A stretch of DNA of 64,000 bases from Streptomyces sp. SID13031 (GTDB lineage Bacteria; Actinomycetota; Actinomycetes; Propionibacteriales; Kribbellaceae), in NCBI RefSeq assembly GCF_010548305.1, contig NZ_JAAGLV010000024.1, positions 62,001-126,000 of the forward strand, given 5' to 3'. Numbering within the stretch: the stretch's first letter is position 1; every line of letters starts with the position of its first letter. The translations under genes were made by a program, and so were the position numbers. The notes below the pieces were generated by a model, which was not told the origin of the DNA, searched no databases, and was given only the letters and a program-made list of their open reading frames with translations. Positions 1 through 64,000 of this stretch are shown here, piece by piece.

Positions 1-276
1 GAGCACCTTGCGGGCGGCGTTCACCGAGCTGAGCATCTTGCCCGGGACGGCGAACAGCGCCGGCGTGGGTTTGCGCGGCAACGGGACGGGTGGGATCAGC
101 TCGAGCCGGTAGCCGGCCTCGGGGACGACCCGGACCTCCAGGCCACGCTCGGTCCCGAGGGCGATGATCTCGATCGTCGGGTCGATCCGGCGCAAGGCGT
201 CGGCGGTAGCGATCAGGGGGGAAGTATGGCCGGCGGTACCACCACCGGCCAGGACAATGCTCGGCACAGCTTTCAA
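1..276 (-). CDS. murG: MurG, N-terminal part (runs off left edge)
   Basis: This is the start of UDP-N-acetylglucosamine--N-acetylmuramyl-(pentapeptide) pyrophosphoryl-undecaprenol GlcNAc transferase, which makes lipid II from lipid I at the inner face of the membrane. The visible N-terminus reads [19 protein letters not shown], carrying the glycine-rich GGGTAGH loop typical of MurG, followed by an [10 protein letters not shown] stretch. A TTG at 276 overlaps the ftsW stop (TTGA), and a GTG at 267 in the same frame is also possible. A GGGAG motif lies just upstream and could serve either start. It is last in the visible mraZ-to-murG run, as expected for a dcw cluster. About 92 codons are present and the catalytic C-terminal domain lies outside the window. 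Confidence 0.93.
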
Positions 277-1568
277 CGCTCCCGCGTGTTCTCACGGCCA
301 GTACGGCCAGGTGTACGCCACGAAGACATCCACCCGAACCGAGGCCGCCTGGTCTCCTTGAGGGCGGCCTGCGCGCCGGGTTCGGCCTTCGCGAAGGACA
401 GCAACATGCCGATCGCGATCAGCGTCGGCAGCAGTGCGGAACCACCGTACGACAAAAGCGGGAGCGGGATACCCACGATGGGTAGCAGTCCGATCACGGC
501 GCCCAGGTTGACGAGCGTCTGGGCCATCAGCCAGACGGTGATTCCGGCGGCCGCATAGCGGACGAAGGGGTCCGAGTTGCGGGTCGCGATCCGGACGCCG
601 ACGTAGGCGAGCATCAGGAACAGCGCGAGCACGGTGAGTGACCCGATCAGCCCGAGCTCCTCACCGATCACCGAGAAGATGAAGTCGGTGTGCGCCTCGG
701 GCAGGTTGCCCCACTTCTGCCGGCTGTTGCCGATCCCGACACCCCACCAGCCACCGGTGGAGAGCGCGTAGAACGAGTGGTACGCCTGCCAGCCGATACC
801 GCCGGGGTCGGCCAGCGGGTTGGTGAAGTTGAGCAGCCGGTCCATCCGGTGCTGCGCGGTGGTGACGAAGTACGCCGCGATCGCGCCGACCACGACGATG
901 GTGGCGACGAACAGCCGGGTCGGTGCGCCGACGATCCAGATCATCCCGATCATCACGGCCATCAGCACCAGCGCCGTACCGAGGTCGTGCTGGCCGACGA
1001 CAAGGGCGATCACCAGACCGCAGACCGGCACCATCGGAACGAGCAGATGCTTCCACTGGGTCAGCAGTTTCTGCTTGCGGGCGTACAGATCCGCGCACCA
1101 CATCACCAGCGCGAGCTTGGCGAACTCACTCGGCTGGAGCTGCAGCGGTCCACCGAGGTTCAGCCAGTTCGTGTTGCCCTTGACGCCGACGCCGAGTCCC
1201 GGCACGTAGGTCAGGACGAGCATGAACACCGACCCGAGCAGCGCGACGTACGCGAGCATCCGGAAGTGCCGGGGCGTCATCCGCGAGGCGACGTAGGCCA
1301 TCGGCAGGCCGACGCCGACCCAGATCAGCTGGCGGTAGAAGATCGCGTACTGGTTCTGGTTGTTGGCCCGGTACGACAGCACGCTGGACGCGGACAGCAC
1401 CATCAGCAGCCCGAGCACGAGCAGCAGGCCCGTCGCGCCGAGCAGGATGTGGTACGACGTCAGCGGCCGGTCGAGAACGTCCCTGATCGCCGCCAGCCAG
1501 GGGCGTTCGGTCGCCTGCGGAGCGTTGTCCTTCGACTGCCCCTTCGGCTGATCCGTGATCGTCGTCAT
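273..1568 (-). CDS. ftsW: FtsW, lipid II glycosyltransferase of the divisome
   Basis: SEDS-family polytopic membrane protein of 431 aa that polymerises lipid II at the septum together with the class B penicillin-binding protein FtsI. About ten hydrophobic segments are visible. The SEDS signature is present near residues 340-395 ([15 protein letters not shown], then a [13 protein letters not shown] stretch). The N-terminal 30 residues are hydrophilic and probably cytoplasmic. A strong Shine-Dalgarno (GGAGGTGATC) precedes the ATG. It lies 15 bp after murD and its stop overlaps the murG start, so translational coupling is likely. FtsW and RodA are close relatives; position in the dcw cluster supports FtsW. 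Confidence 0.96.
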
Positions 1569-1583
1569 GCGATCACCTCCGGA

Positions 1584-3023
1584 TCAGTTGTCGCCCAGCC
1601 GCAGTACGGCTTCGGCGAAGGCGTCTCCGCGGGCTCCATAGTTGGCGAACATGTCCCAGGAAGCGCAGCCAGGCGCGAGCAGCACGGTGTCCCCCACCTG
1701 CGCAAGCTTCGTCGCCTCCCCCACCACGGTCTCCATTGCACCAGTGTCCGTTGACTCCACGGTGATCACCGGGACATCTGGCGCGTGTCGGGCAAGTGCT
1801 TCGGCGATCACAGCCTTGTCCTGACCGAGCAGTACGACGCCGCGCAACCGGTCCTTGGCAGCGATCACGAGCTCGTCGAAAGTCGCTCCCTTCGCCTGTC
1901 CACCGGCGATCCACACCACGTGGTCGTAGGCGAGCAGCGAAGCCTGCGCCGCATGCGGGTTGGTCGCCTTGGAATCATCGATGTAGTTGACCTCGGCAAC
2001 CTCACCGACACTCGCGATCCGGTGCGCATCGGGCCGGAACACCCGCAGCCCGTCACGGACGGCAGATGCCGGTACGCCGAACGCTCGCGCCAGCGCGGCC
2101 GCCGCCAGCGCGTTCGCGACATTGTGCGGCGCCGGCGGCGTGATGTCGGCGATCGAGGCGATCTCCAGCGCCGAGCTGGCCCGCTGCTCGACGAAGGCAC
2201 GGTCGACGAGCAGGTCGTCGACGAGGCCGACCATCGAGATCGCCGGCGTACCGAGAGTGAAGCCGACCGCGCGGCACCCCTCGATCACGTCCGCGTCCTG
2301 CACCAGCTGCTCGGTCGCGGGATCGGCGACGTTGTAGACGCAGGCGACCTGGCAGTTCTCGTAGATCTTGCCCTTCGCCAGCGTGTACGCGTCCATCGAG
2401 CCGTGCCAGTCGACGTGGTCGGGCGCGATGTTCAGTACCGCGGCCGAGTGCGCCGACATCGAGTCGGTGAAGTGCAGCTGGTAGCTGGACAGCTCGACCG
2501 CGATCACGTCGTACGGCTCGGGGTCCATCACGGCTTCCAGCAGTGGCAGCCCGACGTTGCCCGCGGCAACGGCACGGTGGCCGGCCGCGGTCAGGATCGA
2601 GGTCAGCATCTGGACCGTCGTGGTCTTGCCGTTGGTGCCGGTGATGCAGAGCCAGGGCGCGGCGTTGGCAGGATCGCGCAGGCGCCAGGCCAGCTCGATC
2701 TCGCTCCAGACGGGGATCCCGCGCTCGACGGCGGTCGCGAGCAGCGGCGCGTGCGGCGGGATACCGGGTGAGGTGACGACCACCTCGACGTCGGCCGGGA
2801 GCTCCGCGGTACTACCCGCGCCGAGCTTGATGGTGGCGCCCAGCGTCTCGAGGATCTGCGCCTTCTCGCGCAGCGCCTCGTTGTCGCGGTCGTCGAGCAC
2901 GGTGACGTGATCGGCACCGGCCTGCAGCAACGAGTCGGCGCAGGCATAGCCGGCCGTACCGAAGCCGAGGACGACGAACCGCGTCGTCGCCCAGCCGTCG
3001 TCGGTCCGTGTCGTGAGGCTCAT
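1584..3023 (-). CDS. murD: MurD, UDP-MurNAc-L-Ala:D-Glu ligase
   Basis: Cytoplasmic Mur ligase of 479 aa that adds D-glutamate to UDP-MurNAc-L-alanine using ATP. It has an N-terminal Rossmann-like domain ([16 protein letters not shown]), the central ATPase loop [12 protein letters not shown] and the Mur ligase C-terminal domain with a [10 protein letters not shown] motif. An in-frame extension to 3071 exists, but the ATG at 3023 overlaps the mraY stop as ATGA, matching the tight coupling of this cluster, and gives the usual family length. It is the third of the Mur ligases in transcript order (murE, murF, murD). Confidence 0.96.
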
Positions 3024-4096
3024 CCGGCCACCCATTCCGCGTAGAACAAGCCGAGCCCGGTGGCGACGCACAGGCCCGAGATGATCCAGAACCGGATCAC
3101 CACGTTCACCTGTTCCCAGCCGAGCATCTCGAAGTGGTGCTGCAGTGGCGCCATCCGGAACAGCCGTTTGCCCACCCCGCCGGCGCGTTTGGTCACCTTG
3201 AACCAGCTCACCTGCAGGATCACCGAGGCGGTGATGATGACGAACAGGCCGCCGAGCACCAGGACGAGCAGCTCGGTCCGGGTCATCACCCCGAAGCCGG
3301 CCACCGCGCCACCCAGCGACAGCGAACCGGTGTCACCCATGAAGATCTTGGCCGGCGAGGCGTTCCACCACAGGAAGCCGAACAGCGCGCCGGTGAGTGC
3401 TGCCGCGACGACGGCCAGGTCGAGCGGATCCCGTACCTCGTAACAGCGGGCCTCGGCCATCGTCTTACAGCTCTGGTTGGACTGCCACACACAGATCAGC
3501 GTGTACGCGCCGAACACCATCATCGACGCGCCGGTGGCCAGCCCGTCCAGGCCGTCGGCGAGGTTGACTCCGTTCGACATGCCCGCGATCAGCAGCAGGA
3601 TCCAGATCACCACCAGCACCGGCACCAGGTGCAGCCACTCGATGTCACGGATGAACGAGATGAACGGCGAGGCCGGCTTCTGGCCGCGCTCGTCGGGGAA
3701 CTGCAGCGCCAGCACCGCGAAGGCGACCGCGACCATCGTCTGGCCGGCCAGTTTCGCCTTGCTGCGCAGGCCCAGGCTGCGCTGCCGGAAGATCTTGATG
3801 AAGTCGTCAAGGAAGCCGACCGCGCCCATCCCGGCGAACAGGAACAGCACCAGCAGCGCCGACGCGCTCGGCGCCCGCCCGGTCAGCAGCTTCGCCGCGA
3901 AGTAGCCGACGATGGTCGCGATGATGAAGACGGTGCCGCCCATCGTCGGCGTACCGCGCTTGGTGTGGTGCGAGGTCGGGCCGTCGTCACGGATCTCCTG
4001 GCCGTAGCCGCGGCGGGCCAGCAAGCTGATCGCCGAGCGGGTACCGAGCAGCGTCAGCACCATCGAGATGGCACCGGCGAACAGGATCGAGATCAC
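3020..4096 (-). CDS. mraY: MraY, phospho-MurNAc-pentapeptide translocase
   Basis: Integral membrane enzyme of 358 aa that transfers phospho-MurNAc-pentapeptide from UDP to undecaprenyl phosphate, giving lipid I. Around ten membrane segments are visible. Family motifs are present: [18 protein letters not shown] near residue 40, [21 protein letters not shown] near residue 185 and an H-rich LQHHFE motif near residue 310. I chose the GTG at 4096 because it overlaps the murF stop (GTGA) and follows a GAGGAGG Shine-Dalgarno. The longer open frame to 4249 would lie inside murF. Confidence 0.96.
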
Positions 4097-5502
4097 TGCG
4101 AAGCCTCCTCGAGCAGGGCGGTCGCCAGCCGGTCGAGGCCGACGAACCTGGATGCCTTCACCAGCACCACGTCTCCCTGCTGCAGTTCCTTGCGAAGCAG
4201 CTCGAGCGCTTCGTCCATGCTGTCGACGTACGCCGACTCGTTGCCCCACGATCCTTCCAGCGAGGCGCCGAGGTGGATCGACCGGGCCCCCTCACCGATC
4301 ACCAGCAGCCGCTGGATGTCCAGCCGAACGACGAGACGGCCGATCGCGTCGTGCTCCTCGATGTGGCTGTCGCCCAGCTCACCCATCGGGCCGAGCACCG
4401 CCCAGGTACGGCCTGTTCCGGTCTGCGCCATGCGGGCCCGGCCGATCGCGGCCAGCGCCTTGAGCGCGGCCCGGACCGACTCGGGGTTGGCGTTGTAGGC
4501 GTCGTTGATGATCGTCACGCCGTCCGGACGCTCGTGCACCTCCATCCGCCACTTGGAGGCGGCCGTCGCGGTGCTGAGCCCCTCGGCGATCTGCGCCGGC
4601 GTCAGCCCGACTGCCTGTACTGCGGCCGCGGCGGCGAGTGCGTTCGCAACTTGGTGTTCCCCGACGGTCTGGAGCTGAACTGCGTGCTCCTCGCCGCCCA
4701 GGTGCAGGGTGAAGCCGGCCCGCCCGAGCGTGTCGAGCTCGACTTCGGTGGCCCGGACGGTCGCCTCAGGAGCATCGCCCCAGAGCACGACGCTCTCGGC
4801 GGTCCGGCTCGCCATCGCGGCGACGCGCGGGTCGTCGGCGTTCAGGATCGCGGTACCACCAGGAAGTACGGCCTCGATCATCTCGCCCTTGGCGACGGCG
4901 ATCGCGTCCTGGCTGCCGAACTCGCCGATGTGCGAGTGGCCGACGTTCAGCACCAGCCCGACCTTCGGCGGCGTGATCCGGCACAGGTAGGTGATGTCGC
5001 CGACGTGCCGGGCGCCCATCTCGGCGACCAGGTAGCGCGTGGCCAGATCCGCCTTCAGCGCGGTCAGCGGGTGCCCGATCTCGTTGTTCTGCGAGCCCAC
5101 TGCGGCCACGGTCGGGCCGTACGGCGCGAGCAACTGGGCGATCAAGTCCTTGGTGCTGGTCTTGCCCTGGGAACCAGTCAGGCCGATCACGGTCAGCTCG
5201 GGCAGCTGGGAGATGACGAGCTTCGCGAGCTCACCGATCGCCTGCTGGGCGTCCGCGACGACGATGCAGGGGCTGCCCTCGACCGGCCGGGTGGTGATGG
5301 AAACGGTCGCGCCGGCCGCGGTCACCGCGGGGACGTACTCGTGCCCGTCGACGTTCTGCCCGGCGAAGGCGACGAACAGCCCGCCCGCGGTGATCTTGCG
5401 GGAGTCGATCTCGACGCCGGCGTCGACGACGGCCGCCGGGTCCACGCCGACCAGCTCACCGCCCACCGCTGCGGCGATCTGAGCACAACTGACGGGGATC
5501 AA
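4093..5502 (-). CDS. murF: MurF, UDP-MurNAc-tripeptide:D-Ala-D-Ala ligase
   Basis: Cytoplasmic Mur ligase of 469 aa that adds the D-Ala-D-Ala dipeptide to complete the UDP-MurNAc-pentapeptide. The ATP loop reads [11 protein letters not shown] near residue 110. The central and C-terminal ligase domains follow, with an [15 protein letters not shown] motif near residue 335 that is characteristic of MurF. The ATG overlaps the murE stop (ATGA), and the stop overlaps the mraY start. Length matches the family. Confidence 0.96.
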
Positions 5503-7040
5503 AGCGCTGCCTCTTTCGTCGCCGCGATCAGCTCGCGGACGGTCTGCCGGTCGTCGAACGGGTGGATCACACCGCCGATTTCCTGGCCGGTTTCGTGGCC
5601 CTTGCCCAGCACCAGCACGGTGTCGCCGGGTCCGGCCAGTTCGATCGCGGTGGCGATCGCCTGACGGCGGTCACCGATCTCTTGCAGGTCCACGCCGGGG
5701 ACGGCGGCGCGCGCGCCCTCGATCGCGGCGGCGCGGATCGCCGCCGGGTCCTCGCTGCGGGGATTGTCGTCGGTGACGATCACGATGTCGGCCGCCCGGG
5801 CCGCCGCCGCGCCCATCCCGGGTCGTTTGCCGGGGTCGCGGTCGCCGCCGCAGCCGACCACGGCGAACAGCCTGCCCTTGGTGGCCGTCCGGGCGGCTCG
5901 CAGCGCCAGCTCGACCGCGTCCGGCGTGTGCGCGTAGTCGACGATCACGCTCAGGCCGTCAGCCCGGGTGAAGGTCTCCATCCGGCCCGGTACGGCGGCG
6001 TTCTGCAGCCCGGCAGCGATCGCCTCGGCCGGTACGTCGATCTGCCGCAGCATCACGGTCGCCAGCAGCGCGTTCGCGACATTGAAGTCGCCGGGCAGCC
6101 CGATCTCGACCGTCAGCGTCTCGTCGGGGCCTTGGATGTCGATCACCGTGGTGCCGTGCTCGGACTGGTGCGTCCCACCGACAGTCCAGTCAGCATCAAG
6201 CGTCGTCGACACGGTCACCAGCGGTACGACCGTCTGCGCGGCGAGCCGGCGGCCGTACTCGTCGTCGATGTTCACCACGGCCAGGTCGCAGCGCTCGGGC
6301 GTGAAGAGCGAGGCCTTGGCGGCGAAGTACTCCTCGAACGTCTTGTGGAAGTCCAGGTGATCCTGGGTGAGGTTGCTGAACCCGGCGACCGCGAACCGCG
6401 CGCCGTCCACCCGGCCCATCGCCAGCGCGTGGCTGGAGACCTCCATCGCGCACCAGTCGACGGCCCGCTCGCGCATCACCGCGAACAAGGCCTGCAGGTC
6501 GGTGGCCTCCGGCGTCGTCCGGGCGCTCTTGACCGCCTCGTCGCCGATCCGGGTCTCGATCGTGCCGATCAGGGCCGACTGACCGAGCGTGCGCAGTACG
6601 GAGTCGAGCAGGAAGCTCGTCGTGGTCTTGCCGTTCGTGCCGGTGATGCCCAGTAGGTGCAGCCCGCTCGTCGGTTCGCCGTAGATGTGGCTGGCGACGG
6701 CGCCCAGCACCGCGCGCGGCTTGGCGACCACCAGGACGGGCAGGCCGGTGGCTCCCGCCCGCTCCTCTCCCTCCGGATCGGTCAGTACTGCGACGGCGCC
6801 GGCTGCCTGCGCATTGGCGGCGAAGGCTGCTCCGTGAGCCCGGGCGCCCGCCAGGGCGGCGTACAGGTCACCGGGGAGGATCGATCGCGAGTCGAGTGAC
6901 ACGCCGGTCACGAAGACGTCGGCGAGGTCCGTCGAAGGCGTGGCTCCGGCGGTCTGGACGAGGTCGGCGAGTGCGACCGGTACGGTCCGTTGCGGCCTGA
7001 TCGCGGCAACGGCTCCGCCTGCGGCGGTTGGGGTGGACAC
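5499..7040 (-). CDS. murE: MurE, UDP-MurNAc-L-Ala-D-Glu:diaminopimelate ligase
   Basis: Mur ligase of about 513 aa adding the third peptide residue. The ATP loop is [14 protein letters not shown], and the substrate-specificity loop reads DDNPRSEDP. A DNPR motif is characteristic of diaminopimelate-adding MurE rather than lysine-adding enzymes. The start is uncertain. GTG at 7040 gives a normal N-terminus but has no clear Shine-Dalgarno. GTG at 7094, 18 codons upstream, overlaps the ftsI stop (GTGA) and would fit the coupling seen between the other genes of the cluster. The frame stays open to 7634 inside ftsI, which is not credible coding. Confidence 0.94.
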   Translation of the reverse strand: MSTPTAAGGAVAAIRPQRTVPVALADLVQTAGATPSTDLADVFVTGVSLDSRSILPGDLYAALAGARAHGAAFAANAQAAGAVAVLTDPEGEERAGATGLPVLVVAKPRAVLGAVASHIYGEPTSGLHLLGITGTNGKTTTSFLLDSVLRTLGQSALIGTIETRIGDEAVKSARTTPEATDLQALFAVMRERAVDWCAMEVSSHALAMGRVDGARFAVAGFSNLTQDHLDFHKTFEEYFAAKASLFTPERCDLAVVNIDDEYGRRLAAQTVVPLVTVSTTLDADWTVGGTHQSEHGTTVIDIQGPDETLTVEIGLPGDFNVANALLATVMLRQIDVPAEAIAAGLQNAAVPGRMETFTRADGLSVIVDYAHTPDAVELALRAARTATKGRLFAVVGCGGDRDPGKRPGMGAAAARAADIVIVTDDNPRSEDPAAIRAAAIEGARAAVPGVDLQEIGDRRQAIATAIELAGPGDTVLVLGKGHETGQEIGGVIHPFDDRQTVRELIAATKEAAL

Positions 7041-7090
7041 GGGCCCAGAGGCTACCGCTCCGGACCCGGTGACACCTACCTGACCCGGCG

Positions 7091-9514
7091 TCACCAGGTC
7101 AGCGGGACGTTGGGCGCCTTCGCCCCAGTCGGCGGTACGGCGTACTTCTGCAGTGCGTAGCTCATCACGTCGCGGAACACGGGACCTCCCTGGAAACCAC
7201 CACCACGCCCGTTCGTCGGGTTCTGCAGTACGACGTACGTAACGAAGCGTGGGTTGTCGGCAGGAGCGAATCCGGCAAAAGAAGTCGCCCACTTGCAGTA
7301 GCCCTCGCACCCCTCGCCGGTCTCCTGGGCGGTACCGGTCTTGCCCGCGACCCGGTAGCCGGCGATCGCGGCCTGGAGCGCGCTGCCGCCGTCCGCGGTC
7401 ACCGACTCCATCATCGTGGTGACCTCCTTGGCGGCGGTCTCGCTCACCACCCGGCGGGACGGGCCGGCCGGATTCGGGATCTCGTTGCCGTTGGAGTCGA
7501 CGTAGTTCTTGACCAGCTTCGGCGGTACGTAGACGCCGCCGTTGGCGACCGCGTTCACCGCGGCGGTCATCTGGACGGCGTTCGCGGCGATGCCCTGGCC
7601 GAAGGCGACGGTCGAGCGGGTCAGCTCCTGCCACTCGTCGCCGGGCGGCATCTTGCCGCGGCTCTCGCCGGGGAAGTCCAGGCCGGTCGGCTCGCCGAAA
7701 CCGAAGTCGTGCAGGTACTTCACGAACTGCGGGATCGGCATCTCGCGCGACGCGATGATGGTGCCGACGTTGGACGACTTGGCGATCACGCCGGCGATGG
7801 TCAGCTTCAGCGTGCCGTGGTCGAAGTGGTCCTTGATCTTGCGCCGCTGCACCGTGATGCTGCCCGGCACCTCCAGCTTGGTGTCGAGCGAGATCTTGCC
7901 GGCGTCGGCGAGCGCGGCCATCGTGACGACCTTCTGCACGCTACCCGGCTCGTAGATCTGCTCCAGTGCGTTGTTCTTCAGCGACTGGCCCTTGAGCGAC
8001 TTGTTCGGGTCGTAGGTCGGGTAGTTGGCCATCGCCATCAGGTCGCCGGTCTTCACGTCCATGACGACGACCGTGCCGGACTCTGCCTTCCACTGCTTGA
8101 CCGCCGACTCGATCCGCCTCTCCGCCATCCACTGCAGGTCAGAGTCCAGGGTGAGCTGCGCGCTGACGCCAGGCTTGGGCTCCTCCACCGTGTGGTCGGC
8201 GTTCGGGATCTTGTTGCCCTTGGTGTCGACCTCGTACATCGCCTTGCCGTCCGAGCCGGACAGCTTGTCGTTGAGCCCGTACTCGAGCCCGGCCAGGCCC
8301 TTGCCCTCGGCACCGACCACGCCGACGACGTTGGCGCCGACGGTCCCGAGCGGGTGGCTGCGGATCGGGTCCGACTCGGTGAACAGGCCGACCAGCAGCG
8401 GCGCCTTGGCCTCTTTCAGCTTGCCCTTGTTCTGCTCGCTGATCGCGGCGTTCTGCTTCTTGATCTCGGCCTCGATCTGGTTCCAGGTCTGCGGGCTGAC
8501 CTGGTGCGCGAGCAGCACGTAGCGCTTCTTCAGGGTGAGGTCGGCGTAGAACTTCGCGTACGTCGTACCGGGGATCTTCGAGGTCAGGATGCCGGCCAGC
8601 GCGGCCGCGACGGGCGCGGTCTGGGTCGGGTCGGCGGTGATCGCCACCGCGTCCTCCGACACCGACAGCGGGATGCCGTTGCGGTCCAGGATGGCGCCGC
8701 GGGTCGCGTGCAGCACGAACGGCTTGGTGTTCTCCTTGGTCGCGGCAAGCGCGTACGAGTCCGGGTCGACACCCTGCAGCAGGATCAGCCGGCCGGCGAA
8801 CAGCGACAGCACGAAAGCCATCACGCCGAACGTCATCCGCAGCCGGAGCGCCGGGCGCCCGAGCTTCAGCGTGCGCGGCGGCTTCTTGTCCTTCGGCTTG
8901 CGCGGCGGACGGCGGTTCTGCGGCGGACCCTTCCTGGGATTACGGCTAGGGGTGCCACTGGCCGAGCGCTTGCGCGGCGGCTCGCCGGTACGCCGGGGTG
9001 CGCCGCTGGCGGCCTTCACCGGGCGCGCGGCAGAGGTCTTCTTCGCAGTACGCCGAGGCGCATCGCCAGCAGCCCGGCGGGGCTCACCGCTGCGGCTGAC
9101 AGCCTTGCGAGGCTCTCCTGAACGACTGGCGGACTTGCGAGGCTCTCCCGTGGCCTTGCGAGGTCCAGTCGCCGCCTTACCGGGCCCTGCCCGGCGAGCA
9201 TCCGCGCCCGGCCCCGCACGGCGAGCGTCTCCAGCGTCGGGCCGCTTGCGGCCGCCCGGCTCTGCGCGAGACGAGGCGGCTCCCTTCCGGGTCTCGCCAC
9301 CGGCCTTGTCGCCTGCGGCGGCACGGCGGCGGCCACCGGCCTCTCCGGCGCCTGGGCGCTGCGCGCCCTCTCCCCCGCGCTTCGGGCGGGGTGTGGTTGA
9401 ACCGGTGCTCTCTGTAGCTGACGGGCGGCGCGGCGGGGTAGCTCGGCGCGGTGGTTCCCGGCCGGGCTCGCCGCCGCGCTTGCGTGGCGGCTCGCTGCCC
9501 CGTCGCTCCGTCAT
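7091..9514 (-). CDS. ftsI: FtsI (PBP3), septal transpeptidase with long basic tail
   Basis: Class B penicillin-binding protein that cross-links septal peptidoglycan with FtsW. The 807 aa protein begins with about 220 residues rich in Arg, Lys, Pro, Gly and Ser, including repeats of the type SGEPRKA. A membrane anchor follows at about 227-247, then a PBP dimerisation domain and the transpeptidase domain. The active-site motifs are visible: SVQK (Ser near 524), SSN (AKSSNVGT) and KTG (GKTGTAQ near 726). Actinobacterial FtsI proteins are usually nearer 600-700 aa, so the disordered cytoplasmic tail is unusually long. ATG start, 4 bp after ftsL. Confidence 0.95.
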   Translation of the reverse strand: MTERRGSEPPRKRGGEPGREPPRRATPPRRPSATESTGSTTPRPKRGGEGAQRPGAGEAGGRRRAAAGDKAGGETRKGAASSRAEPGGRKRPDAGDARRAGPGADARRAGPGKAATGPRKATGEPRKSASRSGEPRKAVSRSGEPRRAAGDAPRRTAKKTSAARPVKAASGAPRRTGEPPRKRSASGTPSRNPRKGPPQNRRPPRKPKDKKPPRTLKLGRPALRLRMTFGVMAFVLSLFAGRLILLQGVDPDSYALAATKENTKPFVLHATRGAILDRNGIPLSVSEDAVAITADPTQTAPVAAALAGILTSKIPGTTYAKFYADLTLKKRYVLLAHQVSPQTWNQIEAEIKKQNAAISEQNKGKLKEAKAPLLVGLFTESDPIRSHPLGTVGANVVGVVGAEGKGLAGLEYGLNDKLSGSDGKAMYEVDTKGNKIPNADHTVEEPKPGVSAQLTLDSDLQWMAERRIESAVKQWKAESGTVVVMDVKTGDLMAMANYPTYDPNKSLKGQSLKNNALEQIYEPGSVQKVVTMAALADAGKISLDTKLEVPGSITVQRRKIKDHFDHGTLKLTIAGVIAKSSNVGTIIASREMPIPQFVKYLHDFGFGEPTGLDFPGESRGKMPPGDEWQELTRSTVAFGQGIAANAVQMTAAVNAVANGGVYVPPKLVKNYVDSNGNEIPNPAGPSRRVVSETAAKEVTTMMESVTADGGSALQAAIAGYRVAGKTGTAQETGEGCEGYCKWATSFAGFAPADNPRFVTYVVLQNPTNGRGGGFQGGPVFRDVMSYALQKYAVPPTGAKAPNVPLTW

Positions 9515-9518
9515 CCGA

Positions 9519-9692
9519 TCATCCCCCGGTCGTCGTGTTGGCCCCAGTAGTCACAGGCGGCTTGGTGGTCGTCGCCGGCGGCTTGTTCGCATTCGCGGGC
9601 GGCTTGTTACTGGTGGCAGGCGGCTTGGTGGTCGTGACCGGTGGCTTGTTGGTGGTCACCGGCGGCTTCACTGGCGGCTTCACCGGTGGCTT
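9519..9692 (-). repeat. KPP-encoding degenerate repeat in ftsL 3' end
   Basis: The 3' end of ftsL encodes eight KPP units spaced by 1-6 residues of Thr, Val, Asn or Ala. At DNA level this appears as recurring GGCGGCTTGG/GGTGGCTTG units on the plus strand. Such repeats can expand or contract by slippage. They may form an extended periplasmic tail or a wall-spanning spacer (inference). Confidence 0.7.
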
Positions 9693-10151
9693 GGGCACCA
9701 CTGGCGTAGTACCAGCCACCGTGCCCGGGCCGAACATCGTCGCCGCCGTTCCCGCCTTGCCCTCGGCCGGTACACCGAGCACCTTGCCGTCGGACAGCCG
9801 CAGGAACACCGGGTTCGGGTTCGGCACCATACCCATCAGCACCGCTCGGTCCGCCAGGTGCTGCGGCGACTCCAGCGTGCGGACCTGCTTCTCCAGCTGC
9901 TCCTGCTGGTCGCGCAGCTGGTCGGCCTGGTTGTTGAGGCTGGTCACCTGGAACGTGCCGCGCTGCAGCTCGGTGTTGAGCAGCAGCAGGCCGACCAGGC
10001 CGGCCGCGAGCAGCGCCACCACGAAGATGACGAACGGCATCCGCGGCGGCCGGAAGGGCGCTCCGTAGACGACGCGGAGCTTCGGCTCCTGCTTGGTCGC
10101 CGGCTGGGCCGGCGTGACCCGTGCCTTCGACGGGCTGAACACAGTGCTCAT
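9519..10151 (-). CDS. ftsL: FtsL-like septum protein with KPP-repeat tail
   Basis: Bitopic division protein of 210 aa in the ftsL position between rsmH and ftsI. It has a basic cytoplasmic N-terminus, one membrane segment at about 39-58, and a Q/L-rich heptad-like coiled coil at about 62-95 as in FtsL/DivIC proteins. A short conserved-looking stretch (ADRAVLMGMVPNPNPVFLRL) follows. The last 57 residues are a low-complexity tail with eight KPP units separated by Thr/Asn. FtsL bridges FtsQ/DivIC to FtsW/FtsI. The start ATG overlaps the rsmH stop by one base. The sequence is poorly conserved in general, so identity rests on topology and position. Confidence 0.85.
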   Translation of the reverse strand: MSTVFSPSKARVTPAQPATKQEPKLRVVYGAPFRPPRMPFVIFVVALLAAGLVGLLLLNTELQRGTFQVTSLNNQADQLRDQQEQLEKQVRTLESPQHLADRAVLMGMVPNPNPVFLRLSDGKVLGVPAEGKAGTAATMFGPGTVAGTTPVVPKPPVKPPVKPPVTTNKPPVTTTKPPATSNKPPANANKPPATTTKPPVTTGANTTTGG

Positions 10152-11131
10152 CAGGCCACCAACCCCTTCTCGCGTACGCGCTCCGCCGCCCGGACCCGGG
10201 CCGAGGCGGCCCTTGGGTTCTCAGCGACCTCTTCTTCGGTCGGCTTCTCCGCTCCACGCGTCAGTAACTTCAGGTACGGCTCGTGACCCGCCGGGATCAC
10301 CGGCAGGTCGTCCGGCACATCGCTCTTCGCGGCTGCCGCCAGCGTCTGCTTGGCGATCCGGTCCTCGAGCGACTGGTAGCTCATCACCACGATCCGGCCG
10401 TGCAGCGCGAGCGAGGCGACCGCCGCGGGCATGGCGCGCCGCAGTACCTCGAGCTCGCCGTTGACCTCGATCCGCAGTGCCTGGAAGGTCCGCTTGGCCG
10501 GGTGTCCCCCGGTCCGGCGGGCAGCCTGCGGGATCGAGTCGCGGACCAGCTCGGACAGCCGGGCGCTGTTCGTGAACGGCTCGGTCTCGCGGGCCTTGAC
10601 GATCCGGTCCGCGATCCGGCGGGAGAACTTCTCCTCGCCGTACTGGAACAGGATCCGGGCCAGGTCGGCCGAGCTGTAGGTGTTCAGGATGTCGGCGGCC
10701 GTGGTCGGCGCGGTGCTGTCCATCCGCATGTCCAGCGGAGCGTCCTGCGAGTAGGCGAAGCCACGGTCGGCCTCGTCCAGCTGCATCGAGGAGACGCCCA
10801 GGTCGAACAGGATGCCGTCGATCGCGGGGATGCCGAGCTCGTGCAGCACCTGCGGCAGCTCGTCGTACACGGCGTGCACCAGCGTGGCGCGCTCGCCGTA
10901 CGACGCCAGCCGGTCGCCGGTCAGCCGCAGTGCCTCGGGGTCACGGTCGAGCCCGACCAGGCGGATCTCGGGGAATCGCTGCAGGAAGGCTTCGGCGTGT
11001 CCGCCGAGACCGAGGGTGGCGTCGACCAGGACGGCACCGGCGTGCTGGAGGGCCGGCGCGAGCAGCGCGACGACGCGATCGAGCATCACCGGGACGTGGC
11101 GTCCCTCCGCTCCGCGCTCAGCACCGTCCAT
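10151..11131 (-). CDS. rsmH: RsmH, 16S rRNA C1402 N4-methyltransferase
   Basis: SAM-dependent methyltransferase (formerly MraW) of 326 aa that methylates N4 of C1402 in 16S rRNA. The N-terminus reads [16 protein letters not shown]. The SAM site is [15 protein letters not shown], with the [11 protein letters not shown] motif following and [17 protein letters not shown] near residue 115, all typical of RsmH. The C-terminus has the [14 protein letters not shown] signature. An upstream frame extends to 11296, but ATG 11131 follows a GGAAGG Shine-Dalgarno and gives the standard N-terminus. Second gene of the dcw cluster. Confidence 0.96.
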
Positions 11132-11431
11132 CTCGACCCTTCCATAGCCGCGGGGAGCGACCCTGCCCCCGCGGGTTCTCTTGAACTGCGTTCTGCCGTT
11201 CTGGTCCTGCCGGGGCGGTGGTGTCGGGAGGTGCTGCAAACTGCCCGGATCGGTTCGGTGGAGCGCTGCTCCGCCGAACCTGGGAAGCGAGATCATCCGG
11301 TCAGATCGCGGGTTCGCCTTCCGGGGAAGTACCTGTCGCCTTGGCGCCGGGGAAGTGGCGCCAACACCCAGGTCGGAAGTCGGACCCGTGATCTCACCGG
11401 ACGTCCGGCGCCACCTCGGGGTCGTTCAGTT
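11132..11431. other. mraZ-rsmH spacer with two hairpins
   Basis: This 300-bp gap is noncoding as far as I can see. It is unusual because the rest of the cluster is almost gapless. It holds two inverted repeats. The first is 11252-11280 (GGTTCGG and GGAGC against GCTCC and CCGAACC, loop GCT). The second is 11341-11364 (TTGGCGCC, 8-nt loop, GGCGCCAA). Neither is followed by a T-run in the transcript direction. They could be attenuating or processing structures between mraZ and rsmH, or part of a second promoter region; nothing in the sequence decides this. Confidence 0.5.
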
Positions 11432-11863
11432 TCAGAAGATGCCGGGCAGTACCTCCTCGGACAGGTCGGCGAATGCCTGCTCCTGTGCCGCGGAGTACGT
11501 GTTCCAGTTCTCCGTGTTCCAGATCTCCACCCTGTTCATCGCCCCGATGACGACACAGTCGCGATCCAGTCCTGCGTAGTCGCGAAGCATCGGTGGGATG
11601 GTGACCCGGCCCTGCTTGTCCGGCACCTCGTTGGAGGCGCCGGCGAACAACATCCGTAGGTAGTCCCGCGCACCCTTGTTGGTGATCGGGGCCTGCTTCA
11701 ACTGCTCGGTCAACTGCACGAACTCGGCCTCGGGCCACACGGACAGCGACCGCTCCTGTCCACGCGTGATCACCAGACCCTCCGCCAGTTCGTCGCGGAA
11801 CTTCGCCGGCAGGAACAGTCGGCCCTTGTCGTCGAGCTTGGGGAAGTGCGTTCCGAGGAACAC
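11432..11863 (-). CDS. mraZ: MraZ, regulator of the dcw cluster
   Basis: DNA-binding protein of 143 aa with two SpoVT/AbrB-like half-domains, each holding the family DxxxR motif: [17 protein letters not shown] near residue 10 and [17 protein letters not shown] near residue 82. MraZ forms a ring-shaped oligomer that binds tandem GTGG-containing repeats in its own promoter. The GTG start at 11863 follows a strong GGGGAGGTGGAAC ribosome-binding site. Four matching operator boxes lie 61-96 bp upstream, so autoregulation is well supported by sequence. Length matches the family. Confidence 0.97.
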
Positions 11864-11923
11864 GTTCCACCTCCCCGTTGCGGACTCTCCGTCTCAGGTC
11901 GAGCTTGTTGTCCACCATTTCAG

Positions 11924-11959
11924 TACCACTGCGCTCCACCTTACTCCACTTTGCCCCAC
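11924..11959 (-). promoter_or_regulatory. MraZ operator: four boxes at 10-bp spacing
   Basis: On the minus strand four hexamers GTGGGG, GTGGAG, GTGGAG and GTGGTA occupy 11954-11959, 11944-11949, 11934-11939 and 11924-11929. Each is separated by exactly 4 nt, so the period is one helical turn. MraZ is known to bind tandem GTGG/TGGG-type repeats of this period. The boxes cover the proposed -10 element and the spacer. Confidence 0.85.
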
Positions 11960-11965
11960 CGTCAA
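11938..11965 (-). promoter_or_regulatory. Candidate mraZ/dcw promoter
   Basis: TTGACG (11965-11960) and TAAGGT (11943-11938) are separated by 16 bp on the minus strand, fitting a housekeeping sigma promoter. The MraZ boxes overlap it, so bound MraZ should block RNA polymerase. Confidence 0.6.
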
Positions 11966-12140
11966 CCAGATTCGCCCCGTTTCGCTCCCCCGTAAGCTGG
12001 AGGTCACGAACCGGCAACAACGGGTGAGGGCGATTTCGATGAACGCCGAAACGACTGGTAACGAAACGCACGGAGATCTAGGCCCGACCCCTACGCCGGG
12101 TCAGAATGAGTCGGCCAACAACCAATGGGGAGGACTCAGG

Positions 12141-13121
<981 letters not shown>

Positions 13122-13124
13122 GAC

Positions 13125-14411
13125 ATGCGGCAGGCACTGCGGGGATTGACCACCCGAGGGCGGGCATTCGTCGCAGCCGGAATCACTGCTTCTCTTTGTG
13201 CGTTGCTGCTCGGCCAGAAGGACCTGCTGCGGGTCGGCATCCTTCTGGTCGCGCTGCCGCTCGTGGCAGCACTCGTCGTCGGCCGGACCCGGCTGCGCCT
13301 GCAGGTCCGGCGCAGCCTGGCTCCGGACCAGGTACCGGTAGGCACGCAGTCGACGGTCGAGCTGACCCTGTCCAACCAGGGCCGGATGCCGGCTGGGCTA
13401 TTGCTGCTAGAGGACCGGATTCCTTATGTACTAGGTCACCGGCCGCGCTTCGTCGTCGACCGGGTCAGCCCGAACTGGAAGCGCACGGTCACCTATCCGG
13501 TGAAGTCCGACGTGCGTGGGCTTTTCCAGGTCGGGCCGTTGATGCTGACGGTCGCGGACCCGTTCGGCCTGGTCGAGACGAGCAGGACGTTCACCCGCAG
13601 TCAGCATCTGCTGGTGACGCCACGGGTTTACCAGCTCCCCGAAGTACGGCTGGGTGCTGATCGTGCGGGGTCCGGTGAGAACCGGCCGCGCGCCATCGCC
13701 TCGGCGGGTGAAGAGGACGCCACCGTTCGCGAGTACCGCGACGGCGACGACCTGCGCCGGGTGCACTGGCGTTCGACCGCGCGACGCGGGGCGATGATGG
13801 TTCGCCGGGAGGAGCAGCCCTGGCAGAGCCGGTGCGCGATCTTCCTGGACGCCCGCACCATCTCGCACCACGGGCATGGACCGTCGTCCAGCCTCGAGTG
13901 GGCGGTGAGCGCGGCGGCCTCGGTCGGTATCGACCGGATCCGGCGCGGCTACGTCACCACCTTGCTGGGCGGGCCGACCACGCTGTCGGCGATCAGCCAT
14001 CGCAGCTCGACGGCGATCCACCAGCCGCTCACCAGCCAGCAACTGCTGACCGAGTGCGCGACGGTGGAGGAGCACAAGTACGCCGAGATCCGCCCGTTGC
14101 TGACTGTCGACCGGCACATCCAGGAACCCAGTCTGGTGGTCGCGGTCGTCGGCGCCTGCAACAGCGAGGACATCACCGCGCTCAATCGCTGGCGGACCAG
14201 CCAGGCGACCGGGGTGGCGCTCTTGCTCGATGCGGCAAGCTGGTCGGTGGGTGCGGAGGGTACTGAGAAGGCCGCCCGGCTCACCACCGCCACAGATGCC
14301 ACCGAGAACGAACTGCGCCGCAACGGCTGGCGGGTCGCCAGAGTGCAGCGCGGAGACCATCTCCCGACCGTGTGGTCCACCCTCGGACTGCGGAGCGGAA
14401 GGATCGCATGA
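13125..14411 (+). CDS. DUF58 (vWA-like) protein
   Basis: DUF58 protein of 428 aa. Two membrane segments near residues 13-50 form an N-terminal anchor. A beta-rich region follows, and the DUF58 signature VREYRDGDDLRRVHWRS begins near residue 203. MoxR-DUF58-transglutaminase operons are widespread in actinobacteria and are thought to act on envelope proteins, though the precise substrate is not established. The stop overlaps the ATG of the transglutaminase gene (ATGA), so the two are probably made in fixed ratio. Confidence 0.92.
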   Translation: MRQALRGLTTRGRAFVAAGITASLCALLLGQKDLLRVGILLVALPLVAALVVGRTRLRLQVRRSLAPDQVPVGTQSTVELTLSNQGRMPAGLLLLEDRIPYVLGHRPRFVVDRVSPNWKRTVTYPVKSDVRGLFQVGPLMLTVADPFGLVETSRTFTRSQHLLVTPRVYQLPEVRLGADRAGSGENRPRAIASAGEEDATVREYRDGDDLRRVHWRSTARRGAMMVRREEQPWQSRCAIFLDARTISHHGHGPSSSLEWAVSAAASVGIDRIRRGYVTTLLGGPTTLSAISHRSSTAIHQPLTSQQLLTECATVEEHKYAEIRPLLTVDRHIQEPSLVVAVVGACNSEDITALNRWRTSQATGVALLLDAASWSVGAEGTEKAARLTTATDATENELRRNGWRVARVQRGDHLPTVWSTLGLRSGRIA

Positions 14412-16774
14412 CCGGTCACGTCAGGATCTCCCTCGCCGCCTGGGCGGCGACCGTGCTCGGAGCGCTGGTGCTCACGCCGGTGTTCTCCGGGCCTTTCCTC
14501 TTCATCAGCGCCTTGCTCTGCGCGGCCGTGACCGGCGTCGGGATCCTGCTGCAGAACTGGCGCACGCCGCGCTTCGTCGTACCGATCGTCCAGCTGCTCG
14601 TCCTGATCGAGCTGATCTCGCTGTTCTTCCTTCACGACACGATGAAGTTCGGCCTGCTGCCCTGGCGGGACACCGTGGTCTCGTTCAACAGCCAGATGGT
14701 CGACGCGATGGACTCGATCAACCGGTACAGCGCTCCCCTGCCCTATGACCGGCACCTGCTGCTGTTCGCGTCGTCGGTGATCGCCGCGGCCGGGCTGCTC
14801 ATCCACCTGGTCGCAGTACAGATCAGGCAGGCCGCTTGGGCGGGTCTGCTGCTCCTGACGATGTACACGGTGCCCGCCGCGACCGTGCACGGTGGACTGC
14901 CTGCATTGCTGTTCGTCCCGCCGGCCCTCGGCTACATCGTGTTGCTGTCGGCCGAAGGGCGCACCAGGCTCAGTCGCTGGGGTCGCCGCATTTCTGGGGT
15001 CTCGCACCTGGACGCTGCCGAGCCGATCGAGGCCTCCGCGCTGGGACAGGCCGGACGACGGATCGGGCTGAGTGTCGTCGCGCTGGCCGCGTTGCTGCCG
15101 GCGCTCATCCCCGCCCTGCCGGAAGGGGTGATCGGCAACGGCCTGAACGGCAGCGGCGCCGGTAGCGGCGCAGGCGCGGTCATCTCGGCGAACGACCCGA
15201 TGCTGGACATGGGCAAGAACCTGAAGCGCGGCGACAACGTGACCGCGCTGACCTACACCGGAGGACCGGCAGGCGGGGTCTACCTCCGGCTGACGGCGCT
15301 GGACTCCTTCGACGGCAACGTATGGCGGGTCTCGGACAAAGGCGAAGGCCAGCGGATCGGCAACGATCTGCTGAGCCCGCCGCCCGGTTACCTCGGCGAC
15401 CTCACCAAGGTGCCGCAGGTCAAGATGAAGATCGAGGTGGAGCGGGCGCTGCGGTCCCAGCTGGCGCCGGTGCCGTATCCACTGCGTTCGATCTCGCTGA
15501 AGAAGAACTGGAAGTACTACACCAGTGCGCTGGACGTCACCTCCACCAACGGCCAGGTCGTCGGCGGCGAGGACTACAACCTCACCTATTACGACCTGCA
15601 GCCGACCGCGCAGGAACTGAACGACAGCATCCCGACGGGCGAACCCGACCAGGTCACCAGCGAGCTGCCGAACTCGAAGATCAATCCGGAGGTCGTGCAG
15701 CTGGCCCAGCAGGTGACCGCCGAGGCGAAGGGCAATCGCTTCCAGCAGGCGGCAGCACTGCAGAGCTACTTCCGGTCGAGCACGTTCACCTACAGCACAG
15801 CGACGGACAGCAAGAGTGGCATGAACGCGCTGAACGACTTCCTGCTCCGGAGCAGGCGCGGGTACTGCGAGCAGTTCGCGACCGGGATGGCCCTGATGGC
15901 CCGCATCCTCGGCATCCCCTCCCGGGTCGCGATCGGCTTCCTGCCCCGGCCGGCAGACTCGGACAACAAGCACGTCGTGAAGATGCACGACATGCACGCC
16001 TGGCCCGAGCTGTACTTCCAGGGAATCGGCTGGGTCACCTTCGACCCGACGCCGCCGGCCCGGATCGCGACGGCGCCGAGCTGGACCAACCCGGCGAACG
16101 TCGGCCCGACCAGCCCGATCACCACGGCGCCGACGGCACCGACGACGCCGGGCGAGACGGTCAGCCCCACTGCCAAGACGCCCAACGAGCGCAACCTGCC
16201 GGGTGACAGCGGGCTCGGGACGGTCAACGCCGGCAACTGGTTCACCAACGGCGGCGGCAAGCTCATCGGCCTGACGCTGCTGGCGATCCTGCTGCTCTGC
16301 GTGCCATGGCTGATCCGCACCCTCACCCGGCGCAAGCGCTTCAGCCGGCTGCCGAGCCGGATCGGTATCGAGGGGTTGTGGGCGGAGGTCCGCGACACCG
16401 CCCGCGATCTCGGGCTGGACTGGTCGGACATCTCGACACCTCGCCAGCTCGGCGACTGGCTGGTCTCCAAGGTGCCGGCCGAGACGCAGCCCCAGGCACT
16501 CCGCCTGGCCCGCGGCGTCGAAGCCATGCGGTACGCCGGTCAGGACTCCGACTTCCCCGACCTTCGCACGGAAGCCGAAGCGGTTCGCAAGGCGCTGTGG
16601 ATCGACACCCGCTTCATCCGCCGCTGGCGGGCGAGGATGCTGCCGCCGTCGTGGCGCTGGTACCTCAACCGGGGCAGCTCCGAGGCCTCCGACCTGCTGG
16701 ACGAGTTCGATCTGCTGCTGGCCCGGATCCGCTCAGCCCTGATCCCCCGCCGGAGCGGCCGGCACGCCAACTAG
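14408..16774 (+). CDS. Membrane-bound transglutaminase-like protein
   Basis: Protein of 788 aa with about six N-terminal membrane segments (residues 1-240). A large extracellular region follows with a transglutaminase core domain, then a Thr/Pro-rich linker, one more membrane segment near 620-640 and a cytoplasmic DUF4129-like tail. The catalytic Cys is in RRGYCEQFATGMAL near residue 486. His and Asp are in DMHAWPELYF and WVTFDPTPPA near 527-555, so the triad looks intact. The family is also annotated TgpA-like. ATG 14408 overlaps the DUF58 stop, and a 36-residue longer open frame lies inside DUF58. It ends the moxR operon. Confidence 0.92.
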   Translation: MTGHVRISLAAWAATVLGALVLTPVFSGPFLFISALLCAAVTGVGILLQNWRTPRFVVPIVQLLVLIELISLFFLHDTMKFGLLPWRDTVVSFNSQMVDAMDSINRYSAPLPYDRHLLLFASSVIAAAGLLIHLVAVQIRQAAWAGLLLLTMYTVPAATVHGGLPALLFVPPALGYIVLLSAEGRTRLSRWGRRISGVSHLDAAEPIEASALGQAGRRIGLSVVALAALLPALIPALPEGVIGNGLNGSGAGSGAGAVISANDPMLDMGKNLKRGDNVTALTYTGGPAGGVYLRLTALDSFDGNVWRVSDKGEGQRIGNDLLSPPPGYLGDLTKVPQVKMKIEVERALRSQLAPVPYPLRSISLKKNWKYYTSALDVTSTNGQVVGGEDYNLTYYDLQPTAQELNDSIPTGEPDQVTSELPNSKINPEVVQLAQQVTAEAKGNRFQQAAALQSYFRSSTFTYSTATDSKSGMNALNDFLLRSRRGYCEQFATGMALMARILGIPSRVAIGFLPRPADSDNKHVVKMHDMHAWPELYFQGIGWVTFDPTPPARIATAPSWTNPANVGPTSPITTAPTAPTTPGETVSPTAKTPNERNLPGDSGLGTVNAGNWFTNGGGKLIGLTLLAILLLCVPWLIRTLTRRKRFSRLPSRIGIEGLWAEVRDTARDLGLDWSDISTPRQLGDWLVSKVPAETQPQALRLARGVEAMRYAGQDSDFPDLRTEAEAVRKALWIDTRFIRRWRARMLPPSWRWYLNRGSSEASDLLDEFDLLLARIRSALIPRRSGRHAN

Positions 16775-16800
16775 CCACTGGTACCAGCACCGGCACCGCG

Positions 16801-16834
16801 CTGCCTGCTAGCCCCAACCGGGGTTGGCAGGCAG
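16801..16834 (+). terminator. Hairpin after the moxR operon
   Basis: CTGCCTGC pairs with GCAGGCAG, enclosing an inner CCCC/GGGG stem. It lies 26 bp after the transglutaminase stop. There is no clear T-run, as is common for actinobacterial terminators. Confidence 0.6.
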
Positions 16835-16968
16835 TTGCATGCCTGGCCACCATCGCCGGTCCAGCCGGTGGGGGTTCGGCCGTCGTCGCCGGGCCAGCCA
16901 GTGCCTCGCCGGCCACCAGTGCCAGCTAGCCGGGGGCGGCGCAGCCCGTAGTACTGGGCAAGACAGAA

Positions 16969-16997
16969 CCACACCCGGCGCGGATGCGCGGGTGTGG
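16969..16997. terminator. Bidirectional hairpin between convergent genes
   Basis: CCACACCCG at 16969-16977 is matched by CGGGTGTGG at 16989-16997, with further GCGC pairing inside. It sits between the convergent moxR operon and the DUF3040 gene, 26 bp from the DUF3040 stop, and could terminate both. Confidence 0.6.
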
Positions 16998-17022
16998 CTC
17001 GGAAGGTGCCGAAGTCAGACGG

Positions 17023-17427
17023 TCAGAGATCCTCGTCGCGGCGGCGGCGCCAGCGGTCTTCCATCCGCTCCATGAAGCTGCCGGACGAATCGTGTCTGGT
17101 CCGGTGCCGCTTGGACTGCGGCGGAGGCGGCGGCAGGTCGTCGCCGTCGCTCGCGTTGCTGATCCGCTTCATGCTCAGCGCGGCAACATACAGGCAGGCG
17201 ACCATCACGACGAAGCCGATCACTCCGATGATGGTGTTGGGGATAATCGCGCCGGCCATCAAAATGGCAATACCCAGCACGAATCCAACGCCGGCAAGAA
17301 CTGCCCGGCGCTTGTAGTACAAGCGCACATTGGTGCCTCGCATGGCGGAAACAAACTTCGGGTCTTCCGCAGCGAGGGCACGTTCGAGCTGCTCGAACTG
17401 GCGCTGCTCTTCTTCCGAGAGGGGCAC
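17023..17427 (-). CDS. DUF3040 membrane protein
   Basis: Small actinobacterial protein of 134 aa. The N-terminus VPLSEEEQRQFEQLERAL with AEDPKFVSAMRG is the DUF3040 signature. Two membrane segments follow near residues 42-85, and the C-terminal tail is basic and hydrophilic (PPPPPQSKRHRTRH, then an RRRR run). GTG 17427 follows a GGAGGG site and gives the family N-terminus; an ATG five codons upstream is an alternative. In many actinobacteria such genes lie near division genes, as here. The function is not known. Confidence 0.85.
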   Translation of the reverse strand: MPLSEEEQRQFEQLERALAAEDPKFVSAMRGTNVRLYYKRRAVLAGVGFVLGIAILMAGAIIPNTIIGVIGFVVMVACLYVAALSMKRISNASDGDDLPPPPPQSKRHRTRHDSSGSFMERMEDRWRRRRDEDL

Positions 17428-17747
17428 CGTCGATCCCTCCATGGTGAGCGCGATCTCGATAGGCCGAGTCCAGTCTAGGCCGACCATGCGGTCCACGAAA
17501 CCCTGACTGCCTGTCCCGCGCGTCACGGTCCGGCAACTCCGCGCTGTAATCACGGCTTCAGCACCCGTTTTCGCCTGGGGAGGCGTCATTTCATCCGGCG
17601 TGTCGTCGTTTTGCGGACACAGCAAGTAACCGTCCTCCGGGCGACTCACAGCGCCCGGAAAGGCAGTGCCCACCGAGCATCCCACGACAGCCGCCGTAGT
17701 GCGAACGATTGACCTACACCGGCGGACGCGGCCGGTGGGGGTCGACA
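17428..17747. other. Spacer upstream of DUF3040 gene
   Basis: No gene is supported here. The first 100 bp upstream of the DUF3040 start should hold its promoter, but I found no confident -35/-10 pair. Open frames through the region are GC-driven and have arginine- and proline-rich translations without family features. Confidence 0.4.
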
Positions 17748-17886
17748 GGTGGCGAAGCTCAGTGGGTCAGCAGGTGGCGACGCGGTGCCGAGGCTGGCGA
17801 CCGGCGACGTGTGGTGACGCTGGCGACCGGCGAGGTGGGTCGGGGCCGGCGAGTGGCGAGTGGCGAAGTGGCGAGTGGCGTTTGGG
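17748..17886. repeat. GTGGCGA-rich degenerate tandem repeat
   Basis: Units of GTGGCGA or close variants recur at least eight times. Two perfect copies of a 15-mer start at 17793 and 17819 (period 26), and a GAGTGGCGA run covers about 17849-17880. The repeat abuts the 3' end of the methyltransferase gene. It may be slippage-generated noncoding DNA. Confidence 0.6.
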
Positions 17887-18633
17887 TCAGCGGGTGGCGA
17901 GGATGTGGAGCTGGGGGGCCAGGGCGCGGAAGGCTGGGTGCTGGCTGGCAGCTCGCTCCAGCTCGGCCAGTGCCTCGGGGGCGCCTGGCTCGGAGTCGAC
18001 GAAGGCCGCCGGGACCAGGTCGGCGAACGTGCGCACACCGTGCACGGTGTGCACCATGAAACCGGCCTCGGCAAGCTGCGCGATGATGCCCGCCTCGTCG
18101 AACCGGCGAGGCATCGGGTCGGTCGGTCCCCAGCGTCCGTCGGGGTCCTGTAGCGCGACGCGGGCTTCGGCGAGATGCCCGGCCAAGGCCCGGGCCAGCA
18201 CCACAGCGTTGCGCTGGGCAACCAACAGGCTCAGTACGCCGCCATCTCGCAGTACGGATCCCATCGCCTGCAACGCCTGGACCGGGTCGTCGACGACCTC
18301 GAGTACGCCGTGGCAGAGCACTGCGTCGGCGCTCGACTCCCCCGCGACGTCAGGCAGCTCAGCGGCATCGCCCTGGACACCACGGACGAGCTTGCTCACA
18401 CCCTCGTCAGCGGCCCGCCGCTCGAGCGACGCGAGCGCGTCGGGGCTGGGATCGACCACGGTGACGCGGTGCCCCTCAACCGCCAACGGGACGGCGAAAC
18501 CACCGGTACCACCGCCGAGGTCGACGATGTCCAGTCCTGCTCCGGGATCGCTACGCACCCGGCCGGCAAGTGCCACGCGCAGAGCCTCGGCAACCAGCGC
18601 CGTTCGCACCGAGCGCCGACGTCGGTCGACCAT
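17887..18633 (-). CDS. Class I SAM-dependent methyltransferase
   Basis: Methyltransferase of 248 aa with a Rossmann-type SAM site (LDIVDLGGGTGGFAVPLA near residue 35), motif II (VTVVDPSPDAL), motif III (GVQGDAAELP) and post-motif DAVLCHGVLEVVDDP. It resembles UbiE/SmtA-type small-molecule or tRNA-modifying enzymes such as the CmoM group, but the substrate is not deducible. I chose ATG 18633 because GAGGAGGG lies 7 nt upstream. A GTG 13 codons earlier (18672) is possible but lacks a ribosome-binding site. Confidence 0.85.
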   Translation of the reverse strand: MVDRRRRSVRTALVAEALRVALAGRVRSDPGAGLDIVDLGGGTGGFAVPLAVEGHRVTVVDPSPDALASLERRAADEGVSKLVRGVQGDAAELPDVAGESSADAVLCHGVLEVVDDPVQALQAMGSVLRDGGVLSLLVAQRNAVVLARALAGHLAEARVALQDPDGRWGPTDPMPRRFDEAGIIAQLAEAGFMVHTVHGVRTFADLVPAAFVDSEPGAPEALAELERAASQHPAFRALAPQLHILATR

Positions 18634-18715
18634 CCTGAAGCCCTCCTCGACTACACCATCAGTCCGAGCCACACCCTACTTGCCGCCCACCCACCCACCT
18701 CACCACCACTACCGT

Positions 18716-19016
18716 TCAGCTGCGCCGGGACAGTTGCCGGCCGAGACGGTCGATGGCTTCCTCCGCTTCTTCAAGCATGAACCCGGCAACCTCCACCGAC
18801 CGCTCACCAGTCGCACCGACGAACGTCGCGTTGCTCACCGCCGTCGCCCCAGGCCTCACCCGTCGCCGCCAGCCACTCGTCCATCGGCGTACCGGCCGTC
18901 CTCGCCCAGGCTTCCTTGTACGCAGCAACGCCGGCCCGCCTGGCAGCCATCACCAGGTCGAGCATGCCCGGCCCAACCCGAGCACTCCCCCAGTCGATCA
19001 ACCGCGGCCATGTCAC
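18716..19016 (-). pseudogene. Aminoglycoside phosphotransferase-like C-terminal remnant
   Basis: In one frame the segment reads PRLIDWGSARVGPGMLDLV followed by MAARRAGVAAYKEAW, which resembles the metal-binding and C-terminal part of APH/choline-kinase-fold enzymes. Near 18855 the reading shifts to another frame that continues plausibly (SNATFVGATGERSVEVAGFM) to a stop at 18716. The N-terminal kinase lobe and the HGD catalytic loop are absent; the upstream side is replaced by the start of the divergent lipoprotein gene. This looks like a truncated and frameshifted gene. Confidence 0.6.
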
Positions 19017-19036
19017 AAATCGGGGAAGGGCGGGCC

Positions 19037-19609
19037 ATGCCGCTACGTCAAACACTGCTCGGCGCGATCGTTGTCACGGGGTTGATCCTCAGCCTGAGCG
19101 CCTGCGGCGGCGACGATAAAGCCACCACCCCAACACCGGTGAGCAGCGCACCAACCCCCACACCCACCCCAACGCCGACACCAACCCCGGTGGACCCGAC
19201 GGTCGCAGCCAAGGCCAAGATCCTGGCGGACTACAAGAACTTCATCGCGACCCGGTCCCGAGGCATCGTGAGCAACAACCCGACCTTCGCCTACGAACAG
19301 GTCATGACAGGCGAGGCCCTGGCGGCTATCAAGGCGGTCGCGACAGGTGCGGAGATGATCGGCACGAAGTACAGCGGCAACGTCCGCTTCATCAAGGGCA
19401 AAGTGGCAGCCGTGAACCTCAGGGCCAAGCCCGCCACAGCGACGGTGCAAGCCTGCGTCTTCGATGGCCTGTCGACGACGAGCAAGAGCGGCAAGGTCAA
19501 CACCTCATCCATAGAGGTGTCGAGAGAGGACCGCATGGTGCTGATCGGCGGCAGCTGGAAAGCCACCGAGACGAAGACACTTGCGAAGGAGGCGCCTGGG
19601 TGCGCGTGA
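19037..19609 (+). CDS. Putative lipoprotein with Thr-Pro linker
   Basis: Protein of 190 aa with a signal peptide and lipobox (LSLSAC, Cys near residue 24), then a TP-repeat linker and a globular domain of about 130 residues, so it is probably anchored outside the membrane. I do not recognise the domain; it has the size and look of small secreted actinobacterial proteins of the NTF2-like or DUF kind (inference). ATG 19037 follows GGGGAAGGG. The long open frame upstream is not coding. The stop overlaps the next gene by 10 bp, so the two are probably one operon. Confidence 0.75.
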   Translation: MPLRQTLLGAIVVTGLILSLSACGGDDKATTPTPVSSAPTPTPTPTPTPTPVDPTVAAKAKILADYKNFIATRSRGIVSNNPTFAYEQVMTGEALAAIKAVATGAEMIGTKYSGNVRFIKGKVAAVNLRAKPATATVQACVFDGLSTTSKSGKVNTSSIEVSREDRMVLIGGSWKATETKTLAKEAPGCA

Positions 19610-20415
19610 AAATATCCGCCCTCATTGCCGCAGGCATCCTCCTTGTCAACCTGCTGTGCTGCCTACCAGCTATGGCGCACCCCTGCGATGCCTCAATCAG
19701 CGCACAGCTCGACTCCTCTCAAGCAGATCTGACGTGCCCGTCTCCTCCGTCAACGGACAACAGCACCTTGCCTGGCAAGAAGAGAACCGGCGAAAAGTCG
19801 GTGAAGCCGGCTTGCGTGTGGGTGCCGGAACCGGGCTATCAGCCCGGGCCCGGGCAGAAGGCCGGCGGCAGCGGAGGCGGCTGGTACCGCAAGTTCTGCA
19901 GCTTCGGGAAGTACAACACGCTGGCTGATTTCGAGAGTGAAATGGGCACGTGGGATGTGATGAACATGCGGCAGTCGAACATGATGAACCAGGCTGGTTT
20001 GGACATCCAGTGGTTCGTCACGCCGCCGGCCGTGCCGCGGCGGACGCCGGTTTGGCTCACTGACAAGGATGGTCAGTTCGTCCCGGACCTGTACCAGCCA
20101 ACGGCGAAGACCATCGAACTCGAGGGCTATCCGTTGAAGTGGCAGATCGTTCCAGCCCTGACCATCTCGCCCGGCGCAGGCAGCGAAGAGCAGACGTGCG
20201 ACGGTGCGGGAGTGCCATGGTCCGCGTCGGCTGACGGCGACCCGAGCGCGTGCACTGTGACCTACGACCGATCCGGTCAGTACACGCTGTCGGCCAACGT
20301 CGGCTGGACAGTGCAATGGTGGCTCGACGGCGTACCCCAAGAAGACATCCCCGGCCCAACCAACACCGCCACCCGCGCCATCACCGTCCTCGAAATCCAC
20401 GCCCTGGACCGCTGA
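19600..20415 (+). CDS. Secreted protein of unknown function
   Basis: Protein of 271 aa with a cleavable signal peptide (hydrophobic stretch at residues 6-24 ending LPAMA). The mature part has Cys residues, a WYRKFCSFGKYN motif near 89 and a beta-rich C-terminal half containing a PKD-like stretch (ACTVTYDRSGQYTLSANVG). GTG 19600 overlaps the lipoprotein gene. Similar proteins are often labelled only as ATP/GTP-binding or hypothetical in actinobacteria, and I see no nucleotide-binding motif to justify that. It probably acts outside the cell with the lipoprotein encoded upstream. Confidence 0.75.
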   Translation: MRVKISALIAAGILLVNLLCCLPAMAHPCDASISAQLDSSQADLTCPSPPSTDNSTLPGKKRTGEKSVKPACVWVPEPGYQPGPGQKAGGSGGGWYRKFCSFGKYNTLADFESEMGTWDVMNMRQSNMMNQAGLDIQWFVTPPAVPRRTPVWLTDKDGQFVPDLYQPTAKTIELEGYPLKWQIVPALTISPGAGSEEQTCDGAGVPWSASADGDPSACTVTYDRSGQYTLSANVGWTVQWWLDGVPQEDIPGPTNTATRAITVLEIHALDR

Positions 20416-20417
20416 CC

Positions 20418-20612
20418 ATGGCCGAACAATCGGTCGACGCAGCAGCAACTGACGACGTGCCGCATCCCTTGCACGCGTATGTGACTGCGCTACTGAGGCG
20501 CGTGGGCACAACGCAGACACGGCTGAACAACAAGCAACCACGACCGGCACAGGCCGTCTCCCAAGGAACAGCTTGGGTCAGATCGCGCCACCGAGGATCG
20601 GCGGGGCGGTGA
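20418..20612 (+). CDS. Short ORF, possibly a truncated third operon gene
   Basis: ORF of 64 codons starting 3 bp after the secreted-protein stop. The first 40 residues (e.g. HPLHAYVTALLRRVGTTQ) look protein-like. The last 20 lie inside the 3' end of the convergent DUF1851 gene and look like read-through. No Shine-Dalgarno is evident. It may be the surviving N-terminus of a gene cut off by rearrangement. Confidence 0.3.
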   Translation: MAEQSVDAAATDDVPHPLHAYVTALLRRVGTTQTRLNNKQPRPAQAVSQGTAWVRSRHRGSAGR

Positions 20613-20976
20613 AGCAGTACACCTGCGCACCCAGCACCATCCCGCGCCGATCGGCACCCATTGCCAGGTCGCCAAGGAGGTACTGATCCTGACCATCGTC
20701 GGTATTCAGGTCGGCCTGAAGCGCATCAGCGGCGACCCAGGGGCGACTCAAGGTGCCCTCCAGCGTGTCCAACCACCAGAAGCCGTCGGGCGCCCGGAAG
20801 AACACATCCCCGAACAACGACGCAAACACAGGCGCCTTACCGGCTAGGTCCAGCCAACGCCAGGACTCCAACCCGCGGGCGTACTGCTCAGCAGTGAACG
20901 CACGCGTCAAATTCCACTGGCGGAGCACACAGACTAACGGTCCCTTCACCCAGAAGCCGACGGACAAGCGGCGCAC
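20578..20976 (-). CDS. DUF1851 (Tdi1-like immunity) domain protein, probably N-terminally truncated
   Basis: The 132 aa product carries the C-terminal domain found in T6SS immunity protein Tdi1 (DUF1851). Visible features are ASLFGDVFFRAPDGFWWLDT near residue 52 and the closing VYCFTAPPILGG. Family members usually have an additional N-terminal GAD-like domain, which is missing, and the first 30 residues here have no good start signal. An ATG with an AGGGAG site upstream reads in a different frame and stops after 36 codons, so the N-terminal half may be lost or frameshifted. A toxin partner is not recognisable nearby. Confidence 0.6.
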   Translation of the reverse strand: MRRLSVGFWVKGPLVCVLRQWNLTRAFTAEQYARGLESWRWLDLAGKAPVFASLFGDVFFRAPDGFWWLDTLEGTLSRPWVAADALQADLNTDDGQDQYLLGDLAMGADRRGMVLGAQVYCFTAPPILGGAI

Positions 20977-21316
20977 GCGGAGCCGTCGCGGTCGCCATTG
21001 CTCCCTAGACAGTTAGGTGGAAACTTCTGGTCGCCAGGTGCAAGTTAGTTACCCGTTAGGCGGGCGCCCAGAGGTACGCGCCACCAACCTCGGCACCAGC
21101 CCGCCCATCAGCTGTCGATCGAGGTCGACACGAGGCGAGAGTCGGCTTCGCGGGCAGCCATCCGCCAGCCCCGCCGATCACCACCGTGGTCGAACTCACG
21201 CGACGCATTAGGAGTGGGGGCGGCGGGTGCGTGGGGTGGTGCTTGGTGGAGATGGGCGAGCGCCCGCGGGACGGGGGCCCGCGGGCGCTGCGTTGGGGGG
21301 AGGTGGTGGGGCTGGG
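20977..21316. other. Gap without recognisable gene
   Basis: No open frame here shows protein-like composition or family motifs. An AT-richer patch at about 21010-21060 may hold a promoter for the DUF1851 gene. The rest looks like degraded sequence between the HEPN gene and the DUF1851 gene. Confidence 0.4.
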
Positions 21317-21790
21317 TTAGCTGGCCTGCATCCAGGGTTGGGCTAGGACTGATTGGGGGTCGGAGTAGTTGGGGAGGGCTGGTTGGGTGGTGAGGTGGAG
21401 GCTGGATTCGACGAGGTTGTAGAAGGATTCGGCGGCGCGAATCAGGTCGTCGGCCTCGCGGGTGGTGACGGCTCGCTCCAGGCCTGCTTCGGCGGCGGCG
21501 CGTTGGGTGGCGCCGGCGGCGAAGAAGGTGGCCCATTCGCCGAGCTCCGGGGCGACCTCCGACAGCAGCACCCAGGCGTTGCGCTGGACGCGGCGGCGGG
21601 GGCCTGAGCGGACTGGGCGGGCGCGGACGGCGAGCACCGCGGCGGCGACTCGGAGGGCGGCCACGTGGGCGCTCGAGTAGCGGATCAGGTGGTCGTCGGC
21701 CTCGCGGGCCTCGGCGAGCGCAGTACGCGCTCGGGAAAGATCGCGGCTGGCCGAACCAGCGGCCGCCGGTGCAACCGGTGAAACTGTCAT
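21317..21790 (-). CDS. SAV_6107-family HEPN protein
   Basis: Helical protein of 157 aa matching the SAV_6107 HEPN family in composition and layout. It has an acidic/alanine helix (ARTALAEAREADDHLIRYSS), a basic loop (RARPVRSGPRRRVQRNAW) and a C-terminal helix with AAESFYNLVESSL. HEPN proteins include RNases and nucleotide-binding partners, but the canonical RNase motif Rx4-6H is not evident here, so no enzymatic role is claimed. The ATG overlaps the stop of the DUF6504 gene (ATGA). A LexA box lies about 560 bp upstream of it, ahead of its partner. Confidence 0.75.
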   Translation of the reverse strand: MTVSPVAPAAAGSASRDLSRARTALAEAREADDHLIRYSSAHVAALRVAAAVLAVRARPVRSGPRRRVQRNAWVLLSEVAPELGEWATFFAAGATQRAAAEAGLERAVTTREADDLIRAAESFYNLVESSLHLTTQPALPNYSDPQSVLAQPWMQAS

Positions 21791-22146
21791 CGGTCCGTCA
21801 CCCTCTCCAATTGCCAGCGTCCGGAGTCCGGGTCATGCGCGAGATCGAACATCTCCCGCCGGCCGTGCCGGCCGCAGCCGGCCTCCACCCGGTAGACCGC
21901 CCGTTGCGGCCCCCAATCTGCATCCAGCACACCGACGGCCGCGGATGATCCCGCGACGGCGGTCGCCGTCGCGGCGCCGACGCCGGAACCGATCACCCCG
22001 CGCTCCCACCAGGCCGCCGTCTCCACCCACTGGGCCTCGACCGAGCAGACCCGCCACAGCCGCCCGCGCCACAGGAACTGCTGTGGGGTGTCGACGCCGT
22101 CCTCGACGGCTGAACGCACCTCAACGGATTCGTCGAACTCCCACAT
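21787..22146 (-). CDS. DUF6504-family protein
   Basis: Protein of 119 aa with a WRGRLWRV motif near residue 28, a Trp-rich middle (QWVETAAWWERG) and an RAVYRVEAG stretch before a C-terminal DPDSGRWQLERVTD. This layout fits DUF6504, a family I recall as often lying near translesion polymerase genes in actinobacteria (not checkable here). ATG 22146 follows GGAGGCG. The first gene of a two-gene operon with the HEPN protein. A perfect LexA operator lies about 200 bp upstream, which makes DNA-damage induction plausible. Confidence 0.7.
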   Translation of the reverse strand: MWEFDESVEVRSAVEDGVDTPQQFLWRGRLWRVCSVEAQWVETAAWWERGVIGSGVGAATATAVAGSSAAVGVLDADWGPQRAVYRVEAGCGRHGRREMFDLAHDPDSGRWQLERVTDR

Positions 22147-22346
22147 GCTGCATCGCCTCCTGTGCGCGAACTTCTTCCCCTGGTCAGCGGCCCGGTGGGT
22201 GGGCGCCAGGTGGGGGTCGAGGTCCACCTCGGCGCCCGGCCCACCGGGACCACCGGTTACCGATGCGGCCGCAACTCCGCACCGGAGTCCTTCAGTTGCT
22301 CCGATCGCCTGGGTCCGGTCTCCCGACGAGACCGGCACTTCGGCAA

Positions 22347-22362
22347 TCGAACATCTGTTCGA
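22347..22362. promoter_or_regulatory. Perfect LexA (SOS) box
   Basis: TCGAAC-ATCT-GTTCGA is a perfect match to the actinobacterial/Gram-positive SOS operator. On the plus strand a TAGCCT -10 candidate lies 12 bp downstream (22375-22380). The box would therefore overlap the -35/spacer of a promoter for the DM13 gene at 22496. On the minus strand it lies 201 bp upstream of the DUF6504-HEPN pair. Confidence 0.8.
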
Positions 22363-22495
22363 ACACTGCAAGCGTAGCCTTGCGCGCCGACAATCGTCAA
22401 CGGGCGGTAAGCGGTGGGTGGCCCGCGGCGTGCGCTTCCCCGGCGAGACTGAATCCATCGCCCGGACCGGCCGGACGACGGAGTGGAGACGATCG

Positions 22496-23103
22496 ATGCC
22501 AAGCACCCGCCGCACCCTGGCCGTCACCACGGTGGCGGTCGTCGCCGTGGTCACCGCCGTCGCGTTGCCGCTGTTCCAGCCCTGGCGGCTGTTCACCGGC
22601 AAGGTGTCGACGAGGCGCTCCCTGGCGCCGATCCGATCTCCATGACCACATCCTCTGCGGCGCCACCGACAATTTCTGCCGGCCGCGGCCGGACCCCCAC
22701 CGCTCCCCCGCCCAAAGCGACGCCGAAAGCCACTCCGGAAGCCCCGCCGGAAGCCCCGCAGCGGCTGACCACCGGCACCTTCATCAGCCACGAACACGAG
22801 ACCAAAGGCACGGCATCGATCCTGAAACTGCCCAACGGCTCCCGGGTACTACGTCTCGAAGCCCTGGACACCTCGGACGGTCCCGACGTCGAGGTCTGGC
22901 TCAGCGACGCCGAGGTCGTCGACGGCAAAGCCGGCTGGCACGTCTTCGACGACGGCGCCCACCACAGCCTCGGCCAGCTCAAAGGCACCAAGGGCAACCA
23001 GAACTACCTGATCCCGCCCGACGTCGACCTGACCAAACTCCGCAGCGTCTCCCTGTGGTGCAACCGGTTCAACGTGTCCTTCGGCGCCGCCGCCCTCGCC
23101 TGA
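22496..23103 (+). pseudogene. Frameshifted DM13-domain protein
   Basis: From ATG 22496 (GGAG 8 nt upstream) the frame encodes a membrane anchor (AVTTVAVVAVVTAVALPLF) and PWRLFTGK, then runs to a stop at 22645. The -1 frame from about 22603 continues with VDEALPGADP, a Pro-rich linker and a DM13 domain (residues TTGTFISHEHETKGTASILK on, then GPDVEVWLSDAEVV and SLWCNRFNVSFGAAAL) to 23103. DM13 domains occur in membrane-tethered putative redox proteins. Loss of one G in a GTGGTC context would explain the break. It could be a true pseudogene or a base-call error; no slippery heptamer is apparent. Confidence 0.7.
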
Positions 23104-23136
23104 CAAAACCAGATGTGGCCGACCACCCCCTGCAAC

Positions 23137-23142
23137 TAGGGT
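23137..23142 (+). promoter_or_regulatory. -10 box TAGGGT, leaderless DUF4037 gene
   Basis: TAGGGT ends 6 nt before ATG 23149 and there is no Shine-Dalgarno, so the transcript probably starts at the ATG. Confidence 0.5.
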
Positions 23143-23148
23143 CGGCCC

Positions 23149-24183
23149 ATGACCACCGGCGGCACCTTCATCTCGGCTAGAGCTCTCAGCCAGAGCTTCC
23201 ACGACGAGATCATCCGCCCGCTGCTGGCCGAAATCCCTTACGCGGCAGGTTTGCTGGGCTGGGGCTCGGACGTGCTCGGCTACGACACCGCGCGGTCGAT
23301 GGACCACGACTGGGGTCCACGCCTCCACGTCTTCGTCGACGCCTACGAGGTCGACCGAGTCACCCACGCGATCGAGGGTGCCCTGCCCTCGGAGTACCGG
23401 GGTCACGCAGTGCGGTACGGCTCGGACACCGTGGTGCCGGTGCATCGCATCACGGTCACCACTGTCGACGCGTGGCTCAAGGAGCACCTCGGTGTCCTCA
23501 ATGGTCGCGACCTGTCCCTCGAAGACTGGCTGGTGACGCCGCAGCAGCAGTTGCTGGGGGTCGTGGCCGGGGCCGTGTACGCCGACGACGGGCGCCTGCA
23601 GGTGGTCCGTGACGAGCTCCGGTGGTACCCGGATGACCTCTGGCTCTGGATGCTGGGCTGCCAGTGGTCCCGGATCGAGCAGGAGGAGGCGTTCGTCCAG
23701 CGCACCTCCGAGGTGGGAGACGAGCTCGGCTCACGGGTCGTGGCAGCCCGCCTGACCCGCGACCTGATGCGCCTCACCCTGCTGATGGAACGCACCTACG
23801 CCCCGTACACGAAGTGGCTCGGTACTGCGTTCACCCGTCTCGGCCATCCCGACGGCCTGGATCGCGATCTCGAGCAGGCGCTCGCCGCCGGCACCTTGGC
23901 CGAGCGCGAGCGCGCGCTCACGACGGCGTACCGGAAGGTCGCGGTCAGGCACAACGACCTCGAACTGACCGAGCCGGTCGATCCGGAACCGCGCCGGTAC
24001 CACGACCGCCCGGCGATGGTGCTCGGAGCGGGCCGGTTCGTGCAGGCGTGCCTGGCCGCGGTGAAACACCTACGCGTGCAGGAGCTCGGGCTGATCGGCG
24101 CGATCGACCAGTTCGCGGACAACACTGATCTGCTCAGCAACCCGGCTGCGTACCGGAAGTTGATCAACATCTTCGAGAAGTAG
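23149..24183 (+). CDS. DUF4037 nucleotidyltransferase-fold protein
   Basis: Protein of 344 aa matching DUF4037. The N-terminal part has GLLGWGSDVLGYDTARSMDH and DWGPRLHVFVD, a nucleotidyltransferase-like GxGSxx...DxD arrangement. The C-terminal part contains the conserved LWLWMLGCQWSRIEQEEAF and PYTKWLGTAF motifs. Members are probably nucleotidyltransferases of unknown substrate. It starts 45 bp after the DM13 frame with a -10 box right before the ATG, and lies 10 bp before ybaK. Confidence 0.85.
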   Translation: MTTGGTFISARALSQSFHDEIIRPLLAEIPYAAGLLGWGSDVLGYDTARSMDHDWGPRLHVFVDAYEVDRVTHAIEGALPSEYRGHAVRYGSDTVVPVHRITVTTVDAWLKEHLGVLNGRDLSLEDWLVTPQQQLLGVVAGAVYADDGRLQVVRDELRWYPDDLWLWMLGCQWSRIEQEEAFVQRTSEVGDELGSRVVAARLTRDLMRLTLLMERTYAPYTKWLGTAFTRLGHPDGLDRDLEQALAAGTLAERERALTTAYRKVAVRHNDLELTEPVDPEPRRYHDRPAMVLGAGRFVQACLAAVKHLRVQELGLIGAIDQFADNTDLLSNPAAYRKLINIFEK

Positions 24184-24186
24184 GGT
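24181..24186 (+). promoter_or_regulatory. -10 box TAGGGT, leaderless ybaK-like gene
   Basis: TAGGGT, which shares its first three bases with the DUF4037 stop codon, ends 7 nt before GTG 24194. No Shine-Dalgarno precedes the GTG. Confidence 0.45.
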
Positions 24187-24193
24187 TTCGCCC

Positions 24194-24664
24194 GTGAGCA
24201 CTCATCCCAATGTCCGACTGGTCGCCGCCGCGCTCGCAGCGGGCGGCGCCACCGGTGAGATCAAGATCCTCGACGACGCGGTACCGACCGCGGCCGCCGC
24301 GGCTGCCGAGCTCGGCTGCGAGGTCGGCGCGATCGCGAACAGCCTGATCTTCGACGGCGACGGCTCCCCCGTCCTGATCCTGACGTCCGGCGCGCACCGG
24401 GTCGACACCGCGAAGGTCGCCGCCGAGCTCGGCATCGGCAAGCTCCGCCGGGCGACCCCGGAGTTCGTGAAGGAGCACACCGGCCAGTCGATCGGCGGCG
24501 TCGCCCCGGTCGGCCACCCGCACCCGGTCCGCACGCTGGTCGACACCACCCTCGACCAGTACGCCGTGGTCTGGGCGGCCGCCGGCATCCCCCACTCGGT
24601 ATTCCCGACCACCTACGCCGAGCTCGTCACGCTGACCAACGGCACGCCGATCACCGTCAACTGA
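24194..24664 (+). CDS. YbaK/ProX-type aminoacyl-tRNA deacylase
   Basis: Protein of 156 aa of the YbaK/EbsC fold, which hydrolyses mischarged tRNA in trans. Family features are AAAAAELGCEVGAIANSLIF near residue 33, a SGAHRVDTAKVAAELG stretch near 64 and the GGVAPVGHP motif near 99, followed by WAAAGIPHSVFPTTYAEL. The exact substrate (Cys-tRNAPro, Ala-tRNAPro or other) cannot be read from sequence. GTG start, probably leaderless. Confidence 0.88.
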   Translation: MSTHPNVRLVAAALAAGGATGEIKILDDAVPTAAAAAAELGCEVGAIANSLIFDGDGSPVLILTSGAHRVDTAKVAAELGIGKLRRATPEFVKEHTGQSIGGVAPVGHPHPVRTLVDTTLDQYAVVWAAAGIPHSVFPTTYAELVTLTNGTPITVN

Positions 24665-24748
24665 AACTCGTGAGCGCCGCAGCGATGAGTCCGGCGCCCG
24701 GTGGGAGTCTCATCTGTGGACAACCTCTCGACAGATGGGATCAGGCTG

Positions 24749-25027
24749 ATGACGCAGGGACCGCTCGACCATGAGTTCACCGCGGTACTGGAGAAGGACG
24801 GCGCCTTCGCCACGTACCTGACCGTGCCCGACTCGGCCGAGTTGCTGGGGACCGGGCGGGCGGCGAAGGTGAGCGGGACCATCGACGGTCAGCCGTTCGA
24901 TGCCACCCTGATGCCTTCGGGTAGTGGGCCGCACTGGTTGCCGCTGCGGGCAGCCATCTGCAAGCAGATCGGCAAGAGCCAGGCCGGCGACGAGGTCAAG
25001 GTGCACCTCACTCAAAGGCACAGCTGA
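24749..25027 (+). CDS. DUF1905-domain protein
   Basis: Small protein of 92 aa matching DUF1905: LDHEFTAVLEKDGAFATYL, a SGTIDGQPFDATLMPSG core and the C-terminal ICKQIGKSQAGDEVKV motif. These small beta-barrel proteins are of unknown role and sometimes fused to YdeI-like domains; no fusion here. ATG 24749 has a modest GGGA site. GTG 24716 with GGGAG upstream would add 11 residues and is a real alternative. Confidence 0.75.
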   Translation: MTQGPLDHEFTAVLEKDGAFATYLTVPDSAELLGTGRAAKVSGTIDGQPFDATLMPSGSGPHWLPLRAAICKQIGKSQAGDEVKVHLTQRHS

Positions 25028-25036
25028 CAGCGGTGG

Positions 25037-25789
25037 TCAGGCGAGGAGCTCATCGATGGTCGAGCGGACATACCGTCGCGCGAGCAAGCCGCGCCGAAGC
25101 CGCGACACCGGGTTGCGGCGAGCGCGAGCCATGGTGGCTGAGCCGTAGCGGCGGTGGTGGATGTCATTGACCACTGCAGCTGGGGCTCCGAGGGACGGCA
25201 GGAGTTCCAGAGCTTCGCGTTTGGTGATCAGTGTGCCGTCCGTCAGCGTTACGGCGGCTCGGGCGACGGTGATGAGGCCGAGGTCGACCCAGATGTCCCG
25301 CCGCCAGCGGGTCCACTTGGTGGCGGCCGGGCGCCAGAAGGTCTCCAGGTCGCGGCGGATGAACGCCGCCAGCTCGGCATCGGTAGTTGCCGGGAGCAAT
25401 GAAGATGGCGCGGGTCCGTAGATGCTGAGATCGCCCAGGGCCAGTTCCCGTCGGGTGACCGCGGTCACCGGCCGATCGAAGTACTCCCGGTGTGCCCAGG
25501 TCGGATGCCGCAGCGACGCGTCGGCCAGCTGATCGACCCGCAGGTAGCTGCAGTGCAACCCGACAGCCAACGGATGAGCAGCCTCCAGCGAACGATGGAG
25601 AGCCTTCAAACCCTCAGCGGCGCCAACAGGCCCGTCAAGGACCGCGATCACGTCCAGGTCGCTGCGACCGACCTGGAAGTCGCCCAGCGCCAGCGACCCG
25701 TGCAACCACACGGCTCGCAGTGGCACCACCGACGGCAGGGACGCGACGAAGCCGTCCAGCAGACGCTGGACGGCTTCGTGGTAAGGCAC
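25037..25789 (-). CDS. Aminoglycoside nucleotidyltransferase-like protein
   Basis: Protein of 250 aa with the Pol-beta-type nucleotidyltransferase signature WLHGSLALGDFQVGRSDLDV near residue 28 (GS motif and DxD) and a helical C-terminal region resembling the AadA/DUF4111 domain. It could adenylylate an aminoglycoside or another small molecule. Resistance is not shown by sequence alone. It starts (GTG) 2 bp from the amidase stop, with a -10 box inside the amidase 3' end, and ends 9 bp from the convergent DUF1905 gene. Confidence 0.78.
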   Translation of the reverse strand: MPYHEAVQRLLDGFVASLPSVVPLRAVWLHGSLALGDFQVGRSDLDVIAVLDGPVGAAEGLKALHRSLEAAHPLAVGLHCSYLRVDQLADASLRHPTWAHREYFDRPVTAVTRRELALGDLSIYGPAPSSLLPATTDAELAAFIRRDLETFWRPAATKWTRWRRDIWVDLGLITVARAAVTLTDGTLITKREALELLPSLGAPAAVVNDIHHRRYGSATMARARRNPVSRLRRGLLARRYVRSTIDELLA

Positions 25790-25791
25790 GG

Positions 25792-27720
25792 TCAGTAGGC
25801 TAGCTTCAAGTCCACGTCGGCGGCACGGACGTAGGCCATCCGGTGGCCGAACCAGATCTGGTAATAGCGGTCCTTGCCGAGCACCTGTACGTGATCTGTC
25901 GGCGGCTCGCCGGCGAACGTGTTGGCCCGGTAGTAGTCCGTCTCGATGTTCGCGTCACCCACCGAGTAGGCCTGGCCGGCAGCGATCGAGTACTGCAGCG
26001 GCGTGACGGTCTGGTACGGAATCCCAGCCGGGTAAGCGGCCTGCTCCGGGTAAGCCCGCCCATAGACCGGCACTGTCGTCTTGCCCGCCTTCGGCTTCAC
26101 CACGAGCCCCGGCTTGGCGAACGCGTCAGGCGCAGTGCGGGGACTCTTGAACCAGGCCTTCGCCCCCAGGTACCAGACCGCTACCCAGTCACCCGAGCGC
26201 TCCGCCACCACGTACTGCGAACCAGCGGCCGCCCGCCCACCGATGTCCGACACCTGCGTGGTGCTGTCGGAGCCGTTCGGCCGGTTGCCCAGGTCCTTGA
26301 CCAGCGGAGCCGCATCGTCGGGCGCCTGCCGGAGGTACACGAAGTTCGTGCCCTGCGGCGCGCAAGGCGTACCGGCGGTGGTGCAGGCGGTCACGACCTG
26401 CTGGTTGTCGGCGAAGCCCGGCTTCACCGTGACGAGCGAACCGGCCTTCACCGGGAGGACGTTGTGCCCGTAGATCGGCGCGCCCAGCAGGTCGAAGTAG
26501 TGCTCCCAATCCCAGTACGGTCCCGGATCCCAGTGCATGCCGGCGACGGTCGACGGGACCGTGCCGGGCACCTGGTCGTGGCCGATGATGTGCGCGCGGT
26601 CCAGCGGGATGTTGTTCTGCTTCGCGAGGTACTTCACCAGCTTCGCCGAGTTGCGGTAGAGGGCCTCGGTGTACCAGGTCGAGCCCTGGGCGGCGAAGCC
26701 CTCGTGCTCGATCCCGATGCTGTGCATGTTCACGTACCAGTTGCCGGCGTGCCAGGCGACGTCGTTCGCGTTCACGTGCTGCCAGACGTGGCCGTCCGAC
26801 GAGCGCATCGTGTACTGCCAGGACACGTACGTCGGGTCCTGGACCAGGTTCAGCGTGCCCTGCCAGCCACCCTCGGTGTCGTGGATGACGATGTAGTCGA
26901 TCTTGCCCGTCTTCGGCCGGTTCCCCAGGTCGTGGTTGCCGTAGTCACCAGCACCCGGCCCGTACGTCGAGTACGGCGCCGGCAGCGACTCACAGGCGAG
27001 CTGCGCCGGGCACTGAACTCCACCAGCAGCACCCGCCTTAGCTAATGGCAGAGCGGTCTTGGCCAGCTGCGCCTTGTCCGGCGTCACCTTCTGCGCCGGC
27101 ATCACGAGTTGCTGGCCAGTGTTCGTAGTGCGGGCTGCACCGCGCGCCAGGATCGCGTAGACGTCGTCAGCGAAGCCAGCGGCGCTAGTACGGTCCGATG
27201 CGCCGGCGTACGTGCTCACTGCGCCGTACCAGGCAGCGGCAGACGTAGTAGCGCCGACCGGCAGGTTCATCGAGCGCTGGTAGGAAGCGAGCAGCGCAGC
27301 GCCACCGGAGATGTTGGCGGCAGTGTCATTGCGCAGTGCGGCGGGGTCGAGCCCGGTCAAGTCCGACGCCTGGTACAGCGTCTGCAGCGACTCACCCTTG
27401 GCCAGCATCACGCCATTGGAACGATCCGTCAGCTCGCTCGGGGCGACAGCCGTCAAGTGCATCGGCCCGTAGCCGCCCGACGTACTGGCCTTGCCCTGGT
27501 GGTCGTCCCACCGGGTCTCGGCGTAGGACACGGCCAGCAGCACCGACTCCGGTACGCCGTACTGCGCTGACGCGGAACGGAAAGCCTCAGCCGCCACGGC
27601 GGACGCGGGCCCGGGCGTGGCAGCGGCCGCCACGGGCGGACCACCGGACGACACGCCGGTCACGGTTATGGGCAGCGCTACCGCTACCAGTGCGGCGAGA
27701 ATCTTCGGACGACGACGCAT
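25792..27720 (-). CDS. Secreted N-acetylmuramoyl-L-alanine amidase
   Basis: Exported protein of 642 aa. A signal peptide (residues 1-35) is followed by a lysozyme/transglycosylase-like helical domain (SASAQYGVPESVLLAVSYAE, then YGPMHLT). An amidase_2 domain comes next (YIVIHDTEGGW, SIGIEHEGF, HIIGHDQVPGT), and a C-terminal SH3-like region completes it. The first His, the Glu and the later GHDQVPG motif fit the zinc site of N-acetylmuramoyl-L-alanine amidases. It would cleave the bond between MurNAc and the stem peptide. ATG 27720 follows GGGAG; a -35/-10 pair lies about 55 bp upstream. The joining of two hydrolase-type domains is notable. Confidence 0.9.
   Translation of the reverse strand: MRRRPKILAALVAVALPITVTGVSSGGPPVAAAATPGPASAVAAEAFRSASAQYGVPESVLLAVSYAETRWDDHQGKASTSGGYGPMHLTAVAPSELTDRSNGVMLAKGESLQTLYQASDLTGLDPAALRNDTAANISGGAALLASYQRSMNLPVGATTSAAAWYGAVSTYAGASDRTSAAGFADDVYAILARGAARTTNTGQQLVMPAQKVTPDKAQLAKTALPLAKAGAAGGVQCPAQLACESLPAPYSTYGPGAGDYGNHDLGNRPKTGKIDYIVIHDTEGGWQGTLNLVQDPTYVSWQYTMRSSDGHVWQHVNANDVAWHAGNWYVNMHSIGIEHEGFAAQGSTWYTEALYRNSAKLVKYLAKQNNIPLDRAHIIGHDQVPGTVPSTVAGMHWDPGPYWDWEHYFDLLGAPIYGHNVLPVKAGSLVTVKPGFADNQQVVTACTTAGTPCAPQGTNFVYLRQAPDDAAPLVKDLGNRPNGSDSTTQVSDIGGRAAAGSQYVVAERSGDWVAVWYLGAKAWFKSPRTAPDAFAKPGLVVKPKAGKTTVPVYGRAYPEQAAYPAGIPYQTVTPLQYSIAAGQAYSVGDANIETDYYRANTFAGEPPTDHVQVLGKDRYYQIWFGHRMAYVRAADVDLKLAY
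25797..25802 (-). promoter_or_regulatory. -10 box TAGCCT, leaderless nucleotidyltransferase gene
   Basis: On the minus strand TAGCCT ends 7 nt before GTG 25789, inside the last codons of the amidase gene. There is no Shine-Dalgarno. Confidence 0.4.
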
Positions 27721-27775
27721 GTTTGTTCTCCCTGGACCAGATGGGATACCGGTCACGCAGACCGGCAGCCTGTTC

Positions 27776-27804
27776 ACTTTGGGTCGCGGAGATCCGGATG
27801 TCAA
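27776..27804 (-). promoter_or_regulatory. Candidate amidase promoter
   Basis: TTGACA (27804-27799) and CAAAGT (27781-27776) are 17 bp apart on the minus strand. Adjacent palindromes GGTTAACC and CCAAATTTGG just upstream, in an AT-rich patch, may be regulator sites. Confidence 0.5.
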
Positions 27805-27893
27805 CGGTTAACCAAATTTGGAGTCAGAAGGTTCGATACTGACGACGAGTGAGGTCCCCACGGGGTAACGACACAGGGTTACGGAGCAAGGCC

Positions 27894-28505
27894 ATGGAAG
27901 CGTTGCCGTTGGCGTTCACGACGGGCTGGGCGAGCGGCATCAACGCCTACGCGTGCGTACTGATCCTCGGTCTGCTCGGCCGGTTCGCCGGTGTCGACGA
28001 AATCCCGTCCTCGCTGACCGGCAACGGCGTCCTGATCGTCGCCGGCGCGCTCTTCGCGTTCGAGTTCGTCGCCGACAAGATCCCCTATATCGACTCGGCC
28101 TGGGACGCGATCTCCACCGTCATCCGGCCGACCGTCGGCGCGATCGTCGCCGCACTGCTGGCCGGTGAAGCGGGCAGCCTGCACCAGGCCGCGATCGCCA
28201 CCACCGGCGGGGTCGTAGCGCTGGTGTCGCACCTGGTGAAATCGAGCCTGCGGCTGGCGATCAACACCTCCCCCGAGCCCGTCACCAACATCGCCGCCTC
28301 GTCCGGTGAGGACGTCGCCGTCGCCGGTGTCGTCTCGCTGGCCGCGTTCCACCCCACCGCCGCCCTGATCATCGCCGCCATCCTGCTGCTGATCGGGCTC
28401 GTCTCGGTGTACTTCGCGTTCCGCGCGATCCGCCGGGGCCTCGTCAGGTTCCAGGCCTGGCGCGAGAAACGTAGCAATCCAGCAACCGGGAGCAGTGCAG
28501 TCTGA
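27894..28505 (+). CDS. DUF4126 membrane protein
   Basis: Membrane protein of 203 aa with about five hydrophobic helices. The N-terminus LAFTTGWASGINAYACVLIL and the FEFVADKIPYIDSAWD loop are DUF4126 signatures. The function is unknown. ATG 27894 follows a GGAGCAAGG site. The stop overlaps the ATG of the oxidoreductase by one base (TGATG), so the two are translationally linked and may act on a lipid or isoprenoid substrate (inference). Confidence 0.85.
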   Translation: MEALPLAFTTGWASGINAYACVLILGLLGRFAGVDEIPSSLTGNGVLIVAGALFAFEFVADKIPYIDSAWDAISTVIRPTVGAIVAALLAGEAGSLHQAAIATTGGVVALVSHLVKSSLRLAINTSPEPVTNIAASSGEDVAVAGVVSLAAFHPTAALIIAAILLLIGLVSVYFAFRAIRRGLVRFQAWREKRSNPATGSSAV

Positions 28506-29812
28506 TGGCCCGCGTGATCGTCATCGGGGCCGGCCTAGCCGGTCTCGCCACCGCCGTACGGCTGGCCAAGCTCGGCCACCAAGTTACCGTCTGCGAGAAG
28601 GACGACCGCCTGGGCGGCGCCCTCGGCCGGGTCGAGGCCGACGGCTTCAGCTGGGACGCCGGAGCAGCCAGTACTACGCTGCCGGCCGCCCTGCGCGACC
28701 TGTTCCGCAAGAGCGGCCGCCCGATCGAGAGCCTGGCCCAGCTGGAGCCCATCACCGAGCCGCGGCGCCACCTGTTCGGCGACGGCTCCGTGCTCGACCT
28801 GCCGGTCGGCGACCGGGCGTCCCAGTTCGAAGCCTGGCGGGACCTAGCTGACGACAAGACGGCAGAGCAGTGGACAGCACTGGTCGACAAGTACGGCGAG
28901 ACCTGGCAGATCCTGCGCAAGTCGTCGCTGGAGCCGCCGCTGATGGACAAGCTGCCACTGGCCGCCATCCGCAGCCTCAAGCCCTGGCAGTCGCTCGAGC
29001 GCACCGCACAGCGCGGCCTCGACGACGAGCGCGCCCGCGCGGTACTGCGCTACTACGCGACCCAGCACGGCTCCGACCCGAAGCTCACACCTGGCTACGT
29101 CGGGGTTTGGTCGTACCTGGAGCGCACGTTCGGCCGCTGGACCATCCAGGGCGGCTTCGGCGTACTGGCCGATGCCCTGGCGCAGCGGGCGAGCGAGCGC
29201 AAGATCGACATCCACACCCATGCAGAGGTCGTCGGAGTCGACACCGACAACGGCCAGGTGACCGGGGTCAGGCTGTCGGACGGCAAGACGCTGCCGGCCG
29301 ACGTCGTGGTCAGCGACATCGATCCACGCCACCTCTACGGGCAGCTGGTCGACGACCCGCACGCCAAGAAGGTCCGGCGCAAGGTCCTCTCCACCCACCA
29401 GGCCCAGGCGGCCTACGTCGTCCACCTCGGCCTCAAAGGCCCAGTGCCGGCCCTGCCCTTCGAGACCGTGCTGCACGGCAGCCCGACGGTAGTGATCCGC
29501 ACCGGTGGTCAGGCGCCCGCCGGACACCAGGCCTGGTCGGTACTGGTCCATGGCTACCCCACTGACGACGTACTGGACCTCCTGGTCGCCAGAGGACTGC
29601 ACATCCGGGACAAGGTCGTCTCCCGCCAGACCTCTCCTTCCTGGTGGGCCGGCGTCGCCTGGGAGGGGTACAAAACCGCCCGGCGACGGGCCGCGAACGC
29701 CTCCCCGATCAAGGGCCTGTACTGCGTCGGCGCGGGTGCTCACCCAGGCGTCGGAGTGCCCTCTACCACCCTCGGTGCGGCCATCGTTGCGGACGCCGTC
29801 GGCAAGGCTTGA
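28505..29812 (+). CDS. Phytoene desaturase-like FAD-dependent oxidoreductase
   Basis: Protein of 435 aa of the CrtI/flavin amine-oxidase superfamily. The dinucleotide-binding motif is VIGAGLAGLATAVRLAKLGH at residues 5-24, followed by VTVCEKDDRLGG. The C-terminus has YCVGAGAHPGVGVPST with LGAAIVADAV, the second FAD contact typical of phytoene desaturases and FAD-dependent retinol saturases. No other carotenoid genes are adjacent; the nearest isoprenoid gene is the polyprenyl synthase at 33666. The substrate is unknown. Coupled to the DUF4126 gene. Confidence 0.85.
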   Translation: MARVIVIGAGLAGLATAVRLAKLGHQVTVCEKDDRLGGALGRVEADGFSWDAGAASTTLPAALRDLFRKSGRPIESLAQLEPITEPRRHLFGDGSVLDLPVGDRASQFEAWRDLADDKTAEQWTALVDKYGETWQILRKSSLEPPLMDKLPLAAIRSLKPWQSLERTAQRGLDDERARAVLRYYATQHGSDPKLTPGYVGVWSYLERTFGRWTIQGGFGVLADALAQRASERKIDIHTHAEVVGVDTDNGQVTGVRLSDGKTLPADVVVSDIDPRHLYGQLVDDPHAKKVRRKVLSTHQAQAAYVVHLGLKGPVPALPFETVLHGSPTVVIRTGGQAPAGHQAWSVLVHGYPTDDVLDLLVARGLHIRDKVVSRQTSPSWWAGVAWEGYKTARRRAANASPIKGLYCVGAGAHPGVGVPSTTLGAAIVADAVGKA

Positions 29813-29885
29813 TCGCGGCGCACTAAGATTGATCGTTCATGTGTTCCGTGTCGGGGATTGTCGCCCGGCAGTAGAGAGGACCCCG

Positions 29886-32105
29886 GTGGATCAAACCCCC
29901 ACGTCGACCGACCTGGAGAACGTCGAGCGCGCTGAGCTCGAGGCCGAGCAGCAGCACGTCGACCAGGTGTATACCCGGGTCGCCGAGGCCGCCCGGTCCG
30001 CGTCCCGGATCGCGGTCGAAGGGCACCAGCGCGGTCAGGCGCAGAATGTCGGCCGCGTCCGCGACGAGGAGCAGACCGGTCTGTACGAGCGCGACGTCCT
30101 GGTGTTCGCCGCAGCCCGCCGGATCGCCGAGCTGGACGCCGAGCACGAGGGCCTCGTGTTCGGCCGGCTCGACTCCGACCTGGGCGACGACACCGAGGTC
30201 GTGGCGACCGCCGCGGACTTGGAGAGCCTGTACGTCGGCCGGATCGGCGTTCGCGACGCCGAGTACGAGCCGCTCGTGATCGACTGGCGTGCCCCGGCCG
30301 CCGAGCCGTTCTACCGCGCGACTCCGACCGACCGGCTGAAGGTCGTCCGGCGCCGCGTACTGCGCAACAAGGGTCCCCGCATCGCGGGGATCGAGGACGA
30401 CCTGCTGGCGCCCGATCGCGCTCCCGCCGACCTGCCCGTGATGGGTGAGGGCGCGCTGATGGCGTCCCTGTCGCGTGCTCGTGGTCACACGATGCGTGAC
30501 ATCGTCGCCACCATCCAGGCCGAGCAGGACGAGGCGATCCGGGCACCTGCCCGCGGCGTCACCGTCATCGGTGGCGGCCCCGGCACCGGCAAGACCGTGG
30601 TGGCGCTGCACCGCGCCGCCTACCTCCTGTACTCCGACCGCAGGCGGTTCGAACGCGGCGGCGTCCTGGTGGTCGGCCCGTCGGCCGCCTTCATGGCCTA
30701 CATCGAGCGAGTGCTCCCAAGCCTCGGCGAGAACACCGTGTCGCTACGGGCGGTCGGTGAACTCGTGGACGGCGTGCGGGCGACTGCTGTCGACAACGCG
30801 GACGTAGCCGCGATCAAGGGCTCCCTGCGGATGCGCGGCCTGCTCTCCCGGGTAGCACGCGACCGGGTGCCCGATGCGCCGACCGGCCTGCGGGTCTTCA
30901 TTAACGGCGCGAATGTCGAGCTGGACACGAACCAGCTCGACAACGTCCGCCGCAACGCGCTGCGCCGTACGCCGCGCAACAAGGCCGGCTCCGAAGCCCG
31001 CAAGGGCCTGGTGGCCGCGCTGTGGCAGCGGTTCCCCGACGACCTGCGGAACGGCGTCTACGCCGACCGCGAGTCGTTCGGCGACATCGTCACCGACCTG
31101 CCCGCGTACAAGCAGTTCTTCGCAGCCTGGTGGCCAGTGCTCACCCCGGGTGCCGTGCTGCGCTGGCTGGGCGACTCCCGGCGTACACAGCGCTGGTCGC
31201 GTGGGGACTTCACCCCGGCCGAGAGCGACCAGTTGTCGGCGGCAATTCGTAGTACGAGCGAGTTCACCATCGCCGACGTCGCACTGCTCGACGAGCTGAG
31301 CAACCTGCTCGGCCGGCCGCCAGTGATCGAGGCCGGCAAGGACGAGGAGTTCGACTGGCTCGAGGGGCTCTCGGACGGCGTCAACGAAGTACTGACGACC
31401 TCTGAGCGGCGTGCTCGTGCAGTGGCGGCGGCAGACGCCGAGGAGCCGGACGAGTACGCCCACGTGCTGGTGGACGAGGCACAGGACCTCTCCCCCATGC
31501 AGTGGCGCATGGTGACTCGCCGCGGCCCGCAGGCCAGCTGGACGATCGTGGGCGACCCGGCCCAGAGCTCCTGGCCCGACCCGGCCGAGGCGCGGGCGGC
31601 GATGGACTCGATGCTGTCGCACCTGCAGCGGCACACCTTCCGGCTCTCGACGAACTACCGGAACTCGGCGGAGATCTACGCCTTCGCCGGCGAGGTGATC
31701 CGGCAGGAGATCCCGGACGCCGACCTGCCGAACGCAGTACGGCAGACCGGTGTGGATCCGGAGCACCGGATCTTCGATGCGGACAAGGTCGCCGAGGCGG
31801 CAGCCGACGCGGCCGGTGAGCTCCTCCAGCTGGTCGAGGGCACCGTCGGCGTCATCGTTCCGCCAGTACTTCGCCCCGCGATCGACTCGGTGCTCAAGGA
31901 ACTCGGCGACTCCCGCGTGGTGGCGCTGAGCCCGCTGGACTCCAAGGGCCTCGAGTACGACGCCGTCGTGGTGGTCGAGCCGGACCGGATCGTGAGCGAC
32001 ACACTGGGCGGCGTCCGAGCCCTGTATGTCGTCCTGACCCGGGCCACCCAACGGATGATCACCATCAACAGCACCACCCACTGGCTACCCACCCACACCT
32101 CCTGA
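29886..32105 (+). CDS. helD: HelD-like RNA polymerase-associated helicase-fold ATPase
   Basis: Superfamily 1 ATPase of 739 aa similar in layout and length to actinobacterial HelD, which removes RNA polymerase from stalled or post-termination complexes. It has an N-terminal charged helical region (ERAELEAEQQHVDQVYTR), a Walker A GGGPGTGKTVVALHRAAYL near residue 229, a Walker B LVDEAQDLSPMQWRMV near 527, and UvrD-like motifs further on (STNYRNSAEIYAFAGE). The C-terminal SLDSKGLEYDAVVV-type motif (here PLDSKGLEYDAV) is present. GTG 29886 follows GAGAGGA. I saw no 19-bp rifampicin-associated element in the upstream gap, so induction by rifamycins is not supported. Confidence 0.88.
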   Translation: MDQTPTSTDLENVERAELEAEQQHVDQVYTRVAEAARSASRIAVEGHQRGQAQNVGRVRDEEQTGLYERDVLVFAAARRIAELDAEHEGLVFGRLDSDLGDDTEVVATAADLESLYVGRIGVRDAEYEPLVIDWRAPAAEPFYRATPTDRLKVVRRRVLRNKGPRIAGIEDDLLAPDRAPADLPVMGEGALMASLSRARGHTMRDIVATIQAEQDEAIRAPARGVTVIGGGPGTGKTVVALHRAAYLLYSDRRRFERGGVLVVGPSAAFMAYIERVLPSLGENTVSLRAVGELVDGVRATAVDNADVAAIKGSLRMRGLLSRVARDRVPDAPTGLRVFINGANVELDTNQLDNVRRNALRRTPRNKAGSEARKGLVAALWQRFPDDLRNGVYADRESFGDIVTDLPAYKQFFAAWWPVLTPGAVLRWLGDSRRTQRWSRGDFTPAESDQLSAAIRSTSEFTIADVALLDELSNLLGRPPVIEAGKDEEFDWLEGLSDGVNEVLTTSERRARAVAAADAEEPDEYAHVLVDEAQDLSPMQWRMVTRRGPQASWTIVGDPAQSSWPDPAEARAAMDSMLSHLQRHTFRLSTNYRNSAEIYAFAGEVIRQEIPDADLPNAVRQTGVDPEHRIFDADKVAEAAADAAGELLQLVEGTVGVIVPPVLRPAIDSVLKELGDSRVVALSPLDSKGLEYDAVVVVEPDRIVSDTLGGVRALYVVLTRATQRMITINSTTHWLPTHTS

Positions 32106-32122
32106 CCCCGTCATTTCGGGGT
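32105..32122. terminator. Hairpin between helD and sixA-like gene
   Basis: ACCCCG, 6-nt loop, CGGGGT begins at the last base of the helD stop codon and lies 8 bp from the convergent SixA stop. It may act in both directions. Confidence 0.5.
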
Positions 32123-32129
32123 GGGGTGG

Positions 32130-32660
32130 TCAGCCGCGGGGGATGACGTAGTCGACCAGGTCTGCGTCGTCCGGGCTGATGTTGGCCCAGCGGCTGGTGG
32201 TGTGCAGGACTGTCAGGCCTGAGGTCGGGTACTTCTGGGTGAGCTCGACGCGGTTCGGGCTGGTGCCATCGAGTGCCAGCTCGTCCGCGAGCCACGGGAT
32301 CCCGGGCGCGTGGCCGACGACGACCACCGTCCGGATCTCGGCCGGTACGTCGTAGATGACCTCAAGCAGCTCCTCGGTACCGGCACTGTAGATCCGCCGG
32401 TCGTACCAGACGTCGGTGGCGATCGCGCCGGCCTCGGCGGCGTACTGCCAGGTCTCCCTGGTGCGGATCGAGGGCGAGCACAGGACGAGCTCGGCCTCGA
32501 TGCCCTGGGCAAGCAAGTAGCGTCCCGCCGCGGCAGCGTCGGCGCGGCCGCGGTCGGCGAGCGGTCGCTCGAGGTCGGGCATCGACTCGGGCGGCACCGC
32601 CTTCGCGTGCCGGAGCAGTACCAGGGTGCGGTCGATCAGCAGGTCGGACGGGTCAGCCAT
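32130..32660 (-). CDS. SixA-like histidine phosphatase
   Basis: Histidine phosphatase superfamily protein of 176 aa. The catalytic RHA motif is TLVLLRHAKA near residue 17, and the second His is VVVGHAPGIPWLADEL near 114. A short insert-free fold and the ADRGRADAAAAGRYL motif place it with SixA-type phosphohistidine phosphatases rather than phosphoglycerate mutases. Substrate unknown. A TATCCT box ends 6 nt before ATG 32660, so it is probably leaderless. Confidence 0.88.
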   Translation of the reverse strand: MADPSDLLIDRTLVLLRHAKAVPPESMPDLERPLADRGRADAAAAGRYLLAQGIEAELVLCSPSIRTRETWQYAAEAGAIATDVWYDRRIYSAGTEELLEVIYDVPAEIRTVVVVGHAPGIPWLADELALDGTSPNRVELTQKYPTSGLTVLHTTSRWANISPDDADLVDYVIPRG

Positions 32661-32666
32661 CGGCCC

Positions 32667-32672
32667 AGGATA
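32667..32672 (-). promoter_or_regulatory. -10 box TATCCT, leaderless sixA-like gene
   Basis: On the minus strand TATCCT is followed by 6 nt and then ATG 32660, with no Shine-Dalgarno. Confidence 0.5.
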
Positions 32673-32693
32673 GGGCGTCCGCGCCGGCCCGGG

Positions 32694-33608
32694 TCAGACC
32701 ACTGTGGACTGCAGGTTGCGGAACACCTGACGCGTCGCCGTCGAGCGGTTCAGGGTGATGAAGTGGATGCCCGGCGCGCCACCGGCGAGCAGTTGGTCGC
32801 AGAGCTCGCTGGCGATCTCGATCCCGGCGGACCGGACCGCGGCCGGGTCGTCCGCGACCGCGTGCAGCCGGTCGGTGACGGCCGTCGGCAACGCCATGCC
32901 GGTCAGCTCGGCCATCCGCTCGATCTGCTTGATGTTCGTCACCGGCATGATGCCCGGCAGGATCGGGATGTCGCAGCCCAGCGCCGCGGCCCGGTCGACC
33001 AGCCGGAAGTAGTCGTCCGCGCCGAAGAACATCTGGGTGATGGCGTAATCGGCGCCGGCCGCAGCCTTCGCCGCGAGGACGCGGGCGTCGGTCTCGAGGT
33101 CCGAGGCCTCCGGGTGCTTGTCGGGGAAGGCCGCGACGCCGACGCAGAAGTCGCCGAGCTCACGGACCAGCTCGACCAGCTCGACCGCGTGGTTCAGGCC
33201 CTCGGGATGCGCGACCCACGGCTGCGACGGCCCGCCCGGCGGGTCGCCCCGCAGCGCGAGCACGTTGCGCACCCCTGCTCCGGCGTACGCGCCGATGACG
33301 GAGCGCAGCTCGTCCCGCGAGTGCGATACGCAGGTCAGGTGCCCGAGCGGCGTCAGCGAAGTGTCCTGCGCGACCCGCTCGGTGACCCGGATCGTGCCGT
33401 CCCGGGTCGTCCCGCCGGCGCCGTACGTGATCGAGACGAAGGTCGGCCGCAACTGCTCGATCTCGCGGATCGAGCGCCACAGCACCTCCTCGGCCTCGGG
33501 CGTCTTCGGTGGGAAGAACTCGAAGGAGAAAGATGGCTCGGCCGTCGACAGCAGGTCACGGATCGTCGGCGTAGTGCCGGGGAGCGTGGACGGGAGACCG
33601 GTTGCCAT
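32694..33608 (-). CDS. metF: MetF, methylenetetrahydrofolate reductase
   Basis: FAD-dependent TIM-barrel enzyme of 304 aa that reduces 5,10-methylene-THF to 5-methyl-THF for methionine synthesis. Signatures are FSFEFFPPKTPEAEEVLW near residue 27, FVSITYGAGGTTRDGT near 56, the HLTCVSHSRDEL stretch and NVLALRGDPPGG near 115, and IPILPGIMPVTN further on. ATG 33608 lies 7 nt after a TAGCCT box with no ribosome-binding site, so it is probably leaderless. The much longer upstream open frame overlaps the divergent synthase and is not coding. Confidence 0.95.
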   Translation of the reverse strand: MATGLPSTLPGTTPTIRDLLSTAEPSFSFEFFPPKTPEAEEVLWRSIREIEQLRPTFVSITYGAGGTTRDGTIRVTERVAQDTSLTPLGHLTCVSHSRDELRSVIGAYAGAGVRNVLALRGDPPGGPSQPWVAHPEGLNHAVELVELVRELGDFCVGVAAFPDKHPEASDLETDARVLAAKAAAGADYAITQMFFGADDYFRLVDRAAALGCDIPILPGIMPVTNIKQIERMAELTGMALPTAVTDRLHAVADDPAAVRSAGIEIASELCDQLLAGGAPGIHFITLNRSTATRQVFRNLQSTVV

Positions 33609-33615
33609 GGGGTCA

Positions 33616-33621
33616 AGGCTA
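33616..33621 (-). promoter_or_regulatory. -10 box TAGCCT, leaderless metF
   Basis: On the minus strand TAGCCT ends 7 nt before ATG 33608. The only 57 bp between metF and the divergent synthase gene hold both promoters. Confidence 0.5.
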
Positions 33622-33652
33622 CCGGGGCGTGAGCGTCCGCGGCGGCACCGAC

Positions 33653-33658
33653 TACTCT
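33653..33658 (+). promoter_or_regulatory. -10 box TACTCT, leaderless polyprenyl synthase gene
   Basis: TACTCT ends 7 nt before GTG 33666. A weak TGAGCG lies 17 bp further upstream as a -35. Confidence 0.5.
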
Positions 33659-33665
33659 CCGAGAC

Positions 33666-34736
33666 GTGTATGCCGACGCAGACATCCCGACCGAGATCCA
33701 GGCAGCGCTGACCAGCTTCCTGGACATCCAGCAGGAGCGGCTCGCCGCGATCGGACCAGAGCTCGAGGAGCAGGTCCAGGCCGCGCGGGACGCGACCAGT
33801 GGCGGTAAACGGCTGCGGCCATCCTTCTGCTACTGGGGTTTCCGCGCCGCCGGCGGTGACCATCGGCAGCCGATCCTGAAGGCCGCCGCGAGTCTGGAGA
33901 TGCTGCACGTCAGCGCGCTCGTCCACGACGACGTGATGGATTCCTCCGACGTACGCCGGGGAGCACCGGCGGCCCACCGCCGGTTCGAGGCGCTGCAGCG
34001 GGCCCGGACGGAGAAGAGCGGCCGCGGTGGCGACCCGGTCGGATTCGGGATCGGCGCGGCCATCCTGCTCGGCGACCTGTGCCTGATCTGGGCCGACGAG
34101 ATGCTGAACACGTCGGGATTCGACGCGGCCTCCTTGGCGGCTGCCTCGAAGTTCTTCGACGCCGTCCGGGTGGAGGTGACGGCCGGGCAGTACCTCGACC
34201 TGGTCGCCCAGGCCTCGGGCGAGGCCGACATGGACCGGGCTCTGCGCGTACTGCGGTACAAGGCAGCGACGTACACGGTCGAGCGGCCGCTCCACATCGG
34301 CGCCGCTCTTGGTGGCGGTGGCCAGCACCTCATCGACGCACTGTCGGCGTACGGGCTGCCCCTGGGTGAGGCCTTCCAGTTGCGCGACGACCTACTGGGT
34401 GTCTTCGGCGATCCGGCGCTGACCGGGAAGCCGGCCGGCGACGACCTGCGCGAGGGCAAGCGGACGGTCCTCACGGCGTACGCGGTCGAGCACGCGTCGG
34501 AGGTGCAGCTGACCGAGTTCGACCGGCTCTTCGGGCGGCCGGATCTGGACGCCGACGAGATCCAGTTGCTGCGCGAGATCCTTCAGGACAGCCGCGCGGT
34601 CCAGGCCTGCGAGGACCTGATCACCGAACGCACCGAGGACGCCCTCGACTCGCTCGATCGCGCGCCCATCGACGACGAGACCTCCCGCAAGGCGCTCGCC
34701 GACCTCGCGATCGCCGCCACCGCCCGGCACCTCTGA
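33666..34736 (+). CDS. Polyprenyl (geranylgeranyl-type) diphosphate synthase
   Basis: Trans-isoprenyl diphosphate synthase of 356 aa that condenses isopentenyl diphosphate with an allylic diphosphate. The first Asp-rich motif is ALVHDDVMDSSDVRRG near residue 87, and the second is FQLRDDLLGVFGDPALTGKP near 238. GGKRLRPSF near 50 is the usual substrate-binding stretch. Chain length cannot be fixed from sequence; the family includes IdsA-type farnesyl/geranylgeranyl synthases. Divergent from metF, a common actinobacterial arrangement near the PASTA kinase. Confidence 0.93.
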   Translation: MYADADIPTEIQAALTSFLDIQQERLAAIGPELEEQVQAARDATSGGKRLRPSFCYWGFRAAGGDHRQPILKAAASLEMLHVSALVHDDVMDSSDVRRGAPAAHRRFEALQRARTEKSGRGGDPVGFGIGAAILLGDLCLIWADEMLNTSGFDAASLAAASKFFDAVRVEVTAGQYLDLVAQASGEADMDRALRVLRYKAATYTVERPLHIGAALGGGGQHLIDALSAYGLPLGEAFQLRDDLLGVFGDPALTGKPAGDDLREGKRTVLTAYAVEHASEVQLTEFDRLFGRPDLDADEIQLLREILQDSRAVQACEDLITERTEDALDSLDRAPIDDETSRKALADLAIAATARHL

Positions 34737-34745
34737 GCCCGTCAG

Positions 34746-34762
34746 GCCTGCTTCAGGCTTTT
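34746..34762 (+). terminator. Weak intrinsic terminator
   Basis: GCCTG, CTT loop, CAGGC is followed by TTTT, 10 bp after the synthase stop. It overlaps the end of the convergent HTH gene. The 5-bp stem is short. Confidence 0.35.
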
Positions 34763-35160
34763 GCCAGCAAACTGACGATCCGCAGCAGATCGGCGGTCAC
34801 CTCGGGATCACCGATGATGATCAGCTTGAGGCTGCTGCGGTCCTCGTCGTACGCCGACTCGACCCTCAGCTGGCCGAGCCCGCCCTGATTGACCGCCGCA
34901 TGCAGATGCGTGCTGATCCGGTCGGCACCGGCCCGGTCGATCGCGTCGACCTGCACGATGCTCGACACCTCGACCCGCCGCGCGCTCGCGCCACCGTCGT
35001 CGACAGCGGAGATCCCGGTGAAGGCCTCAAGATCCTCGCGGCTGATCCGGTACTGCTTCCCGATCCGGACGGCGTTCAGCTTCCCGTCGCGGACGTAGTT
35101 CCGGACCGTCCGCACATGCAGCCCGAGCTGATCCGCCACCTGCTCGACCGAAAACATCAT
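34753..35160 (-). CDS. Excisionase-type (MerR-like) HTH regulator
   Basis: Protein of 135 aa. Residues 1-50 are a MerR/excisionase winged-helix domain (SVEQVADQLGLHVRTVRNYV, then GKLNAVRIGKQYRISREDL). The remaining 85 residues form a conserved-looking sensor or dimerisation domain ending LRIVSLLAKA that I cannot name. It is divergent from the DUF4180 gene across a 65-bp AT-rich spacer with a perfect inverted repeat, so it probably represses both genes. It is not linked to an integrase here, so a phage excisionase role is unlikely. Confidence 0.82.
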   Translation of the reverse strand: MMFSVEQVADQLGLHVRTVRNYVRDGKLNAVRIGKQYRISREDLEAFTGISAVDDGGASARRVEVSSIVQVDAIDRAGADRISTHLHAAVNQGGLGQLRVESAYDEDRSSLKLIIIGDPEVTADLLRIVSLLAKA

Positions 35161-35187
35161 GCTAGATCCCTATCACATACCTTAGAA

Positions 35188-35213
35188 TTCCCTATAGATC
35201 ACTTTATAGGGAA
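35188..35213. promoter_or_regulatory. Palindromic operator TTCCCTATA-N8-TATAGGGAA
   Basis: A perfect 9-bp inverted repeat with an 8-bp spacer lies between the divergent HTH and DUF4180 genes. An extra TCCCTAT half-site sits at 35166-35172, closer to the HTH start. The AT-rich context overlaps both promoters, which suggests autoregulation by the HTH protein. Confidence 0.7.
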
Positions 35214-35225
35214 GGATACGGAACT

Positions 35226-35573
35226 TTGCAGACCTATCGCGCGACCACCACGATCCTCAACGACCGGGATGCGGTCGATGTCATCGCGGAGGCGCACTAC
35301 ACCCACCAAGCCGAGTGGGTGGTCGTTCCGGTCGAGTTGCTGCCGGCGGAGTTCTTCCGGCTGGGCAGTGGGGTGGCCGGGGGGATCGTGCAGAAGTTCG
35401 TCACCTACCAGATGGGGCTGGTGGTGCTGGGCGATGTGTCCGCTCATGAAGCGGCCAGTACTTCGTTCCGCGACTGGGTCCGGGAGGCCAACCGCGGACG
35501 GCACCTGCGGTTCGTGCCGGATGAGCACGCTCTAGATTGCTGGCATGGAGGAGATCTCGCCGCTGGCGCCTGA
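35226..35573 (+). CDS. DUF4180-domain protein
   Basis: Protein of 115 aa. The middle and C-terminus match DUF4180: EWVVVPVELLPAEFFRLGSG, FVTYQMGLVVLGDVS and STSFRDWVREANRGRHLRFV. The function is unknown, but such genes commonly pair with HTH regulators, as here. The start is TTG 35226, which is 12 bp after the operator; AAGGA lies upstream. The 3' end overlaps the DUF2071 gene by 29 bp. Confidence 0.78.
   Translation: MQTYRATTTILNDRDAVDVIAEAHYTHQAEWVVVPVELLPAEFFRLGSGVAGGIVQKFVTYQMGLVVLGDVSAHEAASTSFRDWVREANRGRHLRFVPDEHALDCWHGGDLAAGA
35533..35538 (+). promoter_or_regulatory. -10 box TAGATT, leaderless DUF2071 gene
   Basis: TAGATT ends 6 nt before ATG 35545, inside the end of the DUF4180 gene. 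No Shine-Dalgarno is present. Confidence 0.45.
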
Positions 35574-36246
35574 GCTGCGCCCGCCGCGCATCCTCCGGCA
35601 GCGCTGGCTCGACCTGTCCTTCATCCACTGGGCAGTGGAGCCGGGGAGCGTCGCCCGCTACTTCCCGCCGGGCACCAGACCCGACACGTTCGAGGGACGG
35701 ACGTACGTCGGGCTGGTGCCGTTCCGGATGGTCATGCTGAGGTCGTTCCTGGAGACCAACGTCCGTCTGTACTCCGTGGACAGCGCCGGCCGGCGAGGCG
35801 TGGTGTTCCTGAGCCTCGACGCCAACTGGCTTCCCATGGTGGCCGGCTCGCGCAGCACCCTGGGCATCCCCTACCGCTGGGCGCGCATGCAGCACCACGC
35901 AACAGGCAACCGCCATACCTACAGCTCAACCCTTCGCTGGCCGCACGGCGATGCCAGTAGCACGATCGAGACGCAGGTGGGCGAGCGACTGGAGCCCGGC
36001 CCGCTTGAGCACTTCCTGACCGCCCGCTGGGGCCTGCATCTCAACAGGGCCGGCCGCACCTGGTACCTGCCCAACGAGCACCCGCCATGGGTCCTGCACC
36101 AAGCAGAGCTCCAGACCTTCGAGGACCGCGGTCTGCTCGCCTCCGTGGGGCTAGGCGAGCTCGGCAGTCGCCCACCAGACCACGTGGCCTTCAGTAGCGG
36201 AGTACCGGCTCGGTTCGGCCTGCCTAGAGGACCGGTACTTCGGTAA
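35545..36246 (+). CDS. YqjF-like DUF2071 protein
   Basis: Protein of 233 aa matching DUF2071/YqjF: LRQRWLDLSFIHWAVEPGSV near residue 18, TYVGLVPFRMVMLR near 52, GRRGVVFLSLDANW near 92 and YRWARMQH near 111. The family has an acetoacetate-decarboxylase-like fold and unknown activity. It overlaps the DUF4180 gene at its start, and its 3' end overlaps the convergent barstar gene by 23 bp. Confidence 0.85.
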   Translation: MEEISPLAPELRPPRILRQRWLDLSFIHWAVEPGSVARYFPPGTRPDTFEGRTYVGLVPFRMVMLRSFLETNVRLYSVDSAGRRGVVFLSLDANWLPMVAGSRSTLGIPYRWARMQHHATGNRHTYSSTLRWPHGDASSTIETQVGERLEPGPLEHFLTARWGLHLNRAGRTWYLPNEHPPWVLHQAELQTFEDRGLLASVGLGELGSRPPDHVAFSSGVPARFGLPRGPVLR

Positions 36247-36652
36247 CCAGGTCTGGCACGTCGTCGGCCTCGCGCAGCAGCACCCGCAGTTGACCGGACT
36301 CGTTGGCGTCCTCGGTGAGGATCTGCAGCGCCACGTCGACCGTGTCGTGGTCGTGGTCGAGCAACTCGCGCCAGCCCTCCCAGAGCACGACCTCTGGCTC
36401 ACCGGTCGACCGGTCGCTCAGCGAGTCGGCCAGAGCGTCCCAGTTGCGCCCGAACCAGCGCGGCAGGTCGAAGGCGGTCGCGCAGACGTCGAGGAAGCCG
36501 GCCTTGTCGTGCACGCTCGTCGTGTCGAGCAGCACCAAGCTCCAGCCGGCACTGGTGACAGTACGGCGCACCTCGTCGGTAGTGGCCTTGGCCGACCAGC
36601 GGTAGACGCCCGGGCGCAGGCCCTTGCTCAGCAGCATGCGCAGGTCAGTCAT
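36224..36652 (-). CDS. Barstar-family ribonuclease inhibitor
   Basis: Protein of 142 aa with the barstar core FLDVCATAFDLPRWFGRNWD near residue 55 and ALADSLSD following, then a hydrophobic VVLWEGWREL strand. Barstar binds and blocks barnase-type RNases in the cytoplasm. Its ATG overlaps the stop of the barnase-like gene (ATGA), so inhibitor synthesis is coupled to the toxin. The 3' end runs 23 bp into the convergent DUF2071 gene. Confidence 0.88.
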   Translation of the reverse strand: MTDLRMLLSKGLRPGVYRWSAKATTDEVRRTVTSAGWSLVLLDTTSVHDKAGFLDVCATAFDLPRWFGRNWDALADSLSDRSTGEPEVVLWEGWRELLDHDHDTVDVALQILTEDANESGQLRVLLREADDVPDLVTEVPVL

Positions 36653-37092
36653 CCGTCGGTCCCCCCGTCCGCCTGGATCCGGCGGAACGACTTGTAGTGA
36701 TCGTCAGTGTAGTAACGCTCGTCGCCCTTTCCCGTCACGATCCGCCGGGCGCCGCGGTCCTTCTCGCCCGGGGTCTTCACCGTGTACTCGTGGTAGTACC
36801 CCTTGTTCTGCTTCGGCAGGATCTTCTCGAAGTTGCCGAAGACCACGCCGTCGCGGCTGTACGGGTACGGCCCGCCCTTGTCGATCAGTGCGAGCGTCTG
36901 CTGGGCCTCCTTCGGAAGGTCGGCCGCGGGCACGAAGAGAAGGCCGCTGACCGAGTCCTTGGTCGGCGTGTCCTTGGTCGCCGTGCCGGAGCTCGAGGCA
37001 CTGCAGCCGAGCAGGGACGCGGCGAGGGTGATCACCATCATCGCGATCACGACGGCGGCGATGATCCGCGCCGTCCTCGGGTTGTTCATCAT
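36649..37092 (-). CDS. Barnase-like (ribonuclease N1/T1) protein with N-terminal anchor
   Basis: Protein of 147 aa. A signal/anchor (residues 9-30) ends in LLGC, a possible lipobox, followed by a Ser/Thr-rich linker and an RNase domain. FGNFEKILPKQNKGYYHEYT, then GARRIVTGKGDERYYTDDHY supply the Glu, Arg and His expected at the active site of microbial guanyl RNases. The toxin would therefore act outside the membrane, with the barstar encoded next guarding the cytoplasm. Start ATG 37092 overlaps the thiE stop by one base (TGATG). Confidence 0.85.
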   Translation of the reverse strand: MMNNPRTARIIAAVVIAMMVITLAASLLGCSASSSGTATKDTPTKDSVSGLLFVPAADLPKEAQQTLALIDKGGPYPYSRDGVVFGNFEKILPKQNKGYYHEYTVKTPGEKDRGARRIVTGKGDERYYTDDHYKSFRRIQADGGTDG

Positions 37093-37754
37093 CAGGCGCC
37101 CCGCAGCCGGCGGCTGAACTCCCCCGCCGCCGCGGCCGGGTCGTCAGCATCGGTGATCGCCCGTACTACGACCACGCGGATCGCGCCGGCCTCGACCACC
37201 TCGTCCAGCCTGGCCAGGTCGATCCCGCCGATCGCGAACCATGGCTTGGCGGACTGGCGACTGGCGGCGTACGAGACCAGCTCGAGCCCGGCAGCGGCGC
37301 GACCGGGCTTGGTCGGGGTCTCCCAGGTCGGGCCGACGCAGAAGTAATCCGAGCCGTGCTCATCGACAGCGGCGTTCACCTGGCTGAAGGTGTGAGTGGA
37401 GCGGCCTATCACCGGCTCCATCCCCGTGATGGCCCGCGCAGCCCTGACCGGCAGGTCGCGCTGGCCGAGGTGCAGGATGTCGGCACCCGCGGCGAAGGCG
37501 ATGTCGGCGCGGTCGTTGACGGCCAGGAGCTTGCCGTGCCGCTTGCAGGCGTCGGCGAAAACCTCCAGGGCCGCCAGCTCGTCAGCGGCCTCCAGGTCCT
37601 TCTGCCGCAACTGCACGATGTCGACACCACCGCCCAGCGCGGCGTCCAGGAACTGCGCGAGGTCGCCCTGCTTCTCGCGTGCATCAGTGCACAAGTAGAG
37701 ATGGGCGTCGGCCAATCGGTCACGCAGTCCAGCGTCTGCGGTGTGCTCAGTCAC
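37092..37754 (-). CDS. thiE: ThiE, thiamine phosphate synthase
   Basis: TIM-barrel enzyme of 220 aa joining HMP-PP and the thiazole phosphate to form thiamine phosphate. Motifs: [13 protein letters not shown] near residue 20, [12 protein letters not shown] near 43, [20 protein letters not shown] with LGQRDLPV, and [14 protein letters not shown] then FAIGGI near 170. GTG 37754 gives the family N-terminus. Only 58 bp separate it from the divergent thiO, so there is no room for a TPP riboswitch. Followed directly by the barnase-barstar pair. Confidence 0.93.
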
Positions 37755-37799
37755 AGGCCCAGCCTGCCATGTACCCCTCCTACTGTGTGCACAGCGCCG

Positions 37800-37805
37800 T
37801 AGTCT
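37800..37805 (+). promoter_or_regulatory. -10 box TAGTCT, leaderless thiO
   Basis: TAGTCT ends 7 nt before ATG 37813, with no Shine-Dalgarno. Transcription would start at the ATG, which excludes a 5' UTR riboswitch. Confidence 0.5.
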
Positions 37806-37812
37806 TGGCGCC

Positions 37813-38967
37813 ATGGCTGAGCGAACCTGCGATGTCGTCATCATCGGTGCGGGGCTGATCGGCCTCGCCACTGCCTGGCGACTCGCTGTAGACAATATCC
37901 AGGTGACGGTATGTGACCCGACACCCGGCAGCCAGACGTCCTCGGTCGCCGCCGGCATGCTCGCTCCGGTCACCGAGGTCGAGTACGGCGAAGACGACCT
38001 GCTGGCCCTCAACCTGGCTGGCGTGGCCGCCTGGCCCGGCTTCGCCGAGGAGCTGGAAGCCCTCACCGGCCAGCCCGCCGGGCTCCACCGCACCGGGACT
38101 CTCTCGGTCGCGTACGACGTCGACGATGCCGCCGCGCTCCACCGGCTCGCGGACTACCAGCGACGGCTCGGCCTGGAGGTCGAGGAGCTCTCCGGCCGCG
38201 AGGCCCGCAAGCGGGAGCCGCTGCTCGCACCGGGCGTCACTGCCGGCGTCTGGGTGCCCGGCGATCACTCCGTGGACAACCGCCAAGCCGTCGCCACCCT
38301 GCTCCGGGCCATTGAGCTCACCGGCGTACAGGTGGTCCGTCAGCGTGTCACCCGAGTGCTCACCACCGGTACTACTGCAGTCGGCGTCGAGCTGGACGAC
38401 GGGTCGACCATCGCAGCCGGCCACGTCATTGCAGCGGCCGGTCCCTGGTCAGCCCAGATTCAAGGCATCCCACTAGAGCTGCAGGTGCCCGTCCGGCCAC
38501 TAAAGGGCGAGATCCTGCGCCTGCGGGTGCCCGAGGCGTACCGGCCTGCTCTCAGCCACACAGTGCGAGCTACTGCGCGCGGGTTCGCCGTCTACCTCGT
38601 ACCGCGGCCTGGCGGCGAGCTGGTAGTCGGCGCGACCACCTCAGAGCTTGGGTACGACACGCGTGTGCTGGCCGGTGGGGTGTTCGCGCTGCTGCGGGAT
38701 GCCCGGATGATCCTGCCGATCACGGACGAGCTGGAGCTAGTGGAGGCAGTGGCTGGCCTGCGACCGGCTACGCCCGACAATGCGCCGGTGCTGGGGCCCT
38801 CCGGGCTCGACGGGCTGCTGTGGGCGACAGGGCACTACCGCAACGGAGTACTGCTCACTCCGATCACTGCACAGGTCATCGCCGAGACGGTCCGCACCGG
38901 CGTCCTTCCCGAGCTGGCGGCACCGTTCCTGGCCAGCCGATTCGCCGAAGTTAGGGTTGCGCCATGA
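37813..38967 (+). CDS. thiO: ThiO, glycine oxidase
   Basis: FAD-dependent oxidase of 384 aa that converts glycine to iminoglycine for thiazole formation. The N-terminus has [18 protein letters not shown], followed by [20 protein letters not shown]. The C-terminal half has [12 protein letters not shown], a [17 protein letters not shown] motif and [17 protein letters not shown], all typical of ThiO. The stop overlaps the thiS start by 4 bp. Confidence 0.93.
38952..38957 (+). promoter_or_regulatory. -10 box TAGGGT before thiS
   Basis: TAGGGT ends 6 nt before ATG 38964, inside the last codons of thiO. It may give thiS-thiG a separate leaderless transcript. Confidence 0.4.
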
Positions 38968-39164
38968 ACGTGCTCGTCAACGGCAGTACTGAGCAGATCG
39001 AAGCGGGGACCACTGTCTCCGAGGTGGTCGCGCGCTGGGCCAAGAGCCCGACCGGTGTGGCAGTAGCAGTGAACGAGGCTGTAGTGACCCGGACAGAGTG
39101 GCCCGGGACGACACTGGCCGACGGCGACCGGGTGGAGATCGTCACCGCGGTCCAGGGCGGTTGA
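38964..39164 (+). CDS. thiS: ThiS, sulfur carrier protein
   Basis: Ubiquitin-like sulfur carrier of 66 aa. It starts [12 protein letters not shown] and ends in the required Gly-Gly, which is thiocarboxylated and donates sulfur to the ThiG reaction. It lies 9 bp before thiG in the order thiO-thiS-thiG. Confidence 0.95.
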   Translation: MNVLVNGSTEQIEAGTTVSEVVARWAKSPTGVAVAVNEAVVTRTEWPGTTLADGDRVEIVTAVQGG

Positions 39165-39950
<786 letters not shown>

Positions 39951-39984
39951 GTGCCCTCGGCATCTGTTGCCGTCAGCAAACATC

Positions 39985-40001
39985 GATTGTGAACCACAAT
40001 C
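39985..40001. terminator. Short hairpin after thiG
   Basis: GATTGTG-AAC-CACAATC lies 34 bp past the thiG stop. It could be a weak terminator or a regulator-binding palindrome in an AT-rich region. Confidence 0.35.
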
Positions 40002-40032
40002 ATGTAGTTCAGCCTTAAATTGTTAACATTCG

Positions 40033-40048
40033 ATCACAGCCGTAACAA
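40033..40048 (+). promoter_or_regulatory. MtrA-like site upstream of LysM enzyme
   Basis: ATCACAGCCGTAACAA resembles the direct-repeat sites described for the actinobacterial response regulator MtrA, which controls peptidoglycan hydrolases. It lies about 77 bp upstream of a LysM-transglycosylase gene. The match is by eye only. Confidence 0.35.
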
Positions 40049-40124
40049 ATGACCCACCAGCACCTGTTGTCACATCTGTACCACCACTTACCGTCAAGGG
40101 ACATTCACACGGGGAGATGGAAAG

Positions 40125-41102
40125 ATGGGCAACACGTGGCGAAAAGTCCTGCGGGTAACGACTGGTTTTGCAGTCCCGCTGCTGGCGGCCGGGGTGATCA
40201 CCGCCGGTTCGCCCGGCTTCGGCCAGTACAAGGTGAAGAACGGTGACACCCTCAGCCTGATCGCGGCGACGTACGGGACCGACGTCCGGACCCTGGTCGC
40301 GCTGAACAAACTGCCGGGCAACGGCAACACGATCTACGCCGGCGAGCTGCTGAGACTGCCGGGCAAGGCGGCGACGCCGGGTGCCGGCAGGAGCTCGCAG
40401 CTCGGCCGGGCGAGCTATGTCGTCAAGGCCGGTGACACGATCGGCAAGATCGCCAAGCGGTACCGCTGCTCGCAGGCCAGCCTGCTGGCCGCGAACGGGC
40501 TGCGGGCGAGCGACCACATCTACATCGGCAAGACGATCCTGGTCCCGGTGAAGATCCACGCCAAACCGGTGCCGAAGAAGCCGGCCAAGACTTCCAAGAA
40601 GACCAAGAACAACACCTTCGCCGGCCGCACCTACGCCGACCACATCGTCGCGGCCGCGGACCGCAACCGCGCCGTACTGCGCAACCGCAAGCTGCCCACC
40701 CGCGGCCAGCTGCGGACGATGATCGTCACGACCGCCAAGCGGTACGGCGTCGACCCCGAGCTCGCGCTGGCGATCTCCTGGCAGGAGTCCGGCTGGAAGC
40801 AGCGGGTCGTCTCCCCCGCCAACGCCATCGGCGCGATGCAGGTGATCCCCTCGACCGGCAACTTCACCTCGAGCATCGTCGGCCGCAAGCTCGACCTGCT
40901 CAAGCCGCAGGACAACGTCACGTCCGGGGTCGTGCTGCTCAGCAGGCTGACGGCGGCGGCCAAACTCGACATCGCGGTGGCGGGCTACTACCAGGGCCTG
41001 GGCGGCGTCCGGCGTAACGGTATGTATCCCGACACCAAGCGGTACGTACAGAGCGTCCTACGCCTGAAGGGACAGTTCGAGAAGGGGTGGAACCCGCTCT
41101 AG
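40125..41102 (+). CDS. LysM-transglycosylase (SLT-like) secreted protein
   Basis: Protein of 325 aa with an N-terminal signal segment (FAVPLLAAGVITAGSPGFG), two LysM domains (YKVKNGDTLSLIAATYGTD near residue 35 and YVVKAGDTIGKIAKRYRC near 101), a Lys-rich linker, and a lytic transglycosylase-like domain. The catalytic Glu is in LALAISWQESGWKQRVVSP near residue 215, followed by NAIGAMQVIPST. It would bind and cut glycan strands outside the cell. ATG 40125 follows GGGGAGATGGAAAG. The upstream AT-rich region holds an MtrA-like site. Confidence 0.92.
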   Translation: MGNTWRKVLRVTTGFAVPLLAAGVITAGSPGFGQYKVKNGDTLSLIAATYGTDVRTLVALNKLPGNGNTIYAGELLRLPGKAATPGAGRSSQLGRASYVVKAGDTIGKIAKRYRCSQASLLAANGLRASDHIYIGKTILVPVKIHAKPVPKKPAKTSKKTKNNTFAGRTYADHIVAAADRNRAVLRNRKLPTRGQLRTMIVTTAKRYGVDPELALAISWQESGWKQRVVSPANAIGAMQVIPSTGNFTSSIVGRKLDLLKPQDNVTSGVVLLSRLTAAAKLDIAVAGYYQGLGGVRRNGMYPDTKRYVQSVLRLKGQFEKGWNPL

Positions 41103-41203
41103 CACGTGGGTCGTGGGCGGGATGCGGCGCGGCGACGGAGCCACGACCTTGCGCCTTATTTACACTCTCAGAGCAGACAGCTTCGAGAGGCGGCTCACCG
41201 CAA

Positions 41204-43204
41204 GTGACGGAAGACGTAGGCACCCACGTAGGCGACCGCCTTGTCGGGCGAGTGCTCGACGGACGGTACCGCGTGGGTTCGCGCGTCGCCAAGGGCGGGA
41301 TGGCGACCGTCTACGAGGCCCTCGACATGCGGCTGGACCGCATCATCGCGCTCAAGGTGATGCACCTCGGGATGGGTGACGACGCCGAGTTCGGGCGCCG
41401 GTTCGTGGCCGAGGCCCGGGCCGCCGCCAAGCTCTCGCACCCGAACGTGGTCGCCGTCTTCGACCAGGGCACCGACCACGACACGCTGTTCCTCGCGATG
41501 GAGTACGTGCCCGGCCGGACGCTGCGTGACGTCATCCGCCAGCAGTCGCCGTTGTCACCCGCGCGGGCGCTCGACCTGCTCGCCCCGGTCCTGTCGGCAC
41601 TCTCGGCGGCCCACGACGCGGGCATCGTGCACCGCGACATCAAGCCCGAGAACGTGCTCATCTCCAACGACGGCACCGTGAAGGTCGCCGACTTCGGCCT
41701 CGCCCGAGCGGTCACCACGACCGGCAACACGGCCACCCAGGGCCTGCTGATGGGCACAGTGTCGTACCTGGCGCCCGAGTTGGTCACCGACGGCCGCGCG
41801 GACGCCCGCTCCGACGTCTACTCGTCCGGGATCCTCCTGTACGAGTTGCTGACCGGCAGCAAGCCGCACACCGGCGATACGCCCATCCAGGTCGCCTACG
41901 CGCACGTGCACGCCGATGTACCGCCGCCTTCGCAGCTCGTACCGGGCATCCCGCCGTACGTCGATGCGCTGGTGCAGCGGGCCACGGCGCGCGACCGCGA
42001 CCTCCGGCCGGCCGACGCGCGGGTGTTCAGCCGCCAGGTCCACCGGGTGCGCAATGCGATCGAGGAGGGTCTGCCCGACGACCCCGAGCTGACCGGCGAC
42101 CTGACCATTCCGATTCAGCAGATGCGGCAGGACACCGAGTACGACGACGGGTACTCGCGCGGCAACGGGTATGTCGAGCACGGGTACTCGGAGCAGCCGC
42201 CGCGCAACGACACCATCGTCGTACCGTTCGAGCCGCCGCCCAACCAGCGGTCGCTGCTACGGCCGCACGAGGCAACTCGGCAGTCGGCGCCACCTCCTGT
42301 ACGACCCGCTGCTCGGCAACGGCGTGGGCGCGGATTGATCGCGCTGTTCGCAGTACTGGCGCTGGCGATCGGTATCGGATCGACCGCCTGGTACTACGGC
42401 GTGCACCGCTACACCTCGACGCCGCTGCTGCTGCGGATGACCGCGGCCGACGCGAACGCCAAGGCGGTGGAGTCGGGGCTGACGACCACGTTGGCGAACC
42501 AGGACTTCTCGGAGGATGTGCCCAAGGGACAGGTCATGGGCACCGACCCCGAGGCGGGCGGACGCATCCGCAAGGAAGGCGAGGTCTCCCTCACGGTCTC
42601 GAAGGGCCCCGAGCGGTACCGCGTACCGCAGCTCGCCGGGCTCGACGAGGAGGCGGCCGCCAGGGCGCTGGGGTCGATCAAGCTCGTCGTCGGCCAGGTC
42701 AGCGAGGCCTACAGCGAAACGGTGCCGACCGGGCGGGTGATCGTGTTCTCCCCGAAATTCGACTCGGTGATGAAGCCCGGCGACTCGGTGAACCTCGCGA
42801 TCAGCAAGGGCAAGAAGCCCATCGGCGTCCCGAACCTGACCGGCAAGCCGGTCCGCGAGGCGACCCGCACGTTGAAGAAGGCGGGCTTCACCGTCGGCCG
42901 CACCGATCAGTTCGACGAGAAGATCCCCGAGGGCCGGGTGATCACCCAGACCCCCAACAACGGCACCCTCTTCGCCAAGGACAAGGTCCAGCTGGTCGTC
43001 TCCAAGGGCCCCGCGCTGCGCGAGATCCCGAACGTCCGCAGCAAAAAACTCGTCGACGCCACCAAGATCCTCACCGAAGCAGGCTTCCTGGTAAAGGTGG
43101 AGAAGGCCCCCTTCAACCTAGGCCTCAACCTGGTAGCCGGCCAATCCCCCGCCGCCGGCCAAAAAGCCAAACCAGGCACCACAGTCACCGTCACCGTCCT
43201 CTGA
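41204..43204 (+). CDS. PASTA-domain Ser/Thr protein kinase (PknB/Stk1 type)
   Basis: Transmembrane kinase of 666 aa. The cytoplasmic kinase domain has the glycine loop VAKGGMATVYEA near residue 28, IALKVM, HRDIKPENVL near 143 and VADFGLARA near 162. A linker of about 100 residues (rich in Tyr, Pro, Arg) leads to the membrane segment at about 379-398. Four PASTA repeats follow, the last three starting near YRVPQLAG, IGVPNLTG and REIPNVRS. PASTA domains sense muropeptides or lipid II, so this kinase likely regulates wall growth. GTG 41204 matches the family N-terminus; no clear Shine-Dalgarno. Confidence 0.94.
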   Translation: MTEDVGTHVGDRLVGRVLDGRYRVGSRVAKGGMATVYEALDMRLDRIIALKVMHLGMGDDAEFGRRFVAEARAAAKLSHPNVVAVFDQGTDHDTLFLAMEYVPGRTLRDVIRQQSPLSPARALDLLAPVLSALSAAHDAGIVHRDIKPENVLISNDGTVKVADFGLARAVTTTGNTATQGLLMGTVSYLAPELVTDGRADARSDVYSSGILLYELLTGSKPHTGDTPIQVAYAHVHADVPPPSQLVPGIPPYVDALVQRATARDRDLRPADARVFSRQVHRVRNAIEEGLPDDPELTGDLTIPIQQMRQDTEYDDGYSRGNGYVEHGYSEQPPRNDTIVVPFEPPPNQRSLLRPHEATRQSAPPPVRPAARQRRGRGLIALFAVLALAIGIGSTAWYYGVHRYTSTPLLLRMTAADANAKAVESGLTTTLANQDFSEDVPKGQVMGTDPEAGGRIRKEGEVSLTVSKGPERYRVPQLAGLDEEAAARALGSIKLVVGQVSEAYSETVPTGRVIVFSPKFDSVMKPGDSVNLAISKGKKPIGVPNLTGKPVREATRTLKKAGFTVGRTDQFDEKIPEGRVITQTPNNGTLFAKDKVQLVVSKGPALREIPNVRSKKLVDATKILTEAGFLVKVEKAPFNLGLNLVAGQSPAAGQKAKPGTTVTVTVL

Positions 43205-43222
43205 CAACCCCACGCTCCACCC

Positions 43223-43239
43223 CGTTGCGCAGAGCAACG
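43223..43239 (+). terminator. Hairpin after kinase gene
   Basis: CGTTGC, 5-nt loop, GCAACG lies 18 bp past the kinase stop. The stem is short and no T-run follows. Confidence 0.35.
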
Positions 43240-43284
43240 AGATTGGCGGGCTAGGGTCGGTGGTGTCTTGGATTGGAGTCCATC

Positions 43285-44214
43285 TTGAGCCTCGTTCACC
43301 GTGAGTTGAGCGTCAACGGTTTGACTATGCATGTCGCCGAGCAGGGTGAAGGGCCCTTGGTCCTGCTGCTGCACGGGTTTCCGGACAGCTGGTATGCGTG
43401 GCGGCATCTGTTTCAGCCGCTGGCTGATGCGGGCTACCGGGTGGTGGCACCGGACCAGCGCGGCTACGGCGGTACTGACGCCCCACCTGACATCGCCGAC
43501 TACTCCATCCTTCACCTGGTCGGTGATGTGGTCGCCCTCATCCACGCACTCGGGGAGAAGAGCGCGGTCGTGGTCGGCCACGACTGGGGCGGCCCGGTCG
43601 CCTGGCACACCGCGCTGCTGCGCCCGGAGCTGGTGCGGGGCGTGGCCGGGCTGTCCGTGCCCCCGACGCAGCGTGGCGCCGTCCCCACGCTGACGTCCGT
43701 ACGTGAGCACTTCGGCCCGGATTTCTACCAGATCTACTTCCAGGAACCCGGCCGCGCCGACGCCGAGCTCAACGCGGATCTTCGCAACAGCTTCCGGCGC
43801 GTGATGGCCGGCCTCGCCTCGCCGATCGCCGGGGAGGGTTTCCTCGCCAGCACTCGTCAGGTCGACCAACTACCGTCGTGGCTGACCGAGGACGACATCG
43901 AGGAGTACGCCCGGCAGTACGGGCGGAACGGGTTCACCGGCCCACTGAACTGGTACCGCAACATGGACCGCAACTGGGCGCTCACGGCTCCCTGGCAGGA
44001 CGCGCTGATCACCCCACCGGCGCTCTTCATCACCGGCGGGGACGACGTGGTCCGCACCTTCTACCCGCCCGACTTCATCGAGCAACTCCCCCAGCTTGTA
44101 CCTGACCTCCGCGGCGTGGTCGACCTGCCGGGCTGCGACCACTGGATCCCCGAGGAACGCCCGGCCGAAGTAGCCGAGGCGCTGATCACCTTCCTCGCCA
44201 CCCTCGACCGATGA
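43285..44214 (+). CDS. Alpha/beta-hydrolase, soluble epoxide hydrolase type
   Basis: Enzyme of 309 aa. HGFPDSWYAWRHLF near residue 28 provides the HGxP oxyanion loop, VVGHDWGGPVAWHTALL near 94 carries the nucleophile Asp, and GCDHWIPEERP near 287 carries the catalytic His. HGFPDS plus GHDWGG is the signature of epoxide hydrolases rather than haloalkane dehalogenases. TTG 43285 is favoured because GGAG lies 6 nt upstream; the frame also has TTG 43273. Substrate unknown. Confidence 0.88.
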   Translation: MSLVHRELSVNGLTMHVAEQGEGPLVLLLHGFPDSWYAWRHLFQPLADAGYRVVAPDQRGYGGTDAPPDIADYSILHLVGDVVALIHALGEKSAVVVGHDWGGPVAWHTALLRPELVRGVAGLSVPPTQRGAVPTLTSVREHFGPDFYQIYFQEPGRADAELNADLRNSFRRVMAGLASPIAGEGFLASTRQVDQLPSWLTEDDIEEYARQYGRNGFTGPLNWYRNMDRNWALTAPWQDALITPPALFITGGDDVVRTFYPPDFIEQLPQLVPDLRGVVDLPGCDHWIPEERPAEVAEALITFLATLDR

Positions 44215-44229
44215 GCTGAGGAGACTCCC

Positions 44230-44328
44230 TCAATCGGCCTTCGCGAGGTTGTCGATGAGCGGGTTGAGGGTGAAGTCGAAGCGTTCGTGGCCGGCGCCGG
44301 AGGTGAGCTCGGCTAGGCCGCGGCGAAG
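44230..44328 (-). pseudogene. TetR-family regulator, C-terminal remnant
   Basis: On the minus strand the last ~33 codons read LRRGLAELTSGAGHERFDF followed by TLNPLIDNLAKAD and a stop at 44230. This resembles the C-terminal helix of TetR/AcrR regulators (RFxFxLxxLLDGLA pattern). Further upstream the frame has no HTH domain and is occupied by the start of the PepSY gene. It is too short to be functional and appears to be what is left of a divergent regulator. Confidence 0.5.
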
Positions 44329-44375
44329 TTTCGGGGGTGTGGGAACCCAGGGGGTGGATCGAGCGTTGCGGTGGT

Positions 44376-45788
44376 GTGACGGCAACAATCAGTGGACCGC
44401 TTGGTGCGGCTGCGAAGCGGGAAAGCACCGGTCGGGGATGGTTCCGGGCGTTCTGGCGGTGGCATTTCTATGCTGCCTTCCTGGTCATCCCGGTGTTGTT
44501 GCTGTTGGCGACGACCGGGCTGATCTATCTGTTCCGGTTCCAGCTCGAGCCGGCCCTGCACGCGGACGTGATGAAGGTCGACCAGCCGGCCGGGCTGGTC
44601 GCGCAGCCGTACGCCGCGCAACTGGATGCGGTCAAAGCCGCCCTCCCCGACGCGACTGTGGTGTCGATGACCGAGCCGTCCGGTCCGGATCGGTCGACGG
44701 TGTTCTCGGTCGAGACCGCGGCCGGCGGTGTCCGGGACGTGTTCGTCGATCCGTACGAGGCCAAGGTGCTCGGATCGCTGAATCCGGACACCACCCTGTC
44801 CGGTGCTGCGATCCGCCTGCATGGCGACCTGATGGCCGGCCGCTTCGGTGATGCTGTGATCGAGATCGCCGCGTGCTGGGCACTTGTGATGGCTATCACG
44901 GGCTACTACCTGTTCGCCCGCGGCCGGGTCGCCCGGGCTCGGCGTCGCGCGGCGAAAGCGGCGGGCGCAGTACTGCGGTCGCGGCACGCGTTGACCGGGT
45001 CGATCCTGGGTGTCGGGCTGCTCTTCCTGATCATCTCGGGATTGCCGTGGACCGGGTTCTGGGGCGCGAAGGTCCAGCAGATCGCCACCGGCCAGGGCAG
45101 CTCGATGTGGGCTGAGGACCCTGGGGCCTTGTCCGATCCCGTGTCGACGCTGGACGAGTCGCTGCCGCACAGCCACGCGGTGCCGTGGGCACTCGGCGAG
45201 TCGAAGGTGCCGCGCTCCGACCCCAACCAGGAGGGCCGTCCGACGGCGAACCTGGATACCGCCGTCGCCGTCGGCACCAGGAACGGCTTGGCCAGGCCGA
45301 TGACGGTCGCGCTGCCAGGAGGCGAGGAAGGCGTGTACTCCGTCATCGGCTATGCCTTCCAGAATCCGGCCAAGGAACGCAGCCTGCACGTCGACCAGTA
45401 CGGCGGCGCAGTCATCTCGACGTACGGGTATCGCGACTATCCGCTGCTGGCCAAGACCGTTGCCCAGGGCATCGCGCTGCACGAGGGCCGGCGGCTGGGC
45501 ACGGTCAACCTGTGGATCACCACCGCCTTCTGCCTCGGCGTGATCTTCATGTGTCTCTCCGGACCGGCGATGTGGTGGCGCCGCCGCCCCAAGACACCCG
45601 GGACAGGACTCGGCGCACCCCGCGGCCGGCTCCCTCTCAAGGCCACGCCGGCCCTGGCAGTCATCATCGCCGCCCTGGCCGTGTTCCTCCCCCTCTTCGG
45701 GATCACCTTGGCCATCGTGCTGCTCCTCGACCTACTCGTCATCCGTCGGACAAAGCAGTTGCGGCACTGGTTCAACACCACCAACTGA
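44376..45788 (+). CDS. PepSY-associated transmembrane protein
   Basis: Membrane protein of about 470 aa with four to five helices: RAFWRWHFYAAFLVIPVLLL near residue 25, IAACWALVMAITGYYLF near 170, HALTGSILGVGLLFLIISG near 205, and two near the C-terminus (TAFCLGVIFMCLSG and LAVIIAALAVFLPLFG). The external loops carry PepSY-type sequence (AKVLGSLNPDTTLSGAAIRL followed by HGDLMAG). The family includes proteins tied to iron/siderophore uptake and to peptidase regulation. The start is uncertain: GTG 44376 or GTG 44337, neither with a good ribosome-binding site. Remnants of a TetR gene lie just upstream. Confidence 0.85.
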   Translation: MTATISGPLGAAAKRESTGRGWFRAFWRWHFYAAFLVIPVLLLLATTGLIYLFRFQLEPALHADVMKVDQPAGLVAQPYAAQLDAVKAALPDATVVSMTEPSGPDRSTVFSVETAAGGVRDVFVDPYEAKVLGSLNPDTTLSGAAIRLHGDLMAGRFGDAVIEIAACWALVMAITGYYLFARGRVARARRRAAKAAGAVLRSRHALTGSILGVGLLFLIISGLPWTGFWGAKVQQIATGQGSSMWAEDPGALSDPVSTLDESLPHSHAVPWALGESKVPRSDPNQEGRPTANLDTAVAVGTRNGLARPMTVALPGGEEGVYSVIGYAFQNPAKERSLHVDQYGGAVISTYGYRDYPLLAKTVAQGIALHEGRRLGTVNLWITTAFCLGVIFMCLSGPAMWWRRRPKTPGTGLGAPRGRLPLKATPALAVIIAALAVFLPLFGITLAIVLLLDLLVIRRTKQLRHWFNTTN

Positions 45789-45805
45789 CTCCGACGGGCT
45801 CGGTG

Positions 45806-46966
45806 TCACTTGGCCGCGTGGGCCATCCGGGTGAGGGCCTCTTCGAGGATCGTGGCGCTCGTACCGAAGTTCAGCCGTACGTGCCGTTCGCCGCCGGCGC
45901 CGAAGGAGGCGCCTGGTTCGAGGGCGACACCGTGGCTCAGGAATTGCTCCTGTGGAGAAGGATCGCCGAGAGCCTGGCAGTCGAGCCAGGCCAGGAAAGT
46001 CGCCTCCGGTGGATGCCAGTTGACCGAGGGCAGGTTGTCCCGCAGAAGCGTGGCCAGTTGGGATCGCCGGGCGTCGAGGTCGGCGAGCAGTAGGTCGAGC
46101 CAAGGCCCGCCGTCGGTGTAGGCGGCCACGGTGGCGATGACCCCGAAGTGACCGATGCGCCAGCGAAGATCCGCCGGCAGCTCGTCCAGTGCAGCCCGCA
46201 TCCGGTCCGAGCCCGCAACAATCGCGGCGCACTTGAGGCCGGCGAGGTTCCACGCCTTGCTTGCGGAGTGGAGTGACACGGCGAGGTCGGCCGCACCGGG
46301 CACGGTGAGCAGCGGGGTGAACTGGGCACCGGGCAGCACCAGCGGCGCATGGATCTCGTCGCTGACCACGGTCACGTCATAGCGCGCGGCGAGCTCCACC
46401 AAGGCGGCGAGTTCCTCCGGGCTATGCACCCGCCCGACAGGGTTATGGGGATTGCACAGCAGGTACGCCGCCGGCCGGCCGGCGAAGGCCGCCTCCAGGG
46501 CGTCGAGATCGAGCCGCCATCCGTCCGCTTCGTCGTACCGCAGCGGCGCCTCGACCAGCCGGGCGTCAACCTCGCGCACCCAGCCGGGGAAGGGCGCGTA
46601 GACCGGCGGACTGATGACAACCGAGTCGCCGGGTCGTACGAACAGCCGCAGTACGTGGACGACCGCCGTACTCACGTCGGTCGCGACCGCCACCGAGCCC
46701 GGGTCGATCGTCCAGTCCCAACGGCGCCCTGCGAAGTCGGCCAGTGCGCGGCCAAGCTCGGGCTCCGCGACCCCGTACCCGACGTCGGACAGGTCCAGCG
46801 CCCTGTCGAGCACGGCGCGGATCGGCCTGGCGAGGTTGAAGTCCGTCTCGGCGACGGTCAACGGCAGCACGTCGGCGGGATGCGTCCGCCACTTCGCGCT
46901 GCGCCGCTCTCGCAGCCGCTCGATCGGGTCGACGGTGGGGACATCCAGCGGCTCGTCGATGCTCAC
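45806..46966 (-). CDS. MalY/PatB-like PLP-dependent C-S lyase
   Basis: Fold-type I PLP enzyme of 386 aa. WRTHPADVLPLTVAETDF near residue 26 is typical of the MalY/PatB group. YLLCNPHNPVGRVHS near 174 and VVSDEIHAPLVLPG near 207 are cofactor contacts, and the Schiff-base Lys is in SLHSASKAWNLAGLKCA near 237. The group has cystathionine beta-lyase or regulatory activity. GTG 46966 overlaps the stop of a short upstream frame (GTGA). Confidence 0.9.
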   Translation of the reverse strand: MSIDEPLDVPTVDPIERLRERRSAKWRTHPADVLPLTVAETDFNLARPIRAVLDRALDLSDVGYGVAEPELGRALADFAGRRWDWTIDPGSVAVATDVSTAVVHVLRLFVRPGDSVVISPPVYAPFPGWVREVDARLVEAPLRYDEADGWRLDLDALEAAFAGRPAAYLLCNPHNPVGRVHSPEELAALVELAARYDVTVVSDEIHAPLVLPGAQFTPLLTVPGAADLAVSLHSASKAWNLAGLKCAAIVAGSDRMRAALDELPADLRWRIGHFGVIATVAAYTDGGPWLDLLLADLDARRSQLATLLRDNLPSVNWHPPEATFLAWLDCQALGDPSPQEQFLSHGVALEPGASFGAGGERHVRLNFGTSATILEEALTRMAHAAK

Positions 46967-47121
46967 GCCGGCACCATCTCGGCAGCGATCGCCCGGCGAC
47001 GTTCGGAAGGAAGCATCAGTGGGATCCACTCCAGTCGAATCTGCGGATTGCTGAGGAACAGTCCGGAGTATCGAGGATAGGCACAATGAGGTCTAGCCTC
47101 AGCGAGAAGCGCGACAAGCAC
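46963..47121 (-). CDS. Short ORF, possible gene remnant coupled to PatB-like gene
   Basis: The 163-bp gap between the response regulator and the PatB-like gene contains an open frame of about 52 codons. It starts at GTG 47121, 9 bp after the response-regulator stop, and ends in a stop overlapping the PatB start. The C-terminus LFLSNPQIRLEWIPLM and LPSERRRAIAAEMVPA looks protein-like, not random. I do not recognise it. It may be a small gene or the tail of a deleted gene. Confidence 0.35.
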   Translation of the reverse strand: MLVALLAEARPHCAYPRYSGLFLSNPQIRLEWIPLMLPSERRRAIAAEMVPA

Positions 47122-47129
47122 CAAGCCGG

Positions 47130-47783
47130 CTAGCGCGGAGTGCCGTCCAGATACCTCAGTACTGCGGTCACTCGGCGATCGGCGCGGTCGTCGGGGGCGA
47201 GCTCGAGCTTGGCGAAAATGCTGCGGATGTGCTTGTGGACAGCGCCTTCGGTGACGAACATCCGCTCGGCGATGACCGTGTTGCCAAGCCCCTCTGCCAT
47301 CAGCGCGAGCACGTCGCGTTCGCGGGGGCTCAATCGCTCCAGCGTGCTGTCCGGTCGTCGGCGGGCGAGCAGTTGGCCGACGACCTCGGGGTCGATCGCC
47401 GTACCACCGTCCGCCACCCGCTGCAGCGCGGTCAGGAACTCGTCGACCCGTCCGACGCGCTCCTTCAGCAGGTACCCGAGTCGGCTCGCCCCATCGGCCA
47501 GCAGGTCGGTTGCGAATGCCTGCTCGACGTACGCGGACAGCACGAGGACAGCCAATCCAGGTTGGCGGCGGCGCGCCTCGACGGCAGCGCGGATCCCCTC
47601 GTCGGTGTGGGTCGGCGGCATCCGGACATCGACGATGGCGACGTCCGGGCGGTGCTCGTCGATGGCTGCGAGGAACGGCTCCACAGAGTCCGTCGTCGCC
47701 ACCACGTCGAGGGACTCGGCCCGCAGCAACAAGGCCAGCCCCTCCCGCAACAGCGCGTCGTCCTCGGCGATCACTATCCGCAT
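47130..47783 (-). CDS. LuxR-type (NarL) response regulator
   Basis: Response regulator of 217 aa. The receiver domain has the acidic pair in MRIVIAEDDALLREGLALLL and the phospho-Asp in VAIVDVRMPPTHTDEG near residue 53. The C-terminal LuxR HTH reads LSPRERDVLALMAEGLGNTV, then IAERMFVTEGAVHKHI near 150-195. Its start overlaps the histidine kinase gene by 10 bp. Target genes are unknown; the S12 peptidase remnant at 49194 lies divergent and may once have been a target. Confidence 0.94.
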   Translation of the reverse strand: MRIVIAEDDALLREGLALLLRAESLDVVATTDSVEPFLAAIDEHRPDVAIVDVRMPPTHTDEGIRAAVEARRRQPGLAVLVLSAYVEQAFATDLLADGASRLGYLLKERVGRVDEFLTALQRVADGGTAIDPEVVGQLLARRRPDSTLERLSPRERDVLALMAEGLGNTVIAERMFVTEGAVHKHIRSIFAKLELAPDDRADRRVTAVLRYLDGTPR

Positions 47784-49030
47784 GGCAGCTCCACCTCGAT
47801 GATCGTCGGCCCGCCGGCCGGGCTGGTGAGGGTCAGGCGGCCGTCGAAGGCCTCGACCCGGCGGCGGATCCCGGTCAGCCCCGATCCCATCTCCGGATCG
47901 GCTCCACCCCGGCCGTCGTCCTCGATGCGCAGCTGCAACTTGTTGCTCTCCTGACGGAGTACTACGGCGGCGCCGGTCGCGCCGCTGTGTCTGGTGATAT
48001 TGGTCAGCGCCTCGGCAACCACGAAGTACGCCGTGGCCTCCACCGAGGCGGCGCACCGGGTGGAGACGTCGATGTCCAGGTCGCATGGGACACCGCAACT
48101 GCTGACGAGACTGGTCAGCGCACCGGCGAGCCCGCGATCCTCGAGTACCGGCGGAAGGATGCCTCGGGCAACCATGCGCAGCTCGGCCAGCGCCTGCTCG
48201 GCGGCGTCCTGCGCGTGCGCCAGCGCTACCTCCGCGGTGGCGGGATCCCGCGTGAGCGCACGACGCGCCGCCCCGACGAAGACGGTCACGGCGACCAGGC
48301 GGTTCTGTGCTCCGTCATGCAGAGAACGCTCGATCCGCCGAAGCTCGACGGCGTGCGCATCGAGAGCCGCGGCCCGCGTCGAGGTCAGCTGCGAAACCCG
48401 GAGCGATAGGTCGACCTCGGCGGACGGGGACAGCAGACGGCGGCCGGTCCACGCCTGCACGCGGGCTAGTACGGGATTGACGGCCACAGCGATCACGAAC
48501 CACGCGATGCCCGTAAGACCGACGACGAGCGCGTCGGCGAGGCCATCGATCCGCCAGGCCGCCAGCCCTGGCCCGTTCGTGCCCGGCGGCAGGAGCCCGT
48601 ACCACAGTGGGAAGGTCAGGCTCTGCACGGCGTACAGCGGCAAGGTGAGACCGAGCAGGCCGATCAGGAAGCCAAAGGTTGCATGTAGCAACAGCCAGCC
48701 CAGCTCACGTCGTACCGAGGGGTTCCGGACGGCTTCCCAACGGCCATCGGGCAACGGTTCGGCACCGACGACCTCCGGTCCCCAGCGGGTCAGCCGCGCC
48801 CGTTCCCGGTCCGCGATCGCGCGCGTGACCTGGAGGGCGGACGGGATCAGCAGGAAGCCGATACCGATCAGGCAGCTCAGGGCGACGATCATCACCCACA
48901 CCACGGCGGCCAGGGCCAGGAGCGCGGTGCCCAAACCTCCTACCAGGTGTTCGAGCGCATCGACCCCGAGTCCGAGCCTGGACAGCAGGAAACCCCTGCG
49001 CGGACCCTTGCCGGACTTCTCGATGCTCAT
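47774..49030 (-). CDS. NarL-partner sensor histidine kinase
   Basis: Membrane kinase of 418 aa with about five N-terminal helices up to residue 200 and no large extracellular sensor domain. The HisKA_3 motif is ELRRIERSLHDGAQNRL near residue 234 (His in the SLHDGAQ box). The ATP-binding domain has AEALTNITRHSGA near 326 (N box), LRIEDDGRGGADPEMGSGLT (G1/G2) near 355. This is the DesK-like class that senses through membrane helices. A GGAGGTGGC site precedes the ATG. Confidence 0.93.
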   Translation of the reverse strand: MSIEKSGKGPRRGFLLSRLGLGVDALEHLVGGLGTALLALAAVVWVMIVALSCLIGIGFLLIPSALQVTRAIADRERARLTRWGPEVVGAEPLPDGRWEAVRNPSVRRELGWLLLHATFGFLIGLLGLTLPLYAVQSLTFPLWYGLLPPGTNGPGLAAWRIDGLADALVVGLTGIAWFVIAVAVNPVLARVQAWTGRRLLSPSAEVDLSLRVSQLTSTRAAALDAHAVELRRIERSLHDGAQNRLVAVTVFVGAARRALTRDPATAEVALAHAQDAAEQALAELRMVARGILPPVLEDRGLAGALTSLVSSCGVPCDLDIDVSTRCAASVEATAYFVVAEALTNITRHSGATGAAVVLRQESNKLQLRIEDDGRGGADPEMGSGLTGIRRRVEAFDGRLTLTSPAGGPTIIEVELPCG

Positions 49031-49193
49031 GCCACCTCCTGCTGACGACCGTAGGGCACCCGGGATCGATCAGTCAGCCGACGACCCAAAAAGTACAGCC
49101 TGCGGTACCTCGTTCGGCCCGACAGCTGGATGGTTCGCCGGCGGTGCCATCCCTAGCGTTGATGCCATCCACAACGTCGCTGAAGGAGCAGTC

Positions 49194-49490
49194 ATGTCAT
49201 CACCTCATCTACTGGCCGGCCGTTGGCGATGAGCGGATCGTCGGCCCGCATCCGCGCGGCTATTACAAGACCAGCCCGGACGGCAAGGAGACCGCGTCAC
49301 CGAACAGGATCCGTCGCTCGGCTGGTCCGAGGGCCAGATGATCGGTTCGCCCGCCGACCTCAATCGCTTCTTCAGCGCCCTCATCGGCGGCAAGCTGCTC
49401 GAGCCGGCGCAGCTCGAGGAGATGCTGACCACGGTGGATGCGCCGGACTTCGAAGGCTCTCGACACCGCCCTCTGCAACTGAGAACCCGG
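49194..49490 (+). pseudogene. S12-type serine hydrolase (D-Ala-D-Ala carboxypeptidase-like) remnant
   Basis: An intact start (AAGGAG 5 nt before ATG 49194) leads into 12 codons and a stop. The next pieces, in other frames, read DERIVGPHPRGYY (about 49228-49270), then GWSEGQMIGSPADLNRFFSA and LIGGKLLEPAQLEEML up to about 49450. These match the C-terminal part of secreted S12 serine hydrolases of streptomycete type. The catalytic SxxK and YxN regions are gone. A large internal deletion plus frameshifts explain the layout. Confidence 0.65.
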
Positions 49491-49663
49491 ACTGGGCCAA
49501 GCCCGCACGCGGACGACGCCAGCCGGACCAGCCGCCGCTCCTCCCCGGGGCGGCGGCTGGTCCCTCCACAGTGCGCCCCGTTCCGCAGGTAGGCTCCAGT
49601 ACGCTCCGCCTGGTCGGCGGGAACTTCGGCTGCGTGCCTCGGGTACAGGGATATGGGGACGTC

Positions 49664-51079
49664 TTGGTTCAGTCGCGCGTGAGTCTTGGCATTCTGGGCC
49701 CGCTGCGAGTCCAGGTGGGCGACGCCGCGGTGGCTGCAACGCGGCCGGCTGTTCGCAACGTACTGGGCGCTTTGCTGATGTATCCCGGCGGGACGCTGAG
49801 TGCTGCTCGCGTGGCCGAGCTCGCCTGGGGTCCGGGCGGCTGCTCGCCTGGCGCGTTGCAGACGACGGTGACGCGGCTCAGGGACTGGCTCAAGGAGCAG
49901 TGTGGGCCCCCCGCAACGGTCGTCTGGGACGGACATGGTTACCGCCTCGAGGTTCCAGGCGCTGAGGACGACTTCAGGGAGTACCAGCAACTGGCGCTGG
50001 CTCCGCGGTCAGCCGATCCTGATGAGCGCGCCCAGGCGCTGCACCACGCGCTCAGCCTGTGGCGCGGACCGCTCTTTGCCGACGGCCCCGAATGGATCCG
50101 CACCGACCCGCTGGTACGCCGGTGGGAGGAGTCGCGGATCAGCCTGGCGCTCGAACTCGCCGATGCCGCCTTGCAAGCCGGCAAGCCCGAGTTCGCCCTG
50201 GATCAGCTGGAGCAGCTGGCCTCTGAGCTGCCGTACGACGAGAGAGTCCATGCTCGACTGCTGACCATCTTGCTTGCGTCTGGCCGACGTGCCGAGGCGT
50301 TGCGGCGGTACGACGAAGTACGGCGCAGGCTGTCCGAGGAGCTCGGGGTGGGGCCCAGCGCGGAGCTGGTCGAGGCTCATGCGGAGCTGGTCCGGGAGCC
50401 GCGGTCGGCAAGGCTTCCGTTTCACGACCCGCCGAAATCCGGGGAGCTGGTGATCGGCAGCCACGAAGCCATGATCGCCTTACCCGCCGTTCGTGCCTTG
50501 CTCGCCGAGATGCGGGCCCGTCACCCGGAGATCACCATCAAGGTCCGCCACCTCGATTTCGTCGAGCAGGTGACGGCGCTGCCCCAAGGACAGGTCGACG
50601 TCATCGTCGCCTACCTGCCGGTACCTGCGGGCGTACCGGTGGAGCCGCTCGCCACCGGCACCCGCGTCGTTGCTTGCAGCAACACCCATGCGCTGGCCTC
50701 CCGCGACCATCTCTACCTGGCCGACATGGCAGATCACATGGTGGTGAGCCTGTCCCCCAGCGTCCACCAGGAGTACCGGGACTTCTGGGCCGTCGACCCA
50801 CGCCCGGACGGCACCCGCGTCGTCTACACCGACGACGAGGTGACAAACCTCGAAGAACTCTTCTCCGCCGTAGCCATCGGCCCGCACATCACCGTCGTCC
50901 CTGAGGCCTGCCGGGAGCTGTACCCCCGCCCCGACATCTCCTACATAGACGTACTGGACATGGCACCCATCACCGTGGCCTTGGCCTGGCTCCCCGGCCC
51001 CGTCCGCCCAGCCCTGACCACCCTCATAAAAGAAGCCACCCGAGTCCGCAACAACGGGCTGGGTCAGGGCCTCTGCTAG
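49664..51079 (+). CDS. SARP-like regulator fused to a LysR-type effector domain
   Basis: Protein of 471 aa. Residues 1-95 form an OmpR/SARP winged helix (LGILGPLRVQVGDAAVAATR, later GALQTTVTRLRDWL). Residues 100-245 are a bacterial transcriptional activator domain (DDFREYQQLALAP, PYDERVHARLLTILL, LGVGPSAELVEAHAEL). From about 255 the protein reads as a LysR-type substrate-binding domain: ELVIGSHEAMIALPAVRALL, ITIKVRHLDFVEQVTALPQG and VDVIVAYLPVP, followed by VTNLEELFSAVAIGPHITVV. TTG 49664 follows GGGGA. The join is continuous and in frame. Effector and targets are unknown. Confidence 0.85.
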   Translation: MVQSRVSLGILGPLRVQVGDAAVAATRPAVRNVLGALLMYPGGTLSAARVAELAWGPGGCSPGALQTTVTRLRDWLKEQCGPPATVVWDGHGYRLEVPGAEDDFREYQQLALAPRSADPDERAQALHHALSLWRGPLFADGPEWIRTDPLVRRWEESRISLALELADAALQAGKPEFALDQLEQLASELPYDERVHARLLTILLASGRRAEALRRYDEVRRRLSEELGVGPSAELVEAHAELVREPRSARLPFHDPPKSGELVIGSHEAMIALPAVRALLAEMRARHPEITIKVRHLDFVEQVTALPQGQVDVIVAYLPVPAGVPVEPLATGTRVVACSNTHALASRDHLYLADMADHMVVSLSPSVHQEYRDFWAVDPRPDGTRVVYTDDEVTNLEELFSAVAIGPHITVVPEACRELYPRPDISYIDVLDMAPITVALAWLPGPVRPALTTLIKEATRVRNNGLGQGLC

Positions 51080-52086
51080 CCGAAGGTCATCGCGTAGGCC
51101 TCGACCGCGGGATCGAGGAAGGTGATCTCGAAGGTGCGGTCCGCGATCGGGCCGGGTTGACGAACGAGTTGGTACAACCGTTGATCGATCACCGTGCCGT
51201 AGCCCTGGTCGTCGACATCGACCCCGTGAGCCGCGGCAGGTTGCTGCCCGTCGATCAGCACCCGGAACCGCACGGCGGTACCCGGTACTGCGGGGCCCAT
51301 CACCAGATGGAGATCGCGGGCATGGAAGCGGTAGACGATCCGCCCGTTCGCCGCGTTCGACGTACTGGCCTGTGCCGAGACCGTCCAGTCCCCCGCCAAA
51401 GCCCATTGATTGGCGCCCAGGTCTTCAGGAGCGCTGTAAAGATGGGGCTTCTCCGGTACTAGCGACGCGTGGCCCCGCGTACGGGCGTACCCGAGGTAGG
51501 TCTCCTGCGATTCCAGGCTGGCCCAGTCGGCAGGTGCCTCGGCACCCTCTGCATCGACCGTCGCGAGTGGACCAGGCGCGTCGGTTGAGCCCGCCTCGGC
51601 AAGCAGGTACTGGATGACCCGCTCCGACAGTTCGTACTTGCCTTCACCGAAGTGGCGCTGCCTGAGCAGCCCGTCGGCGTCCGCGAAGTACAGGGCCGGC
51701 CAGTACTGATTGCCGAAGGCGGACCACACCGCGTAGTCGCTGTCGATCGCGACCGGATACCCGATCTCCAGCTCCCGGACGGCCCGCGCCACGTTGCCGA
51801 GGTCGGACTCGAACCCGAACTCGGGTGTGTGCACACCGATCACCACCAGCCCGTGCTCGGAGTACTTCGCGGACCAGGCCCGCAGATAGGGCAGCTGACG
51901 CAGCCAGTTGATGCAGGTGTAGGTCCAGAAGTTGACCAGGACCACCTTTCCACGCAGGCCGGCCGTGGTCAGCGGCGGCGAGTTGAGCCAATCGGTCGCA
52001 CCGGCGAACGAAGCCAGTTCGCCTTGGACGGTGAGCCGGATCGGAACCCGCGGCAGGTCCGCGGGCTCGCGTGACTGAGCTGTCAT
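51076..52086 (-). CDS. DipZ-like thioredoxin-fold protein lacking the second Cys
   Basis: Cytoplasmic-looking protein of 336 aa with an N-terminal thioredoxin-like domain and a C-terminal beta domain like that of DipZ (HLVMGPAVPGTAVRFRV, then LIDGQQPAAAHGVDVD). The expected active-site CxxC reads CINW in VVLVNFWTYTCINWLRQL near residue 51, so only one Cys remains. FGFESDLGNVARAVRELEI and a YWPALYFADADGLLR region complete the redox domain. AGAAGGG precedes the ATG. It shares its stop bases (CTAG) with the convergent SARP-LysR gene. Confidence 0.83.
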   Translation of the reverse strand: MTAQSREPADLPRVPIRLTVQGELASFAGATDWLNSPPLTTAGLRGKVVLVNFWTYTCINWLRQLPYLRAWSAKYSEHGLVVIGVHTPEFGFESDLGNVARAVRELEIGYPVAIDSDYAVWSAFGNQYWPALYFADADGLLRQRHFGEGKYELSERVIQYLLAEAGSTDAPGPLATVDAEGAEAPADWASLESQETYLGYARTRGHASLVPEKPHLYSAPEDLGANQWALAGDWTVSAQASTSNAANGRIVYRFHARDLHLVMGPAVPGTAVRFRVLIDGQQPAAAHGVDVDDQGYGTVIDQRLYQLVRQPGPIADRTFEITFLDPAVEAYAMTFG

Positions 52087-52122
52087 GAGGCTGCCCTTCT
52101 GGCGGGGATGGATCGACGTCAG

Positions 52123-53445
52123 CTAGCGCAGCGACCGGAAGCTTGCGCGAAGCTCCTGCGAGAACAGCTGTGGCTGTTCCCAGGCAGCGAAGTGGCCGCC
52201 GACCGGGAGCTTGTTGTAGTGCAGGAGCTTGACGTAGGCCTTCTCGGCCCAGCTCCGCGGAGCCTGGTAGATCTCGTCGGGGAAGACGCTCACGGCGACC
52301 GGGAGCTTGATGCCCTTGACCGCGAAGAACGGGGTCTTGTTCTCCCAGAAGAGGCGCGACGAGGAGATCCCGGTGTTCGTGAGCCAGAAGTGCGTGATGT
52401 TGTCGAGGACGTCGTCGCGGGACAGGCCGAAGCCGGGCTGTCCGGCGAAGGTCCGGGAGATCATCTCCAGGCTCGCCTTGTCGTGGTCGAGCAGGAACGC
52501 GGCCAGTGCGATGGGTGAGTCGACCAGCCCGGTCAGCGTCTGTGGGCGGTCGCCCATGATGCGGGCGTAGGCGATGTGTTTGTAGACGAAGTCGAGCTGT
52601 TCACAAGCGCGCTTCTCCTCCGCCGAGAGGTTGGGCGGCAGCGGATTGCCGGCCTGGATCGCCGCATCGATCGCAGGCGGGACCACACCAGGCAGGTTGG
52701 TGTGGATTCCCAGCAGGCCGGCCGGTGCCTGGACAGCCAGCACCTCGGTCAGGATCGCGCCCCAGTCGCCGCCCTGCGCGACGTACTTGTGGTAGCCGAG
52801 GCGTTTCATCAGCTCGGTCCAGGCGCGGGCGATCCGGTTCAGGTCCCAGCCGCTGGTGGCCGGCTTGCCGGAGTAGCCGTAGCCGGGCATCGACGGAATG
52901 ACCAGGTGGAAGGCGTCCGAGGCCTTCCCGCCGTGCGCCGTGGGGTTGGTCAGCGGTTCGATGATCTTCAGTTGCTCGACGATCGATCCGGGCCAGCCAT
53001 GGGTGACCAGGAGCGGCAGCGCTCCCTCGTGCTTGGACCGGACGTGCAGGAAGTGGATGTCCAGTCCGTCGATCTCGGTGATGAAGTGCGGATGCGAGTT
53101 GATCCGCGCTTCACATTTGCGCCAGTCGTACTTCGTTGCCCAGTAACGCGCCAGCGCCTTCATCGTCGCCAGCTGAACGCCCTGGGACTGGTCTGGAACG
53201 GTCTCCTTCTCAGGCCACTGGGTGGCCAGGATGCGCCGCCGGAGCTCGAGCAGCTTCTGCTGTGGCTCATGGATGTGGAAGCGACGGATTCGTGGGTCCG
53301 TCGAGTGGCCGGCGTCCGTGCTCGACGCGGCGGCGCCGGACTGGCCGGCGAATGCGTCGGAGGTGCCGACGGTGACGGCGGCGGCCGCTGCCGCCGATAG
53401 GGACAGAAACCCTCGGCGTGAGGGCGAGCGAGCAATTTCAGACAT
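52123..53445 (-). CDS. Tat-exported epoxide hydrolase
   Basis: Enzyme of 440 aa of the microsomal (EHN-domain) epoxide hydrolase group. The N-terminus SRRGFLSLSAAAAAAVTVG is a twin-arginine signal. The EHN domain follows (KLLELRRRILATQWPEKETV), then the hydrolase fold with HGWPGSIVEQLKIIEP, the nucleophile Asp in VAQGGDWGAIL near residue 210, and GGHFAAWEQPQLF with the catalytic His near the end. It is a close paralog of the next gene, and its start overlaps that gene by 8 bp. Tat export suggests a role outside the cytoplasm. Confidence 0.9.
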   Translation of the reverse strand: MSEIARSPSRRGFLSLSAAAAAAVTVGTSDAFAGQSGAAASSTDAGHSTDPRIRRFHIHEPQQKLLELRRRILATQWPEKETVPDQSQGVQLATMKALARYWATKYDWRKCEARINSHPHFITEIDGLDIHFLHVRSKHEGALPLLVTHGWPGSIVEQLKIIEPLTNPTAHGGKASDAFHLVIPSMPGYGYSGKPATSGWDLNRIARAWTELMKRLGYHKYVAQGGDWGAILTEVLAVQAPAGLLGIHTNLPGVVPPAIDAAIQAGNPLPPNLSAEEKRACEQLDFVYKHIAYARIMGDRPQTLTGLVDSPIALAAFLLDHDKASLEMISRTFAGQPGFGLSRDDVLDNITHFWLTNTGISSSRLFWENKTPFFAVKGIKLPVAVSVFPDEIYQAPRSWAEKAYVKLLHYNKLPVGGHFAAWEQPQLFSQELRASFRSLR

Positions 53446-54652
53446 GATGAGACCTCAGCGACCGCAAGCCCACCCGGAGCTCGTCGACGTACAGCGCCGG
53501 CTGCTCCCAGGCCGCGAAGTGGCCGCCCTTGTCGAGCGTGTTGTAGTGGATGAGGTTCGGGTAGGCCTCTTCCGCCCAGCTCTTCGGTGCCTGGTAGAGC
53601 TCGCCCGGGAAGATACTCACCGCCACCGGGACGGAGACGCCCTTCGGGCCGAAGAACGACAACTTGTTCTCCCAGTAGAGGCGTCCGGACGAGATCCCCG
53701 TGTTCGTCAGCCAGTAGTGGGTGAGGTTGTCGAGCACGTCGTCCCGGGTCAGTCCCTCGGCCTGTCCGGCGAAGACCCGGGTGATCAGTGCCAGACTGGT
53801 CGCGTCGTGGTCGAGGAGCCAGCCGGCCAGGCCGATGGGCGAGTCCGCGATTCCGTACAGCGACTGTGGGTGGGTCGCCATCTCGAGTGCGTAGAACACA
53901 TCCGTCGCCCAGAACTCCCGCAGCTTCTCGTAGAGGCGGGATTCCTGGTCGTCGAGACCGGCCGGCGGCGGGCTGCCCGAGAAGACCGCAGCGGAGACGT
54001 CGTCCCGGACGGCACCCGGGAAGTTGGTGTGGATACCGGCCAGCCCCGTTGGTGCCTGCGCACCCATCAGGTCGACGATCTGCCCGCCCCAGTCACCGCC
54101 GGTGGCGACGTAGCGGTCGTACCCCAGGCGCTTCATCAGCTCTGCCCAGGCCCGTGCGATGTGCTGCGGATCCCACCCCGTCGCGGCCGGTTTGCCGGAG
54201 TAGCCGTAGCCCGGCATCGAGGGAACGACGACATGGAACGCGTCGGATGCCTGACCACCGTGTGCGGTCGGGTTCGTCAGTGGTTCGATGATCTTCAGCT
54301 GCTCGACGATCGATCCCGGCCAGCCATGGCAGACCAGCACCGGCAGGGCGTCCGCGTGCGGCGAACGGACGTGCAGGAAGTGGATGTCCAGTCCGTCGAT
54401 CTCGGTGATGAACTGCGGGAACGAGTTGATCGTCGCCTCGCACCGGCGCCAGTCGTACTCCGTGGCCCAGTACTGCGCGAGCGCCTTGACCGTCGCCAGC
54501 GGGGTGCCCTGGGACAGGTCGTCGACGGTCTCCTTCTCAGGCCATCGGGTGGCGAGGATACGGGCCTTCAGGTCTTCGAGGTCCGCCTCCGGTACCTCGA
54601 CCCTGAACGGGCGAAGCAGGGTGTCGCCTGGCGTTTCAACCGTGATAGCCAT
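53438..54652 (-). CDS. Epoxide hydrolase (EHN type), cytoplasmic paralog
   Basis: Enzyme of 404 aa closely similar to the preceding protein but without the signal peptide. Shared features are the EHN domain (DLKARILATRWPEKETV), HGWPGSIVEQLKIIEPLTNP, SMPGYGYSGKPAATGWD, the nucleophile in YVATGGDWGGQIVD near residue 165 and the GGHFAAWEQPALYVDEL tail. The two genes look like a tandem duplication with later gain or loss of the Tat signal. A three-part palindrome lies about 90 bp upstream. Confidence 0.9.
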   Translation of the reverse strand: MAITVETPGDTLLRPFRVEVPEADLEDLKARILATRWPEKETVDDLSQGTPLATVKALAQYWATEYDWRRCEATINSFPQFITEIDGLDIHFLHVRSPHADALPVLVCHGWPGSIVEQLKIIEPLTNPTAHGGQASDAFHVVVPSMPGYGYSGKPAATGWDPQHIARAWAELMKRLGYDRYVATGGDWGGQIVDLMGAQAPTGLAGIHTNFPGAVRDDVSAAVFSGSPPPAGLDDQESRLYEKLREFWATDVFYALEMATHPQSLYGIADSPIGLAGWLLDHDATSLALITRVFAGQAEGLTRDDVLDNLTHYWLTNTGISSGRLYWENKLSFFGPKGVSVPVAVSIFPGELYQAPKSWAEEAYPNLIHYNTLDKGGHFAAWEQPALYVDELRVGLRSLRSHHV

Positions 54653-54740
54653 CTCTACTCCTCTGTGGTGCTGTGAGGGTGGGTGATGACTCGAAGCCTG
54701 GTCTTCTATCGGTACCTTCGCCCCAGTGCGACTACCTGGG

Positions 54741-54786
54741 TCAGCCCCCGGGGTTTCGGTACCCCGGGGGCTGACCCCCGGGGTAC
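54741..54786. repeat. Three-segment palindrome with alternative pairing
   Basis: Segment A (54741-54754, TCAGCCCCCGGGGT) is perfectly complementary to segment B (54761-54774, ACCCCGGGGGCTGA) across a 6-nt loop. The core of B, starting at 54759 (GTACCCCGGGGG), is also perfectly complementary to segment C (54775-54786, CCCCCGGGGTAC) across 4 nt. The two stems are mutually exclusive. Lying between the large LuxR gene and the epoxide hydrolases, the element could be a terminator or an attenuator-like switch on the minus-strand transcript. Confidence 0.65.
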
Positions 54787-54799
54787 CGGCCGCGCGTTT

Positions 54800-57607
54800 T
54801 CAGGCCGGCGGGGCCGGGCGATCGGGCCGGGCGAGGGTGGCCGTCAGCTGCCGGCGGGACCGGATCCCGAGCTTGCCGAAGACGTTGCCCAGATGCCACT
54901 CGACCGTTCGCGGGCTCACGAAGAGCCGGGCCCCGATCTCCGGGTTGGACAGCCCGTCGCGGGCCAGCTCCGCGATCTGCCGCTCTTGTGCGGTCAGCTC
55001 GTCCTGGGCTTCGACCGTCCGCTTGCGTACCTTCTCACCGATCGCCTGGAGCTCGGTCCGGGCGCGTTCGGCGAACGCCTCCATCCCCATCCCGGCCAGC
55101 ATTTCGTACGCCGTGCGGAGCTGCTCGCGTCCCTGAGCCTGGTGGTTCTGCTGGCACAGCCATTCACCGTAGAGCAGGTGGGCGCGGGCGAGATCCGGGC
55201 GCAGCGGGGTGCGGCCCAATCGCTCGATCGCCTCGCGATACAGCGCGGCAGCGGTCGACCCGTCGCTCAGTATCGCCCGGGCGCGCGCCTCGATCCCGAG
55301 CGCGGCATCGGTTCCGCAGGGTTGCGTCGTCTTCGCCAGCCGGTCGAGGGTCTCCTGAGCGAGCTCGGGGTCACCGGCGCGCGCCGCGGCTTCGACGAGT
55401 TCGGGGAGCACCCACATGAACGTGATCGGGTTCATGATCTCCGAGGCGGCCTGCCGGGCGGCAGTGACTGCCTCGTCGTAGCGAGCCAGTCCGTTGAACA
55501 GCACGGCGGCGGCCCAGTTCGCCGAGACCGTCGCCATCCCCTGCCCACTCACCGCGGCCAGCTCGATCGCGCCGGCGATCAGCGGCGAGGTGTCGTCTTC
55601 TCTTCCCTGCAACGCTCGCAGCCTCAGTAGGGTGTACGGCGCGATGGGGCTGCCGATCGCCGCGGCGACGCTGTCGAGCTCCGAGATGAGCGAGGCCGTG
55701 CCCGCGAAGTCGCCCATCAACGGGAGTGCGATGCCGAGCTGGGACAGATAGAGCGGCAACTGCGCCAAGGCGCCCGATTCACGGACGAGCTCGACCTGCC
55801 GGATCGAGATCGCGTGGAGGCAGTCGAAGTCGAACACCATGGTGCTCGCGGTCGTTGCCATCCAGCCCCAGCGCAGCACGTCGCCGACCGGTATCCGGGT
55901 GAGTACTTCGGCGGCCTGCCGCAAGGTCGTGGCCGCCGCGGCGTGCCCGCCCGTGGTCACCCGGGCAAGGCCGTCGAGCAACACCTCGAGAGGACGGGGT
56001 TCACCCGGTGACGCGGGAAGTGCCTGGACCGCGCGACAGACCTCCAGGCGCGTCTCCACTCCGGAGACTTCTCCGGCCATCCCGGTCGAGCCCCATGCCA
56101 TCAGGTAGGTCTCGCGGGCAAGGTCCAGGTCGAACGGCTCGAGCCGCCGCGCGGCCTTCAGCAGCAGCGGTGGCGCTGCGCTGCCAAGACCTGAGGCGAA
56201 GGCGACATGGCCGCGGAGCAGGTCGCCACGAGCGCTCTGGAACTCGTCGAGGTCCGCGGTCTCCGCGCTGGCCAACAGCCCGAGAGCCGCGTCGAAGTCC
56301 CCGGCCTGGAAGGTAGCCTCGGCAGCGGCGAGCGCTCTGTCGGCCCGCCGGTCCTTCTCTGCGGTCAGGGCGAGCGCACGGCGAAGGAAAGCCGCGCTGG
56401 CGGCAAGCCCACCGCGGGCCTGCGCTCGTCCGGCCGAACGCTCGAGCTCCTGCGCGACCTCCTCATCGGGGCCTGCCGCCGCAGCAGCCAGGTGCCACGC
56501 GCGACGATCCGGGTCGGTCTCCCGATCTGTCACCTCCGCCAACGCGAGGTGGACGGCTCGGCGCTCCTCCGGCGCCGCTGATCCGTACACAGCCGAGCGC
56601 ACCAGCGGATGCCGGAAGGTGACCTGCTCGCCGATGGCCAGCAGCCCCTGCATTTCTTCGCCTCCCGCGGCGGCCGGCCCGAGACCGATACGCCCGGCCG
56701 CGCGCCACAGCAGCAGCGAGTCGCCGATCGGCTCGGCCGCCGCGACCAGCAGCAGCCGGCGGGAGTCTTCCGCGAGCGCCTCGAGTCGGCGAACGAAGCT
56801 CTCCTCGATCCGTCCGGTCAGTGCCCGAGGCTCGATCTGGAGCTCGGTCTGCGGCTCGGCCTGGGCCGCCAACAGGCCGAAGCCGCCCGCCAGCTGCGTC
56901 GCCGTCAGTCCTCGCGGCAGCTCGAGCAAGGCCAGCGGATTCCCCCGGGTCTCGGCGACGATCCGGTCCCGGACCTGCTCGTCGAGCCTGAATGGCACAG
57001 CCGACCTCAGCAGTGCGCGAGCGTCGTCGCTCGGCAGGCCGGTCACCTCCAGCGCCGGGATGGGCTGCAGGTGTGCACCCGGGTCGCGTGCAGCGAACAC
57101 GAGCCCCACTTGCTCCGCCAGCAAACGCCGGGCCACGAAGGCGAGAGTCTGCGCCGACGCCTGGTCCAGCCATTGCGCGTCATCGACGACGCACAGCAGC
57201 GGACGCTGCTCCGAGGCTGCGGACAGCAGACTGAGAACGGCCAGGCCCACCAGGAAGCGATCCGGTGGAGGTCCAGCGCTCAGGCCGAACACGATCCGCA
57301 GCGCATCCCGCTGTGGGGTGGGGATCGTGTCCAGCCTGTCGAGTAGCGGCGCGCACAGCTGATGGAGGCTGGCGTAGGCCAGCTCCATCTCCGATTCCAC
57401 TCCCGCTGCCTGCACGATGGCCAGGTCGGACGCGGACGCGGACAGGTACTGCAACAGCGCTGTCTTCCCGATCCCCGCCTCGCCCCGCAGTACCAGCGAG
57501 CGGCTCTCGCCGCCGCGGATGGCCGAGATCACGCCGTCCAGGAACCCACACTCCCGGTTCCGGCCGAGCAGACCACGAGCTGAAGCGAATCCGGCAGAAC
57601 CTTCCAT
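54800..57607 (-). CDS. Large LuxR-family ATPase regulator (LAL type) 1
   Basis: Regulator of about 935 aa. An N-terminal AAA/STAND ATPase has Walker A LVLRGEAGIGKTALLQYL near residue 38 and Walker B LLCVVDDAQWLDQASA near 140. A long helical TPR-like middle follows. The C-terminal LuxR HTH reads LTAQERQIAELARDGLSNPE, then IGARLFVSPRTVEWHL. I chose ATG 57607, which follows GGGGAGG; the frame stays open to GTG 57676. Such LAL proteins are often pathway-specific activators. It probably acts on the adjacent hydrolases (inference) and is a paralog of the next gene. Confidence 0.92.
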   Translation of the reverse strand: MEGSAGFASARGLLGRNRECGFLDGVISAIRGGESRSLVLRGEAGIGKTALLQYLSASASDLAIVQAAGVESEMELAYASLHQLCAPLLDRLDTIPTPQRDALRIVFGLSAGPPPDRFLVGLAVLSLLSAASEQRPLLCVVDDAQWLDQASAQTLAFVARRLLAEQVGLVFAARDPGAHLQPIPALEVTGLPSDDARALLRSAVPFRLDEQVRDRIVAETRGNPLALLELPRGLTATQLAGGFGLLAAQAEPQTELQIEPRALTGRIEESFVRRLEALAEDSRRLLLVAAAEPIGDSLLLWRAAGRIGLGPAAAGGEEMQGLLAIGEQVTFRHPLVRSAVYGSAAPEERRAVHLALAEVTDRETDPDRRAWHLAAAAAGPDEEVAQELERSAGRAQARGGLAASAAFLRRALALTAEKDRRADRALAAAEATFQAGDFDAALGLLASAETADLDEFQSARGDLLRGHVAFASGLGSAAPPLLLKAARRLEPFDLDLARETYLMAWGSTGMAGEVSGVETRLEVCRAVQALPASPGEPRPLEVLLDGLARVTTGGHAAAATTLRQAAEVLTRIPVGDVLRWGWMATTASTMVFDFDCLHAISIRQVELVRESGALAQLPLYLSQLGIALPLMGDFAGTASLISELDSVAAAIGSPIAPYTLLRLRALQGREDDTSPLIAGAIELAAVSGQGMATVSANWAAAVLFNGLARYDEAVTAARQAASEIMNPITFMWVLPELVEAAARAGDPELAQETLDRLAKTTQPCGTDAALGIEARARAILSDGSTAAALYREAIERLGRTPLRPDLARAHLLYGEWLCQQNHQAQGREQLRTAYEMLAGMGMEAFAERARTELQAIGEKVRKRTVEAQDELTAQERQIAELARDGLSNPEIGARLFVSPRTVEWHLGNVFGKLGIRSRRQLTATLARPDRPAPPA

Positions 57608-57750
57608 CGCCGATGACCTCCCCGGTGACCGCGCGGACCTCAGCCATCCAAGACCGGACAGATGGCCGGGTGCCACGTCGAAGGCCGCTCCCTGGGTCGC
57701 GGCGTCGGCCCAGGCTACTGCGCTAGACCGGATGACTTCCAGTGGTCTGG

Positions 57751-57770
57751 CGATGACTCACCGGTCATCG
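57751..57770 (-). terminator. Hairpin downstream of LAL gene 2
   Basis: CGATGAC, 6-nt loop, GTCATCG lies directly after the stop of the second LAL gene on the minus strand. The stem is 7 bp. Confidence 0.4.
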
Positions 57771-57771
57771 G

Positions 57772-60642
57772 TCACCCGGCCGGCATACCCAGTTGGTCGA
57801 CGGACGGATGCCTTCTCAGCTGTCGGCGGGTGGTGACTCCGAGCTTGCTGAAGACCTTGCGGAGGTGCCACTCGACCGTGCGCCGGCTCAGGTAGAGAGC
57901 CGCTGCGATCTCCGGGTTGCTGAGGCCCTCGGCGGCCAGCCGCGCGATATGACCTTCTTGATCGGTCAGGTCCTGCTGGGTCTCGACCGTCCGCCGGCGG
58001 ACCGTCTCACCGGTCGCGGCCAGCTCACGACGTGCGCGCTCGGCGAACGCCTCGACACCCATCGCGCTGAACGACTCATGCGCTGTCCGCAGCTCGCATC
58101 GCGCATCGGCACGGCGATTTCGGCGACGCAACCATTCGCCGTAGAGCAGCCGCGCTCGCGCCAATTCGACCTGGATCCTGGTACGGCCGAGCCTGTCGAT
58201 CGCCTCCCGGTAGAGCTCCTCGGCGGAGTCGCCGTCGCGCAGCAGTGCACCCCTGGCCGCAGCGACTCCGAGCGCGTAGTCGGTGCCGCTTGCACGGGTC
58301 ATTTCCGACAGCAGGTCGAACGCGCCGGCGGCAACGTCGGCCTTGCCACTACGCACTCCAGCCTCGACCAACTCGGCGAGTGCCCATTTGGTCGGGCCCA
58401 GCTCCAGCGGTTCGGTGGCCGCCTCCTGTGCGGCGACCAAGGCGTCGTCGTACCGGCCGAGACCGTTGCAGAGGAGGGCACGGGCCGCGTTCATCATGGT
58501 GAGCCCGACTCCTTGTCCGCTGGCGGTCGCGTCGTTGATAGTCGCCTGGATCAGCTGCCCGGCCTGCGACTCGTGCCCTCGCATGGCCGCGAGCCACGAC
58601 GCGGGGATCGGGGTCAGCACGTTCTCACCACCCGTCACCTCCGCTATCCAGTTGCTCTCGGCAACCAAAGATCCGGCAGCGGCCAGGTTGCCGCTGTGGA
58701 TGTCGAAGATCGCGCGACTGGCCAGCGCGAGTGGAAGCAAGCTCAAAGCTCCTGCTTTGCGGACCACCTCCAGATGCCGCCGGCTCAGCACGTCCCAGTG
58801 CACGTCATCCCACAGGTCGACGGCCGCGACCGCCGCCACCCAGGCGCTCCTGAACGCCTCCTCGACGGTCAGGTCCTCACTGCCGAACGCCTGGATCGCC
58901 CGGTGTAGCGGGCCTGCCGATGCAACGTAGCCATCGGTGTACAGGATGGCCATCCCCTCGAGCAGCAGATCGGCCTTGCTCGGTGCCTCAGCTCTGGGCG
59001 CGGTACGAGCTGCCTGAGCCACTTGCCGCATACCGGGGCCCGGCCCAGGTGCCAGTCGTCCGGCGAACAGAGCCGCGGACAACGCATCAAGGTAGGTTCC
59101 GCGCGCGACCGCACCGTCCAGCGATTCGAATCTGCGAGCGGCCGCCAGCATCAGCGGCAGAGCCTGGTTGCCATGGATCGAGTTGTACGAGATCTGCGCC
59201 CGCAGGAGATCCACCCGCGCGAGTTCAGCCTCGGCCAATGGGCCCGACTGGGCGAAGGCCAAGAGTTTGTAGGCGTCTTCGAATGCCCCGGCGCCCGCCT
59301 TGGCCTGGGCAGCGGCGAGCGAGCGTTGCGCCCGCCGTATGGGGTCAGGCGTCAACGACGCGGCGGTCTCGTGGAAGGCAGCCGCCGCGGCAAGACCGCC
59401 CAGCGACACCGCCCGATCGGCTGAGCTTTCGAGTTCCGCCGCAACTGCTTCGTCCGGACCCAGCGCCGCACTCGCGCGGTGCCAGGCGTGGCGGTCAGGA
59501 CTGGCTTCGGCGTCTGTGGCATCAGCCAACGCCCGGTGCACTTGCCGCCGTTCCGCCGGCGTCGCGGACTGGTACATGGCCGACCGAACCAGCGGATGCC
59601 GGAAACGGACCCGGTCATGGAACTCGATCAGACCGGCTTCCTCAGCCGTCGCCGCCACGTCGGCCTCGATCCCCAGCTCCTCAGCGGCCCGCCACAGCAG
59701 CGGGATGTCGCCGACGGGTTCCGCGGCCGCGACCAGCAACAGCAGTCGTGTCTGCGGTGGCAGGCTCGCCAACTGCCGGATGAAGCCTTGCTCGAGCCGG
59801 TTGATCAACGGGCCTGTACTTCGCGCCGCCGCCGTACCGAACGCCAACTCGGCCGCGGTGAGCACCCGAGGGAGCTCGAGCAGAGCCAGCGGGTTGCCGT
59901 TGGATTCGGCGAGGATGCGATCTCGTACCCGGGGGTCGAGTGTGCCGGGGACCGCCGACTCGAGCAGCGCGGCCGCGTCCTCGGTCCCCAGCCCACGCAA
60001 CTGAAGCTCGGGAAGGCCGGCCAGCTTGGGCTCCTGATCGGTCTCTCGTACTGCGAAGACCAGTCCCAGCGGCTCTGCATCGAGCCGGCGAGCCACGAAC
60101 TCCAACGCCTGCGCAGACGCCTGGTCCAGCCACTGCGCGTCGTCGATGACGCAGATCAACGGCTGCTCCTCGGCGACACCGGCGAGCAGCGTCAGCGCCG
60201 CCAGCCCGACGAGGAAGCGGTCCGGTGCGCCGCCGCCCTGCAGCCCGAACACGGTTCTGAGTGCGTCTCGTTGCGGCAGCGGGAGGCTGTCGAGCCGGTC
60301 GAGGTACGGGCCGCAGAGCTGGTGCAGTCCGGCATACGGGAGTTCGAGTTCGGACTCGACACCCGCCGCCCGGCCGAGCTGGCATCGGCCCGCGCCCTCG
60401 ACGAGAAAGTCGAGCAGGGCGGTCTTTCCGATGCCCGCCTCACCGCGGAGTACCAGGACCTGGCTCCGGTTGGCCTGCACTGCAGCCACCAGACCGGCCA
60501 GGGTCTTGCATTCGTTCTGCCGTCCCCGCAGGGCAGCCCAGAAGACTGCAGGCGAGGTGGACGGCCTCGCGGAAGGCACGGAGCCGAGGACCGCCACTCG
60601 CCCCAGGAACGCCGTCGTTTCGTCGTGATCAGGCATTGCCAT
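57772..60642 (-). CDS. Large LuxR-family ATPase regulator (LAL type) 2
   Basis: Regulator of about 956 aa, paralogous to the preceding one. Walker A is LVLRGEAGIGKTALLDFLVE near residue 75, and Walker B is LICVIDDAQWLDQASAQALE near 175. Parallel motifs AAGVESELELPYAGLHQLCG and LFAVRETD-like segments follow. The C-terminal HTH reads LTDQEGHIARLAAEGLSNPE, then IAAALYLSRRTVEWHLRK. ATG 60642 with GAGAGG upstream is favoured over GTG 60645. The two genes lie head to tail, separated by 164 bp, and probably arose by duplication. Confidence 0.92.
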   Translation of the reverse strand: MAMPDHDETTAFLGRVAVLGSVPSARPSTSPAVFWAALRGRQNECKTLAGLVAAVQANRSQVLVLRGEAGIGKTALLDFLVEGAGRCQLGRAAGVESELELPYAGLHQLCGPYLDRLDSLPLPQRDALRTVFGLQGGGAPDRFLVGLAALTLLAGVAEEQPLICVIDDAQWLDQASAQALEFVARRLDAEPLGLVFAVRETDQEPKLAGLPELQLRGLGTEDAAALLESAVPGTLDPRVRDRILAESNGNPLALLELPRVLTAAELAFGTAAARSTGPLINRLEQGFIRQLASLPPQTRLLLLVAAAEPVGDIPLLWRAAEELGIEADVAATAEEAGLIEFHDRVRFRHPLVRSAMYQSATPAERRQVHRALADATDAEASPDRHAWHRASAALGPDEAVAAELESSADRAVSLGGLAAAAAFHETAASLTPDPIRRAQRSLAAAQAKAGAGAFEDAYKLLAFAQSGPLAEAELARVDLLRAQISYNSIHGNQALPLMLAAARRFESLDGAVARGTYLDALSAALFAGRLAPGPGPGMRQVAQAARTAPRAEAPSKADLLLEGMAILYTDGYVASAGPLHRAIQAFGSEDLTVEEAFRSAWVAAVAAVDLWDDVHWDVLSRRHLEVVRKAGALSLLPLALASRAIFDIHSGNLAAAGSLVAESNWIAEVTGGENVLTPIPASWLAAMRGHESQAGQLIQATINDATASGQGVGLTMMNAARALLCNGLGRYDDALVAAQEAATEPLELGPTKWALAELVEAGVRSGKADVAAGAFDLLSEMTRASGTDYALGVAAARGALLRDGDSAEELYREAIDRLGRTRIQVELARARLLYGEWLRRRNRRADARCELRTAHESFSAMGVEAFAERARRELAATGETVRRRTVETQQDLTDQEGHIARLAAEGLSNPEIAAALYLSRRTVEWHLRKVFSKLGVTTRRQLRRHPSVDQLGMPAG

Positions 60643-60783
60643 CACTGACCTCTCGAAGGGCCTTCAGGCACTACGCGCGGAAGGCATACGTCCATGCTCT
60701 TCAGGCAGCACGTACTCCGCGTCCGTCACCTGACGCTGTCGATGACGTAATTCGCGCCAGTCGGCGACGGGGTGTGACGGCTC

Positions 60784-61767
60784 TCAGGACGGCATTCCGT
60801 AGTAGGCGGTGACCGCGGCGGCGCGGTCGCGCAGAGAGGTGCGCAACCACTGCGGGCCCAGGGCTTCCGCGTTCGTGGAGAGCTGCCACAGTGCCCATTC
60901 GGCGTGTCTCGGATCTTGGAAAGTCAGCTCCAGCCGCAGCCAGCCGCCCGCCTCGATTTCCTCGGCTTCTTCGGCGAGAACAGCCAGTGCGGTGCCCACC
61001 AGGTCCTCCCGCCGGGCCGGGTTCACCCGTACCAGCACGGTGACCTGGTCGGAGCCGGCCCGGAATTGCGTGCTGCGTTCCTGCCAGGCCCGATCCAGAT
61101 CGACCAGGTCTGGTCGCTGTGCGGGCTCGGCGAGTACCTCGGCGGCCAACACCCGGGACAGCCGGTACGTGCGATCCGCGCCAGATTTCGTGGCCAGCAG
61201 GTAACCCTGGTCTCGTACCGTGACCAAACCGATCGGGTCCACCGTGCGCCACTCCGGGGTCTGGTTCACCGCCGCGTAGCGGATGCGCAGCCGGTGTCCG
61301 GCGAACACCGCGCGACGGACCTGAGCCACCACGGCGTCCGGCACCTCCTCAACGACCAGCCGGCGCGAGAGGAGATCGGTCTCCGGGTCGATCAGCAAGC
61401 GCTGGGCCGCGCCGGTCGCGGTGGCCCGATAGCTTTCAGGAAGCGCGTCGACCACCTTGCGCATGGCCGAAGCGAGCGCCGAGCCGAGGCCGAACGCCTG
61501 CGCGCCGCGCCGTGATCCGGCGACCAGCAGGGCGAGCGCCTCGTCGTGATTCAGTCCGGTGAGCTCGGTCTGGAAACCGGGCAGCAAGGCAAACCCGCCG
61601 TGCCGGCCGCGCTCGGCGTAGACCGGGACGCCTGCTGCGGACAGCGCCTCGATGTCGCGCAGCACGGTCCGGGTGGAGACCTCCAGCTCGCGGGCCAGCC
61701 TGCCCGCGGACAACCGACCGTGCTGGCGCAGCAGCAGCACCAGCGATACCAACCGGTCGGCGCGCAT
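60784..61767 (-). CDS. WYL-domain transcriptional regulator
   Basis: YafY/DeoR-like regulator of 327 aa. The N-terminal winged HTH reads LVSLVLLLRQHGRLSAGRLA, then RELEVSTRTVLRDIEALSAA. The WYL domain is at about 140-230 (RLRIRYAAVNQTPEWRTVDP, then GYLLATKSGADRTYRLSRV), followed by a WCX extension (GGWLRLELTFQDPRHAEWAL). WYL proteins bind nucleic acids or ligands and often repress their neighbours. A TAAAGT box ends 6 nt before ATG 61767, and a perfect 31-bp inverted repeat lies just upstream. Confidence 0.92.
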   Translation of the reverse strand: MRADRLVSLVLLLRQHGRLSAGRLARELEVSTRTVLRDIEALSAAGVPVYAERGRHGGFALLPGFQTELTGLNHDEALALLVAGSRRGAQAFGLGSALASAMRKVVDALPESYRATATGAAQRLLIDPETDLLSRRLVVEEVPDAVVAQVRRAVFAGHRLRIRYAAVNQTPEWRTVDPIGLVTVRDQGYLLATKSGADRTYRLSRVLAAEVLAEPAQRPDLVDLDRAWQERSTQFRAGSDQVTVLVRVNPARREDLVGTALAVLAEEAEEIEAGGWLRLELTFQDPRHAEWALWQLSTNAEALGPQWLRTSLRDRAAAVTAYYGMPS

Positions 61768-61773
61768 ACCGAA

Positions 61774-61779
61774 ACTTTA
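61774..61779 (-). promoter_or_regulatory. -10 box TAAAGT, leaderless WYL regulator gene
   Basis: On the minus strand TAAAGT ends 6 nt before ATG 61767. It abuts the palindromic operator, so binding there should affect this promoter. Confidence 0.5.
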
Positions 61780-61781
61780 CC

Positions 61782-61812
61782 GCGATACACGACAGAGGGT
61801 GTCGTGTATCGC
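61782..61812. promoter_or_regulatory. 31-bp operator between WYL regulator and ridA
   Basis: GCGATACACGACA (61782-61794) and TGTCGTGTATCGC (61800-61812) are perfect 13-bp inverted repeats with a 5-bp spacer. The site lies between the divergent WYL regulator and RidA genes. It is the strongest candidate for the regulator's own target. Confidence 0.8.
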
Positions 61813-61888
61813 TGGGAGGCTCATCAACACGACGTCAAGAAGACAGTGGTCACCGAGGCCGACGTCGGTGAAGCGAAATGGAGCTGAT

Positions 61889-62290
61889 GTGGCGATCGAG
61901 CGAACGGCGATCAACCCGTGGACGTGGTCGGAAGGGCTGGGATACAACCAGGGTGAAGTGGTCTCCGGGCAGACCCGGACCTTGTACTGCTCCGGGCAGA
62001 CCGCGATGAGCGGCGACGGCAAACCTCAGCACGCCGGTGACATGGCAGCGCAGCTGGCGCTGAGTCTCGACAACCTGGAGGCCGTTCTCGGTGAGGCCGG
62101 CATGTCCCTCGCGAACCTCGTCCGGCTCAGCGTCTACACCACCGACGTCGATCAGCTCTTCGGCCATTACGGCCTGCTGGCGTCGAGATTGGGCGCCGCC
62201 GGGGTAGCCCCGACCACCACCATGCTCGGCGTAACCCGACTGGCCATCCCCGACCCACTGGTCGAACTCGAAGGAACAGCCGTCGCCTGA
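61889..62290 (+). CDS. RidA-family protein
   Basis: Protein of 133 aa of the RidA/YjgF/TdcF fold, whose members deaminate reactive enamines and imines. Family motifs: YCSGQTAMSGDGKPQHAGDM, QLALSLDNLEAVLGEAGMSL and NLVRLSVYTTDVDQL near residue 71. The Arg in NLVRLSVY and the closing EGTAVA are in place. GTG 61889 follows GGAG at 6 nt. It is probably controlled by the divergent WYL regulator. Confidence 0.92.
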   Translation: MAIERTAINPWTWSEGLGYNQGEVVSGQTRTLYCSGQTAMSGDGKPQHAGDMAAQLALSLDNLEAVLGEAGMSLANLVRLSVYTTDVDQLFGHYGLLASRLGAAGVAPTTTMLGVTRLAIPDPLVELEGTAVA

Positions 62291-62300
62291 CCCCCACATC

Positions 62301-62343
62301 GGCCCGCTACTCGTACCGGCCGAACCGGCACGAGTAGCGGGCC
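62301..62343 (+). terminator. Strong hairpin after ridA
   Basis: GGCCCGCTACTCGT (62301-62314) pairs perfectly with ACGAGTAGCGGGCC (62330-62343), with an inner CCGG/CCGG stem. It starts 11 bp after the ridA stop and lies 27 bp before the next gene. Confidence 0.75.
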
Positions 62344-62356
62344 TGGACCAGCAAGC

Positions 62357-62362
62357 TAGGCT
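62357..62362 (+). promoter_or_regulatory. -10 box TAGGCT, leaderless rpiB-like gene
   Basis: TAGGCT ends 7 nt before ATG 62370, with no Shine-Dalgarno. Confidence 0.5.
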
Positions 62363-62369
62363 CGCGGGC

Positions 62370-62801
62370 ATGCGGATTTCCGTTTCCTCGGACATGGACC
62401 TGCCCGTGGCGCGCTCACTCGTCACGGAGCTACGCAGCCGTGGCCATGAAGTCACCACGTATGGCGCACTGGCCCCCGGCGACGATCCCCAATGGGCAGT
62501 CTGCACCGAGGCAGCGGCCCGCGACCTCGCCGCGGGGAACGCCGACCAGGCGGTCGTGTGCTGCTGGACCGGCACTGGCGCCTCCATCGCAGCGAACAAG
62601 GTGCCGGGAGTCCGCGCGGCCCTGTGCACAGACGCATACACGGCCGAGGGTGCCCGTCGCTGGAACGACGCCAACGCACTGGCCCTCAGCCTCCGCCTGA
62701 CCTCCGAACCACTACTCAACGAGATTCTCGACGCCTGGTTCGCCGCCGAACCGAGCAAGGACGAAGCAGACCGCCAGAACATCGCACGCGTCAGCCGCTA
62801 A
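62370..62801 (+). CDS. RpiB/LacA/LacB-family isomerase
   Basis: Protein of 143 aa of the RpiB fold, which interconverts ribose 5-phosphate and ribulose 5-phosphate or related sugar phosphates. The N-terminus MRISVSSDMDLPVARSLVTE lacks the usual DHAG spacing. VVCCWTGTGASIAANKVPGV near residue 66 carries the active-site Cys and the GTG-SIAANK motif, followed by RAALCTDAYTAEGARRWNDA. The family match is clear, but the substrate may differ from standard RpiB. Leaderless start likely. Confidence 0.85.
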   Translation: MRISVSSDMDLPVARSLVTELRSRGHEVTTYGALAPGDDPQWAVCTEAAARDLAAGNADQAVVCCWTGTGASIAANKVPGVRAALCTDAYTAEGARRWNDANALALSLRLTSEPLLNEILDAWFAAEPSKDEADRQNIARVSR

Positions 62802-62832
62802 GGCGCTCGCTACCGGCTTGCCCGGTTCTGTA

Positions 62833-63579
62833 CTAGGCGTTGGTGTTAGTGGGATCGGCGGGTGTTCGGAGCGCGGCGGCGGGGAGAGTTCCGTCAATGA
62901 TCTGGGCGGCGACGGCGCTGAGCTGTTGATGGTGGCGCCGGGCGTGGGCCCGCATCAGCGTGAAGGCTTCGTCGACGCTGATGCCGGTGCGTTCGGAGAA
63001 GACGCCTTTGGCTTGCTCGAGCATGATGCGGCTGTTCAGCGCGGACTGAAGTTGCTCGGCCAGCAGCTCGCCCCGTCGCACGGTGCGTTCCTGCAGTAGC
63101 CCGACGGTGGCGATGTCACACAGTGCTTGACCGAGGTCGACGTCGGCGCGGCTGAGGGTCACGCGGTCAACGCAGAAGAGGTTCAGCACCCCGATCACGT
63201 CACCACGGAGCCGGAGCGGGATCGCGTGGGTGGAGCGGTAGCCCGCGGCAATGGTCGCTGCGCGGAACCTCGGCCAGCGTTCCTCGACTTCGGACAGGTC
63301 GATGTTCACCATCTGCTCACCGGTGGAGTAACAGTCCAGGCAGGGACCTTCGTCGTTCTGCAGGACGAACAGCTCCAGGAGTGCGGCCTCCTCGGTGGTG
63401 GAGGCCATCACATGCAGCACGCTGCGCTGGTCGGCCAGGATCAGCCCGGCGGCGTCAGCCTGCAGCAGTTCCACACTGCACTCGCACAGCGTGTGGAGGA
63501 GGTCGATGACGTCGAAGTCGTCGACAAGAGTGTCCGCGAGTTCGACGAACACCTGCGCGAGGCGCTGCTCCCTGCTCAT
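62833..63579 (-). CDS. GAF-ANTAR domain protein
   Basis: Protein of about 248 aa. A GAF domain covers residues 10-165 (VFVELADTLVDDFDVIDLLH, LQNDEGPCLDCYSTGEQMVN, HAIPLRLRGDVIGVLNLF). A C-terminal ANTAR domain at about 175-235 follows (SRIMLEQAKGVFSERTGISV, then DEAFTLMRAHARRHHQQLS). ANTAR domains bind RNA hairpins and act as antiterminators. ATG 63579 follows GGAAGG; GTG 63618 would add 13 residues. It lies 48 bp after a second, similar gene. Confidence 0.88.
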   Translation of the reverse strand: MSREQRLAQVFVELADTLVDDFDVIDLLHTLCECSVELLQADAAGLILADQRSVLHVMASTTEEAALLELFVLQNDEGPCLDCYSTGEQMVNIDLSEVEERWPRFRAATIAAGYRSTHAIPLRLRGDVIGVLNLFCVDRVTLSRADVDLGQALCDIATVGLLQERTVRRGELLAEQLQSALNSRIMLEQAKGVFSERTGISVDEAFTLMRAHARRHHQQLSAVAAQIIDGTLPAAALRTPADPTNTNA

Positions 63580-63627
63580 TTGATGCCGCCTTCCCGGACC
63601 AGAAGCTGCCGCGTCCACATACAGGTC

Positions 63628-64000
63628 CTATTCATGATGATCGTCCTCGGGATGGAAGGTCACCCGTCGGGCGACCACGTATTGGGCGAGCTCTAGCAGC
63701 GGGCGTTCCTCGGCATAGGCGCGGGCGCGCAGCATCAGCAGCGCCTCGTTGATGCCCACCGATGCCTGGACCGTGACGATGCCGGTGGCCTGATGGATCG
63801 CCCGGTGGCTGTCGGCTGCTTCGGCGAGTTGAGGATGCAACCCGCCGGGCGGCGCCTTGTGCTGCAGATCCAGCAGGATCGTCGTCGCGGCGGCCGCGTA
63901 GTCGAGTGCCTCGCCCAGTTGAAGATTGTCCAGCGGGCCAGGAGTGTCGCGGTACAGGTCGAGGACACCGAGCCGGATGGCGCCGATCTGGAGCGGGAAC
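63628..64000 (-). CDS. GAF-ANTAR domain protein, C-terminal part (runs off right edge)
   Basis: The window shows the last ~123 codons. The end of a GAF-like domain is visible (PLQIGAIRLGVLDLYRDTPG, then LQLGEALDYAAAATTIL), followed by an ANTAR domain (AIHQATGIVTVQASVGINEA, then LLMLRARAYAEERPLLEL) and an acidic tail. It is read in the same direction as the next GAF-ANTAR gene, 48 bp away, so the pair may be one operon. The N-terminus is beyond the edge. Confidence 0.85.
   Translation of the reverse strand, partial: FPLQIGAIRLGVLDLYRDTPGPLDNLQLGEALDYAAAATTILLDLQHKAPPGGLHPQLAEAADSHRAIHQATGIVTVQASVGINEALLMLRARAYAEERPLLELAQYVVARRVTFHPEDDHHE

Follow-up and report, generated by a model that had tools for sequence, protein, structure and literature searches.

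The fusion gene and its surroundings

The window, i.e. the whole analysed stretch of 64,000 nucleotides, carries on its forward strand a gene in which a SARP is joined to a LysR-type effector domain (49664-51079). The open frame starts with TTG at 49664, ends with a stop codon at 51079, encodes 471 amino acids and contains no internal stop. When the four fusion genes described below were aligned, an initiator codon was found at the matching position in each of them (TTG, TTG, GTG and GTG), which makes 49664 a well-supported start. The TTG is preceded by a possible ribosome-binding site, GGGGA (49655-49659, forward strand), and in the fourth orthologue GGAGG occupies the equivalent position. 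Further upstream, TAGGCT (49590-49595, forward strand) was tentatively assigned as a -10 element. The same hexamer lies 5' of the orthologue with 82% identity and TACGCT 5' of that with 72%. No clear or convincing 11- or 22-bp direct repeat suggesting autoregulation was seen upstream of the fusion genes.

A thioredoxin-like gene (51076-52086), convergent with the fusion gene, overlaps the stop codon of the latter. Beside it, two adjacent, overlapping epoxide-hydrolase-type genes (EHN + abhydrolase; 52123-53445 and 53438-54652, reverse strand) have the look of a tandem duplication. Two adjacent large LuxR-type regulators of nearly equal length (AAA_16 + GerE; 54800-57676 and 57772-60645, reverse strand) also appear to be a tandem duplication. 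Just upstream of the fusion gene, the frame 49338-49480 (forward strand) reads MIGSPADLNRFFSALIGGKLLEPAQLEEMLTTVDAPDFEG. By eye, it is similar to a portion of a beta-lactamase/D-Ala-D-Ala carboxypeptidase-type hydrolase and is perhaps a gene remnant; Pfam gave no match for it.

The initial annotation had proposed a winged helix and a BTAD followed in one frame by a LysR substrate-binding-like domain, a proposal that depended on a significant LysR match in the C-terminal half. The Pfam search agreed with it: both the BTAD (PF03704, residues 105-242, 49976-50389; 104.1 bits, cut-off 22.1, E 1.1e-29) and the LysR substrate/effector-binding domain (PF03466, residues 258-458, 50435-51037; 72.1 bits, cut-off 28, E 5.3e-20) scored far above their cut-offs. 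Searched by itself, the C-terminal half (residues 261-471) gave 70 bits for LysR_substrate. The third family named for the search, Trans_reg_C (PF00486), reached 17.6 bits, below the cut-off of 26.2; two orthologues scored 25.4 and 24.9 bits and the fourth copy had no match. Using phmmer, residues 2-245 were aligned to EmbR (2fez, E 1.4e-17) and AfsR (8hvr, E 8.8e-16). Since these alignments run across winged helix and BTAD alike, and W74, R92 and R94 of AfsR are invariant, an OmpR-type winged helix is in our judgement present directly before the BTAD (residues 6-98, 49679-49957). Its recognition helix, at residues of about 64-76, would read ALQTTVTRLRDWL.

The two halves are connected by an inter-domain linker (residues 243-257, 50390-50434) whose length and sequence vary among the orthologues. 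With about 13-15 residues it is the only loose part of the alignment, and it is some 14 residues longer in the most distant copy (G1403). It lies where a LysR regulator would carry its linker helix. HTH_1 (PF00126) was detected in the fusion neither by Pfam nor by BLAST with the helix-turn-helix of a related LysR regulator. Pfam likewise gave no match for NB-ARC or a P-loop after the BTAD, and the protein ends beyond the LysR domain. Judged by its domains, the first 245 residues make the protein a SARP; because HTH_1 is absent, it is not classed as a LysR regulator. Single-sequence structure prediction gave models of too low quality for the domains to be placed (pLDDT of 48 for the whole protein and 40 for the effector domain).

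Conservation, distribution and origin

The search for the same fusion in other genomes, which had been suggested together with the initial annotation, revealed full-length orthologues in three other species. Two belong to the same genus (G030, 82% identity; G010, 72%) and one to another family (G1403, 52%), and Pfam recognised BTAD and LysR_substrate in all four copies. Among the three same-genus copies, pairwise dN/dS was 0.26-0.37 for the winged helix, 0.10-0.23 for the BTAD and 0.16-0.30 for the effector domain, so that all three regions are under purifying selection in these copies. The effector domain contains stretches that are strongly conserved in all four proteins, e.g. VRHLDFV and FWAVDPRPDG.

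Trees of the SARP half and of the effector half were built separately. The four fusions formed one clade in each of them (support of 100/99 and 98/91, respectively), which was recovered in 98-100% of the bootstrap trees for both halves. As the trees of both halves each group the four fusions, a single fusion event is the simplest reading, and the fusion most likely arose once.

The distribution of the fusion is sparse. It was found in 3 of the 38 genomes of the genus, in one of the four genomes of genus g446 and in one of 328 sampled genomes of the family of g446. No further fusion was detected in samples of 397 genomes of the order, 397 of the phylum, 395 of the class and 329 of family f92; these wide samples overlap and only 4-5 candidates were scored per genome, which means that distant or independent fusions could be missed. 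Searching genome contigs for related loci yielded no fusion and one Frankia SARP only. A frame of 493 amino acids in G1076 looked like a fusion and was discarded, being a normal LysR regulator whose upstream extension is spurious. Within about 10 kb, the four fusion loci share no neighbour genes. This, together with the sparse distribution, suggests horizontal spread, and the genus is likely to have acquired the gene horizontally.

The unfused relatives in the genus mostly share less than 40% identity with the SARP half, and at most ~36% with the effector half. The closest ones sit in other families, namely NB-ARC SARPs (~42-46%) and LysR regulators (~40-46%). Pfam was run on two unfused SARPs from among the nearest, and both carry NB-ARC after the BTAD. 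On the other side, a LysR-like helix-turn-helix precedes the effector domain in every unfused relative examined and is missing in the fusion. By this comparison, the fusion has lost the LysR DNA-binding part together with the linker helix, and its effector domain now follows the BTAD. In effect, the LysR domain stands in place of the usual ATPase switch of the sister SARPs.

Several loci with related halves were noted. A complete LysR regulator (G000:C52:37968-38621, reverse strand) lies on the same contig outside the window, ~73 kb from the fusion gene, and its effector domain is ~33-35% identical to the fused one. In G007, another species of the genus, the closest unfused SARP half of the genus occurs within ~8 kb of a distant effector-domain relative (G007:C17:39135-39869 and 31702-32211, listed without regard to which half is which), a proximity that is probably a coincidence. 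The neighbours of one of the closest unfused LysR relatives (L087, 5584-6543) look by eye like two acyl-CoA dehydrogenases and a phosphopantetheinyl transferase, so that the locus may be a biosynthetic cluster.

The SARP module and its relation to known regulators

In the BTA domain of AfsR, region 4 of the sigma factor is contacted by L243, E246, L247 and V249 (PMC10936776). These residues correspond to L223, E226, L227 and V229 in the fusion, the valine being replaced by isoleucine in the fourth orthologue. The base-contacting R92 and the backbone-contacting R94 of AfsR are invariant in the fusions, as R71 and R73. Among the SARP DNA contacts Q48, W74, P79, T88, R94 and K95 (AfsR numbering), W74 and R94 are kept and T88 is present in three of the four copies. 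Q48 and P79 are lost and the position of K95 is acidic, i.e. its charge is reversed. Because of these three changes, the DNA site of the fusion may differ from the afs box.

SARPs are grouped in small, medium (NB-ARC), large (TPR) and SARP-LAL subclasses (PMC10972967; PMC12224297). When 128,993 regulators of 440 Streptomyces genomes were surveyed, the SARPs among them were assigned to small, NB-ARC, TPR and LAL forms, none with a LysR domain (PMC12224297), which is in line with the architecture having been called unusual. The accompanying claim that SARPs normally end after the BTAD or carry NB-ARC/TPR is incomplete in that FHA (EmbR) and LAL or cyclase-like halves occur as well. In the literature searched, many subscription papers aside, no protein was found described as having both a LysR substrate domain and a BTAD, nor did the search return a paper linking SARP and Kribbella. 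With respect to that literature, the architecture is a new form of something known, namely SARPs that bear a sensor at the C-terminus, and not a new class.

The fusion shares the N-terminal winged helix (as judged above), the BTAD and the sigma region 4 contact residues with AfsR and the NB-ARC/TPR SARPs, whereas the C-terminal part of those proteins is a STAND ATPase with TPR instead of a LysR effector domain. EmbR (winged helix-BTAD-FHA), the best match among solved structures, also consists of a SARP module followed by a single C-terminal sensor, but this sensor is a phosphopeptide-binding FHA domain. Actinobacterial LysR regulators with a FWxxxPRPDG-like motif resemble the fusion in the effector domain (~40-46% identity to the closest members) and differ from it in having HTH_1 and the linker helix where the fusion has winged helix and BTAD. 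In the SARP-LAL and SARP-cyclase-like regulators the SARP module is also joined to another signalling half (PMC10972967). In contrast to the fusion, these halves bind ATP or GTP and none is a LysR domain.

Proposed mode of action and significance

In AfsR, two SARP modules bind side by side on direct repeats and dock sigma region 4, while the C-terminal NOD and TPR inhibit the SARP module until ATP relieves the inhibition (PMC10936776). By analogy, the fusion would be a one-component, ligand-gated SARP activator in which the LysR domain replaces the ATP-gated NB-ARC/TPR switch, a reading to which a probability of about 0.6 is given. It builds on the architecture, reading frame, conservation, probable single origin and retained sigma-contact residues described above. 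Ligand binding, gating, the activator role and the target genes are inferred. The SARP module would provide DNA binding and recruitment of RNA polymerase, and the LysR-type domain effector binding. Without ligand, the LysR domain would keep the SARP module weak or inactive, or in the wrong oligomeric state. With a small molecule bound in the LysR cleft, two SARP modules could occupy a direct repeat next to each other, at a site that overlaps the -35 region, and the paired modules would dock sigma region 4, upon which transcription would start. The LysR domain would thereby take over the role of gate from the AfsR-type ATPase (NB-ARC/TPR).

Direct sensing of a small molecule by the LysR domain is plausible, since the effector domain shows conservation as well as purifying selection; its high conservation between copies suits a working cleft. 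In NCBIfam, the effector domain matched AlsR best, at 53 bits far under the cut-off of 430, and transfer of an AlsR-type ligand was rejected. No neighbourhood clue to ligand or target was constant at the four fusion loci or around the nearest LysR relatives.

Other explanations were weighed against the activator reading. One of them was that adjacent genes had been joined by a frameshift, a sequencing error or misassembly, or that the frame is a decaying pseudogene. Nothing but the rarity of the gene points this way. Three independent orthologues carry the same fusion without stops, dN/dS is low throughout, and no remnant of a LysR helix-turn-helix lies between the halves. With the orthologues intact and the domains under selection, an artefact is ruled out for practical purposes, including the frameshift against which the initial annotation had cautioned.

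It is also conceivable, albeit rather unlikely, that the LysR domain is mainly a dimerisation or oligomerisation module for the SARP modules, with no physiological ligand or a structural one. Effector domains of LysR regulators self-associate, and with the LysR helix-turn-helix and linker helix missing, the usual coupling of the domain is gone. Moreover, the SARP module of AfsR exists as a monomer in solution, forming dimers only when bound to DNA, so that a fused dimerising domain would alter its activity (PMC10936776). However, conservation spans the whole effector domain and selection on it is about as strong as on the BTAD, which fits a working cleft better. More doubtful still is a protein that does not activate but represses, or competes for DNA binding, and whose LysR domain answers an inducer. 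The charge reversal at K95 and the missing Q48 and P79 contacts suggest changed DNA binding, and the medium SARP Atr32 acts negatively (PMC10972967), but the sigma region 4 contact residues, needless for repression, have been kept. The ligand-gated activator is the preferred reading.

SARPs are the main switches of antibiotic gene clusters, and to our knowledge signal sensing by most of them is poorly understood. In the fusion, a compact and probably ligand-binding sensor shares one chain with the activating module, which would make the questions of what a SARP senses and how its C-terminal domain gates it testable with one protein of 471 residues. We consider the chances even that such fusions represent a distinct fifth SARP subclass, horizontally spread in actinobacteria, in which a ligand on the LysR domain gates SARP-type sigma adaptation. 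If true, these would be natural one-component SARPs under ligand control, through which the product or precursor of a biosynthetic programme could be coupled to that programme. The fusion can also serve as a natural model, both for LysR-SARP chimeric biosensors and for inducible switches that turn on silent gene clusters. It further shows that evolution can exchange the regulatory half of a SARP for one from an unrelated family.

What the first reader, a model, noticed from the sequence alone, without database searches (positions are those of the whole stretch)
61774..61889. 31-bp perfect palindrome as likely operator of a WYL regulator controlling ridA
A 13-bp perfect inverted repeat with 5-bp spacer fills the divergent spacer of WYL regulator and ridA. 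WYL regulator operators and ligands are poorly known; coupling to an enamine/imine deaminase suggests a metabolite-damage sensor.
Basis: partly seen in the sequence, partly recalled or inferred. Interest (0 to 1): 0.6.

Follow-up and report, generated by a model that had tools for sequence, protein, structure and literature searches.

The report
Conserved operator of a WYL regulator
A short mirror-image DNA site between two genes in a soil actinomycete is almost certainly the docking site of the neighbouring regulator protein, because the same site has been kept in front of the same regulator in over a hundred relatives even where the gene it controls has been swapped for another.

Summary
In detail: 13-bp perfect arms with a 5-nt spacer at 61782-61812, in the 121-bp divergent spacer of a WYL regulator (60784-61767, -) and a Rid-family gene (61889-62290, +). 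The operator reading is strongly supported. In 108 of 110 WYL orthologue loci (Kribbella, Streptomyces, Nocardia, Frankia, Nonomuraea and others) the site AWWCACGACA-YCCTS-TGTCGTGTATT lies 9-19 nt before the regulator start, its GAC...GTC nearly invariant. The long perfect arms are incidental (10 or more perfect pairs in 7 of 108); an imperfect dyad and its spacer are conserved. The operator stays while the partner changes: rid, SnoaL-like, VOC-like, an Arg-less Rid, or DUF488. DUF488 and TraR/DksA-like genes carry the same site away from the regulator. The window's rid leader keeps a scar of a SnoaL gene start. So this is a regulon operator, not a ridA-specific one, and the 'metabolite-damage sensor' idea lacks support. 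Invariant Sm-loop arginines, a leaderless TAnnnT regulator promoter and a TGTC half-site near -26 suggest that it works like the genotoxic-stress WYL factors SiwR and PafBC; that mechanism is inferred. No paper found here describes this regulator, operator or regulon.

The parts
61782..61812 (.). Operator dyad: 13-bp perfect arms, 5-nt spacer; conserved core CACGACA-N5-TGTCGTG plus A/T-rich outer bases
60784..61767 (-). WYL-domain transcriptional regulator (HTH_11 + WYL + WCX), 327 aa; R199, R202, R205 invariant in 109 orthologues
61774..61779 (-). Predicted -10 element TAAAGT, 6 nt before the WYL start codon, so a leaderless transcript; TAnnnT 5-7 nt before the start in 97 of 108 orthologues
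61813..61821 (+). Conserved TGGGAGGCT next to the dyad; Shine-Dalgarno of the partner gene in SnoaL-type loci, apparently vestigial in rid-type loci
61827..61860 (+). Scar of a SnoaL-like gene start (ATGACnAACAAGA..GTGGCTACCGAGCC in relatives; ATG is ACG here)
61880..61888 (+). Conserved Shine-Dalgarno GGAG and spacer before the GTG start of the rid gene
61889..62290 (+). Rid-family (Ribonuc_L-PSP) protein, 133 aa; R117 aligns with R105 of E. coli RidA

Best explanation
The dyad is the operator of the WYL regulator encoded next to it. A regulator homodimer sits on CACGACA-N5-TGTCGTG, each HTH reading one half-site, and so controls both its own leaderless promoter and the divergent partner promoter. 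Strongly supported by conservation: the site belongs to this regulator and defines a small regulon (rid or SnoaL-like gene, DUF488, sometimes a TraR/DksA-like gene). Inferred: the WYL domains bind a stress ligand, most likely single-stranded nucleic acid as in SiwR and PafBC, and the bound dimer then switches on the divergent promoters, because half-sites fall near -26 and the WYL promoter has no recognisable -35. Not determined: activator versus repressor, the ligand, and the substrate of the Rid protein.
For: Site in 108 of 110 orthologue loci, 9-19 nt before the WYL start; GAC in 108, GTC in 107-108 of 108. Class-wide scan: 45 of 395 genomes have the site, none has the reversed control; of the 29 further loci read, 25 have a WYL orthologue (65% or more) and one a 48% homologue. 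Trans sites: DUF488 in K. catacumbae (L121) and in another family (L151, WYL on another contig); TraR/DksA-like genes in two Kribbella genomes. Where a TraR gene was inserted between WYL and rid, both sides keep a site, 18/22 and 21/22 matches in L150. The 40%-identity paralogue with a DinB-type partner has TATGCGACA-N5-TGTCGCATA, same core. No compensatory changes between arms, so a DNA site. R199, R202, R205 are 109/109. TGTC to TAnnnT is 15 nt in 74 of 97 loci, against 16 in the PafBC consensus tTGTCRgtg-8-TannnT. SiwR binds a 19-bp imperfect palindrome and needs the -26 region.
Against: No binding or expression data. The partner-side -10 is weak (TGATTY or TGTATY) and could not be fixed. 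The W of the WYL motif is G188 in 97 of 109, so the ligand may differ from that of SiwR. WYL factors linked to phage defence are repressors (PMC10693628), so repression is open. The expected TAnnnT is missing in 11 of 108 loci.
Confidence: 0.7

Rival explanations
1. The operator is real but the regulator is a classical repressor: the dimer covers both promoters, and a small-molecule metabolite (for example an enamine or imine substrate of Rid) releases it.
For: The dyad overlaps the -39 to -17 region of the predicted leaderless WYL promoter; Rid R117 matches R105 of RidA, so deaminase activity is plausible; W of WYL is replaced by G.
Against: Partners are unrelated proteins behind the same operator; one Rid partner type lacks the catalytic Arg; Sm-loop arginines are invariant.
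Confidence: 0.22
2. The dyad works as RNA: a hairpin in the rid leader or an attenuator.
For: 31-nt perfect hairpin potential in the window.
Against: Mismatches between arms are common and uncompensated (32 C/A against 3 T/A at one pair; 7 of 108 with arms of 10 or more); the site is conserved as sequence, spacer included. No terminator-like site.
Confidence: 0.03
3. Another DNA-binding protein uses this site and the WYL gene is only one of its targets.
For: Conservation alone does not name the binder.
Against: In Kribbella none of the 13 genomes without the orthologue has the site, except one hit at a WYL paralogue; 25 of 29 class-wide loci read hold the orthologue and one more a 48% homologue; WYL paralogues have related dyads with the same spacer at about the same place.
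Confidence: 0.05

Closest known systems
SiwR / dinS operon of Mycobacterium smegmatis (PMC10693628)
   Same: HTH-WYL-WCX regulator next to a small stress-type enzyme gene; imperfect palindrome in a short intergenic region; partners vary between species (DinB-like, glyoxalase-like); conserved Sm-loop arginines
   Different: Partners here are Rid, SnoaL-like, DUF488 and TraR/DksA-like. A separate 40%-identity paralogue in Kribbella carries a DinB-type partner and is the likelier SiwR counterpart. The SiwR sequence itself could not be compared here.
PafBC and its RecA-NDp promoter (tTGTCRgtg-8 nt-TannnT; PMC5656591)
   Same: TGTC(.)GTG half-site about 15-16 nt before a TAnnnT -10 without a clear -35; WYL arginines
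   Different: PafBC is a heterodimer on a non-palindromic site; here a single regulator gene and a dyad
BrxR / CapW WYL repressors
   Same: wHTH-WYL proteins acting at sites near their own gene (PMC9122589, PMC9122601)
   Different: Those control phage defence; no defence gene is seen in this cassette
RidA (E. coli YjgF, 1QU9)
   Same: Fold family and catalytic Arg position (R117 = R105)
   Different: Below the NCBIfam Rid detoxifying hydrolase cut-off (39.7 against 106 bits), so not RidA proper

Membership tests
WYL-domain transcription factors | N-terminal HTH, WYL domain and WCX domain | tested here: met
   Pfam HTH_11, WYL, WCX all above gathering scores
WYL-domain transcription factors | Literal Trp-Tyr-Leu motif | tested here: not met
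   Y189 and L190 invariant, but the W position is G188 in 97 of 109; the domain profile still matches, and membership rests on the profile, not on the three letters
ssDNA-sensing WYL factors (SiwR, PafBC, DriD) | Conserved arginines in the Sm-2 (beta4/beta5) loop | tested here: met
   R199, R202, R205 in 109 of 109; aligned with the R..R..R stretch of PafC
ssDNA-sensing WYL factors (SiwR, PafBC, DriD) | Binds ssDNA and activates transcription | not testable with these tools
   Needs purified protein
SiwR orthologue | DinB-superfamily partner | tested here: not met
   Partners are Rid, SnoaL_2, VOC-like, DUF488; DinB-type partner only at the 37-48% homologues
PafBC RecA-NDp promoter | tTGTCRgtg-8-TannnT | tested here: inconclusive
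   TGTCGTG-8-TAnnnT, one base shorter, in 74 of 97 loci
Rid (YjgF/YER057c/UK114) family | Ribonuc_L-PSP fold and catalytic Arg105 | tested here: met
   PF01042 E=1e-17; R117 aligned with R105 and conserved in 106 of 107
RidA proper (TIGR00004) | Score above the curated cut-off | tested here: not met
   39.7 bits against 106.25

The most novel reading that the evidence does not exclude
A portable regulator-operator module across Actinomycetes in which one WYL sensor and its fixed dyad drive an interchangeable set of small stress proteins (Rid, SnoaL-like, VOC-like, DUF488, TraR/DksA-like), activating divergent promoters by a PafBC-like -26 contact in response to nucleic-acid damage, with genes captured behind the operator by recombination that leaves scars of the previous partner.
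Probability: 0.35. Interest if true: 0.6.

Novelty: new member of a known kind. Interest (0 to 1): 0.42.

Why it matters
Few WYL operators are known. This gives a sharply defined one with over a hundred natural variants, a candidate half-site rule for the family (GACA-N5-TGTC with outer bases varying by subfamily), and a regulon that groups the unexplained DUF488 proteins and SnoaL-like proteins with a Rid deaminase. That makes the function of these proteins and the WYL signal directly testable.

Tried and rejected
RNA hairpin or terminator: no covariation, no terminator-like site. A ridA-only operator: rejected, because partners change and trans sites exist. N-terminal extension of Rid reaching back to the dyad: the frame is open in many loci but broken or without a start in others, and a conserved SD lies before the usual GTG/ATG start, so 61889 was kept. 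RpiB-like gene 62370-62801 as part of the unit: found only in the window among the loci compared. ATP-grasp gene as a regulon member: the site is present in only 2 of 11 orthologues, where it more likely serves the divergent TraR-like gene. DUF488 in the window's genome: no match. A tree count of partner changes (17-21) rests on poorly supported branches; well-supported ones force only 2. Literature searches for the motif letters brought up no WYL or operator paper among the 15 listed; WYL with DUF488 gave nothing relevant. The SiwR sequence and the letters of its palindrome were not available in text, so no letter-by-letter comparison was made. Two class-wide sites without a WYL orthologue or known partner (L161, L163; 2 mismatches) were left unexplained.

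Full report
What is there. The inverted repeat is exact: arms 61782-61794 and 61800-61812, 13 bp each, spacer GAGGG. It lies in the 121-bp gap between a 327-aa regulator on the minus strand (HTH_11, WYL and WCX domains) and a 133-aa Rid-family protein on the plus strand. About 1e-5 such dyads are expected in that gap by chance. The genome (8.5 Mb) has no second copy within 3 mismatches of the 9+9 core. The genus is Kribbella by inference: loci of same-genus genomes coincide with contigs of Kribbella catacumbae and K. steppae.

Conservation test. In the genus, 25 of 38 genomes hold an orthologue of the regulator at 73-87% identity, and all 25 hold the dyad at the same place. The Rid orthologue (75% or more) occurs in 24 of those 25, next to the regulator, and in none of the 13 genomes without the regulator; two of these have only a 52-53% homologue. 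The exception, L015, has a VOC-like gene instead. In 85 further loci, from Streptomyces, Nocardia, Frankia, Nonomuraea, Actinomadura, Micromonospora and others (two of them are Kribbella loci seen before), the same site appears. Over all loci, 108 of 110 have it, 9-19 nt (mostly 17-19) before the regulator's start; the bases GAC of the left half and the G and C of GTC in the right half are identical in all 108, the T of GTC in 107. The consensus is AWWCACGACA-YCCTS-TGTCGTGTATT. Of the two exceptions, one (L056) matches only from residue 29 of the query, so its start was not placed.

The perfect arms are not the point. Only 7 of 108 loci have 10 or more perfect pairs; most have a mismatched A/T step outside CACGACA, and the spacer is conserved too. 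At one pair (C2/G16) 32 loci carry an uncompensated C/A and 3 a T/A, so selection keeps letters, not pairing. This fits a protein-read DNA site and argues against an RNA hairpin.

The operator is not tied to ridA. Behind the same site stand a Rid protein (104 of 134 loci), a SnoaL_2 protein (19), a Rid paralogue (4; Ser in place of the catalytic Arg in the three checked), a VOC-like protein (2; named by eye, the fragment gave no Pfam match) or DUF488 (1). DUF488 also often follows rid or the SnoaL gene. Two copies of the site lie directly before DUF488 genes away from the regulator: L121 in K. catacumbae, with the regulator on another contig at least 15 kb from its ends, and L151 in a genome of another family, again with the regulator on another contig. 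In two Kribbella genomes the site lies before a TraR/DksA-type zinc-finger gene (L136, L137). In L144 and L150 a TraR/DksA-type gene has been inserted between the regulator and rid; in L150 both flanks keep a good copy of the site (18/22 and 21/22), in L144 the rid side keeps 18/22 and the regulator side a degraded one. These are natural tests that the site is wanted at each gene.

A scar of partner exchange. In SnoaL-type loci the conserved GGAGGCT beside the dyad is the Shine-Dalgarno of the gene, which begins ATGACnAACAAGA..GTGGCTACCGAGCCG. In many rid-type loci the same DNA is still there upstream of rid, usually with the ATG changed to ACG, followed by a separate conserved GGAG-N5-GTG start of rid. 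The window has this scar at about 61827-61860. The simplest reading is that rid was placed behind an operator that once served a SnoaL-like gene; the direction is inference.

How it probably works. The regulator promoter looks leaderless: TAnnnT lies 5-7 nt before the start codon in 97 of 108 loci (TAAAGT at 61774-61779 on the minus strand here), and no consensus -35/-10 promoter was found. The half-site TGTC begins 15 nt before this -10 in 74 of 97 loci, against 16 nt in the PafBC promoter consensus tTGTCRgtg-8-TannnT (PMC5656591). SiwR, a WYL activator of M. smegmatis, binds a 19-bp imperfect palindrome beside its gene and needs the -26 region; its WYL arginines are required for activation, and its WYL domain binds ssDNA (PMC10693628). 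Here the three Sm-loop arginines R199, R202 and R205 are invariant in 109 orthologues. I therefore favour a homodimer that responds to a nucleic-acid stress signal and activates divergent promoters. Supported by conservation: site, regulator linkage, regulon. Inferred: activation, ligand, -26 contact. Open: the partner-side -10, which is weak, and the role of the W to G change in the WYL motif.

Wider rule. The Kribbella paralogue at about 40% identity, with a DinB-type (MDMPI_N) partner, has TATGCGACA-N5-TGTCGCATA. Other WYL paralogues in the window's genome have related dyads with 5-nt spacers, such as TAGGACA-N5-TGTCCTA (L176) and GCGGTCA-N5-TGACCGG (L171, one mismatch) at about -45. This suggests a family grammar with shared inner bases and subfamily-specific outer bases; it rests on few cases.

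Status. The DNA-level claim is solid; the ridA-specific and metabolite-sensing claims are not. No text found in the held library describes this regulator, operator or regulon, which does not prove absence from the literature.

Noticed in passing
window 61813-61860 and upstream of rid in many relatives: DNA between the dyad and rid matches the start of a SnoaL-like gene with its ATG lost: a scar of gene exchange behind a fixed operator.
   Followed up: partly
L121 1501-2053; L151 1501-2026: DUF488 genes carry the WYL operator away from the regulator, linking this unexplained family to the WYL regulon.
   Followed up: partly
L144 1090-1485; L150 985-1317; L136/L137: TraR/DksA-type zinc-finger gene inserted between regulator and rid, or carrying its own operator copy elsewhere.
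   Followed up: partly
L171, L173, L176 upstream regions: Other WYL paralogues of the same genome have different dyads at about -45, often with 5-nt spacers, hinting at a family-wide operator grammar.
   Followed up: partly
window 54800-57676 and 57772-60645: Two large related open frames in tandem on the minus strand (958 and 957 aa; P-loop ATPase start and LuxR-type HTH end, judged by eye).
   Followed up: no
window 54738-54785: Two overlapping perfect dyads (17- and 14-bp arms) forming a strong GC-rich hairpin between genes, probably a terminator.
   Followed up: no
window 62370-62801: RpiB/LacAB-type sugar isomerase downstream of rid; not found beside rid in the relatives compared.
   Followed up: no
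L161 1501-1522; L163 1501-1522: Two class-wide operator-like sites in genomes without the WYL orthologue, with no known partner nearby; one lies near a pyridoxamine-oxidase-like frame (by eye).
   Followed up: no
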